34,540 nucleotides of DNA from Gemmatimonadota bacterium (GTDB lineage: Bacteria > Gemmatimonadota > Gemmatimonadetes > Longimicrobiales > RSA9), in the NCBI GenBank assembly GCA_017881445.1, contig JADGQX010000017.1, forward strand, positions 1 to 34,540. The letters run 5' to 3'. The notes below the pieces were generated by a model. It had not been told where the DNA came from. It did no database searches and saw only the letters and a list, made by a program, of their open reading frames with translations. Positions 1-34,540 of this stretch are shown here, piece by piece. The position numbers and the translations under genes were made by a program. How positions within the stretch are numbered: the stretch's first letter is position 1; each line of letters opens with the position of its first letter.

Positions 1-231
1 CTGCCACATGTACGCGGGCGTGCCTGCCACCAGCAACTCGTTGCCGTGGGCCGCGAAGACGATGCCTTCGACGTACATCGGCAACCCGCCGGGCGACCGC
101 AACGTGTCTTCGCGGCTCACCCGGACGGCGCACGGAGGCGCAAGCCCCCGCTCGACCTGGCGGGCGCACGCCTGCGCAGACCAAACGGAGCACGCGAGAC
201 ACGCGAGAGCGACACGGCTCGACCGCTTCAT
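1..231 (-). CDS. Partial exported protein of unknown function (N-terminal 77 codons)
   Basis: The minus strand reads open from an ATG at 231 to the window edge. The first residues, MKRSSRVALACLACSVWSA, have a basic start and a hydrophobic core ending in small residues, and a Cys follows at about residue 22, so this is a signal peptide, possibly lipoprotein type. A GGAGG lies 4 nt upstream of the ATG (within 232-240), which fixes the start. The visible mature part is too short to assign a family. It is divergent from the DUF998 gene. The rest of the gene is outside the window. Confidence 0.6.
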   Translation of the reverse strand, partial: MKRSSRVALACLACSVWSAQACARQVERGLAPPCAVRVSREDTLRSPGGLPMYVEGIVFAAHGNELLVAGTPAYMWQ

Positions 232-410
232 CGTACCTCCGACGGTGCAACCAGAGGGCAGTGTGCGCGAAGAAGATGAAGCCCCTTGGTTGGCCCGTGC
301 AATGCCGCCGGCCCTTGCCTCGGCCGCACCTCCGCACGACGTTGGCGGCGCGGCGCGGACGCGCCGGCATGGAGCGACCTTTCCAGAACCGCGACGCGGC
401 GGAGCCATTG

Positions 411-1022
411 ATGAGAGATTCGAGCGCTGGGATCGACCGGGGCCTGGTCCTGCTCGGCAGCGCCATTCCGCTGGTCTTCATCGCCACCAACATCGTCTGC
501 GGCTTCGTGCTGGGCGACTACAACCACCTGACGCGACTGGTGAGCGAGCTGGGGGCGCTGGGCACGAGGTCGCAGCACCTGTTCACGGCCGGGCTGCTGC
601 TGTGCTCGGCGCTGAGCCTGCTGTTCGTCGTGGGGCTGTGCCGGAGCTGCGTGGCCGCGGGGCTGAGCGTCGTACCCGCCCTGGTGATCCTGGCCTACAC
701 GGAGTCGATCGCCGGCGCGGCGCTGTTCCCGCTTCCCTTGCGACTGCACCTGGTCCTGGGGATGCCCTCGATCCTGCTGGTCCTGTCCCCGGCGCTGGCG
801 CTGCTGCTCTGGCGCCGGCTGCCGCACATGGTGCTCATGGCGGCGATCAGCCTGGCGGTCATGTCGCTGGGGTTCCTGACGTACCTGCCCGATGTCCTGG
901 GCGACTACCCGGGGCTCAAGCAGCGGTTCTTCCATCTCGGCTGGGCTGTCTGGTTCCTCTGCCTCAGCTACCGCTTCGCCCACCTCCCCGACTCACGAGC
1001 GCCCGAGCCGCGGCCGACGTAG
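411..1022 (+). CDS. DUF998-type integral membrane protein
   Basis: About 203 residues, almost entirely hydrophobic helices (six or so membrane segments). The extracytoplasmic-loop motif NHLTRLVSELGALG near the N-terminus resembles the conserved 'ISELGA' signature of DUF998 proteins, whose function is unknown. The ATG at 411 is preferred because GGAG lies 8 nt upstream. The frame is open further upstream (261), but that extension is Arg/Pro-rich and looks non-coding. The stop is 3 bp from the convergent neighbour. Nothing links it to the polysaccharide locus. The family call rests on motif recognition only. Confidence 0.75.
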   Translation: MRDSSAGIDRGLVLLGSAIPLVFIATNIVCGFVLGDYNHLTRLVSELGALGTRSQHLFTAGLLLCSALSLLFVVGLCRSCVAAGLSVVPALVILAYTESIAGAALFPLPLRLHLVLGMPSILLVLSPALALLLWRRLPHMVLMAAISLAVMSLGFLTYLPDVLGDYPGLKQRFFHLGWAVWFLCLSYRFAHLPDSRAPEPRPT

Positions 1023-1025
1023 GCC

Positions 1026-1676
1026 TCAGTCGACGGGGTCGGGGTCGGGCTCCAGCGGACGCACGCGGCGGGGGCGCGGGCGGGGGCGCCAGCCCGCGGC
1101 GTCGCCCAGGCGCTCGCGGGCGACCCGGATGAGGCGCGCGATCAGGGGCAGGGGGGCGAAGAGCAGGGCGTGGCCCAGGAACACTTCGGCGCCGTGCCAG
1201 CTGACGAGGGCGGGGAAGAAGCCGCCCGGGCCGGTCTTGTTCAGGTCGAGGTCGAGCAGCTCCGCGAGAGGGGTTGGGAGCGGCAGCTCGACGAACCAGC
1301 GGTCGCGGATGAGGGGCCAGAGCAGGGGGACGCCGGTGCTGGAGGCAGGCCCGCCCGTCGCCAGCATGTCCAGGGCGAGGTGGGAGAGGTAGACCAGGAA
1401 GGCGATGGAGAACCAGCGGCGGGCGTCGGCGCCACGCGCCGCGGCAATGCCGGCGCAGGCCAGGGCGACGATGAGGGCGGCCAGCAGCGAGTGGGACCCC
1501 TCCCGATGGTAGAGGACCGGGTCGCCGACCAGGAGCCCCGGCAGGAAATCGGCGTCGGGCAGGTTGGCCACCAGCGCGAAGAAGAGCAGCACGCGGGTGT
1601 CGGACCAGCGGCCTCGCAGGGTCGTGGCCTCGGCGGCGGCCATGCCGCCGAAGACGTGGGCAATCGAAGTCGGCAT
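1026..1676 (-). CDS. Membrane-bound metal-dependent hydrolase family (DUF457/YdjM-like)
   Basis: 216 residues. The N-terminus MPTSIAHVFGG, then NLPDADFLPG, then HREGSHSLLAA, then YLSHLALDMLATGG reproduce the His/Asp pattern of the DUF457 (YdjM/YbcI) inner-membrane family: His7, the Asp pair in LPDADF, the HR-x-SH motif, and SHLALD. Members are annotated as putative metal-dependent hydrolases; their substrate is not known. Four to five hydrophobic segments are visible. The C-terminus ends in an Arg/Pro/Asp-rich tail. It runs in the same direction as the export genes upstream but is separated from them by about 170 bp of stacked hairpins, so it is probably a separate unit. No clear ribosome-binding site is visible. 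Confidence 0.75.
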   Translation of the reverse strand: MPTSIAHVFGGMAAAEATTLRGRWSDTRVLLFFALVANLPDADFLPGLLVGDPVLYHREGSHSLLAALIVALACAGIAAARGADARRWFSIAFLVYLSHLALDMLATGGPASSTGVPLLWPLIRDRWFVELPLPTPLAELLDLDLNKTGPGGFFPALVSWHGAEVFLGHALLFAPLPLIARLIRVARERLGDAAGWRPRPRPRRVRPLEPDPDPVD

Positions 1677-1721
1677 CCGGGCGTCCAGGGGCGCGCGGTC
1701 AGAGTCAGGGGCGCCAGCGGC

Positions 1722-1835
1722 GCATCTGCGGCCGCAGGTGCAAGATCAGGCCCCGGAGCCGCGCCTGTCCACCCACCGGGGCGGGTGGACAGGCGCCGGT
1801 CCGGGGCCGGGAGGCCGCCGCGTTGCCGCGGCGGC
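1722..1835. terminator. Stack of three hairpins between export operon and DUF457 gene
   Basis: Three inverted repeats lie in series. (1) 1722-1741 is a 20-bp palindrome centred on GCGGCCGC with one G-T mismatch pair. (2) 1761-1774 pairs perfectly with 1783-1796 (14 bp, arm GCGCCTGTCCACCC), and an outer 9-bp stem pairs 1749-1757 with 1800-1808. (3) 1814-1822 pairs with 1827-1835 (9 bp, 4-nt loop). They begin 13 bp beyond the stop of the export gene on the minus strand. There is no T-run, so this is a strong structured 3' end rather than a classical intrinsic terminator. Confidence 0.6.
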
Positions 1836-1848
1836 GATGTCGCCCGGC

Positions 1849-2631
1849 TCAGATGATGTGCAGCAGCCGGAGCAGGAGGACGGTGGGCCCGACCGACATG
1901 AGCACGGTGCGGGCGATGTTCACGAAGTTCCTGCTGGCCTGGGCCGGGACCTCGATCTGGTCGCCAGCCCGGAGGCTGAGCTGATCGAGGGTCCAGCCAT
2001 CTACGATGGCGGCCTGCAGCGTATTGCCATCCCAGATGGTCTTGCCGCCGCGCGTCACCTTGATCCCCTGCATATTGGCGGTGCCCGAGGGTCCGCCGGC
2101 GAGCATGAGCACGTCGGGGATGAGCGACTGGGCGGGCACGACGAAGAAGCCGGGCTTGTTGACGGCGCCCAGGATGGTGACGCGCACGAGGGAGTGGGCG
2201 TGCACCACGGGCTCCACCACGAAGCGGCTGATCTGCTTGGTCAGGTGCGTCTCCAGCTCGGAGCGCAGCACGCCGGCCACGGGGATGGGGCCGATGGCGG
2301 GCAGCACCAGGACGCGGCCGGGGTCCACATTGAAGGTGGCGGTGAGCGGCGCCTGTCCCTCCACGACCAGCTCGACCTTGTCGCCCACCTGAATGTCGCC
2401 GTTCTCCAGGCGGTCTTTGATGAGCTGGGTCTGGGCTTTAGTGCGCTCACGGTACGCGGCCGTGTACGCCGTGTTCTTGCTGCCGGCCGTATAGCTCTGC
2501 AGCAATGACTGAAGCTGCTCCCGGCTGAGCTGCGAGCGGCCGGGGTCGAAGACGTCCGGCATGGGCGACTGCGCCGCGACGGGGCCCGCGAGCGCCGCCA
2601 GGACGAGGACGGAAGCCAGATTCCTGAACAT
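1849..2631 (-). CDS. Polysaccharide export protein (Wza/EpsE-like, Poly_export + SLBB)
   Basis: About 260 residues. A signal peptide (residues 1-20, ending GPVAA before Gln) is followed by a Poly_export domain (about 74-143, containing VGDKVELVV and LPAIGPIPVAGVLRSELETHL-like text) and an SLBB segment (about 149-198, VTILGAVNKPGFFVVP). A hydrophobic helix closes the protein (236-260). Wza-type proteins form the outer-membrane exit channel for capsule or EPS. This one has no lipobox Cys and is shorter than Wza, nearer the EpsE type found with exosortases. I chose ATG 2631 for the clean signal peptide; in-frame GTG 2685 (immediately after the kinase stop) and ATG 2673 are alternatives and would indicate translational coupling to the kinase gene. 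Confidence 0.88.
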   Translation of the reverse strand: MFRNLASVLVLAALAGPVAAQSPMPDVFDPGRSQLSREQLQSLLQSYTAGSKNTAYTAAYRERTKAQTQLIKDRLENGDIQVGDKVELVVEGQAPLTATFNVDPGRVLVLPAIGPIPVAGVLRSELETHLTKQISRFVVEPVVHAHSLVRVTILGAVNKPGFFVVPAQSLIPDVLMLAGGPSGTANMQGIKVTRGGKTIWDGNTLQAAIVDGWTLDQLSLRAGDQIEVPAQASRNFVNIARTVLMSVGPTVLLLRLLHII

Positions 2632-2685
2632 GATCACCAGCCGGCCGAACGATCGGCCCACAGAGGTTTGCATGGGCACCCGCAC

Positions 2686-5091
2686 TCAGACGGCGGGCTG
2701 CAGTTGCTTGGGCTCGGCCTCTTCGTTGCCGGAGTCGTAGCCCGGGAGATAGCGGTAGTAGCGATAGATCGACTGCTCGCGCGTGCCGTTCAGCACCACG
2801 CCCAGCACGCGGGTGGAGACGCGCGTCAGGTTGTCCAGGTGCGTGTGCGCCAGCGCCCGCTCCGTGCGGCCGGTACGGATCACCAGCAACAGGTTGCCGG
2901 CCAGGGTGGCCAGGACGAAGGGGTCCACGCCTGCGGCCAGGGGCGGACTGTCGATCAAGATGGCGTCGTACTGGGTGCGCATGCGCGCCAGCAGCTGCCG
3001 CATGGCGGCGGAGGCCAGCAGCTCCGGGCCGTTGTGCATGCGGGTGCCGGAGGCAATGCAGTGCAGGCGCTCGTGCTGGGTGCCGTGCAGCACCTCGGCG
3101 TCGGTGGCGCGCCCCTCGAGCAGATCGGTCAGCCCGGGCTTGCGGTCGAACTTGAGCAGGTGGTGCATGGTGCCGCGCCGGATGTCGCCGTCGATGACCA
3201 GGGTACGGAACCCCTGGTCGGCAAAGGCGATGGCCAGGTTCGAGATCAGGAAGGACTTGCCCTCGCCCGTGCCGGGGCTGGTCACGGTCACCACCATGGG
3301 GCCGGCCGCGCCGTAGGCGTGCAGCAGGTTCAAGCGGATGGTGCGCAGCGACTCCAGCGCCTGGGTCAGCTCTTTCTGCGCCATGGCGCCGCCCGTCATC
3401 TGCAGGTGGGGCAGCACGCCCAGGATGGGCAGGCCCATGTGGAAGGTGACCTCTTCCGGGTAGCGGACGTGGGGGTCGAGCCGGTCCAGCAGCAGCGCCA
3501 GCACCAGGCCGAGCCCGATGCTGCCCACGATGCCCAGCAGCAGCAGCTTGATGCGCGGGTCGGAGTCCGGCTCGCGCGGCACCGCGGCGCGGTCGAGGAC
3601 GCGCACGTCCGGGATCGAGGTCTCGGCCGCGAGGCGCGTGGACTCGTAGCGGCTCTGCACGTTGTTGTACAGCTCCTCCAGGCCGGAGACCCGGCGCTGG
3701 AGCCGCGCCTCGTTGATGACGCGGGCCGGGATCGCCTTCAGGTCGCTGGAGGCGTTGGCCACCATGTTGTCCAGCACCGTGGCGCGCATCTGCAGCGCCG
3801 AGACCAGGGCGCTGGCCAGCCGGGGCACCGTCTGGTGCTCGATGACCGCGATCTCCTCCTTGGCGCGCCGGACGGCCACGTAGTCGTCCGTGTACTGCTG
3901 CTGCAGCGCGCGCAGCGCGGCACGCTTCTGGGTCAGGTCCTGCAGGGCGGCGTTCAGCTCGGGCGACTGCTGCACCGAGCCGATGACGGCCAGGGCGTCC
4001 ACCGCCGGGCCGCCGTTGGCGCCGCCCGTGAGCGCGCTGCGGATAGCTTCCTCGTCCCGGGTCAGCTGCTCGCGCTGGATCTTCACGTCGAAGAAGTGGG
4101 AGAACTCGGCATCGGCGCCATTGGAGCCGCGCACGGCCTTGCTGCTCGAGGGCAGGGAGACCACGGCGTCGGAGGGCGTGGTCGCGTTGGAGACCTTGAA
4201 CGCCTCCATCGCGCTCTCGGCGTCGTGCAGGTTGTTCGCGGCAATGCCGACCTGGCTGTCCAGGATCTTGGCGATCTCGGTCATCTTGCCGGCCTTCAGC
4301 TCGGCCGCCACCGCCACGTAGCGGTCCACGATGGCGTTCACCACCGCCGTCGTGCGGTACGGATCCTCACCAAGCAGCCCGATGCTCAGGAAGTTGCCGT
4401 TCTTGGGCATGACCGCCTGCAGCTTGTCGTTGAGCGCGCGAGCGGCATCGCGCGGGGCCGAGACCGTGAAGGTGACCTCCCGGCCCGGTCGCAGCGCCTG
4501 CGGATTGGGCAGCCAGAAGAAGCCGGCGCCGCGACCGATGGAGTCGCCGCGCGTGCCGTGCTCGGAAATGGCGCCGTCGTCCGAGTTCAGCGTGTAGGTG
4601 CGCCCGCTGCGGCTGACGACCAGCGAGTACTTGGCCGAGTGGAACGGGCTGTTGAGCTTGAACTCGCGGAACATGCCCGCGTCGCCCGTCTCGTAGTCCA
4701 GGTAGAGCCGCTGCTCGCGGACGACGTAGTCCATGACCTGGTAGGAGCGGAGCAGGTCGAGCCAGGCCGTGGAGGCGAGCAGCTCGGACTGCTGAATCGG
4801 GCCGCTGCGGCCGTCGTCCCGGTTCGGCACCTCCACCCAGATCGTGGATTGCGCCATGTACTTCGGGTGGAAGAAGCGCGAGACGACCGCCGTGGCCGCA
4901 ATGCCCAGCACGGATACGCCCACGATCAGCCACTTGTAGCGCCCGAGCGCCGCTAGATAGCGCGACTTGCCGGACGGCGGCTGCCGCATCGGCTGGGCGC
5001 TCATGCCGGAGACGTCGAAGGGAAGCTCCGACGACGCCGAGGCGACAAGCTCGGCTTGAGAACGAGGATCGGGGACGAGTTCGTTTGCCAT
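2686..5091 (-). CDS. Wzz-domain polysaccharide co-polymerase fused to tyrosine autokinase (Wzc/GumC-CapB type)
   Basis: About 801 residues. A first membrane helix (54-71), a long periplasmic coiled-coil region of Wzz/GNVR type, a second helix (514-536), then a cytoplasmic BY-kinase domain. Walker A SPGTGEGKS is at 605-613, Walker A' LVIDGD at 631-636, and Walker B ILIDSPP at about 711-717. The C-terminal tyrosine cluster YRYYRYLPGY (776-785) is the autophosphorylation tail. The protein controls chain length and export together with the downstream Wza-like protein. ATG 5091 is chosen because the frame upstream of it (to 5304) is Pro/Arg-rich and lies over the promoter region. A sigma-54 type promoter is predicted about 60 nt upstream of this start. 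No Wzb-like phosphatase is visible nearby. Confidence 0.92.
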   Translation of the reverse strand: MANELVPDPRSQAELVASASSELPFDVSGMSAQPMRQPPSGKSRYLAALGRYKWLIVGVSVLGIAATAVVSRFFHPKYMAQSTIWVEVPNRDDGRSGPIQQSELLASTAWLDLLRSYQVMDYVVREQRLYLDYETGDAGMFREFKLNSPFHSAKYSLVVSRSGRTYTLNSDDGAISEHGTRGDSIGRGAGFFWLPNPQALRPGREVTFTVSAPRDAARALNDKLQAVMPKNGNFLSIGLLGEDPYRTTAVVNAIVDRYVAVAAELKAGKMTEIAKILDSQVGIAANNLHDAESAMEAFKVSNATTPSDAVVSLPSSSKAVRGSNGADAEFSHFFDVKIQREQLTRDEEAIRSALTGGANGGPAVDALAVIGSVQQSPELNAALQDLTQKRAALRALQQQYTDDYVAVRRAKEEIAVIEHQTVPRLASALVSALQMRATVLDNMVANASSDLKAIPARVINEARLQRRVSGLEELYNNVQSRYESTRLAAETSIPDVRVLDRAAVPREPDSDPRIKLLLLGIVGSIGLGLVLALLLDRLDPHVRYPEEVTFHMGLPILGVLPHLQMTGGAMAQKELTQALESLRTIRLNLLHAYGAAGPMVVTVTSPGTGEGKSFLISNLAIAFADQGFRTLVIDGDIRRGTMHHLLKFDRKPGLTDLLEGRATDAEVLHGTQHERLHCIASGTRMHNGPELLASAAMRQLLARMRTQYDAILIDSPPLAAGVDPFVLATLAGNLLLVIRTGRTERALAHTHLDNLTRVSTRVLGVVLNGTREQSIYRYYRYLPGYDSGNEEAEPKQLQPAV

Positions 5092-5162
5092 TCGTTGTGA
5101 CTCGCGAGCGACGGGGATTGGCCTGCCGAGACCGGAGCGCTCAGACGGCGGAGGCGCCGGAA

Positions 5163-5176
5163 GCAAGCGCAGTACC
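5163..5176 (-). promoter_or_regulatory. Predicted sigma-54 (-24/-12) promoter for the kinase/export operon
   Basis: On the minus strand the sequence GGTACTGCGCTTGC, followed by TT, has GG and GC separated by exactly 10 nt, an intact TTGC -12 box and GGTAC at -24. This matches the RpoN pattern TGGCAC-N5-TTGC with the family's tolerated C-to-T change. The expected start of transcription is about 5152, giving a leader of about 60 nt before the ATG at 5091. The gene diverging from it encodes a sigma-54 activator. Confidence 0.6.
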
Positions 5177-5255
5177 GCGTGGACCGAGCGGGCGGAACCG
5201 CTTCCGGGCGTTGGGCGTCCGCGCTTCCGACCCACCAGGACCCCACGCCCGACCC

Positions 5256-5271
5256 CCCACAAGCCTGTGGG
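5256..5271. promoter_or_regulatory. Inverted repeat, candidate activator-binding site between divergent sigma-54 promoters
   Basis: CCCACA-AGCC-TGTGGG is a perfect 6-bp inverted repeat. It lies about 110 bp upstream of the predicted minus-strand start (about 5152) and about 140 bp upstream of the predicted plus-strand start (about 5406), the usual distance for NtrC-type enhancers. A second small repeat, CAACA-GG-TGTTG, follows at 5279-5290. Binding by the adjacent regulator is inference. Confidence 0.35.
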
Positions 5272-5380
5272 CGGCGCGCAACAGGTGTTGACGCCCGCCG
5301 TCACGTCCAGGCGGGCCTCGCGTATGCGTTTCTGCTGCTAAGCACCCGCGCTTCCCCGCTTTTCCGCCTCGTGCCGATCC

Positions 5381-5394
5381 GGCACCGCCGTTGC
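5381..5394 (+). promoter_or_regulatory. Predicted sigma-54 (-24/-12) promoter for the response regulator
   Basis: GGCACCGCCGTTGC contains GGCAC, five bases, and TTGC, with the invariant GG and GC exactly 10 nt apart. The preceding base is C instead of the preferred T. Transcription would start near 5406, leaving a leader of about 200 nt before the ATG at 5606. The left half overlaps an inverted repeat GTGCCG-ATC-CGGCAC (5371-5385). It implies that the sigma-54 activator controls its own gene. Confidence 0.55.
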
Positions 5395-5605
5395 GGTTGG
5401 GACCGCCGCCCGACGGCTGCGGGCAGCGACGGCGTCGGACGGACCGCGGGGCATGCGCGGCCCGGCCACCTCCGAGGAGGAGCGCCGTGGAGCCGACCGG
5501 GCATCCAGAGCCGCACCGAACAGGAGTTTGTGCTTTTCCCGCTATGGACGGGCGCGCCGGGCGCCCGTCCGTATTGCATCCCTGGCCCAGGAGCCGCCGA
5601 CGATT

Positions 5606-7108
5606 ATGGGCATTCCTAACCCGACGAGCTTCGAGCCCGGCCTCATGGACGCCGGCGGTTCGAATGGCCGGTTCAAGCCGGAGCTCGTCCGCGTGCTCGT
5701 GGTGGACGACGAGTACTCGCTGCGCGAGAGCTGTGCGAACATCCTGCGCGCCGAGGGCTACACCGTCGCCACCTGCGGGCGCGGCGACGAGGCGCTCGAC
5801 CTCCTGCGCCGGCGTCCCTTCGACCTGGTCATGATCGATTTCTTCATGTCCGAGGTCGGGGGGATGGACCTGCTTAAGGCCTGCCTGGAGACCAACCGGG
5901 ACTGCCTGGTGATCATGGTCACGGGTGAGGCCACGGTGGAGGTGAGCCTGGAGGCGGTGAACGCGGGCGCCTGGCAGTTCCTGCCCAAGCCCTTCTCCGC
6001 CGGCCACCTGCAGCTGCTGGCGGGACGCGCCTGCCACGCCATTGCCGCCCGCAGCGAGATCGAGAGCGCCGAGGAAGCCGCGGGCGCCGCCCAGCACAGC
6101 CAGCACGTCACCGTGCTCGGCACCTCGCCTGCCTTCCGCCGCGTCATCGACCTGGCCCGGAAGGTGGCGGGCACGGGCGTGTCCGTCCTGATCTCCGGCG
6201 AGAGCGGCACCGGCAAGGAGCAGATCGCCCAGTTCATCCACCAGCACAGCCGCCGCCGCGGGCAGCCCATGGTGGCGCTGAACTGCGCCGCCCTGCCCGA
6301 GCCGCTGCTGGAGTCCGAGATGTTCGGTCACGTCCGCGGCGCCTTCACCGGCGCGGTCCAGGACAAGCCCGGGCTGCTCGAGGTGGCCAACGGCGGCACC
6401 CTGTTCCTGGACGAGATCACCGAGATGTCGCAGGCGATCCAGGCCAAGCTGCTGCGGGTCATCCAGGACGGCGTGGTGCGCCGCGTGGGCAGCAACAGCA
6501 CCGACTCCGTGGTGGACGTCCGCTTCATCGCCGCCACCAACCGCGATCCGCAGCAGGCCACCGACCAGGGCATCCTGCGCCGCGATCTCTACTACCGGCT
6601 GCGCGTGGTGCCGATCCGCATGCCGCCGCTGCGCGAGCGCCCCGAGGACATCCCGATCCTCGCCCGCCACTTCCTGGCCCGCTACTGGACCCGCCACCGC
6701 GAGCTCAACGCCCCGCTGCCTCACCTCGCGCAGAGCGCGGTGCAGGAGCTCCAGTCCCGGGAATGGCGCGGCAACGTCCGCGAGCTGCAGAACGTCATCG
6801 AGCACGCCGTGGTCCTGCTCCCCTCGGGCGCCGAGCTCGAGGCCGCCGACCTGCCTTCCCTCGACGATGGCGATTCGCCCCGCCGGGGCGTGCCCACGCC
6901 CATCGTCGGCGCCAGCGAGGAGCCCTATCACATTGCCCGTGAGCGCGTCCTGGCCGACTTCGAGCGAGGATACCTGCTCTGGCTGGTCCGCCGCGCCTCC
7001 GGCAACATGTCCGAGGCCGCCCGCATCGCGGGAGTCGACCGAACCACGCTATACCGGCTCATGGAGAAACACGCGCTGCGCCGCGGGACCATAATCACCG
7101 AGGCCTGA
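5606..7108 (+). CDS. Sigma-54-dependent response regulator (NtrC family, PrsR-like)
   Basis: About 500 residues in three domains. The receiver domain (about 28-140) has the acidic pair Asp34/Asp35, phospho-acceptor Asp78, Thr106 and Lys128. The AAA+ domain (about 168-400) has Walker A GESGTGKE (198-205), the sigma-54 contact loop GAFTGA (245-250) and Walker B GTLFLDE (264-270). A Fis-type helix-turn-helix (ARIAGVDRTTLYRLMEKH) ends the protein. In Zoogloea-type exosortase systems an RpoN activator of this class (PrsR) turns on PEP-CTERM genes, and the same job is likely here. No partner kinase (PrsK) is present in the window. Start ATG 5606 has AGGAG 12 nt upstream; in-frame ATG 5453 would add a low-complexity extension. 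Confidence 0.9.
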   Translation: MGIPNPTSFEPGLMDAGGSNGRFKPELVRVLVVDDEYSLRESCANILRAEGYTVATCGRGDEALDLLRRRPFDLVMIDFFMSEVGGMDLLKACLETNRDCLVIMVTGEATVEVSLEAVNAGAWQFLPKPFSAGHLQLLAGRACHAIAARSEIESAEEAAGAAQHSQHVTVLGTSPAFRRVIDLARKVAGTGVSVLISGESGTGKEQIAQFIHQHSRRRGQPMVALNCAALPEPLLESEMFGHVRGAFTGAVQDKPGLLEVANGGTLFLDEITEMSQAIQAKLLRVIQDGVVRRVGSNSTDSVVDVRFIAATNRDPQQATDQGILRRDLYYRLRVVPIRMPPLRERPEDIPILARHFLARYWTRHRELNAPLPHLAQSAVQELQSREWRGNVRELQNVIEHAVVLLPSGAELEAADLPSLDDGDSPRRGVPTPIVGASEEPYHIARERVLADFERGYLLWLVRRASGNMSEAARIAGVDRTTLYRLMEKHALRRGTIITEA

Positions 7109-7170
7109 AGCCCACGCTGCGCGTGGAGCAGGAGCAGGGCTCAGGTGCACATGCACGGGCACGAGGATGG

Positions 7171-7212
7171 GCACGAGGACACTGCGGTCCTCGTGCTCTT
7201 TCTCGTTTCTGG
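7171..7212 (+). terminator. Rho-independent terminator after the response regulator gene
   Basis: A perfect 10-bp stem, GCACGAGGAC (7171-7180) with GTCCTCGTGC (7187-7196) and a 6-nt loop, is followed by a T-rich tract (TCTTTCTCGTTTC). It starts 62 bp after the regulator stop. The left arm is part of a short direct repeat of GGGCACGAGGA just upstream. Confidence 0.75.
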
Positions 7213-7411
7213 GGCAGCGAGTTCGTGGGGGGCCGGCGAGTTGGTGGGCCATCGAGCAGGGGTGGAAGGCTGACGGCGGAGTCGGCGGAGAGGCAGGTCG
7301 GTTCGCCTCCAGCGGTTTGGGCTCGTGTCCAGTGGCCGAGTGCCGTGGTCGTGCGGGGCGGCCGGCGCGCGAGGGCGACGGCCGCCTGTTGTCGGATAGG
7401 CCCAACACCGG

Positions 7412-7428
7412 CTGTGGCGACGCCACAG
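7412..7428. promoter_or_regulatory. 17-bp perfect palindrome, candidate operator
   Basis: CTGTGGCG-A-CGCCACAG is an 8-bp perfect inverted repeat around one base, about 165 bp upstream of the sugar transferase start. The half-site CTGTGGC/GCCACAG recurs at 29361-29380. Between 7212 and 7412 I see no gene. Confidence 0.35.
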
Positions 7429-7454
7429 ATGGCACGTGGTCGGGCGCGGTCGGA

Positions 7455-7490
7455 CATTATAGCTAAATTGTTCTGTGATAGCTACTTAAA
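7455..7490. promoter_or_regulatory. AT-rich island with two ATAGCTA repeats upstream of the exosortase operon
   Basis: This stretch is strikingly AT-rich for the genome. It carries ATAGCTA twice (7459-7465 and 7478-7484), 19 nt apart; the core TAGCTA is itself a palindrome. It lies about 100 bp before the sugar transferase start and is the likeliest promoter/operator zone for the operon starting at 7593. I cannot place a -35/-10 pair with normal spacing. A TGGCAC-containing sequence at 7430 has GG-to-GC spacing one base too long for sigma-54. Confidence 0.4.
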
Positions 7491-7592
7491 TCCAACGCAA
7501 CCGCTCTGCCCGGGCCGCGCACGGGCGTTGCCCTCTGCACACTCGTCGCACGGGCGCGCTGCCTACGCCATTCGCACCAGAGGGAGATTCGA

Positions 7593-8375
7593 GTGACGCC
7601 GACGAACGCGCAGGAGCGGGTTTTGGAGGGAGTGGAGGTCGTCTGGGAGGCTCCGGGCTCGGCCGCGGTCACGCGCAAGCGTAGCCGCCGGATGCGGGCG
7701 GGTCTTGCGGAGCTGGCCCCGACGGTCGATTGGGCGCGGCGGGCGCAGGCCCGCCGGTACCTGAACGTGGTCATCGCGCTGACGCTGCTGATCCTGTCCC
7801 TGCCGGTGATGCTGGTGGTGGCGCTGCTGGTGAAGCTGACTTCGTCGGGCCCGGTTCTGTTCACGCAGACGCGGGTGGGTCTCGACCGGCGGCAGCTGGA
7901 GCCAGGGGGGAACTGGCGCCGGAGCGTGGACTACGGCGGCCGTCTCTTCAAGATCTACAAGTTCCGGACGATGTACGTGCATGCGGGCTGGGCCTGGGAC
8001 CAGGTGTGGGCGCAGCCGGATGATCCGCGGGTGACGCCGGTCGGCCGGATTCTGCGAGGCTTCCGGCTGGACGAGCTGCCGCAGCTCTTCAACGTCTTGC
8101 GGGGTGACATGAACGTGGTGGGACCGCGACCGGAGCAGCCGAAGATCTTCATGCAGCTGCGGGGCGAGATCGACCAGTATCAGCAGCGCCAGCGGGTGCT
8201 GCCGGGGATCACGGGGTGGGCGCAGATCAACCACCACTATGACGCCTCGGTGGACGATGTGCGGCAGAAGCTGACCTACGACCTGGAGTATGTGCAGCGC
8301 CAGTCGCTGATCCACGACGCGCTGATCCTCCTGCGGACGCTGCCGGTGGTGCTGCTGCGGCGAGGCGCGTGGTGA
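7593..8375 (+). CDS. Undecaprenyl-phosphate sugar phosphotransferase (bacterial sugar transferase, PF02397 type)
   Basis: 260 residues. One N-terminal membrane segment (about 57-80) is followed by the catalytic domain with KIYKFRTM (120-127), the Asp-Glu pair in RLDELPQLFNVLRGDM (158-173), GPRPE (177-181) and GITGWAQI (205-212). The enzyme transfers a sugar phosphate from a nucleotide sugar to undecaprenyl phosphate and so starts the repeat unit. It has only the catalytic module, lacking the extra N-terminal membrane region of WbaP/WcaJ, as in short PglC-like members. GTG 7593 is the start: AGGGAG lies 6 nt upstream. It is the first gene of the operon that contains the exosortase (next start 2 bp after its stop). 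Confidence 0.9.
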   Translation: MTPTNAQERVLEGVEVVWEAPGSAAVTRKRSRRMRAGLAELAPTVDWARRAQARRYLNVVIALTLLILSLPVMLVVALLVKLTSSGPVLFTQTRVGLDRRQLEPGGNWRRSVDYGGRLFKIYKFRTMYVHAGWAWDQVWAQPDDPRVTPVGRILRGFRLDELPQLFNVLRGDMNVVGPRPEQPKIFMQLRGEIDQYQQRQRVLPGITGWAQINHHYDASVDDVRQKLTYDLEYVQRQSLIHDALILLRTLPVVLLRRGAW

Positions 8376-8376
8376 G

Positions 8377-9255
8377 ATGACGGAGCTGGCAGTAGACGTC
8401 GCGGGGCGCGCGCTTCCGGTGCGCTTGAGCCGGTACGTTCCGCACCTGTTCGCGGCTGCCGGCTTCGCTGTCCTGTTCTGGCGTCCGCTGCAGATGCTGG
8501 CGGTGGACTGGTGGACGGATCCGGAGGCGGGGCACGGGCTGCTGATCGCGCCGCTGGCGCTCTGGCTGGCGTGGCGGGCGGGGCTGTCGGAGAAGTCGGC
8601 TCCGCGGCCGATGGCGGGGCTGGTGCTGCTGGCCGGGGCGGTGGGGCTGCGCTACCTGGCCGGGCTGGCGGGCGAGTGGTTCAGCATGCGGATTTCGGCG
8701 CTGCTGGCCGCGGTGGCCCTGGTGCTGTTCTGGCGCGGCCTGCCGCAGCTGCGCCGCTGGTGGCTGCCGGCGACGCTGCTGCTGCTGTCGATCCCGCTGC
8801 CCGAGATGGTGCTGGGCACCCTCGCGCTGCCGTTGCAGCTGGAGGCGTCGCGGCTGGGAGCGGCGCTGCTGCGCTGGCGGGACGTGCCGGTGGTGCTGGC
8901 GGGGAACGTGATCCACATGCCGGGCCGCTCGCTGTTCGTCACCGAGGCGTGCAGCGGGTTGCGGTCGCTGACCGCGCTGATCTCGCTGGGCGTGCTCATC
9001 GGCGGCGGCTGGCTGCGGCACCCCGTGACCCGCTGGGCGATCGTGCTGGCGGCGATCCCGGTGGCGGTGGGGCTCAACGGGATCCGGGTGTTCCTGACCG
9101 GGTTCCTCGTGTACTTCGTGGACCCGGTACTGGGCACCGGGTTCATGCACCTGAGCGAGGGATGGGCGGTGTTCGTGGTGGCCTTCGCCATCCTGGGAGG
9201 CATTGCCTGGATGCTGGCGCGCATGGAGTCCCGCTTCACTGGAGTTCGGCCGTGA
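8377..9255 (+). CDS. Exosortase (EpsH/Xrt family transpeptidase)
   Basis: 292 residues with about eight membrane helices. The catalytic signature is complete: Cys192 in TEACSGLRSL, Arg237 in LNGIRVFLTGF and His258 in GFMHLSEGWAVF. Exosortases recognise C-terminal PEP-CTERM signals, cleave them at the inner membrane and probably attach the protein to a carrier or glycan. The EpsI domain is not fused but encoded by the next, overlapping gene. The two PEP-CTERM proteins just downstream are the obvious substrates. I do not assign an Xrt subtype letter from sequence alone. Confidence 0.93.
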   Translation: MTELAVDVAGRALPVRLSRYVPHLFAAAGFAVLFWRPLQMLAVDWWTDPEAGHGLLIAPLALWLAWRAGLSEKSAPRPMAGLVLLAGAVGLRYLAGLAGEWFSMRISALLAAVALVLFWRGLPQLRRWWLPATLLLLSIPLPEMVLGTLALPLQLEASRLGAALLRWRDVPVVLAGNVIHMPGRSLFVTEACSGLRSLTALISLGVLIGGGWLRHPVTRWAIVLAAIPVAVGLNGIRVFLTGFLVYFVDPVLGTGFMHLSEGWAVFVVAFAILGGIAWMLARMESRFTGVRP

Positions 9256-9902
9256 TCGCCGGGGTGCGCTGGGCACCGGCGGCGCTGCTCTGCGCGGGCG
9301 CGCTGGGCGTGGGCGTCAACCCGCAGCGGGTGCTGCCGCTGCGGCGGGAGCTGGCGACGACGGTGCCGGCCCGGGTCGCGGGCGGCTTCGTCTCGCGGGA
9401 CCTGCAGGTTCCGGTGGACGAGCAGCAGGTGGCGGGCATGACGTCGTACCTGCTGCGCGTGTACTCGCGGCCGGCGGCGCCGGCGGGGAGCGCGAAGGAC
9501 GTCTCGCTCTACGTGGGCTACTACTCGAGCCAGACGGAGGGGCGGACGATCCATTCGCCCAAGAACTGCCTGCCGGGCGCCGGCTGGGACGTGCTGGGCT
9601 CGCGCCAGGCGCAGGTGGCGACGGCCGCGGGGACGATCACGGTCAACCGCTACCTGCTGCAGAAGAAGAACGAGCGCGCCCTGGTGCTCTACTGGTACCA
9701 GGGGCGCGGCCGGATCGAGGCCAGCGAGTATGCGGTCAAGTGGCAGCTGCTGCGGGACACCGCCCTCAGGCGCCGCAGCGACGAAGCGCTGGTCCGGGTC
9801 ATCGTGCCCGTGGTCGGCTCGGAGCGGGATGCGTTCCGCCTGGCCAGCGAGTTCGCGGCAGAGGTGGTGCCGAGCGTGAGCGCGGCGCTGCCGGCGGCCT
9901 GA
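9252..9902 (+). CDS. epsI: EpsI family protein (exosortase partner, DUF3485)
   Basis: 216 residues. An N-terminal membrane anchor or signal (residues 5-22) is followed by an extracytoplasmic domain with the diagnostic text SLYVGYYSSQTEGRTIHSPK (85-104) and NCLPGAGW (105-112). EpsI proteins always accompany exosortases; their biochemical role is unsettled. The GTG start at 9252 overlaps the exosortase stop by 4 bp (GTGA), so translation is coupled, and GGAG lies 8 nt upstream. The same frame is open far upstream through the exosortase gene, but that part is a shadow. Confidence 0.9.
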   Translation: MIAGVRWAPAALLCAGALGVGVNPQRVLPLRRELATTVPARVAGGFVSRDLQVPVDEQQVAGMTSYLLRVYSRPAAPAGSAKDVSLYVGYYSSQTEGRTIHSPKNCLPGAGWDVLGSRQAQVATAAGTITVNRYLLQKKNERALVLYWYQGRGRIEASEYAVKWQLLRDTALRRRSDEALVRVIVPVVGSERDAFRLASEFAAEVVPSVSAALPAA

Positions 9903-9923
9903 TCCGCCAGAGGGCAAAGTCAC

Positions 9924-9944
9924 GCCGCCGGACGAACCGGCGGC
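9924..9944 (+). terminator. Hairpin after epsI
   Basis: GCCGCCGG (9924-9931) pairs perfectly with CCGGCGGC (9937-9944) around the loop ACGAA, 21 bp after the epsI stop and 30 bp before the next start. There is no T-run, so it may be a processing or attenuation hairpin rather than a full terminator. Confidence 0.4.
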
Positions 9945-9974
9945 AGGGATCTCGTCAACGGAGCTGGAACACCC

Positions 9975-10517
9975 ATGTCCATGCTGTCCTATCGCCCTCT
10001 GCTGAAGGCGATCTACCCGATGGGCGCGCTGCTGGTGGTGGCCGCCGTGCTGGACCCGGTGGTGCGCACCTACCCGTTCCAGCCGACTGTGCTGAGCTGG
10101 CGCTTCGGCGCCGTGGGCCTCTTCTCTGATTCCATGGTGGGCGTGCTCTTCGGGCTGGGCTGGCTCGTGGCGGGCGCCGCCATCCTCCAACAGCGCCGGG
10201 CGCTGCAGCTGCTCTCGGCCCTCACGCTCGCCTTCGGCATCGGCCTCGCCGTGATCATTGGCGTCTTCTCGCTGGACGCGCTGCAGATCCGGGCGGGCGC
10301 GGCGCCGGGCTTCAAGCCGGCACTGGACGCCTCGGTCATGAAGGCGCTGCTGATGATGGGGCTGACGGTTCCCGTGGCGATCGTGGCGGGAGTCGCGGGC
10401 TGGAAGTCCAGCAAGCAGAGCCTGGCGACGGCGGCTGCACCGCGCCGGGCCACGGCGATGCTGCTGGAGCACCAGCGTGAGGGGGTGGCCGTCGCGGGCG
10501 ACAGATCGTCGCGCTGA
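9975..10517 (+). CDS. Small four-helix membrane protein of unknown function
   Basis: 180 residues. Four hydrophobic segments can be seen at about 12-28, 52-72, 76-100 and 119-142, with a short hydrophilic, Arg/Gln-containing tail (145-180) that is probably cytoplasmic. I recognise no family motif. It sits between epsI and the first PEP-CTERM gene, so a role in the sorting system is suggested by position only. The ATG at 9975 has GGAG about 11 nt upstream. It begins 72 bp after epsI, beyond a hairpin. Confidence 0.7.
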   Translation: MSMLSYRPLLKAIYPMGALLVVAAVLDPVVRTYPFQPTVLSWRFGAVGLFSDSMVGVLFGLGWLVAGAAILQQRRALQLLSALTLAFGIGLAVIIGVFSLDALQIRAGAAPGFKPALDASVMKALLMMGLTVPVAIVAGVAGWKSSKQSLATAAAPRRATAMLLEHQREGVAVAGDRSSR

Positions 10518-10549
10518 GGGACGGCCCTAAAATCAGAGGAGGGAACCGG

Positions 10550-11272
10550 ATGAATTGGAGACACACAGCAGGGACTCTCGCGGTGGCGATCGGACTCACG
10601 CTCGGGAGCGTGAGTGCGGGGTCCGCCACGGGGGCGCCGGTCCCACCCCAGGGCAGCCTGACCGCCCTGGGGGGACCGGTATGGGCCACGTTCGTGAACA
10701 AGACGGCGGTGCTCGTGTCCGAGGTCTGGTTCTTCGGCTCGAGCAACCCGGGCCCGAGCAACAGCCCGAACGTCTCGGGCGCTCGCTTCCTGTTCGCGAA
10801 CAACGGCGCAAAGTTCTCGCAGTACAACCACGCGACGGCCGCGGCGTTCACTCCGCCGGCCCTGACGACGCAGACGGTGTTCCTCGGCAACTTCGCCGCG
10901 GGGACGTCCCTCGTCTTCGGGCTGTTCGTGCCGCAGCTCAAGAACACGACCTTCGCGCCCAAGGGCCGCTGGTTCTATACCGGCGCGCCGAACGCCAACC
11001 AGGACGACAACGTCCATGGGAAGTACACGGTCCTGAACCCGACCACCACCCAGGTGGCGTTCGAGGATCTGTGCCACGGCTCGTTCTCTCCCGTGGTCTG
11101 CGCGGCCGACAATCCGCATTACGTGTCGGCATGGGAGTACAACGCCCACCTCTTCAACGTGCAGGGTGCCACGGTAACGCCCGAGCCGGTCTCCATGACG
11201 CTCTTCGGCACGGGGATGATGGGGCTGGCGGCGCTGCGGCGTCGTCGGAAGAAGGTGCAGCCGGAGGCCTGA
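10550..11272 (+). CDS. PEP-CTERM sorting-domain protein, DUF4114-like (copy 1)
   Basis: 240 residues. A signal peptide (1 to about 26, ending SAGSATGA) is followed by a beta-rich mature domain. The C-terminal sorting signal has TPEP (210-213), a hydrophobic stretch VSMTLFGTGMMGLAAL and RRRRKK. The mature layout (FLGNFAAGTSLVFGLFV, RWFYTGAPN, DDNVHGKYTVLNP, VAFEDLC) resembles DUF4114 PEP-CTERM proteins. The usual acidic D-x-D-Y-D-D loop is replaced by AWEYNAHLF, and two Cys appear (EDLC...VVC), perhaps a disulfide. AGGAGGG at 10537-10543 sets the start. It is the likely substrate of the exosortase upstream. The DUF4114 link is my reading of the pattern. Confidence 0.9.
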   Translation: MNWRHTAGTLAVAIGLTLGSVSAGSATGAPVPPQGSLTALGGPVWATFVNKTAVLVSEVWFFGSSNPGPSNSPNVSGARFLFANNGAKFSQYNHATAAAFTPPALTTQTVFLGNFAAGTSLVFGLFVPQLKNTTFAPKGRWFYTGAPNANQDDNVHGKYTVLNPTTTQVAFEDLCHGSFSPVVCAADNPHYVSAWEYNAHLFNVQGATVTPEPVSMTLFGTGMMGLAALRRRRKKVQPEA

Positions 11273-11281
11273 CCGCCGGCG

Positions 11282-11300
11282 GCCGGTCCTCGCGACCGGC
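11282..11300 (+). terminator. Hairpin after first PEP-CTERM gene
   Basis: A 7-bp perfect stem GCCGGTC/GACCGGC with a 5-nt loop starts 9 bp after the stop codon. There is no T-run. It probably defines the 3' end of the exosortase operon transcript. Confidence 0.45.
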
Positions 11301-11796
11301 AACGGCGGGACGGACGCGCCGGACGCCGCTCCCTCGCGGAGGCGGGTCCGGCGCGGTTCTCCTCCCGGCGGGCCCGGGTTCGGGCCCCCGGGACGCCTCG
11401 CTCCCCCCCGGGTGAGGCGGACCCCCGCGTCGAGCGGAGGACGGAGAAGTGAGGAGGGCTCCGGTCGTGCCGCCACGGCAGAGTCGCCGCGGGGCCGCCG
11501 GAGTAGGTGCGGCGTCCATTCCCCCGGGTGATGGCGCGTGCCGAATGGGGGCTCCCGCGCGAGACGGCGCCGCGGGAGTCGAGAAGTTGCCCGGCCTCGC
11601 ACGGTCGCCGACGATCGGCGGCCGCATCTCGCCGGGTCCCTACTCGCCGGTCCCGCGCACGCCCGCGTCCCGAAGCGGAGCGAGCGCGAGAGCCGACCGC
11701 CGGCCGTGAAGCGCGATCCGCAGCCCGATCGCGCCCTGCGCCTGCGCCCGAATGGGCGGCGCTCCGGTGGTCCTGGAGGAAGTGCGGCGGGGTGAG

Positions 11797-11813
11797 GTGA
11801 GGTTGGACCTCAC
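11797..11813. promoter_or_regulatory. Inverted repeat upstream of second PEP-CTERM gene
   Basis: GTGAGGT-TGG-ACCTCAC is a perfect 7-bp inverted repeat, preceded by an extra GTGAG half copy, about 105 bp before the start at 11917. Its position suits an operator; the binding protein is unknown. Confidence 0.3.
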
Positions 11814-11916
11814 AGCCGTTCGGCGACGACGCCGTGGCAGTCCGTCGCCGCCGCGGGCGACACACCGTGCCAACGCAGTATTGGGGAACCACAGTTCAAT
11901 CGGGGGAGAGTGCCAC

Positions 11917-12645
11917 ATGAAGTTCCAACGGGCGGTAGCCGCCCTTGGTCTCGCTGTCGGCCTGGCGCTCGGTAGCGCCAGCGCCGGCTCCGCGACCTTG
12001 GCGCCGGTTCTGCCAGGCAGCCAGGGGAGCCTGACGGCGCTGGGCGGGCCCGTCTGGGTGACGTTCCTGTCGAAGAACGCCGCCCTGGTGTCCGAAGTCT
12101 GGTTCTTCGGATCCACCAACCCGGGGCCCAACCAGCATCCCAGCGTCGTGGGGGCCCGCTTCCTGTGGGCCAACAACGGCGCCAAGTTCTCGCTGTACAA
12201 CCATGCCGTCGCGGCGGTGCACACAGCGCCGCCACTGTCGACCCAGACCATCTTCCTGGGCAACTTCGCCAGGGGCACGTCGCTGGTCTTCGGGCTGTTC
12301 GTGCCGAACCTGAAGAACACCACGTTCGCGCCCAAGGGCCGCTGGTTCTACACCGGCGCGCCCAACCGGAACGCGGACGACAACATCCACGCCAAGTACA
12401 CCGTCCTGAACCCGACCAACACCAAGGTCGGCTTCGAGGACCTGTGCAAGGGCACGTACGCGCCCACGATCTGCTCGGCTGACAACCAGAAGTTCGTGGC
12501 CGCCTGGGAGTACAACGCGAACGTGTTCGACGTCAAGGGCGCCACGGTCACGCCCGAGCCGGTCTCCATGACGCTCTTCGGCACTGGCGCCGCCGGCCTC
12601 GCCTTCCTCCGCCGCCGGCGGAAGAAGCAGCAGCTGGAGGCCTGA
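11917..12645 (+). CDS. PEP-CTERM sorting-domain protein, DUF4114-like (copy 2)
   Basis: 242 residues, a close paralogue of the preceding gene (most positions of the mature domain are identical by eye). A signal peptide ends at SAGSA. The mature domain keeps FLGNFARGTSLVFGLFV, KNTTFAPKGRWFYTGAPN, DDNIHAKYTVLNP and VGFEDLC. The sorting tail has TPEP (212-215), a hydrophobic stretch and RRRRKK. The two conserved Cys (EDLC, TIC) and the AWEYNANVF replacement of the acidic loop are shared with copy 1. ATG 11917 is chosen because GGGGGAGAG lies about 7 nt upstream and a clean signal peptide follows. It is likely anchored or released by the exosortase at 8377. Confidence 0.9.
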   Translation: MKFQRAVAALGLAVGLALGSASAGSATLAPVLPGSQGSLTALGGPVWVTFLSKNAALVSEVWFFGSTNPGPNQHPSVVGARFLWANNGAKFSLYNHAVAAVHTAPPLSTQTIFLGNFARGTSLVFGLFVPNLKNTTFAPKGRWFYTGAPNRNADDNIHAKYTVLNPTNTKVGFEDLCKGTYAPTICSADNQKFVAAWEYNANVFDVKGATVTPEPVSMTLFGTGAAGLAFLRRRRKKQQLEA

Positions 12646-12701
12646 CCTTCCTCCGATCGCCCGGCACCAGGGGGTAACACCCGCCGGGCGGCCTGACTGA
12701 T

Positions 12702-12745
12702 CCGGGCCCATCCTTCCCAGGGATGGGCCCGGTTCGTCGTCGAGG
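12702..12745 (+). terminator. Intrinsic-type terminator after second PEP-CTERM gene
   Basis: CCGGGCCCATCC (12702-12713) pairs perfectly with GGATGGGCCCGG (12721-12732) around a 7-nt loop, followed by TTCGTCGTCG. The stem is strong; the downstream T content is modest. It lies 57 bp after the stop. Confidence 0.65.
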
Positions 12746-12753
12746 CCAGGAAC

Positions 12754-12858
12754 GACGGGAAGCAGGACGGCAAAGGACCGGGGACGCAGGCGCAGGCGGT
12801 GACGTTCCCGTTTCCGTGGGCGTCCAGCGCCTGCGCCTGCGCATCCGGCCGTTGAAGT
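12754..12858. repeat. Tandem hairpin repeat, unit 1 (about 105 bp)
   Basis: This unit and the next (12867-12973) are near-identical direct copies, offset by 113 bp. Each starts GACGGGA(A/G)GCAGGACGGCAAA and ends near CCGGCCG. Inside, a 14-bp arm CGCAGGCGCAGGCG (12785-12798) pairs with its complement (12828-12841) across a 29-nt loop containing TTCCCGTTTCCGT. The hairpin and the loop sequence are both conserved between units. Confidence 0.75.
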
Positions 12859-12866
12859 GCGCGGCG

Positions 12867-12973
12867 GACGGGAGGCAGGACGGCAAACGACCGGAGACGC
12901 AGGCGCAGGCGGTGACCGTTCCCGTTTCCGTGGGGCGTTCAGCGCCTGCGCCTGCGCAACCGGCCGTGGAGGT
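12867..12973. repeat. Tandem hairpin repeat, unit 2 (about 107 bp)
   Basis: Second copy of the unit at 12754. The 14-bp stem is 12898-12911 with 12943-12956, and the 31-nt loop again holds TTCCCGTTTCCGT. Differences from unit 1 are single-base changes and one-base insertions in the loop. It ends 24 bp before the convergent glycosyltransferase stop. Confidence 0.75.
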
Positions 12974-12997
12974 TGGCGCGGCTGTCGGGCGGGTCCG

Positions 12998-14176
12998 TCA
13001 CCCCACGGGCACCACGTCCCGGCGGGTGGGCTCCCACATGGGGGCGCGCTCGCCGTGGATGGCCTTGAGGGTGGCGTGCACGGCGGCCACGTTGCCCGCC
13101 AGCAGGAAGGCGGGCAGGGAGAGGGCGCGGGGCAGCCGGCGGGCGGGGAGGAGCCAGCCCAGGGCGCCGGCGGCGAGCAGGGCGAGGGCGGCGCCGAGGA
13201 GTACGGCGGCCCAGATGTGGACCGTGGCCAGGAGTGCCATGCCGAGCAGGCCGGCGGCGGCGGCCCAGGGCGCCGCCCAGCGGCAGAGCTTGTGGCTGAA
13301 CAGCATCCAGGCAAAGCTCCCGTAGCGCCACGGGTTGAGCAGCCTGCGCAGGTGGTGCAGCGTCTCCATGCCGCGGGCGATGGTGCGCACCTTCCGCGGG
13401 TACTCGCGCTCGAGGGAGGGGGCGCGCGGCACGTAGCAGATGGCCTCGTCCACGGAGACGGCGCGGTAGCCGTTCAGCCGGGCGAGCAGGGCGGAGGCGA
13501 AGTCGCGGCTGAGGTGCTCGGGCAGGGGCGCGCGGTGCAGCTGCGTGCGGATGGCGTAGAGGCAGCCGGAAGCGCCCACGATGCCTGCGACGCGGGTTTC
13601 CAGGGCGCGGATGCGCATCTCGTAGCCCACGTACCCGGACTCCACAGTATTGGCGTCGGCATCGAGGTGGGCGACGCTCACATCGCGGCCGGAGGCCACG
13701 CCCACGCGGGGGTCGGCCAGCCGGGCCACGAGGTGGCGCACGGCGTCGGGGTGCAGGCGGATGGAGGCGTCGGTATTGACCACGATCTCCGTATCGATGA
13801 GGGCGGCGGCCAGGTGCTCGCCGGAGGTCTTGCCGGCGCGCACGGGCGCCCGCAGCAGGCGGACGCCGCGGTCGGCGTAGCCGCGCACGATGTCGTCCGT
13901 GCCGTCACTGGAGGCGTCGGAGACCACCACGATGTTCAGGCGGTCGGAGGGATAGTGGAGGCCCAGCAGGTTGTCGAGCAGCGCCGCCATCTGGCGCTCC
14001 TCGTTGTAGACGGGGACGCTGATGGTGACGGCGGGCCAGTCGCCCGGGACGATGCCGGGCGCGGGGCGGGCCGGGCGCAGGCGCGCCAGCAGTGCCAGGA
14101 TGAGCGGATAGCCGGCATAGGCGTAGACGATCAGCGCGGCGGACGAGGCGACAAGCGCCCAGGCGAACATGAGCAT
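12998..14176 (-). CDS. Membrane-anchored family 2 glycosyltransferase
   Basis: About 392 residues. An N-terminal membrane helix (3-29) is followed by a GT-A domain: ITISVPVYNEE-like start (about 50-60), VVVSDASSDGTDDIV (83-97), the metal-binding NTDASI region (134-139), then a Ser-Arg-Asp-Phe segment likely to be the catalytic-base region. Two or three membrane helices lie at the C-terminus. Such enzymes add sugars processively or singly on the cytoplasmic face. The start ATG 14176 has GAGG 11 nt upstream and follows the upstream glycosyltransferase by 8 bp. It is the last gene of a three-gene minus-strand operon (16244 to 12998). Confidence 0.88.
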   Translation of the reverse strand: MLMFAWALVASSAALIVYAYAGYPLILALLARLRPARPAPGIVPGDWPAVTISVPVYNEERQMAALLDNLLGLHYPSDRLNIVVVSDASSDGTDDIVRGYADRGVRLLRAPVRAGKTSGEHLAAALIDTEIVVNTDASIRLHPDAVRHLVARLADPRVGVASGRDVSVAHLDADANTVESGYVGYEMRIRALETRVAGIVGASGCLYAIRTQLHRAPLPEHLSRDFASALLARLNGYRAVSVDEAICYVPRAPSLEREYPRKVRTIARGMETLHHLRRLLNPWRYGSFAWMLFSHKLCRWAAPWAAAAGLLGMALLATVHIWAAVLLGAALALLAAGALGWLLPARRLPRALSLPAFLLAGNVAAVHATLKAIHGERAPMWEPTRRDVVPVG

Positions 14177-14184
14177 CGGGGGAA

Positions 14185-15366
14185 TTACCTCGAGAGTGAG
14201 CGATACAGGGTTTCGTAGCGCCGGAGCCAGGGCCCCTGGCCGAAGCGCTCCGCCAGGCGGACTCGTCCGGCGGCGGCGCGGCGCGTGGCGGCGGCGGGAT
14301 CGCGCCGCACGGCGGCAATGGCCGCGGCCAGCCCGGCCGGGTCGTCCGGGGCCACCAGCAGTCCGGCGTCGCCCAGCACGTCGGGCACGCCGCCCACCCG
14401 GCTGGCGACGATGGGCGTGCCGGCGTGCATGGCCTCGAACAGCACCATGGGCGTCCCCTCGGTGCGGGAGCTGAGCACGAAGGCATCGAAGGTGGGGAAG
14501 AGCCGCTCGGCGCCCGGCATCAGCCCGCGCCAGCGGATGCGCCCGGCCACGCCCGCGGCGGCGGCCAGCGCCTCGAGGCGGGCGCGCTCGGCGCCATCGC
14601 CTACGAAGCTGACCAGCACCGGCAGGTCGCCGAGGCGCGCCAGCGCCCGCACCAGCACGTCGGCGCCCTTCTCCTTCGACAGCCGCCCGACCCAGCCCAC
14701 GTGGAAGGCACCGGCGGGAACGCCCAGCGCCTCGCGCGAGGGCGCCGGGGCCACCACGGTCGCCGGGGCGATGGGCGCCCAGGCGTTGCGGATGGCGTGG
14801 ATGCGCTCGGGGCGCACGCCCCGGGCCGCGAGCAGCGCCACCAGCGGCTCCGATACCGCCACCACCGCATCGAAGCGCTGGAAGGCCCGGCGCTGCAGCC
14901 ACTCGTAGACGCGGTTGCGGGCGTCGCCGCCGGTGAAGCCGTGCACGGTGGTGAGGGTGGGCACGCCCGCGGCGCGGGCGACGGGGGCGTCCAGCACGTC
15001 CGGGCGATAGCCGTGGGTGTGCACCACGTCGGGTGCGAGCGCCGCTGCCAGCGCCCGCACCCGGCGGCGCTCGTCCAGGTAGGCGCGTCCGGCGAGGGCC
15101 AGGGGGTGCACGGTGACGCCGGCGTCGAGGAGCGGCTCCAGGAAGGGGCGGGCGTCGTCGCCCGGGCCGAGCACGGCGACCACGTGCACCTGGTGGCCGT
15201 CGGCGACGTGCCCCGCGGCCAGCAGCTGCACCACCCGCTCCAGCCCGCCCACGGGGGCCGGCGACGTGATGTGCAGGATGGTGAGCGGCCGGTCCGGCCC
15301 GAGGGCAGGGCGGTTGGCCGGGAGCGGCGCGGACCGATTGGCCGCGGCGGAGCCGGCAGCGCTCAC
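14185..15366 (-). CDS. Glycosyltransferase family 4 (GT-B)
   Basis: About 393 residues. The N-terminal domain opens with ILHITSPAPVGGLERVVQLL, the glycine-rich acceptor loop of GT4 enzymes. The C-terminal donor-binding domain has GWVGRLSKEKGADVLVRAL and the E-x7-E region SSRTEGTPMVLFEAMHAGTP. It transfers a sugar from a nucleotide donor to the lipid-linked repeat unit. The GTG start at 15366 overlaps the sulfotransferase stop (GTGA), showing coupled translation. The longer open frame upstream to 17244 is a shadow of other genes. Confidence 0.9.
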   Translation of the reverse strand: MSAAGSAAANRSAPLPANRPALGPDRPLTILHITSPAPVGGLERVVQLLAAGHVADGHQVHVVAVLGPGDDARPFLEPLLDAGVTVHPLALAGRAYLDERRRVRALAAALAPDVVHTHGYRPDVLDAPVARAAGVPTLTTVHGFTGGDARNRVYEWLQRRAFQRFDAVVAVSEPLVALLAARGVRPERIHAIRNAWAPIAPATVVAPAPSREALGVPAGAFHVGWVGRLSKEKGADVLVRALARLGDLPVLVSFVGDGAERARLEALAAAAGVAGRIRWRGLMPGAERLFPTFDAFVLSSRTEGTPMVLFEAMHAGTPIVASRVGGVPDVLGDAGLLVAPDDPAGLAAAIAAVRRDPAAATRRAAAGRVRLAERFGQGPWLRRYETLYRSLSR

Positions 15367-16244
15367 GGCAGCACGTCGTAGCCGAAGTGGCGCAGCATGG
15401 GCCCGGCCTCGCGGGTCACGGTCATGCGATCGGCGAGGGAGAGGCCGCGCAGGCTCTCCTCGTTCATGTCGCGGATGGGCTCGTTCTTCTCGTGGACCTC
15501 CCAGCTGGCCCCCTGCGCCAGGGGCGCGGGGGGCAGCTGCAGGAACTCGAGCATGCGGGCCAGCTCGAGCTCGGGCGTCGCCGCCAGGTCCTCGTAGTGG
15601 ACCCAGAGCAGCTTGCGCAGGTACGGCGCGTCCTCCAGCAGCACCTCGTACGACCGGTTCCACTGGCGGGCGCACAGCTCGATGGGCCAGCCATCCTTCA
15701 GGTGGAAGGGCTCCGCCTTGCGCCGGATCCCCTCGGCCACCGCGTAGCCGTTGCGGACGATGGCGATGAAGTGGGCGTTCTCGAAGTGCTGCTGCAGCCA
15801 GCGGGTGCGGGCGGCGTTGGGCGGCGACTTCTCCAGGAACACGCGCCGGGAGCGGTCCAGTCGCATGAGCCACTCGCGCTTGAGGCGGGCCACGTCGGGC
15901 CCCTGCTCCAGCTCGTTCAGGCGGAACAGGTCCTCCCGCAGCGCCCACATGCGCGGCAGTCCCAGCTCGTAGTCGGCGGGGAACTGGTCGGTCAGGAACT
16001 GGCCCTCCTCGGGCAGGGCGGAGACCTGGGGATGGCTGCCCAGCAGGCGCACCAGCAGCTCGGTCCCGGAGTTGTAGCAGCCGACGACGAAGACCCAGCG
16101 CTCGGGCCGGGCGAAAGGGGTCAGCGAGAGCCGCAGCTCCCGGTGCACCGCGCCCAGGGCACCCCGCAGCGTCTCGCGCCAGCGGGTGCCGTTGAGCAGG
16201 AGCGGCGCTTCGGGGCGCTCGCGGCGGTCGATGGCCTGCAGCAT
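15363..16244 (-). CDS. Sulfotransferase family protein (1 of 3)
   Basis: About 293 residues. The 5'-phosphosulfate-binding loop is VVGCYNSGTELLVRLL (53-68), a variant of the usual PRSGTT in which Cys-Tyr-Asn replaces Pro-Arg. EKSPPN (138-143) and FIAIVRNGYAVAEGI (159-173), the 3'-phosphate-binding region, are in place. The enzyme is predicted to move sulfate from PAPS to a sugar hydroxyl of the glycan. ATG 16244 has GGAGG 5 nt upstream; the longer open frame beyond it is Arg-rich and rejected. First gene of a minus-strand operon with two glycosyltransferases, divergent from another glycosyltransferase/sulfotransferase operon. Confidence 0.85.
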   Translation of the reverse strand: MLQAIDRRERPEAPLLLNGTRWRETLRGALGAVHRELRLSLTPFARPERWVFVVGCYNSGTELLVRLLGSHPQVSALPEEGQFLTDQFPADYELGLPRMWALREDLFRLNELEQGPDVARLKREWLMRLDRSRRVFLEKSPPNAARTRWLQQHFENAHFIAIVRNGYAVAEGIRRKAEPFHLKDGWPIELCARQWNRSYEVLLEDAPYLRKLLWVHYEDLAATPELELARMLEFLQLPPAPLAQGASWEVHEKNEPIRDMNEESLRGLSLADRMTVTREAGPMLRHFGYDVLP

Positions 16245-16401
16245 CTGGCCTCCATGGCCCGCCCGCTGCCCGGATGGGCGGCGCAGCAGCCGGTTCGTGG
16301 CATGTGGGTCCGGCGAGCTTCGTTCCGGAACGGGCGCTGAGCGCGGCCGTCCGGCGTGGCAGGATGGCAAGATCCATGCACCGTGCCGGCGTGACTTTTC
16401 C

Positions 16402-17664
16402 ATGCTTTCCCAGCGAGACATGCTCGAAACCGAACGACGCACGACAGTCATTGCCGCGCCGGCCGCGCGCGCGCCGGATCCCCCCGCGAGGACGGGGCCC
16501 GGCGTGCTGTGCGTGGCCAATTTTCCCGCCAATACAGGCTATGCCTGGGGGTTCATCGAGGCGCTCTTTGCGGGCGTGGCCGACCGCCTGGCCCCGCGCG
16601 GCGCGCGCACCTACGTGGCCTATCCGGCCGTGCCGGCGCCGCCGCGCACCCTGGCGGGCAGCGCGGCCGGGGCCGTGGAGCTGGACGTCCGCCTGGACAG
16701 CATCCGTGGCGTGCGCGCCACACTCGACTTCGTGCGGCGCCACGATATCCGCGTGCTCTACCTGGTGGACCGCCCGACCTGGGCACTGGCGTACCTGGCG
16801 CTGCGCCTCTCGGGCGTGCGGCGCATCCTGGTGCACGACCACACCTCGGGCGCGCGCACCCGCCCGGCGGGGCTGCGGCGCCTGCTGAAGGCGGCAACCC
16901 GCCGGGCCACCGCATTCCTGGCGGACGACGTCGTCGCCGTCAGCGACTACGTGCTGCGCCGCAAGCTGGAGGTGGACCTGCTGCCGCGGCGGCGGGTGCG
17001 TCGCATCTGGAACAGCATCGTGCCCCCGGCGCGGGACCCGGACGCGCGCACCCGTCTGCGGCGCGAGCTGGGTCTGCCCGAGGACGCGCTGGTGGTGGCC
17101 TGCGCCTCGCGGGTCACGCCGGAGAAGGGAATTCACCACCTGTTGCGGGCGTTCGACACCCTGCTCGAGCGCTGGAGCGGGGAGCCGCCCTGGCTGGTGT
17201 GCCTGGGAGATGGCCCGGCACTGGAGGAACTGCGGGCGCTGCACGCTTCATTGCCGCACCGGGACCGGATCCTGCTCCCGGGGCAGCGCGCGGACGCCGC
17301 GGCGCTGCTGGCCGGCGCGGATGTGTGCGTGGTCCCCTCCGTCTGGCAGGAGGCGTTCGGGCTGGCGGCGCTGGAGCCCATGGCCGCGGGCGTGCCGGTG
17401 GTGGCGACGCGCGTGGGCGGGCTGCCCGAGGTGGTGGTGGATGGCGTGACGGGGCTGCTGGTGGAGCCGGGGTCGGAATCCGGGCTCACCCGCGCGCTGG
17501 CGCGCCTGCTGGGCGACCGTGCGCTGCGGCAGCGGCTGGGCGTGAACGGCCGGCGGCGCGCGCGCGAGCGGTTCTCGCGCCGTGCCCAGATCGACGAGCT
17601 GGCCGACATGGTGGCGGCGGGGCTCGGACCCGCGCTGCGGGCCGCGCCCCTGGAGGAGAGATGA
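16402..17664 (+). CDS. Glycosyltransferase family 4 (GT-B)
   Basis: About 420 residues. The acceptor domain begins at GVLCVANFPANTGYAWGFIE. The donor domain carries CASRVTPEKGIHHLLRAF, LGDGPALEEL and VPSVWQEAFGLAALEPMAAG, the E-x7-E signature of GT4. Two in-frame ATGs are possible, 16402 and 16420; the second has a weak GCGAGA just upstream, and neither has a strong ribosome-binding site. The stop overlaps the next gene's start by 4 bp. A 157-bp divergent gap separates it from the sulfotransferase at 16244; I see no firm promoter in that gap. Confidence 0.88.
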   Translation: MLSQRDMLETERRTTVIAAPAARAPDPPARTGPGVLCVANFPANTGYAWGFIEALFAGVADRLAPRGARTYVAYPAVPAPPRTLAGSAAGAVELDVRLDSIRGVRATLDFVRRHDIRVLYLVDRPTWALAYLALRLSGVRRILVHDHTSGARTRPAGLRRLLKAATRRATAFLADDVVAVSDYVLRRKLEVDLLPRRRVRRIWNSIVPPARDPDARTRLRRELGLPEDALVVACASRVTPEKGIHHLLRAFDTLLERWSGEPPWLVCLGDGPALEELRALHASLPHRDRILLPGQRADAAALLAGADVCVVPSVWQEAFGLAALEPMAAGVPVVATRVGGLPEVVVDGVTGLLVEPGSESGLTRALARLLGDRALRQRLGVNGRRRARERFSRRAQIDELADMVAAGLGPALRAAPLEER

Positions 17665-18605
17665 CGCAGACGTTCAGGCCGTTGTTCATCGTGGGCTGCC
17701 CCCGCAGCGGCACCACCTGGGTGCAGCTGCTGCTCTCGCGGCACCCCGCGGTGGCGACGGCGCCGGAAACCCAGATCTTCGCCTACTACCTCGACCACTT
17801 CCTGCGGCAGTGGCGGCACGAGCACGAGGGGCCGGGGCGGAAGCAGCAGGGCACGGCCGGCCTGAGCCGGCTGCTCAGCCAGGAGGAGTTCGAGGACCTT
17901 TGCCGGGTGAGCGCCCGGCTGGTGCTGGACAAGATCCAGGCGGGCAGGCCCGGCGCCGAGCTGGTCGTGGAGAAGAGCCCCCGTCATGCGCTGCACGCGG
18001 AGTTCATACGGCGGCTGTTCCCGGGCGCGCGCTTCCTGCACGTGGTGCGCGACCCGCGCGACACGGTGGCCTCGCTGCTGGCGGCGGGCCGCGGCTGGGG
18101 CAGCGGCTGGGCGCCCCGCAACGCCATCGAGGCGGCGCGGCTCTGGCGCGAGCACATGGAAGCGGCCCGCCGCGTCGCCACGCCCGCCGGGGGCTACCGC
18201 GAGGTGCGTTACGAGGACCTGGTGGCCGAGCCCGTGGCGCAGCTGCGGGGGATGGTCGACTGGCTGGGCCTGGACGCCGACGCGCGCTTCTGCGACGACG
18301 CCGTCGCCGCCTGCGACATCAACCGCCTGCGCGATGGCGCCAACGGCAAGGACATGCCGCTGCCGGGCGAGAAGTCGCCGCGTGAGTTCTTTCGCAAGGG
18401 GGCGCCGGGCGGCTGGCGCGGCGAGCTGAGCCGCGCCGACGTCCGCATCGTGGAGCAGCTCTGCGGCCCGCTCATGCAGGAGCTGGGCTATGCCCCGGCC
18501 ACGAGCGGCGGCCGGCGGCCGCTGCGCATCCCGGTGCACGACGCGCTCTGCCGCGTGCGGGAGGCCGTGGACTGGCAGCTCCAGCGGCTCAGCTACCACA
18601 TCTGA
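17661..18605 (+). CDS. Sulfotransferase family protein (2 of 3)
   Basis: 314 residues of the bacterial/tyrosylprotein-type Sulfotransfer family. The 5'-phosphosulfate loop FIVGCPRSGTTWVQLLL starts at residue 9, EKSPRHAL lies near 104, and the 3'-phosphate motif VVRDPRDTVASLL is at 128-140, followed by RYEDLVAEP. All key residues look intact. It is expected to sulfate the polysaccharide, or a sugar precursor, with PAPS in the cytoplasm. GGAGGAG is placed just before ATG 17661, and the start overlaps the upstream glycosyltransferase stop (ATGA), so the two are translated together. Confidence 0.9.
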   Translation: MTQTFRPLFIVGCPRSGTTWVQLLLSRHPAVATAPETQIFAYYLDHFLRQWRHEHEGPGRKQQGTAGLSRLLSQEEFEDLCRVSARLVLDKIQAGRPGAELVVEKSPRHALHAEFIRRLFPGARFLHVVRDPRDTVASLLAAGRGWGSGWAPRNAIEAARLWREHMEAARRVATPAGGYREVRYEDLVAEPVAQLRGMVDWLGLDADARFCDDAVAACDINRLRDGANGKDMPLPGEKSPREFFRKGAPGGWRGELSRADVRIVEQLCGPLMQELGYAPATSGGRRPLRIPVHDALCRVREAVDWQLQRLSYHI

Positions 18606-18611
18606 CCAACG

Positions 18612-18628
18612 GCGCCCGGGACGGGCGC
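18612..18628 (+). other. Hairpin between sulfotransferase and polymerase genes
   Basis: GCGCCCG-GGA-CGGGCGC, a 7-bp perfect inverted repeat with a 3-nt loop, 6 bp after the sulfotransferase stop and 16 bp before the next start. It has no T-run, and the same operon appears to continue. Confidence 0.35.
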
Positions 18629-18644
18629 TGCGAGGGAGTCACGA

Positions 18645-20183
18645 ATGGCCGGTTCGATGGTCCAACCCCTTCCCGGCGGCGCCGCCGCGGACATCCGCCC
18701 CCCCGCGCCCGGCCGCCTTCCCGGACGCGGAGGCCGCAACGGCGCGCCGGCCGCGAAGCCGCCGCTGGCGATCTACGCCATGAAGGCCGGGGAAATCTGG
18801 AGCTTCCTCAAGAAGCAGCAGCCCTCGTTCTGGTTCCTGTGCGTGTATCTCATGTTCGAGTACGTGCGCCCCCAGACCATCTACCCGGCCATCGCGGTCG
18901 TGCCCTGGGCCTTCTACAGCATCCTGCTCTGCGGCATCTCGTTCCTGGTGGAGGGCGGCGTCTTCCGCAACGTGACCTTCGCCGACGGCGCGCTGGCCGG
19001 CTTCAGCGTGATCGTGCTGGCCTCGTCGGCGGTGGCCGTCTACCCCTCGGAGTCGCTCGACAAGCTGTCGGTCTACTTCTCCTGGGTGCTGATCTACTGG
19101 CTGATCACCAACGTGGTGAACACGCGCGAGCGCTTCGTGGTGTTCATGGCCGCGTACTTCATCTACTGCCTCAAGATGTCCCAGCACGGCGCCCGCTCCT
19201 GGGCCGAGGCGGGGTTCATGTTCCGCACCTGGGGCACGACCTGCGCGCCCGGCTGGTTCAACAACTCGGGCGAGTGCGGCATCCAGATGGTCATCTACTT
19301 CTCGCTCTCGCTCTTCTTCGTGCTGGCGCTGCGCGCCTACTGGGGCCGGATCAAGAGCGCGTTCTTCTGGTTCATGCCGCTGAGCGCGGCGGTCACGATC
19401 ATGGGCTCCTCCTCCCGCGGCGGCCTGCTGGGCCTGGCCGCGGTCGGCATGTGGCTGCTGGCCCGCACCAGGCAGCGCGTCAAGGCCTTCGTCTTCATCG
19501 CCCTGGCCTGCACCGCCATCTGGTTCGTGCTGCCCGCCGAGTTCAAGCAGCGCTTCAGCGACGCCGGCGACGACAAGACCTCTGTGCTGCGCCTGCAGTA
19601 CTGGAAGGACGGGGTGGTCATCGCCCGCGAGCACCCGCTCCTCGGCATCGGCTACAACAACTGGCTCAAGTTCTACCGGGCGCGCTACAACGCCCAGGGC
19701 GAGCTGGTGCACAACATCTTCATCCAGGCGGGCGCCGAGCTGGGCTACACCGGGCTGGCCGCGTTCCTGGTGTTGATCGGCGCCAACTTCGCCATGAACC
19801 GCCGCACCCGGCGGCTGGCCAAGCAGCTGGGCGACGACCGCATGCTCCACAACATGGCGCTGGGGCTGGACGGCGCGCTGGTGGGATTCCTGGTCAGCGG
19901 CTTCTTCGTGACCGTGCTCTACTATCCGTTCTTCTGGATCAACTTCGCCATGAGCGCGGCGCTCTACAACGTGGCGATGGTGGACGGCCGGAAGGCGGAG
20001 GCCGCGCTGGCGGCCTCCCGCTGGGCCGTGGCCGCCGGCGGGGCGGCAGCCAACGGCCGGCCGGGAGGCCATGCCGGGGCGGGCGGGGCGGTGGCGCCGT
20101 CGTCCAACGGGGCGCGGCCGTCGCTGGCGTGGCCCCTGGGCGGGCCGCTGCTCTCGCCCGACCCGCTGCCGCCCCCGAAATGA
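18645..20183 (+). CDS. O-antigen ligase/polymerase-like membrane protein, exosortase-associated type
   Basis: 512 residues with about ten membrane helices. The region FWFLCVYLMFEYVRPQTIYP near residue 62 is typical of the putative O-glycosylation ligases found beside exosortases (TIGR03097-like). The large periplasmic loop with RLQYWKDGVVIAREHPLLGI and HNIFIQAGAELGYTGL is the Wzy_C/O-antigen-ligase signature, including the catalytic-loop His. It would polymerise the undecaprenyl-linked repeat, or ligate glycan to an acceptor. The first 45 residues and last 60 are Pro/Gly/Ala-rich and probably disordered. GGGAG lies 7 nt before the ATG. The stop overlaps the next start (ATGA). Confidence 0.88.
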   Translation: MAGSMVQPLPGGAAADIRPPAPGRLPGRGGRNGAPAAKPPLAIYAMKAGEIWSFLKKQQPSFWFLCVYLMFEYVRPQTIYPAIAVVPWAFYSILLCGISFLVEGGVFRNVTFADGALAGFSVIVLASSAVAVYPSESLDKLSVYFSWVLIYWLITNVVNTRERFVVFMAAYFIYCLKMSQHGARSWAEAGFMFRTWGTTCAPGWFNNSGECGIQMVIYFSLSLFFVLALRAYWGRIKSAFFWFMPLSAAVTIMGSSSRGGLLGLAAVGMWLLARTRQRVKAFVFIALACTAIWFVLPAEFKQRFSDAGDDKTSVLRLQYWKDGVVIAREHPLLGIGYNNWLKFYRARYNAQGELVHNIFIQAGAELGYTGLAAFLVLIGANFAMNRRTRRLAKQLGDDRMLHNMALGLDGALVGFLVSGFFVTVLYYPFFWINFAMSAALYNVAMVDGRKAEAALAASRWAVAAGGAAANGRPGGHAGAGGAVAPSSNGARPSLAWPLGGPLLSPDPLPPPK

Positions 20184-21361
20184 GCCGCGCGGTCCTGCAC
20201 CTGATCGACACGGGCGGCCCCGGCGGGGCCGAGACCATCTACTTCCAGGTGGCGCTCGGCCTGCGCCCGGAGCGCTGGCGCTCGCTGACGGCGGTGCCTG
20301 AGCGCGACTGGCTGGCGGCGACGCTGGAGCGACTGGGGGCCGAGCCGCTGCTGCTGCAGTCGGCCGGCTCCTTCGACGTCCGCTTCCTGGCCGCGCTGGT
20401 GCGCCTCGTCCGGCGCGAGCGCGTGCAGTTGATCCACGCCCACCTCTTCGACTCCGGCGTCTACGCCAGCCTGGCCGGGCGGCTGACCGGCGTGCCGGTC
20501 GTCTGCACCCTGCACGGGCGGGTGGACGTGGATCACCGGGACCCGTACCTCGCCGCCAAGCGGCGCATCCTGGACCGGCGCCGGAACCGCGTCGTCTTCG
20601 TCTCCGACACGCTGCGCCGCTGGTACGCCGGGGCCGCGCCGCTGCGGCGCGCGCCCACGCTGGTGGTGCACAACGGCATCGACACGCGGGAGTTCGCGCC
20701 CGGGCGCAGCGGCGCGCTGCGGGCCGAGCTGGGCATGGCGGAAGGCGAGCTGCTGCTCGGAGCCGTGGGCAACATCCGGCCGGCCAAGGACTACTCCACG
20801 TTGCTGCGGGCGGCGGCGCTGCTGCGGGACGCGGGCGCGCCCGTCCGCTTCGTGGTGGTGGGCGCGGGCGGGAACGAGCTGCAGCGGCGGCTGGAAGAGG
20901 AGCGGGCGGCGCTGGGGCTGGAGCGGCAGGTGGTGCTGGCGGGCTTCCGCGAGGACATCACCGCCGTGCTGCGGGGGCTGGACGGCTACGTCTCCAGCTC
21001 CAGCTCCGAGGGCTTCTCGCTCACCACCGTCCAGGCCATGGCCTGCGGGCTCCCCGTCCTGGCCACCCGCTGCGGCGGCCCCGAGGAGATCGTGGACGAC
21101 GGACTGACCGGGCTGCTGGTGCCGCCCGGGTCGCCGGAGGCGCTGGCGTATGGCGTGATGCGGCTGGCCGCCGACCCGGCGCTGCGCGCCCGCCTGGGCC
21201 GGGCGGCGCGCGAGGCGGCCGAAACGCGCTTCGCGCTGGAGAAGATGGTGGCGGGCTACGAGGACGTGTACGCCGGTGCGCTCGGCAGCGCGGGCGTGGA
21301 GCAGCCCGGGCGCGAGGGCGCGCCCGCCGGCGCCCGCCCGCGCACCCTGGCCCAGGCCTGA
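20180..21361 (+). CDS. Glycosyltransferase family 4 (GT-B)
   Basis: 393 residues. VLHLIDTGGPGGAETIYFQV is the classic glycine-rich GT4 acceptor loop. HAHLFDSGVYASLAGRLTG, VVHNGIDTREF and GAVGNIRPAKDYSTLLRA follow, and SSSSEGFSLTTVQAMACGLP is the E-x7-E-type donor motif in which the second Glu is Gln. That substitution occurs in some family members but is worth noting. The start at 20180 overlaps the polymerase stop by 4 bp. The C-terminal 20 residues are Gly/Ala/Pro-rich. Confidence 0.9.
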   Translation: MSRAVLHLIDTGGPGGAETIYFQVALGLRPERWRSLTAVPERDWLAATLERLGAEPLLLQSAGSFDVRFLAALVRLVRRERVQLIHAHLFDSGVYASLAGRLTGVPVVCTLHGRVDVDHRDPYLAAKRRILDRRRNRVVFVSDTLRRWYAGAAPLRRAPTLVVHNGIDTREFAPGRSGALRAELGMAEGELLLGAVGNIRPAKDYSTLLRAAALLRDAGAPVRFVVVGAGGNELQRRLEEERAALGLERQVVLAGFREDITAVLRGLDGYVSSSSSEGFSLTTVQAMACGLPVLATRCGGPEEIVDDGLTGLLVPPGSPEALAYGVMRLAADPALRARLGRAAREAAETRFALEKMVAGYEDVYAGALGSAGVEQPGREGAPAGARPRTLAQA

Positions 21362-21363
21362 GC

Positions 21364-22518
21364 GTGGCCCGCGTCCTGGTCACCGACGCCGAGGAGCGCG
21401 CCGCCCTGGCGGTAGTGCGCTCCCTGGGGCGCGCCGGCCACCAGGTGAGCATCTGCTCGCCCCGGCGGCGCCCCCTGGCGGGGGCATCCCGCTTCGCCCG
21501 CGAGCGCGCCCTGGTGCCGGACCCGCTGGCGGCGCCCGCCGCCTACGCCGACGCGCTGCACAGGCTGGTGGGCGCCCTGGACGTCGAGGTGCTGCTTCCC
21601 ATGTCCGAGGCCTCGCTCATGGCGCTGCTGCCGGAGCGGGAACGCCTGGGCCCGGTGGCGCTGCCCTTCCCCTCGGCCGCCGCCTTCGAGCGCATCCGCG
21701 ACAAGGCGGAAGTGCTCGAGGCCGCCCGCCGGCTCGGGATCGGCGTGCCGGCCCAGCGCGTCGCGGCCTCCCCCGCCGAGGCGCCCGACCCTGCCACGCT
21801 CCAATTCCCCGTGGTGCTCAAGCCCGCCCGCTCCGTCATCGACGACGGCGGCGACGGCCGGGCCAAGTCGGCCGTGTTGCACGCCGCCAACGCGGCGGAG
21901 TACGCGGCGGCTATCCGGGCACTTCCCGCCGGCGCCTACCCGCTGCTGGTGCAGCAGCGCATCGTGGGCCCGGGCGCGGGCATCTTCCTGCTGGTCTGGG
22001 ATGGGCGCCCCCTGGCCGCCTTCGGGCACCGCCGCCTGCGGGAGAAGCCGCCCAGCGGCGGCGTCAGCGTCTACCGCGAGAGCGCCCCCGTGGACGACCG
22101 GCTGCTGGAGCTCTCGCTCCAGTTGCTGCGCCACTTCGACTGGCAGGGCGTGGCCATGGTCGAGTACAAGCTCGACGCCGCCACGGGCACACCCTACCTC
22201 ATGGAGATCAACGGGCGCTTCTGGGGCTCGCTCCAGCTGGCCATCGACGCCGGCGTCGACTTCCCGGCACTGCTCGTGGCCTGCGCCGCCGGCTCGCCCC
22301 CCGAGCCGGTGGACAGCTACCGCCTGGGCGTCCGCTCCCGCTGGTGGTGGGGCGACGTGGACCACCTCATCGCCCGCGTGCGCGCCGGCGACGGCGCCGC
22401 CGCGGCGCTCCGGACCTTCCTCGGCACCAGCTTCGATGGAGCCCGCAACGAGGTGCTGCGCTGGAACGATCCCGCGCCGGGGCTGCGGGAGACGATCGAC
22501 TGGCTGCGCCGCCGCTGA
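21364..22518 (+). CDS. ATP-grasp domain ligase
   Basis: 384 residues. The N-terminal pre-ATP-grasp domain begins MARVLVTDAEERAALAVVRS and binds a carboxylate substrate in relatives. The ATP-grasp core has FPVVLKPARS (ATP-binding Lys), the central DGRPLAAFGHRRLRE strand and MEINGRFWGSLQLA, in which Glu and Asn bind Mg-ATP. It resembles carbamoyl-phosphate-synthase-type and amino-acid ligase members found in polysaccharide loci. The likely reaction joins an amine to a carboxylate through an acyl phosphate; the substrates are unknown. The GTG start at 21364 follows the previous stop by 2 bp; no ribosome-binding site is visible, so it depends on coupling. Last gene of the plus-strand operon 16402-22518. 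Confidence 0.85.
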   Translation: MARVLVTDAEERAALAVVRSLGRAGHQVSICSPRRRPLAGASRFARERALVPDPLAAPAAYADALHRLVGALDVEVLLPMSEASLMALLPERERLGPVALPFPSAAAFERIRDKAEVLEAARRLGIGVPAQRVAASPAEAPDPATLQFPVVLKPARSVIDDGGDGRAKSAVLHAANAAEYAAAIRALPAGAYPLLVQQRIVGPGAGIFLLVWDGRPLAAFGHRRLREKPPSGGVSVYRESAPVDDRLLELSLQLLRHFDWQGVAMVEYKLDAATGTPYLMEINGRFWGSLQLAIDAGVDFPALLVACAAGSPPEPVDSYRLGVRSRWWWGDVDHLIARVRAGDGAAAALRTFLGTSFDGARNEVLRWNDPAPGLRETIDWLRRR

Positions 22519-22636
22519 GACACCCGCTGGTTTCACGGGCGGCCCTACACTCATCTCACACGAAATCACGAAGGACTGCCGAAGCCATCTTCAGCGGGCG
22601 GCCGAAGCATTCCGATCCATGAAGCCACCGGGATTT

Positions 22637-22656
22637 GTTGTTGTAAAAATAACAAC
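22637..22656. other. AT-rich hairpin downstream of the ATP-grasp gene
   Basis: GTTGTT (22637-22642) pairs with AACAAC (22651-22656) across GTAAAAAT. An alternative register pairs GTTGT at 22640 with ACAAC at 22652. It is about 120 bp past the ATP-grasp stop and could be part of a transcript end or a promoter island. Confidence 0.35.
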
Positions 22657-22859
22657 GCCAACATCTTGCGACGCCGCGGAGGCGGGGTCGGCCCCGCTCT
22701 CAGAGGTGCCGAGATGGATGTCTTCGACGTGTTCGCCCCTTCGTGTGAGCGCCAGTACGCGCCGGGGCGCGGCGCAACAGTAGAGAAACGGGGCAACATA
22801 TCCACCGAGCGGACATGGGAGAGTGGCTCACGGCAGAGGCCGTAGTGGCGGCCCGACGC

Positions 22860-22888
22860 CCTCCGCGTGCTCGGCGCCTCCGCGTGAT
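22860..22888 (+). repeat. Dispersed repeat, copy 1
   Basis: CCTCCGCGTGCTCGGCGCCT continues as CCGCGTGAT. The same element occurs at 33556-33584 (same orientation) and 33347-33377 (inverted). All copies lie in intergenic DNA near gene ends. Confidence 0.6.
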
Positions 22889-22943
22889 GAGGTCTGTTTC
22901 TCAGGAGATGAGCGTCGGGACGCCCCGGAAGTGGAGGGTTCGC

Positions 22944-24221
22944 TTAGGAGACGTCCCGGGCGAGCTGGTCGGGGGGGGAGGAGGTTTGGCGGCCGAGGAC
23001 GTGGGCCATCCGGCTCTGGAGCGTTTGCTCGATGAGCAGCTCGTTGAGGCGGGTCACGTCGTAGCGCTCCACCACGAAACGGCGGCAGGCGGCGGCGACG
23101 GCGCGCATCTCCTCGGGGCGCATGCGCGCCAGCTCCATGATGGCGCGGGCGAGCGCGTCGCTGTTGCGGGGCGGCACGGAGAAGCGGCGCATCTCCGGCG
23201 GGATGGACTCGGGCACGCCGCCGGCGCGGGTGGTCACCACCAGGGCGCCCATGAGCATGGCCTCCTGGACGGCGCAGGCCTGCGTCTCCGCCCAGTTGCC
23301 CAGGGGCACGCTGGGGAGGAGCAGTACGTCGGCGCCGGCCATGGCCTCGATGACCGCGCCGTTGGCGAGCACGCCGGGGAAGCTGACGTAGGCCGAGAGG
23401 TCGTGCTCGCGCACGAAGGCCTCGAGCAGAGAGCGGCCGTAGCCCGCGCCGGCGATGACGTAGGAGATACGGTGTTCGCCGGCCGCCACGACCTGCTTCA
23501 CGGCCTCGAGCGCATAGAGCAGCCCCTTCTCCTCGCTCATGCGACCGGCGGAGACCAGGCGGAGCACGCCGCCGGGGCGGTAGCCGCGGTCGGGGCGCGG
23601 GTTGTAGTCCTCGAGGGCGAAGCCGACAGGCAGGACGCTCACGCGGTCGGCGGGACAGCCGCGGGCGATGGCCTGGCCGCGGGAGAACTCGGTGTTGGTG
23701 AACACGATGTCGGCCGCCGCGAAGGCCTGCGCGGCGCTGTCCTCGCCCAGGCGAGGCGCCATGGGCACCTCGCCCCCGTGATAGTAGAGGGCCACGGGCA
23801 CGCCCGCGAAGACGCGGCGCAGCCAGGGAAAGAGGGTGGCCGTGCCCAGCCCGTGGACGATGCAGAGGTCGGGGCGGCCGGGCCCCAGCGCCAGTGCGCG
23901 GGCGGCGGCGACCAGCCGGAGCTTGGGACCGGGCGCGGCCGCCGCGGCGGCGCGGGCCCGGCCGGCGGCGCCCATGCCCAGCCTGGCGGCTCCCGCCAGG
24001 ATGGCCGGCAGCCGCGGCAGCAGCGTGTGCAGCGTTCCGGGCACGTAGCGCGTGCGCTCCGCCAGGCCGAAGCGGACCACTTTCTGGTTGCGCACGCGGT
24101 CGATCTCGTCGAAGGCGAATACGCGCAGCTCGTGGCCGCGTCGCACGAGGTCGGCGAAATGCGCGTCGTAATAGGGCTTGTACGGAGTCGGGTAGTGCTG
24201 CGCGAAGGCGTAGATCCGCAT
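22944..24221 (-). CDS. Glycosyltransferase family 4 (GT-B)
   Basis: 425 residues. The N-terminus MRIYAFAQHYPTPYKPYYDA is that of a GT4 acceptor domain. IVHGLGTATLFPWL, RLVSAGRMSEEKGLLYALEA and the donor motif ETQACAVQEAMLMGALVVTT (E-x7-E) follow. The function is sugar addition to the repeat unit; donor and acceptor are unknown. ATG 24221 is the natural start from homology; the ribosome-binding site is weak (GGAG 14 nt away). It is a single minus-strand gene, convergent with the ATP-grasp gene. The open frame upstream to 24527 is Arg/Pro-rich and not included. Confidence 0.88.
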   Translation of the reverse strand: MRIYAFAQHYPTPYKPYYDAHFADLVRRGHELRVFAFDEIDRVRNQKVVRFGLAERTRYVPGTLHTLLPRLPAILAGAARLGMGAAGRARAAAAAAPGPKLRLVAAARALALGPGRPDLCIVHGLGTATLFPWLRRVFAGVPVALYYHGGEVPMAPRLGEDSAAQAFAAADIVFTNTEFSRGQAIARGCPADRVSVLPVGFALEDYNPRPDRGYRPGGVLRLVSAGRMSEEKGLLYALEAVKQVVAAGEHRISYVIAGAGYGRSLLEAFVREHDLSAYVSFPGVLANGAVIEAMAGADVLLLPSVPLGNWAETQACAVQEAMLMGALVVTTRAGGVPESIPPEMRRFSVPPRNSDALARAIMELARMRPEEMRAVAAACRRFVVERYDVTRLNELLIEQTLQSRMAHVLGRQTSSPPDQLARDVS

Positions 24222-24697
24222 CAGGAGTCCAGTATCTCCGCGGGCTGAGTCACGGTGAAGGCGGTTTCGCGGAGCGGCACCCGTGCACGTGGCGTGCCTC
24301 ACCCCGGGGCGGCGGAATCCGCGTCGCGGCCCCGAAATCGGCCCGTTGTGCGGGTGCGCCCCGACCGCGCGCCCCCTGCCGGCGGACCACACGTGTTGCG
24401 CCCTCGCGACGGGGCGGGCGGAGCACGCGCGGCGCCTGTCCCGGGGCATGTCCTCGCGGGAATCGAGTCGCCGCGCGGCGGACGAGGGCTTGGGGTCGAC
24501 CGCGCCGCGCGCGTATGGCGATTGCAACGGGAGGGGGCGGCGGCGCCCGGCGCTCTGGCGGCGCGCCGTCGTCGTCGGGAAGCAGCAGAAAATGGATGGA
24601 GCAGTAGAGAGGCCCGGCGGCCTGGCACGGATCCGAAGGGATGTCCGCGCTTTCCGCTCACATGGGTGCTATATTTCACGGGAGCGCAGGAACGTCC
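24222..24697. other. 476-bp divergent intergenic region
   Basis: Very GC-rich and without a supported gene. An 8-bp palindrome ACACGTGT is at 24389-24396. Near the right end TATATT (24670-24675) lies 22 bp before the sulfotransferase start and is the best -10 candidate, but I see no good -35 element. A TGGCACG at about 24623 lacks a -12 TTGC at the right spacing. Confidence 0.4.
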
Positions 24698-25309
24698 ATG
24701 GCCGTGCTCGCACCAGTCCACCGCACCCTCGACCGCCTGGCCGACCTGCGCGCCCGTTACTTCCTGGGTTACGCGTTCGTCCACATCAACAAGACGGGCG
24801 GCAGCAGCATCGAGCAGGCGCTCGGGCTTCCCTTCCAGCACAAGACCGCCGTGGAGATGCGGGACGAGATCGGCGCCCGGCGCTGGGCCGGCCGCTTCAC
24901 CTTCAGCGTGGTGCGCAATCCCTGGGACCGCGCCGTATCACATTACTACTACCGCATCCAGACCAACCAGACGGGGCTGCGCGACCGCCCCATTCCCTTC
25001 GGTGACTGGGTGGCGGGCGTATACGCCGAGCGCGATCCCCGGTACTACGACAAGCCCAGGATGTTCATGCCGCAGCTGCACTGGCTGCTGGACGAGAACG
25101 ACCGGATCATGGTGAGCGCGGTGGCCCGCTTTGAGACGCTGCGGGAGGACTTCGGCGAGATCTGCCGGCTGGTGCGCCGGCCGGCCCAGCTGCCGCACCT
25201 CAAGAGCTCGCGCCGGCCGCACTACCGCGAGGCGTACACGGATCGCTCCGCGGAGCTCGTCGCCCGCTGGTTCGCGGAGGACATCGAGGAGTTCGGCTAT
25301 AGCTTCTAG
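24698..25309 (+). CDS. Sulfotransferase family protein, carbohydrate type (3 of 3)
   Basis: About 203 residues. AFVHINKTGGSSIEQAL (26-42) is the 5'-phosphosulfate loop of the Sulfotransfer_2 / heparan-type family, distinct from the PRSGTT-type loops of the other two. FSVVRNPWDRAVSHYYYR (69-86) is the 3'-phosphate motif. The family sulfates sugar hydroxyls in glycans, which supports a sulfated polysaccharide here. ATG 24698 is chosen because AGGA lies 8 nt upstream; in-frame ATGs at 24641 and 24662 would overlap the putative -10 and are less likely. It is shorter than many members but holds both PAPS-binding motifs. Confidence 0.85.
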   Translation: MAVLAPVHRTLDRLADLRARYFLGYAFVHINKTGGSSIEQALGLPFQHKTAVEMRDEIGARRWAGRFTFSVVRNPWDRAVSHYYYRIQTNQTGLRDRPIPFGDWVAGVYAERDPRYYDKPRMFMPQLHWLLDENDRIMVSAVARFETLREDFGEICRLVRRPAQLPHLKSSRRPHYREAYTDRSAELVARWFAEDIEEFGYSF

Positions 25310-25326
25310 TCAGCGGCGCCTCTTTT

Positions 25327-25340
25327 GGAGGGGTAGTTGC
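25327..25340 (+). promoter_or_regulatory. Weak sigma-54-like element upstream of Big_2 protein gene
   Basis: TGG (25326-25328), eight bases, then TTGC (25337-25340) gives the exact GG-to-GC spacing of sigma-54 promoters, with a good -12 box, but the -24 box lacks the CAC. A start near 25352 would leave a leader of about 45 nt to ATG 25397. Confidence 0.25.
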
Positions 25341-25396
25341 GAGCAGCACGAGCATGTTCCACCCGTGGTAACGGTACTTCCTGCGACAACCTGCAG

Positions 25397-26608
25397 ATGC
25401 GGCACCGGTTTCAAGACGGCGGCGTGCGCCCCGGCGCGTGCCCCGACCCAGCGCCCGCGCGGCGGGCGGCCACTCTCATCGGGACCCGACCCTTGCTGAC
25501 GCTGCTCTGCCTCCTCGCCGGTGCCCTCACCGGTGCCTGCGCCCGTTCGGGCGACCTGGCCGCCGGCCGGCCCTCGGTCGCCGAAATCGCTGCCGCGGTC
25601 CAGATCGTGGCCGCGCCTTCGTCGCTGGCGGTCGGCCAGCAGGGCCAGGTCGTCGCCCTCGCCCGCGACGGCGCCGGCAAGCCGCTGCCGTCGTATCCCC
25701 TGAGCTGGGCCACGAGCGACAGTACCATCGCGGGCGTGGACAGCACCGGCCTGGTGACCGGCATCTCCCAGGGCTCCGCGGACATCAGTGCGGTAGCCAA
25801 CGGCCTCCTGGCGACCGCCCGGGTGAGCGTGTTCCTGCCGGGGGCCGACCAGAGCGTGGGCGTCGTGTTCTCCGACGACTTCGAGGGGGGCTACGGGCCG
25901 CAGCAGAACGGTGCCGGCTGGACCAACACCGCTCCGGTGAACGTGACCATCTCGAGCGACGTCGCCCACAGCGGCTCGAACAGCCTGCGCTTCCGCTTCC
26001 CGGGCAAGGTCGACTGCCTGGACGCGTCCGCGGAGCAGCGCTTCGCCGTGGGACGACCGCTGCGGGAGCTCTGGCTCGAGTACTGGATCTACTTCCCCGC
26101 CGGGGGCGAGGGGGGCAGCGCCCGCTACGCGTCGCGGACGCAGGCCGGCTGCCCGAGCACGGCGGACAACAACAAGCTGCTCTCGCTCTTCGGGCCGGTC
26201 TACAACGGCGAGACCACCCTGGGACTCCAGAGCTGGAGCAGCCGGAACGGCCAGCCGGGCGACGCCCGCCTGGACGTGGCCTACTCCAAGGCGGGACACA
26301 ACGGCGTCTGGTTCTACCCGGGCGCCAACGCCGACCCCTTCGTGAGCGATGCCGACCGCGGCCACTGGCTGCAGCTGCGGGTGCACGTGCGGCTGGCGGA
26401 CGTGGGGGTGTCCAACGGGCACGTCCAGGTGTGGAAGAACGGCGCCCTGATTCTGAACGCCGACAACCTCGACTGGTACGACTCGACCGGTCAGGCCAAC
26501 TACATCGTGCAGGGCTACCTGATGGGGTGGAGCAACTCCGGGTTCACGGACACGACCTACGTCTACATCGACGACGTCAGCATCATGGACCGCGACCCCG
26601 GCTGGTGA
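25397..26608 (+). CDS. Secreted Big_2 protein with C-terminal polysaccharide-lyase-like domain (copy 1)
   Basis: About 403 residues. A hydrophobic export signal (32-44) ends LTGAC, a weak lipobox with Cys48. One bacterial Ig-like (Big_2) domain spans about 68-146, with SWATSDSTIAGVDSTGLVTG as its core. A C-terminal domain (about 158-403) contains NSLRFRFPGKVDC, LEYWIYFPAGGEGGSAR, WLQLRVHVRLADVG, QVWKNG and YVYIDDVSIMD. That pattern matches the concanavalin-like beta-sandwich of heparinase/alginate-lyase-type polysaccharide lyases, but no catalytic residues can be assigned. It is a paralogue of 31857-33317. The start is uncertain: ATG 25397 lacks a clear ribosome-binding site, and TTG 25337 overlaps the promoter-like element. 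Confidence 0.8.
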   Translation: MRHRFQDGGVRPGACPDPAPARRAATLIGTRPLLTLLCLLAGALTGACARSGDLAAGRPSVAEIAAAVQIVAAPSSLAVGQQGQVVALARDGAGKPLPSYPLSWATSDSTIAGVDSTGLVTGISQGSADISAVANGLLATARVSVFLPGADQSVGVVFSDDFEGGYGPQQNGAGWTNTAPVNVTISSDVAHSGSNSLRFRFPGKVDCLDASAEQRFAVGRPLRELWLEYWIYFPAGGEGGSARYASRTQAGCPSTADNNKLLSLFGPVYNGETTLGLQSWSSRNGQPGDARLDVAYSKAGHNGVWFYPGANADPFVSDADRGHWLQLRVHVRLADVGVSNGHVQVWKNGALILNADNLDWYDSTGQANYIVQGYLMGWSNSGFTDTTYVYIDDVSIMDRDPGW

Positions 26609-26617
26609 GGCGCGCGC

Positions 26618-27880
26618 TCAGCCCGCGGCCAGCGCCCGGCCGCCGGGGGTCCGCTCCGCCAGCAGCTCACTGTAGGCGTCCACCAGCGTACCCCCCACCA
26701 CGTCCCAGGCGTAGCGGCGCTCGGCCAGCGCGCGGGCGCCGCGCCCGAGGGCCTGCCGCAGCGGTCGCTCCTCCAGCACCCGCTCGACCGCCGCGGCGAA
26801 GGCCGCGGGCTCGTCGGCCACCAGGATGTTGCGCCCGTGCTCGGCGGCGAGCCCCTCGCAGCCCACGCTGGTGCTCACCACGGCTTTCCCCATGGACCAG
26901 GCGTCCAGGATCTTGAGGCGGCTGCCGCCGCCGACGCGCAGCGGCACGATGTAGCACTCGGCATCGTGCACGTACGGCCGGATGTCGTCCACGTAGCCGG
27001 TGAGCTCCACGCCGTGCTCGGCCAGGTAACGGCGCCGGTCCTCCTCGCGGGCCGCGCCCACCCAGCGCACGGGCAGGCCGGGACGCCGGCGCCGCAGCAG
27101 CGGCAGGATCTCGCGGCAGAAGAAGTCGAGGGCATCGCGGTTGGGGAACCAGTTGGCGCCGCCCACGAAGACCAGTCCGCCGCCGTCGATGTCCTGCCCG
27201 GGGCGGAACGCCTGCGTGTCCACGCCGTTGGGTACCACGACGTAGCGGCCGTCGGGCGCGAGTCGCTGCAGCGCCGCGGCATCCGGCTCCGACACGGCCA
27301 CGTTCAGGGCCACGCGGGCGCACCACTCACGCTCCGTGGCCTCCATGAGCGTGGCCTGGCGGGCGGCGTAGAGCCGCACCGGCGCCGAGTCGTCGGAGCG
27401 CGCCCGGCGGCGCAGCAGCTCCGACTCCACGTTGTGATGGGTGCAGGCCACCGGCAGCCCCCGCAGCAGCGGCAGGTAGGCCGAGAGGTCGAGGCTGTCC
27501 ACGTGCGCCAGGTCGAAGCGGCCGCTGGCGACGGCCGCCCGCACCCGCTCGCGCACCGTCGCCGAATCGTAGAGGTAGTGGGTGAAGACCCGCCCGCTGA
27601 GCAGGCTGCGCAGGTGGTCCGCCGCGAAGCGCAGCCGGCTGTGGCGCTGCGGGATGGGGAAGGCGTCGGCCTCGCCGAGCTGGCGCAGCGCGCCCAGGCT
27701 GGCCGCCTCGTCGAAGGCGAAGCCCTGGTCGGGCGAGATCGCCCGCTCGAAGCAGAGCATGGTGATGGAGTAATGGCGCGCCAGCACCCGCAGCAGATTG
27801 TAGGTCCGGATCCAGACCCCGCCATCGGGCGGGTAGGGCAGCGTCTGCGACAGGAAGAGCAGCGACGGCTTCTGCGTCAT
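26618..27880 (-). CDS. Glycosyltransferase, exosortase-associated (TIGR03087-like, GT4)
   Basis: 420 residues. LLFLSQTLPYPPDGGVWIRT (6-25), then YNLLRVLARHYSITMLCF, matches the opening of the PEP-CTERM-associated sugar transferases (Stp1 type). HVDSLDLSAYLPLLRGLPVA, NGVDTQAF, GGANWFPNRDALDFF and VPLRVGGGSRLKILDAWSMG complete the donor domain. It adds a sugar in the exosortase-linked polysaccharide pathway. GGGGAG lies 7 nt before ATG 27880, and the start overlaps the CapK-like gene's stop by 4 bp. Its stop is 9 bp from the convergent Big_2 gene. Confidence 0.87.
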   Translation of the reverse strand: MTQKPSLLFLSQTLPYPPDGGVWIRTYNLLRVLARHYSITMLCFERAISPDQGFAFDEAASLGALRQLGEADAFPIPQRHSRLRFAADHLRSLLSGRVFTHYLYDSATVRERVRAAVASGRFDLAHVDSLDLSAYLPLLRGLPVACTHHNVESELLRRRARSDDSAPVRLYAARQATLMEATEREWCARVALNVAVSEPDAAALQRLAPDGRYVVVPNGVDTQAFRPGQDIDGGGLVFVGGANWFPNRDALDFFCREILPLLRRRRPGLPVRWVGAAREEDRRRYLAEHGVELTGYVDDIRPYVHDAECYIVPLRVGGGSRLKILDAWSMGKAVVSTSVGCEGLAAEHGRNILVADEPAAFAAAVERVLEERPLRQALGRGARALAERRYAWDVVGGTLVDAYSELLAERTPGGRALAAG

Positions 27881-29319
27881 GCGGCACTCCCCGCCGGCTC
27901 CGTCGTCGCCTCCGCCCCGTCCGCGGCGTCGCTGCGCAGCCAGAGGTTCTGCACCACGATGCTCTTGCCCGAGGGCGCGGGCGGCAGCTCGCTCACGCGC
28001 TCCACGCGGATGTCCACGCCCGGCAGGCGCGCGCGGCCGGCCGCGAGCAGCCGTTCCTCGTGTCCCTGGTCGAACGCCGCCGACTCCACCACCCGGAAGA
28101 CCACGCGGTCGGGCGCGTGCTGCACGACCTGGAACTTGGCGATGGGCGAGCCCGCCGAGCGCTGGTCCTCGAACAGGTACATGAAGAACTCGCCGTGATA
28201 GCGGCGGCCGTCGGGGCCCAGCACGAAGTCGTAGGCCCGGCCCCAGACCCGCTCCAGCAGGGGGAAGCCCCGGCCGCAGGAGCAGGCTCCGCCGGGCACC
28301 GCCAGGTCGCCCACCCGGTAGCGGATCATGGGCAGCGCCACGTTGTTCAGGTCCGTCACCACCACCTCGCCGCTCTCGCCCCGGGCCGCGGGCGTGCCGT
28401 CCGGCCGCAGCACCTCGACCACGTGGCTCTCGGGCAGCAGGTGCAGCCCGCCGGCGGGGCACTCGTAGGCGATGGGCCCCAGCTCGCCGCAGCCGTACTC
28501 GTTCTGTACGGGCGCGCCGAACGCCGAAACCATGGCGCGGCGGTGCGGCTCCGTCAGCACTTCCGAGGTGGAGACGATCGCCTTCAGCCCCAGCGCCCGG
28601 CCATCGTAGCCGCGCTGCAGCACGAAGTCCGCGAAGGCGGCCAGCATGGAGGCGTAGCCGTAGAAGAAGTCCGGCCGGAAGTCCAGGCAGCGCCGCCAGT
28701 AGCGCTCCAGGTCCTCCTCGCCGAAGGCAAAGGCGGAGAAGCGGATACGGTGCATGGCGAAGTCCGCCGCCGCGAAGCGCAGCCGCCGCTTCAGCGTGGC
28801 CGGCTGGCCCCAGAAGCGCACGCCCCGATCGCCGCGACGCACGCCGAACCAGCCGTACGCCACCCAGGAGGCGGCCATCTCCGCCGCCACCGCCGCCGAG
28901 TCCTTGACGATGGCCACCGGCTGGCCCGTGGAGCCGCCCGTCACCTTGCGCAGCGTGCGTCGCGGCTGGGGCTGCACCAGCATGTCGGCGATCGAGTCCT
29001 GCAGCTCGGCCTTGGTCACCAGGGGCAGCTCGCGCAGCACCTCGAACGGGTCGCGGCCGGCCAGGGCCACGCGCCGGCCCCAGCGCTCCCGGTGCCATGG
29101 CGACGACCCGGCCGCCAGCGCCAGCAGCCGCTCCAGGCGAGCCGCCTGCCGCGCCCGCAGCGCGGGCGCCTCCAGCCACTGCGCCGTCTCCAGCTCCCGC
29201 TGCTTCTCGAACACGCCGCCTTCACCCCGGGCCCGTACCACGGCGGGGTACACCAGGCGACGGTGTAGCCAGCGGGCTCCGGTTGCGGCCAGACTCTCCG
29301 GCAAATCGACCTCCTCCAT
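27877..29319 (-). CDS. CapK-like AMP-forming ligase (phenylacetate-CoA ligase family)
   Basis: About 480 residues. KVTGGSTGQPVAIVKD (about 125-140) is the AMP-binding P-loop of the adenylate-forming superfamily. VSTSEVLTEPHRR, NEYGCGELGPIAYEC and the GEVVVTDLNNVALPMIRYRVGD-like region complete the active site. CapK-type proteins sit in many capsule loci and are thought to activate or transfer an acyl or other carboxylate group onto the polysaccharide; the substrate is unknown. ATG 29319 is preferred; ATG 29373 would start inside the inverted repeat at 29361-29380. It is the first gene of a two-gene minus-strand operon, with the sugar transferase downstream. Confidence 0.87.
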   Translation of the reverse strand: MEEVDLPESLAATGARWLHRRLVYPAVVRARGEGGVFEKQRELETAQWLEAPALRARQAARLERLLALAAGSSPWHRERWGRRVALAGRDPFEVLRELPLVTKAELQDSIADMLVQPQPRRTLRKVTGGSTGQPVAIVKDSAAVAAEMAASWVAYGWFGVRRGDRGVRFWGQPATLKRRLRFAAADFAMHRIRFSAFAFGEEDLERYWRRCLDFRPDFFYGYASMLAAFADFVLQRGYDGRALGLKAIVSTSEVLTEPHRRAMVSAFGAPVQNEYGCGELGPIAYECPAGGLHLLPESHVVEVLRPDGTPAARGESGEVVVTDLNNVALPMIRYRVGDLAVPGGACSCGRGFPLLERVWGRAYDFVLGPDGRRYHGEFFMYLFEDQRSAGSPIAKFQVVQHAPDRVVFRVVESAAFDQGHEERLLAAGRARLPGVDIRVERVSELPPAPSGKSIVVQNLWLRSDAADGAEATTEPAGSAA

Positions 29320-29360
29320 CGTCGGGCAGTGGGCTCCGGGTGACGCCGGGACGCTACGTG

Positions 29361-29380
29361 CTGTGGCGGCCATGCCACAG
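29361..29380. promoter_or_regulatory. Inverted repeat CTGTGGC-N6-GCCACAG in divergent promoter region
   Basis: The 7-bp arms are identical to the central arms of the palindrome at 7412-7428; only the spacer differs (6 nt against 3 nt). It lies about 40 bp upstream of the CapK-like start and about 150 bp upstream of the mini-ORF/asnB unit. A common regulator for the two loci is possible. Confidence 0.35.
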
Positions 29381-29513
29381 CCGCGCAGCCGCCGCAGCGG
29401 CTTCCGGGCCGATTTCGGGGCCCGGCGGTGCCGCTCCGCCGGGCACGTAACGTGAACGGGGGGGCTGTCGCGACCCGCTTCAGCCGTCGCGGGCCCTTCC
29501 CTCTGGAGACTCG

Positions 29514-29594
29514 ATGAACAAGCAGACTACGAGCCGCTCGCATCCGGCCGCCGCGCCGGCCCCCCGTCACCGCTCCGCCGGCGAGGCTGCCTGA
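29514..29594 (+). CDS. 26-residue mini-ORF translationally coupled to asnB
   Basis: ATG 29514 opens a short frame, MNKQTTSRSHPAAAPAPRHR followed by SAGEAA, that ends in TGA at 29592-29594. GGAG lies 5 nt before its ATG, a better ribosome-binding site than the one before asnB. Its stop and the asnB start share one base (TGATG), so ribosomes finishing it can restart on asnB. It is not Asn-rich, so a classical amino-acid attenuator is unlikely. It may be a coupling leader or a true small protein. Confidence 0.5.
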   Translation: MNKQTTSRSHPAAAPAPRHRSAGEAA

Positions 29595-31498
29595 TGTGCG
29601 GCTTCCTCGGCGGTGTGCTGCGTCGCCCGGTGGAGAGCGCCGACGTCAGGGCGTTCCGCCGCGGGATCCGCATGCTGGCGCACCGCGGGCCCGATGCCGA
29701 GACCCTGGGCGTTATTCCGGAGGTCAATGCGGTGCTGGCGTTCCGGCGCCTCTCCATCATCGATCATGCCACCGGTGGCCAGCCCATGACCACCGGCGCC
29801 GGGCAGCACATCCTCTTCAACGGCGAGATCTACAACTACAAGGAAGTGCGGGCGGAGATGGAGCGGGAAGGCGTCGCCTTCCGCACCCATCACTCGGACA
29901 CGGAAGTGCTGCTGCGCAAGGTCGTGCGCGAGGGGCTGCCCGGGCTTTCGCAGCTCGCGGGCATGTTCGCTTTCGCCATCCTGGACACCGAGGCCCACAC
30001 GCTGCTGCTCGGGCGCGACCGCCTGGGCATCAAGCAGCTCTACTACACGGACACCGAACAGGGCTTCTTCTTCGCCTCGGAGCCCAAGGCGCTGCTGGCG
30101 CTGCCCTGGGTCGCGCCCGGGCTCGACCAGACCCAGCTGCCCGCCTACTTCAATTTCCGCTCGACGCCCGCGCCCAATACGCTCCTGCGCGGCGTGCGCA
30201 AGCTGGCCGCCGGCACCGCGCTCCGCCTCGACCTGCGCTCCGGCCACCACAGCATCGAGCGCTACTGGAGCGTCCCCGCGACTGCACCCGCCGAGGGGAC
30301 CATCCCCGCCGCCGAGGCACTGGACCGCTTCGAGGCCTCGTTCCTCCAGGCCATCCGCCGCCGCCTGGTCGCCGACGTGCCCGTGGGCGCCTTCCTCAGC
30401 GGCGGTCTCGACTCCAGCCTGGTCGTGGCGGGCATGGCGAAGCTCGGACACCCGCGCATCGAGACCTTCTCCGCCGCCTTCCCCGGCAGCCCCGACGACG
30501 AGGCCGCCTTCGCCCGCCGCGTCAGCCAGCGCTTCGGCACCAAGCACTTCGAGCACCAGGAGAACGCGCGCGCCTTCGCCGACGCGCTCCCCGGCTGGGT
30601 CGAGCTGAACGACGACCTCGTCGCCGACGCCTCCTGCCTGCCGCTGCTCGCCGTCGCCCGCATGGCGCGCAACGCCGGCGTCATCGTGCTGCTCTCGGGC
30701 GAGGGCGCCGACGAGCTCTTCGCCGGCTACGGCTCCTATCACAAGTACGTCGGCCTGCGCCGGCTGCGCCGCATGCTCCCCGGCACCGCCGCCCGCCGCG
30801 CCGCCCTGCGCCTGCTGGGCGCCTCCGGCAAGCTCGCCGGCCAGGACGTGCCCCGCGCCACCGAGTACCTGGTCCGGGGTGGCGGCTTCCTCGGCACCGC
30901 CGCGCTCCTGGGCGAGGTCGAGCTCGGGCTCCTGCTGCCCGGGTTCCACCAGCCCATGCCGCGTGCCAAAGGCCACGACCTGGCCGACCTCTGCGCCTTC
31001 GACTTTGTCACGCGCATTCCCGAGGACCTCATGGTCCGCACCGACCGCGCGACCATGGGCGCCTCCGTCGAGGCCCGCGTGCCTTTCCTCGACCACGACC
31101 TGGTCGAGACCACCTTCGCCCTGCCCCATGCGCTGCGGGCCACGCCCGGCGCCAGCAAGGTCCTGCTCCGCAGCCTCGCCCGGCGCTGGGGCGTGCCCCG
31201 CGAGACCATCGCTCACCGCAAGATCGGGTTCCAGCTCCCCATCGGCGACTGGTTCCGCCAGGAGCTGCGTCCGCTCTGGAACCACATCTTCGACGAACGG
31301 GTCATCCCCGGCATCGACTACGACCACGTCCGCCGCATCCTCGCGTTGCACGAGCGCGGACTCGGCCACTTCGAGGAGCTGCTCTGGCGCGTCGCCGCCC
31401 TCGAGCTCTGGTACCGGCGCTGGGTCTGCGGCGACTCCGGCAACCTGGGGCTGCTCCCCGGCGCCGAGCCTGACCGCGACACCGTCCTCTCCGCCTGA
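29594..31498 (+). CDS. asnB: Glutamine-hydrolysing asparagine synthase-like amidotransferase
   Basis: 634 residues. The N-terminal class II glutaminase domain starts MCGFLGG, with Cys2 as nucleophile after Met removal; RLSIIDHATGGQP and NGEIYNYKE are conserved. The synthetase domain has the ATP pyrophosphatase loop SGGLDSS (269-275), LLSGEGADELFAGY, and RTDRATMGASVEARVPFLDH. In exosortase and capsule loci such proteins (TIGR03108-like) are thought to amidate sugar carboxylates rather than make free asparagine. Whether this copy does so, or makes asparagine, cannot be settled from sequence. Translation is probably coupled to the 26-codon ORF ending at its ATG. Confidence 0.92.
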   Translation: MCGFLGGVLRRPVESADVRAFRRGIRMLAHRGPDAETLGVIPEVNAVLAFRRLSIIDHATGGQPMTTGAGQHILFNGEIYNYKEVRAEMEREGVAFRTHHSDTEVLLRKVVREGLPGLSQLAGMFAFAILDTEAHTLLLGRDRLGIKQLYYTDTEQGFFFASEPKALLALPWVAPGLDQTQLPAYFNFRSTPAPNTLLRGVRKLAAGTALRLDLRSGHHSIERYWSVPATAPAEGTIPAAEALDRFEASFLQAIRRRLVADVPVGAFLSGGLDSSLVVAGMAKLGHPRIETFSAAFPGSPDDEAAFARRVSQRFGTKHFEHQENARAFADALPGWVELNDDLVADASCLPLLAVARMARNAGVIVLLSGEGADELFAGYGSYHKYVGLRRLRRMLPGTAARRAALRLLGASGKLAGQDVPRATEYLVRGGGFLGTAALLGEVELGLLLPGFHQPMPRAKGHDLADLCAFDFVTRIPEDLMVRTDRATMGASVEARVPFLDHDLVETTFALPHALRATPGASKVLLRSLARRWGVPRETIAHRKIGFQLPIGDWFRQELRPLWNHIFDERVIPGIDYDHVRRILALHERGLGHFEELLWRVAALELWYRRWVCGDSGNLGLLPGAEPDRDTVLSA

Positions 31499-31504
31499 CG
31501 ACGC

Positions 31505-31551
31505 CGTTCCCGCCCGGCGGGGGCCCGTTGGCCCGCGCCGGGCGGGGAACG
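31505..31551 (+). terminator. Strong hairpin terminator after asnB
   Basis: CGTTCCCGCCCGGCG (31505-31519) pairs with 31536-31551 with one bulged G across a 16-nt loop, 7 bp after the asnB stop. A second small stem GGGGAA...TTCCCC (31567-31587) with T residues follows, which may complete termination. Confidence 0.65.
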
Positions 31552-31576
31552 GGCAAGGGAACGGGCGGGGAACGGG
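31545..31576. repeat. Triple GGGAACGGG direct repeat
   Basis: GGGAACGGG occurs at 31545-31553, 31557-31565 and 31568-31576, that is at 11-12 nt intervals. The first copy overlaps the right arm of the terminator. The 358-bp gap after asnB (31499-31856) otherwise holds an AT-rich patch around 31610-31640 and no gene. Confidence 0.55.
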
Positions 31577-31856
31577 TAAATTTTCCCCGGTCGCCGCTCC
31601 CTGCTGCGCAAGTTATTTCATCACTTCATTTTCCGCAGAACGTCCACCCGCCGCATCCTTCCGGTTTCCGTGCCCCGGCGCCGCGCGCCGCCCGGAACCC
31701 GGAAGCGTTTGGCGGGGCATAACACATTGCGGCAGTATTGCAAGATGCCGGGCGCCAGGGAGAACCGCCCGATCCGGCACGGATCTCGTATTGGAGGGCG
31801 TCGAATCCGGGCCGTTCCGCAAGATCAGCTGAATCCAATTCCTGGAGGTTGCACCG

Positions 31857-33317
31857 ATGAAGGTGCGGAGACGTTCAGACGTGCGCCCCTGGCGCAAGCA
31901 TTTGCTCGTCGCGGGCGTGGTGTACCTGGCTCTGGCGTCCGGCTGCGGGGATGGTCCCGTGGGCGTGGCGCCGGTGATGACGCAGCCTGCCGCGGTGCTG
32001 AGCGGCACGATCGCGAAGGTGACGGCGACGCCGACCACGGCCTCGGTGGCGGTCGGATCGACCACGACGCTGACGGCGATGGCCTACAGCTCGAGCGGCA
32101 CCCTGGTGACGGGTGGCACGTTCGGGTGGACGAGCAACAACAAGGCGGTGGCGACGGTCTCGGGGGGCGTGGTGACGGGCGTCGCCCCCGGTAGGGCCAC
32201 GATCAAGGTGGGATCGGGCGGTTTCACGGCGACGTGTGCGGTCACGGTCACGGCGCCACCCCCGGTGATCTCGCCGGTGCTGGCGTCGTCGGTGATGCTG
32301 GCGCCGGCGAGTGCGAGCATCGGCGTGGGCGGGACGGTGCAGCTGGCGGCGACGGTCAAGGACGTGACCGGGCTCATCCTCACGACGCGGCCGATCACCT
32401 GGAGCAGCAAGGCGGCGTCGGTCGCGACCGTCTCGGCGACGGGCGCGGTCGCGGGGGTGGCAGTAGGTTCGGCGACCGTGACGGCGAGCGTGGACGGGAT
32501 CCAGGCGACGTCGCTGGTCACGGTGACGACGGCGCCGCCTCCGCCTCCGCCTCCGCCTCCGACCGTGGGCGGGGTGCTCTTCGCCGACGGCTTCGAGGCG
32601 GGTTATGCGCCCAAGCAGAACAACGCGGGCTGGACGAACACGACGCCGGTGAACGTGACGGTCTCGACCGACGTCGCCCACGGCGGCACGCACAGCCTGC
32701 GTTTCAGCTTCCCCGGGAAGGTGGACTGCAACGACGCCTCGGCGCAGCAGGCGTTCACGCTCGGCCGGCAGATGACGGAGGTCTGGATGGAGTACTACGT
32801 GTATTTCCCCGCCGGGGGCGAGGGCGGGAGCGCGAGGTACTATCACCGGTCGCAGCCCGGGTGCAAGGACACCTCGACGAACAACAAGTTCTTCACGGTC
32901 TACGGACCGAACTACTCCGGTGAAACGACCATGTCGCTGCAGACTTGGACGACGGCGGTGAGCGTGCCGGGCGACACCCGGGTCAACACCGCCTACTCCA
33001 AGGCGGGCCGCAACGGGATCTGGTTCTACAGCGCCAACGACGACCCCTTCGTGAGCGCGCCAGACCTCGGCCACTGGATGCAGATCCGGGTGCACCTGCG
33101 GCTGGCGAGCTTCGGCCAGTCCAACGGCGTGATCGAGGTCTGGAAGAACGGCGGCAGGATCCTCACCAGCACCACCCTGGACTGGTACGACTCAACGAAC
33201 AGCGCCAACTACATGACGCAGGGCTACCTGATGGGCTGGAGCAACTCCGGCTTCACGCAGATGACCAACATCTACCTGGACGACTTCAAGATCATCGACC
33301 AGAACCCGGGTTGGTGA
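31857..33317 (+). CDS. Secreted Big_2 protein with C-terminal polysaccharide-lyase-like domain (copy 2)
   Basis: 486 residues. A basic N-terminus and hydrophobic stretch end LALASGC (Cys30), a probable lipoprotein signal. Two Big_2 domains (about 53-132 and 144-224; cores WTSNNKAVATVSGGVVTGVA and WSSKAASVATVSATGAVAGV) are followed by a nine-proline linker (227-235). The C-terminal beta-sandwich (about 238-486) is closely similar to copy 1: HSLRFSFPGKVDC, EYYVYFPAGGEGGSARYYHR, WMQIRVHLRLASFG, EVWKNG, IYLDDFKIID. A surface lyase-like or glycan-binding role for the locus polysaccharide is inferred. GGAGG lies 8 nt before the ATG. Confidence 0.85.
   Translation: MKVRRRSDVRPWRKHLLVAGVVYLALASGCGDGPVGVAPVMTQPAAVLSGTIAKVTATPTTASVAVGSTTTLTAMAYSSSGTLVTGGTFGWTSNNKAVATVSGGVVTGVAPGRATIKVGSGGFTATCAVTVTAPPPVISPVLASSVMLAPASASIGVGGTVQLAATVKDVTGLILTTRPITWSSKAASVATVSATGAVAGVAVGSATVTASVDGIQATSLVTVTTAPPPPPPPPPTVGGVLFADGFEAGYAPKQNNAGWTNTTPVNVTVSTDVAHGGTHSLRFSFPGKVDCNDASAQQAFTLGRQMTEVWMEYYVYFPAGGEGGSARYYHRSQPGCKDTSTNNKFFTVYGPNYSGETTMSLQTWTTAVSVPGDTRVNTAYSKAGRNGIWFYSANDDPFVSAPDLGHWMQIRVHLRLASFGQSNGVIEVWKNGGRILTSTTLDWYDSTNSANYMTQGYLMGWSNSGFTQMTNIYLDDFKIIDQNPGW
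32535..32558 (+). repeat. (CCGCCT)4 hexamer microsatellite in the Pro linker
   Basis: Four exact CCGCCT units encode the polyproline linker of the Big_2 protein. Slippage would change linker length by two prolines per unit without shifting the frame. Confidence 0.6.
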
Positions 33318-33346
33318 GCCAGTGCGCGCGGGGGCTGCAGGAGCGG

Positions 33347-33377
33347 CTCACGCAAAGCCGCGGAGCACGCGGAGAGG
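33347..33377 (-). repeat. Dispersed repeat, copy 2 (inverted)
   Basis: Read on the minus strand this is CCTCTCCGCGTGCTCCGCGG, then CTTTGCGTGAG, the same element as at 22860 and 33556 with a few changes. It begins 30 bp after the stop of the Big_2 gene. With the copy at 33556 it forms an imperfect inverted repeat enclosing the 178-bp gap and the end of the methyltransferase gene. No gene lies between 33318 and 33507. Confidence 0.55.
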
Positions 33378-33507
33378 GCCGGGGCCGGGCTTCCGGTCAC
33401 ATCCTCCCGGGCCCGGGTGCGTCGGGATTTCCTTTTGTGTCTAACGGCAACACCCCGCAGGACTTCGGAGGGGAGACCCGCCGGGAGCCCTGCATGATGT
33501 AACCACG

Positions 33508-34395
33508 TCAAAGGATGTCGGCAGTCGCCGTGTGGTCCGGCGTCCCCGGAATGCTCCTTCGCGTGCTCGGCGCCTCTGCGTGAGCACCCGCCTGCGCGGC
33601 GGCGGCGTTGCGGTCCGGGCTCGGCGCCTTCCGCACCAGGATGGCGTTCACCTCGTTGACGAAGAGCTCCCGCACGACCGGCACGCGAGTGAGCGGGTCG
33701 AGCCGCTTGACGCCGCGGTACCTGCGGAACTCGAAGCGGAGCCCGGCCTGCGCGACCAAGCGCTCGAACTTGCGGATGCTCATGCGGTTGAGCCCCGACT
33801 CCACGTCCTCGTAGCGGCGGGCGCCATCGCTGAGGTAGCGCTCGCGGACCTTCAGCACGGTGCGCTCGCGGAAGAGCAGGTTCACCCAGGGCACGGGCGT
33901 GAAGAAGTGCATGTGGCTGCCGTAGGGCGCGAACCAGGGCGGGCCGAAGGTCATGAAGATGCGGCCGTCGGGCGCGAGGGCGCCGGTCATGGCCCGGAGG
34001 GCGGCGAGCGGGTCGGCGAAGTGCTCCATCGAGTTCTGGGAGAAGGTCAGGTCGCGGGTGCCCAGGTCCTCGGGCGCAAGCGCCGGGCGCAGCGTCACGC
34101 GCCCGGCGAGGCCGTGTTGCTCGACGAGCTGGCGCGCGCTCGCCAGGGTGCGGGGGTTGCTCTCGATGCCCAGCACGTGGCCGGCGCCGGCGCGGGCCAG
34201 TGCGACGCACTGGAAGCCGGCGCCGCAGCCGAAATCGAGGACCGCCTTCCCGCGGACCGCGTCCAGGAACGTGGGAAACACGCTCGTGAGCAAGCGCAGC
34301 GCGTTGTCCACGGTCCACCGGGCGTGGAGCGCGGCTGGCGCCGGGACGCCGGGAGGCGCGGAGAGCGCCCGCAGCAGCCGTTCGCCCAGGTCCAA
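33508..34395 (-). CDS. Class I SAM-dependent methyltransferase
   Basis: 295 residues. Motif I VLDFGCGAGFQCVALARAGA (about 52-71) and the acidic end of strand 2 (VLGIESNP) bind S-adenosylmethionine. FSQNSMEHFADPLAALRAM is motif IV/post-motif, typical of the Methyltransf_11/UbiE-like group. The C-terminal 40 residues are Ala/Pro-rich and overlap a dispersed repeat. The start is TTG at 34395: a strong AGGAGGAG at 34400-34407 lies 4 nt upstream, and no in-frame ATG precedes motif I. It may methylate a sugar of the locus, but that is positional inference only. Confidence 0.82.
   Translation of the reverse strand: MDLGERLLRALSAPPGVPAPAALHARWTVDNALRLLTSVFPTFLDAVRGKAVLDFGCGAGFQCVALARAGAGHVLGIESNPRTLASARQLVEQHGLAGRVTLRPALAPEDLGTRDLTFSQNSMEHFADPLAALRAMTGALAPDGRIFMTFGPPWFAPYGSHMHFFTPVPWVNLLFRERTVLKVRERYLSDGARRYEDVESGLNRMSIRKFERLVAQAGLRFEFRRYRGVKRLDPLTRVPVVRELFVNEVNAILVRKAPSPDRNAAAAQAGAHAEAPSTRRSIPGTPDHTATADIL
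33556..33584 (+). repeat. Dispersed repeat, copy 3
   Basis: CCTTCGCGTGCTCGGCGCCT then CTGCGTGAG, nearly identical to copy 1. It overlaps the 3' end of the methyltransferase coding frame, so the element has become part of the C-terminal codons (reading AHAEAPSTRR). Confidence 0.55.
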
Positions 34396-34540
34396 AGAGC
34401 TCCTCCTGAGGGGGTGGGGGGATGCGGGACGCGGCGGCGCGGCCAGAGGGGCACCTCTCGTGCCGGCCGGCCGGAGCCGTGGGCGCCGACTCCGGGCCGG
34501 GCCGCGCCGCCGCCGCGCGCCGGGCAGCGGCTCCGCGGCG
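34396..34540. other. Upstream region of methyltransferase, right window edge
   Basis: No gene is recognised in these 145 bp. The SD-like AGGAGGAG (34400-34407, minus strand) and the element at 34451-34464 are the only signals. The last 60 bp are almost pure G and C. Confidence 0.5.
34451..34464 (-). promoter_or_regulatory. Sigma-54-like element upstream of methyltransferase
   Basis: On the minus strand GGCACGAGAGGTGC has a perfect GGCACG at -24 and GC at the right 10-nt spacing, but GTGC replaces TTGC at -12. The start would be near 34439, 44 nt before the TTG codon. The sequence is also an inverted repeat (GGCAC-GAGAG-GTGCC), so it could be a plain operator or chance. Confidence 0.3.

Follow-up and report, generated by a model that had tools for sequence, protein, structure and literature searches.

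What controls export of an exopolysaccharide (EPS) in a soil-dwelling Gemmatimonadota bacterium, and does the same control reach other surface genes? The question is raised by a 514-bp gap between two divergent transcription units on contig C89 of a 4.75-Mb draft genome (34.5 kb, referred to below as the window, the whole stretch of DNA analysed), the named close relatives being nearly all Gemmatimonadota. A preliminary description of the sequence had placed two outward-facing sigma-54 (RpoN) promoters and an inverted repeat in this gap, and had predicted a self-controlled RpoN switch for EPS export. The genes concerned are as follows.

1849 to 2685, minus strand: polysaccharide export protein (Wza-like OPX), second in the kinase operon
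2686 to 5091, minus strand: Wzz/Wzc-type chain-length protein with tyrosine autokinase (BYK)
5606 to 7108, plus strand: NtrC-type response regulator (the activator), with a receiver, an AAA+ domain with GAFTGA and a Fis-type helix-turn-helix with the end AARIAGVDRTTLYRLMEKH
7593 to 8375, plus strand: initiating sugar-phosphate transferase (PGT, EpsB_2-like)
8377 to 9255, plus strand: exosortase
10550 to 11272, plus strand: PEP-CTERM protein gene 1, without the palindrome and sigma-54 module
11818 to 12645, plus strand: PEP-CTERM protein gene 2, without the module

On the plus strand the activator is followed by the sugar-phosphate transferase, the exosortase, an HpsJ-like protein and the two PEP-CTERM proteins, beyond which lie glycosyltransferases, sulfotransferases and an O-antigen ligase (Wzy_C) family protein. 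Two bacterial Ig-like domain proteins with weak polysaccharide-lyase matches are also encoded in the EPS cluster (25337–26608 and 31857–33317). The activator matches PF00072, PF00158 and PF02954, the domains of an NtrC-type enhancer-binding protein, and the GAFTGA motif and receiver domain originally attributed to it are both present. A single rpoN gene, the lack of which would have spoken against an RpoN switch, is located on contig C315 of the same genome.

Sigma-54 boxes and a predicted enhancer palindrome in the divergent gap

The elements of the gap considered here are listed below.

5163 to 5177, minus strand: predicted sigma-54 promoter facing the kinase/export operon, CGGTACTGCGCTTGC, conserved in relatives
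5256 to 5271: the 6-bp inverted repeat CCCACA-AGCC-TGTGGG of the preliminary description, not the conserved unit and sharing only TGTGGG with the palindrome
5266 to 5283: predicted enhancer (UAS) of the activator, TGTGGGCGGCGCGCAACA, an 18-bp copy of TGTTGC-N6-GCAACA; de novo motif, cross-validated
5380 to 5394, plus strand: sigma-54 promoter-like box facing the activator gene, CGGCACCGCCGTTGC, with strong counterparts only in loci L036 and L038

Both boxes lie where they were first described and have the exact GG-N10-GC geometry and an intact TTGC. The expected transcription starts are near 5151 for the minus box, 60 nt ahead of the ATG at 5091, and near 5406 for the plus box. The RpoN matrix scan that had been suggested as a check found both of them, but neither rose above chance with the textbook sigma-54 matrix, the best minus and plus sites in the 514-bp gap having p∼0.10 and p∼0.12 against the shuffled gap. 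No enrichment of TGGCAC-N5-TTGC with up to two mismatches was seen across the window (27 observed versus 38.9 expected), and CGGYAY-N5-TTGC occurs genome-wide at chance frequency (25 versus 28). Since neither box beats the shuffled gap with the textbook matrix, the case for them depends on comparison with relatives. When the matrix was learned solely from relatives, both boxes gave p=0.005, which is the floor of the test, and each was the top match on its own strand across all 34.5 kb.

The comparison set consisted of 42 Gemmatimonadota loci with the same divergent kinase and activator gap, collected through homologues of the activator, or 43 gaps including that of the window. No alignment beyond short weak matches was obtained between the window's gap and those of the relatives, among which the activator recognition helix is nearly invariant. 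De novo motif search by expectation-maximisation with no prior recovered the palindrome TGTTGC-N6-GCAACA in 42 of the 43 gaps (log-likelihood 199) and, on the kinase-facing strand, the sigma-54 motif CGGyaCcgnncTTGC (log-likelihood 136, or 144 if seeded with the textbook consensus), while shuffled gaps reached 62 at most. In six-fold cross-validation, with held-out gaps scored at p≤0.05, the palindrome was significant in 37/43 gaps, the kinase-side box in 29/43 (Fisher 5×10−25) and the activator-side box in 9/43 (Fisher 2×10−4; strong in few only). The textbook matrix, built independently of these gaps, likewise gave an excess of kinase-side boxes (23 gaps, Fisher 7×10−7); these shuffle p-values are optimistic because some of the sequences share ancestry. 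The kinase-side box is thus conserved where relatives share the gene order, which is the comparison that the preliminary description had proposed. A chance origin of the two boxes and the repeat, given the high GC content of the gap, would agree with the near-background scores of the sites taken alone and with the genome-wide count of CGGYAY-N5-TTGC, but this reading is already contradicted by the cross-validated conservation across genera and by the independent rediscovery of the motifs before PEP-CTERM genes (see below), and we regard it as very improbable.

The same comparison changed the identity of the predicted enhancer. The 6-bp inverted repeat first put forward is present, but the unit common to the gaps is not this repeat; it is the overlapping 18-bp palindrome, which replaces it as the enhancer element. 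Short inverted repeats are plentiful in the gap (63 pairs, 73% GC). The window's palindrome, one half of which is weak (TGTGGG), lies 106 bp from the minus box and 114 bp from the plus box, and for the other gaps the best palindrome-box pairs are mostly 65–190 bp apart. Enhancer spacing for such activators is about 80–150 bp (PMC5552954). Enhancer-promoter spacing showed no significant helical phasing (best period 11.4, p=0.10).

Evidence for the plus box is confined to fewer genomes. Strong counterparts with a CCGTTGC core at similar distances were found in two of six same-family relatives (L036 and L038); the box is absent from the other four (L033, L034, L040 and L041) and from most relatives outside the family. 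A de novo search for a conserved plus-strand promoter found none and drifted to the palindrome instead. Hence, of the RpoN self-control originally predicted, a kinase/export promoter with an enhancer some 120 bp away, beside the gene for an RpoN activator, is supported, but autoregulation of the activator is so only in part: with strong plus boxes limited to the window and two same-family relatives, it is lineage-limited and weaker, and self-activation is plausible here and not general. There is a substantial chance, somewhat short of even, that only the export-side promoter and enhancer are real, with the plus box a fortuitous match and the activator gene transcribed from a different promoter. 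The narrow distribution of the box and the drift of the plus-strand search both favour this alternative, against which stand the score of 15–16 that the box attains with the matrix learned from the opposite strand, the highest on the plus strand of the window, its spacing from the palindrome and the look-alikes in L036 and L038.

We propose that the phosphorylated activator would bind the palindrome at 5266–5283, contact sigma-54 RNA polymerase on the minus box by looping and so open transcription of the tyrosine-kinase/export operon. In the lineage of the window the activator would probably also fire the plus box, raising its own level.

Predicted targets outside the gap

The two PEP-CTERM genes beside the exosortase have no palindrome and sigma-54 pair upstream, which confirms the earlier statement that no well-spaced site precedes either. 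That statement had served to contrast this locus with PrsR, which controls PEP-CTERM genes, the export genes being the targets here instead. The contrast holds within the window. It does not hold genome-wide, however, as the module precedes both PEP-CTERM genes found elsewhere in the genome. On contig C377 the palindrome TGTGGGGGGGATGCGACA is followed at 161 bp by the box TGGCTCCCGAGTTGC (p=0.0025), and on contig C75 the palindrome TGTTGCAGGACAATCACT is followed at 93 bp by the box CGGCATGCCGATTGC (p=0.005). The genome-wide scans of this genome were made by pattern, and their target list is incomplete.

Throughout the order, a significant pair precedes 23 of 38 PEP-CTERM genes. A fresh de novo search on the 38 upstream regions gave tGttGCggCnntGCnACA and gGGCACGggcgTTGCa as the top two motifs, with log-likelihoods of 89.6 and 79.1 versus about 53 for shuffled sequences. 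A paired-site score of at least 20 was reached by 19/38 PEP-CTERM genes versus 1/88 neighbouring genes, the latter drawn from PEP-CTERM and activator loci; EPS-locus genes were unsuitable as a control because many carry the module. The contrast with PrsR is therefore misleading, since the module is found not only before the PEP-CTERM genes on C377 and C75 but before about half of the 38 examined in the order.

The paired-site test was positive for half of the OPX genes (13/26), before which a de novo motif search found nothing clearly exceeding shuffled sequences, and for 23 of 35 sugar transferase genes. The box of the latter, recovered de novo from the window and 34 relatives, is a conserved variant, CCGNGCAYG-N4-TTGC, in which the −24 GG reads GNG, and it too has an enhancer-like palindrome upstream. 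The two elements in the window are the following.

7390 to 7407: second enhancer-like palindrome, TGTCGGATAGGCCCAACA, ahead of the sugar transferase gene
7515 to 7532, plus strand: sigma-54-like box with the variant −24, CCGCGCACGGGCGTTGCC, about 60 nt ahead of the sugar transferase gene; de novo motif from 35 such genes

A further sigma-54-like box with an enhancer-like palindrome is located at the end of another contig of the genome (L178, G000:C92:4387), past a DegT-like aminotransferase gene, and its target lies off the contig.

Because this enhancer and −24/−12 pair are also present upstream of the PEP-CTERM genes on C377 and C75, a single signal would turn on polysaccharide export together with the partner surface proteins, and the export machine and these proteins may be made on one command. 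We consider it probable, with some assurance, that the gap serves as the control region of an RpoN regulon that links EPS export with PEP-CTERM proteins and resembles that of PrsR but has a different activator and enhancer.

Comparison with known RpoN systems

In the PrsK–PrsR system of Proteobacteria (TIGR02916/TIGR02915) the enhancer motif is 17 nt long with the 3′ end TTTACA. Haft et al. (2006, PMC1569441) saw this motif in Proteobacteria only and noted that it is missing from PEP-CTERM genes of other phyla, for which further regulators had yet to be discovered. The regulon predicted here is like the PrsK–PrsR system in having an NtrC-type response regulator, a predicted enhancer upstream of a −24/−12 box, PEP-CTERM targets and EPS genes nearby. 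It differs in its enhancer, TGTTGC-N6-GCAACA, in having export and sugar-transferase genes among its predicted targets, and in the partner kinases of the window's relatives, which lack the PrsK architecture; in the one relative's kinase searched, the matches were to HisKA and HATPase_c only. Identification of the activator as PrsR was rejected: it scores 348 bits against TIGR02915, below the curated cut-off of 502.6. No PrsR exceeded the cut-off in its own genome or in 19 relatives, and no PrsK did so in its own genome. Motif 1 of PrsR (the 17-nt motif) was not recovered before the PEP-CTERM genes, where the de novo motif was tGttGC-N6-GCnACA.

In Aquincola tertiaricarbonis, pepA is an RpoN1-dependent PEP-CTERM gene with a −24/−12 promoter and a mapped start, whereas RpoN1 did not appear to control the genes for EPS biosynthesis (PMC9850573). 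The PEP-CTERM genes considered here likewise have a −24/−12 box; unlike in Aquincola, export genes also carry a predicted promoter. BerB and RpoN of Burkholderia cenocepacia control the Bep exopolysaccharide through berA and c-di-GMP (PMC5552954), which is similarly a case of a sigma-54 activator for an EPS, although here direct sites at the export genes are predicted. No report of an RpoN regulon linking EPS export and PEP-CTERM proteins was found in open-literature titles and abstracts combining Gemmatimonadota with RpoN or with PEP-CTERM/exosortase. For one phylum outside Proteobacteria, the analysis names an activator and gives its predicted enhancer sequence and a list of predicted targets, all of which are directly testable.

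The probable reader of the palindrome and its possible signal input

Nearly all genomes that have the gap carry the palindrome beside the activator gene, at a constant position upstream of the sigma-54 boxes. To judge from sequence, the palindrome is likely to be read by this activator, though not exclusively. In three incomplete assemblies (G108, G135 and G129; loci L233, L246, L240 and L248) PEP-CTERM genes carry the module, and no activator of this clade is among the 10 candidates scored per genome; a similar site may be read there by another activator. These genomes, together with a paralogue in the window's own genome that has nearly the same recognition helix, lend some weight to the alternative that the palindrome is bound by another protein (a repressor, the paralogue or another activator) and that the adjoining activator has other targets, but the constant position of the palindrome and its place beside the activator gene speak against this, and we think it unlikely.

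The activator of the window has no neighbouring partner for phosphorylation. In the relatives examined (L033, L038, L039 and L042) a soluble histidine kinase follows the activator and a receiver-GGDEF protein is encoded between the kinase and export genes; both genes are absent from the window's locus (7108–7593 and at 2686). Contig C79 of the same genome (L032, G000:C79, 5124–8695) carries a second cassette comprising a receiver-GGDEF gene, the paralogous activator, which is 59% identical to that of the window, and a histidine kinase, which is 57% identical to the L033 kinase. The C79 kinase is a candidate phosphate donor to the window's activator by cross-phosphorylation. We give an even chance to the broadest reading, that of a widespread Gemmatimonadota RpoN regulon which, with its own enhancer code TGTTGC-N6-GCAACA, would act as an independent PrsR counterpart in jointly controlling EPS export, the initiating sugar transferase (through the conserved variant −24) and PEP-CTERM proteins, and whose activator, in the window's genome, would have lost its neighbouring kinase and may take phosphate from the paralogous cassette.
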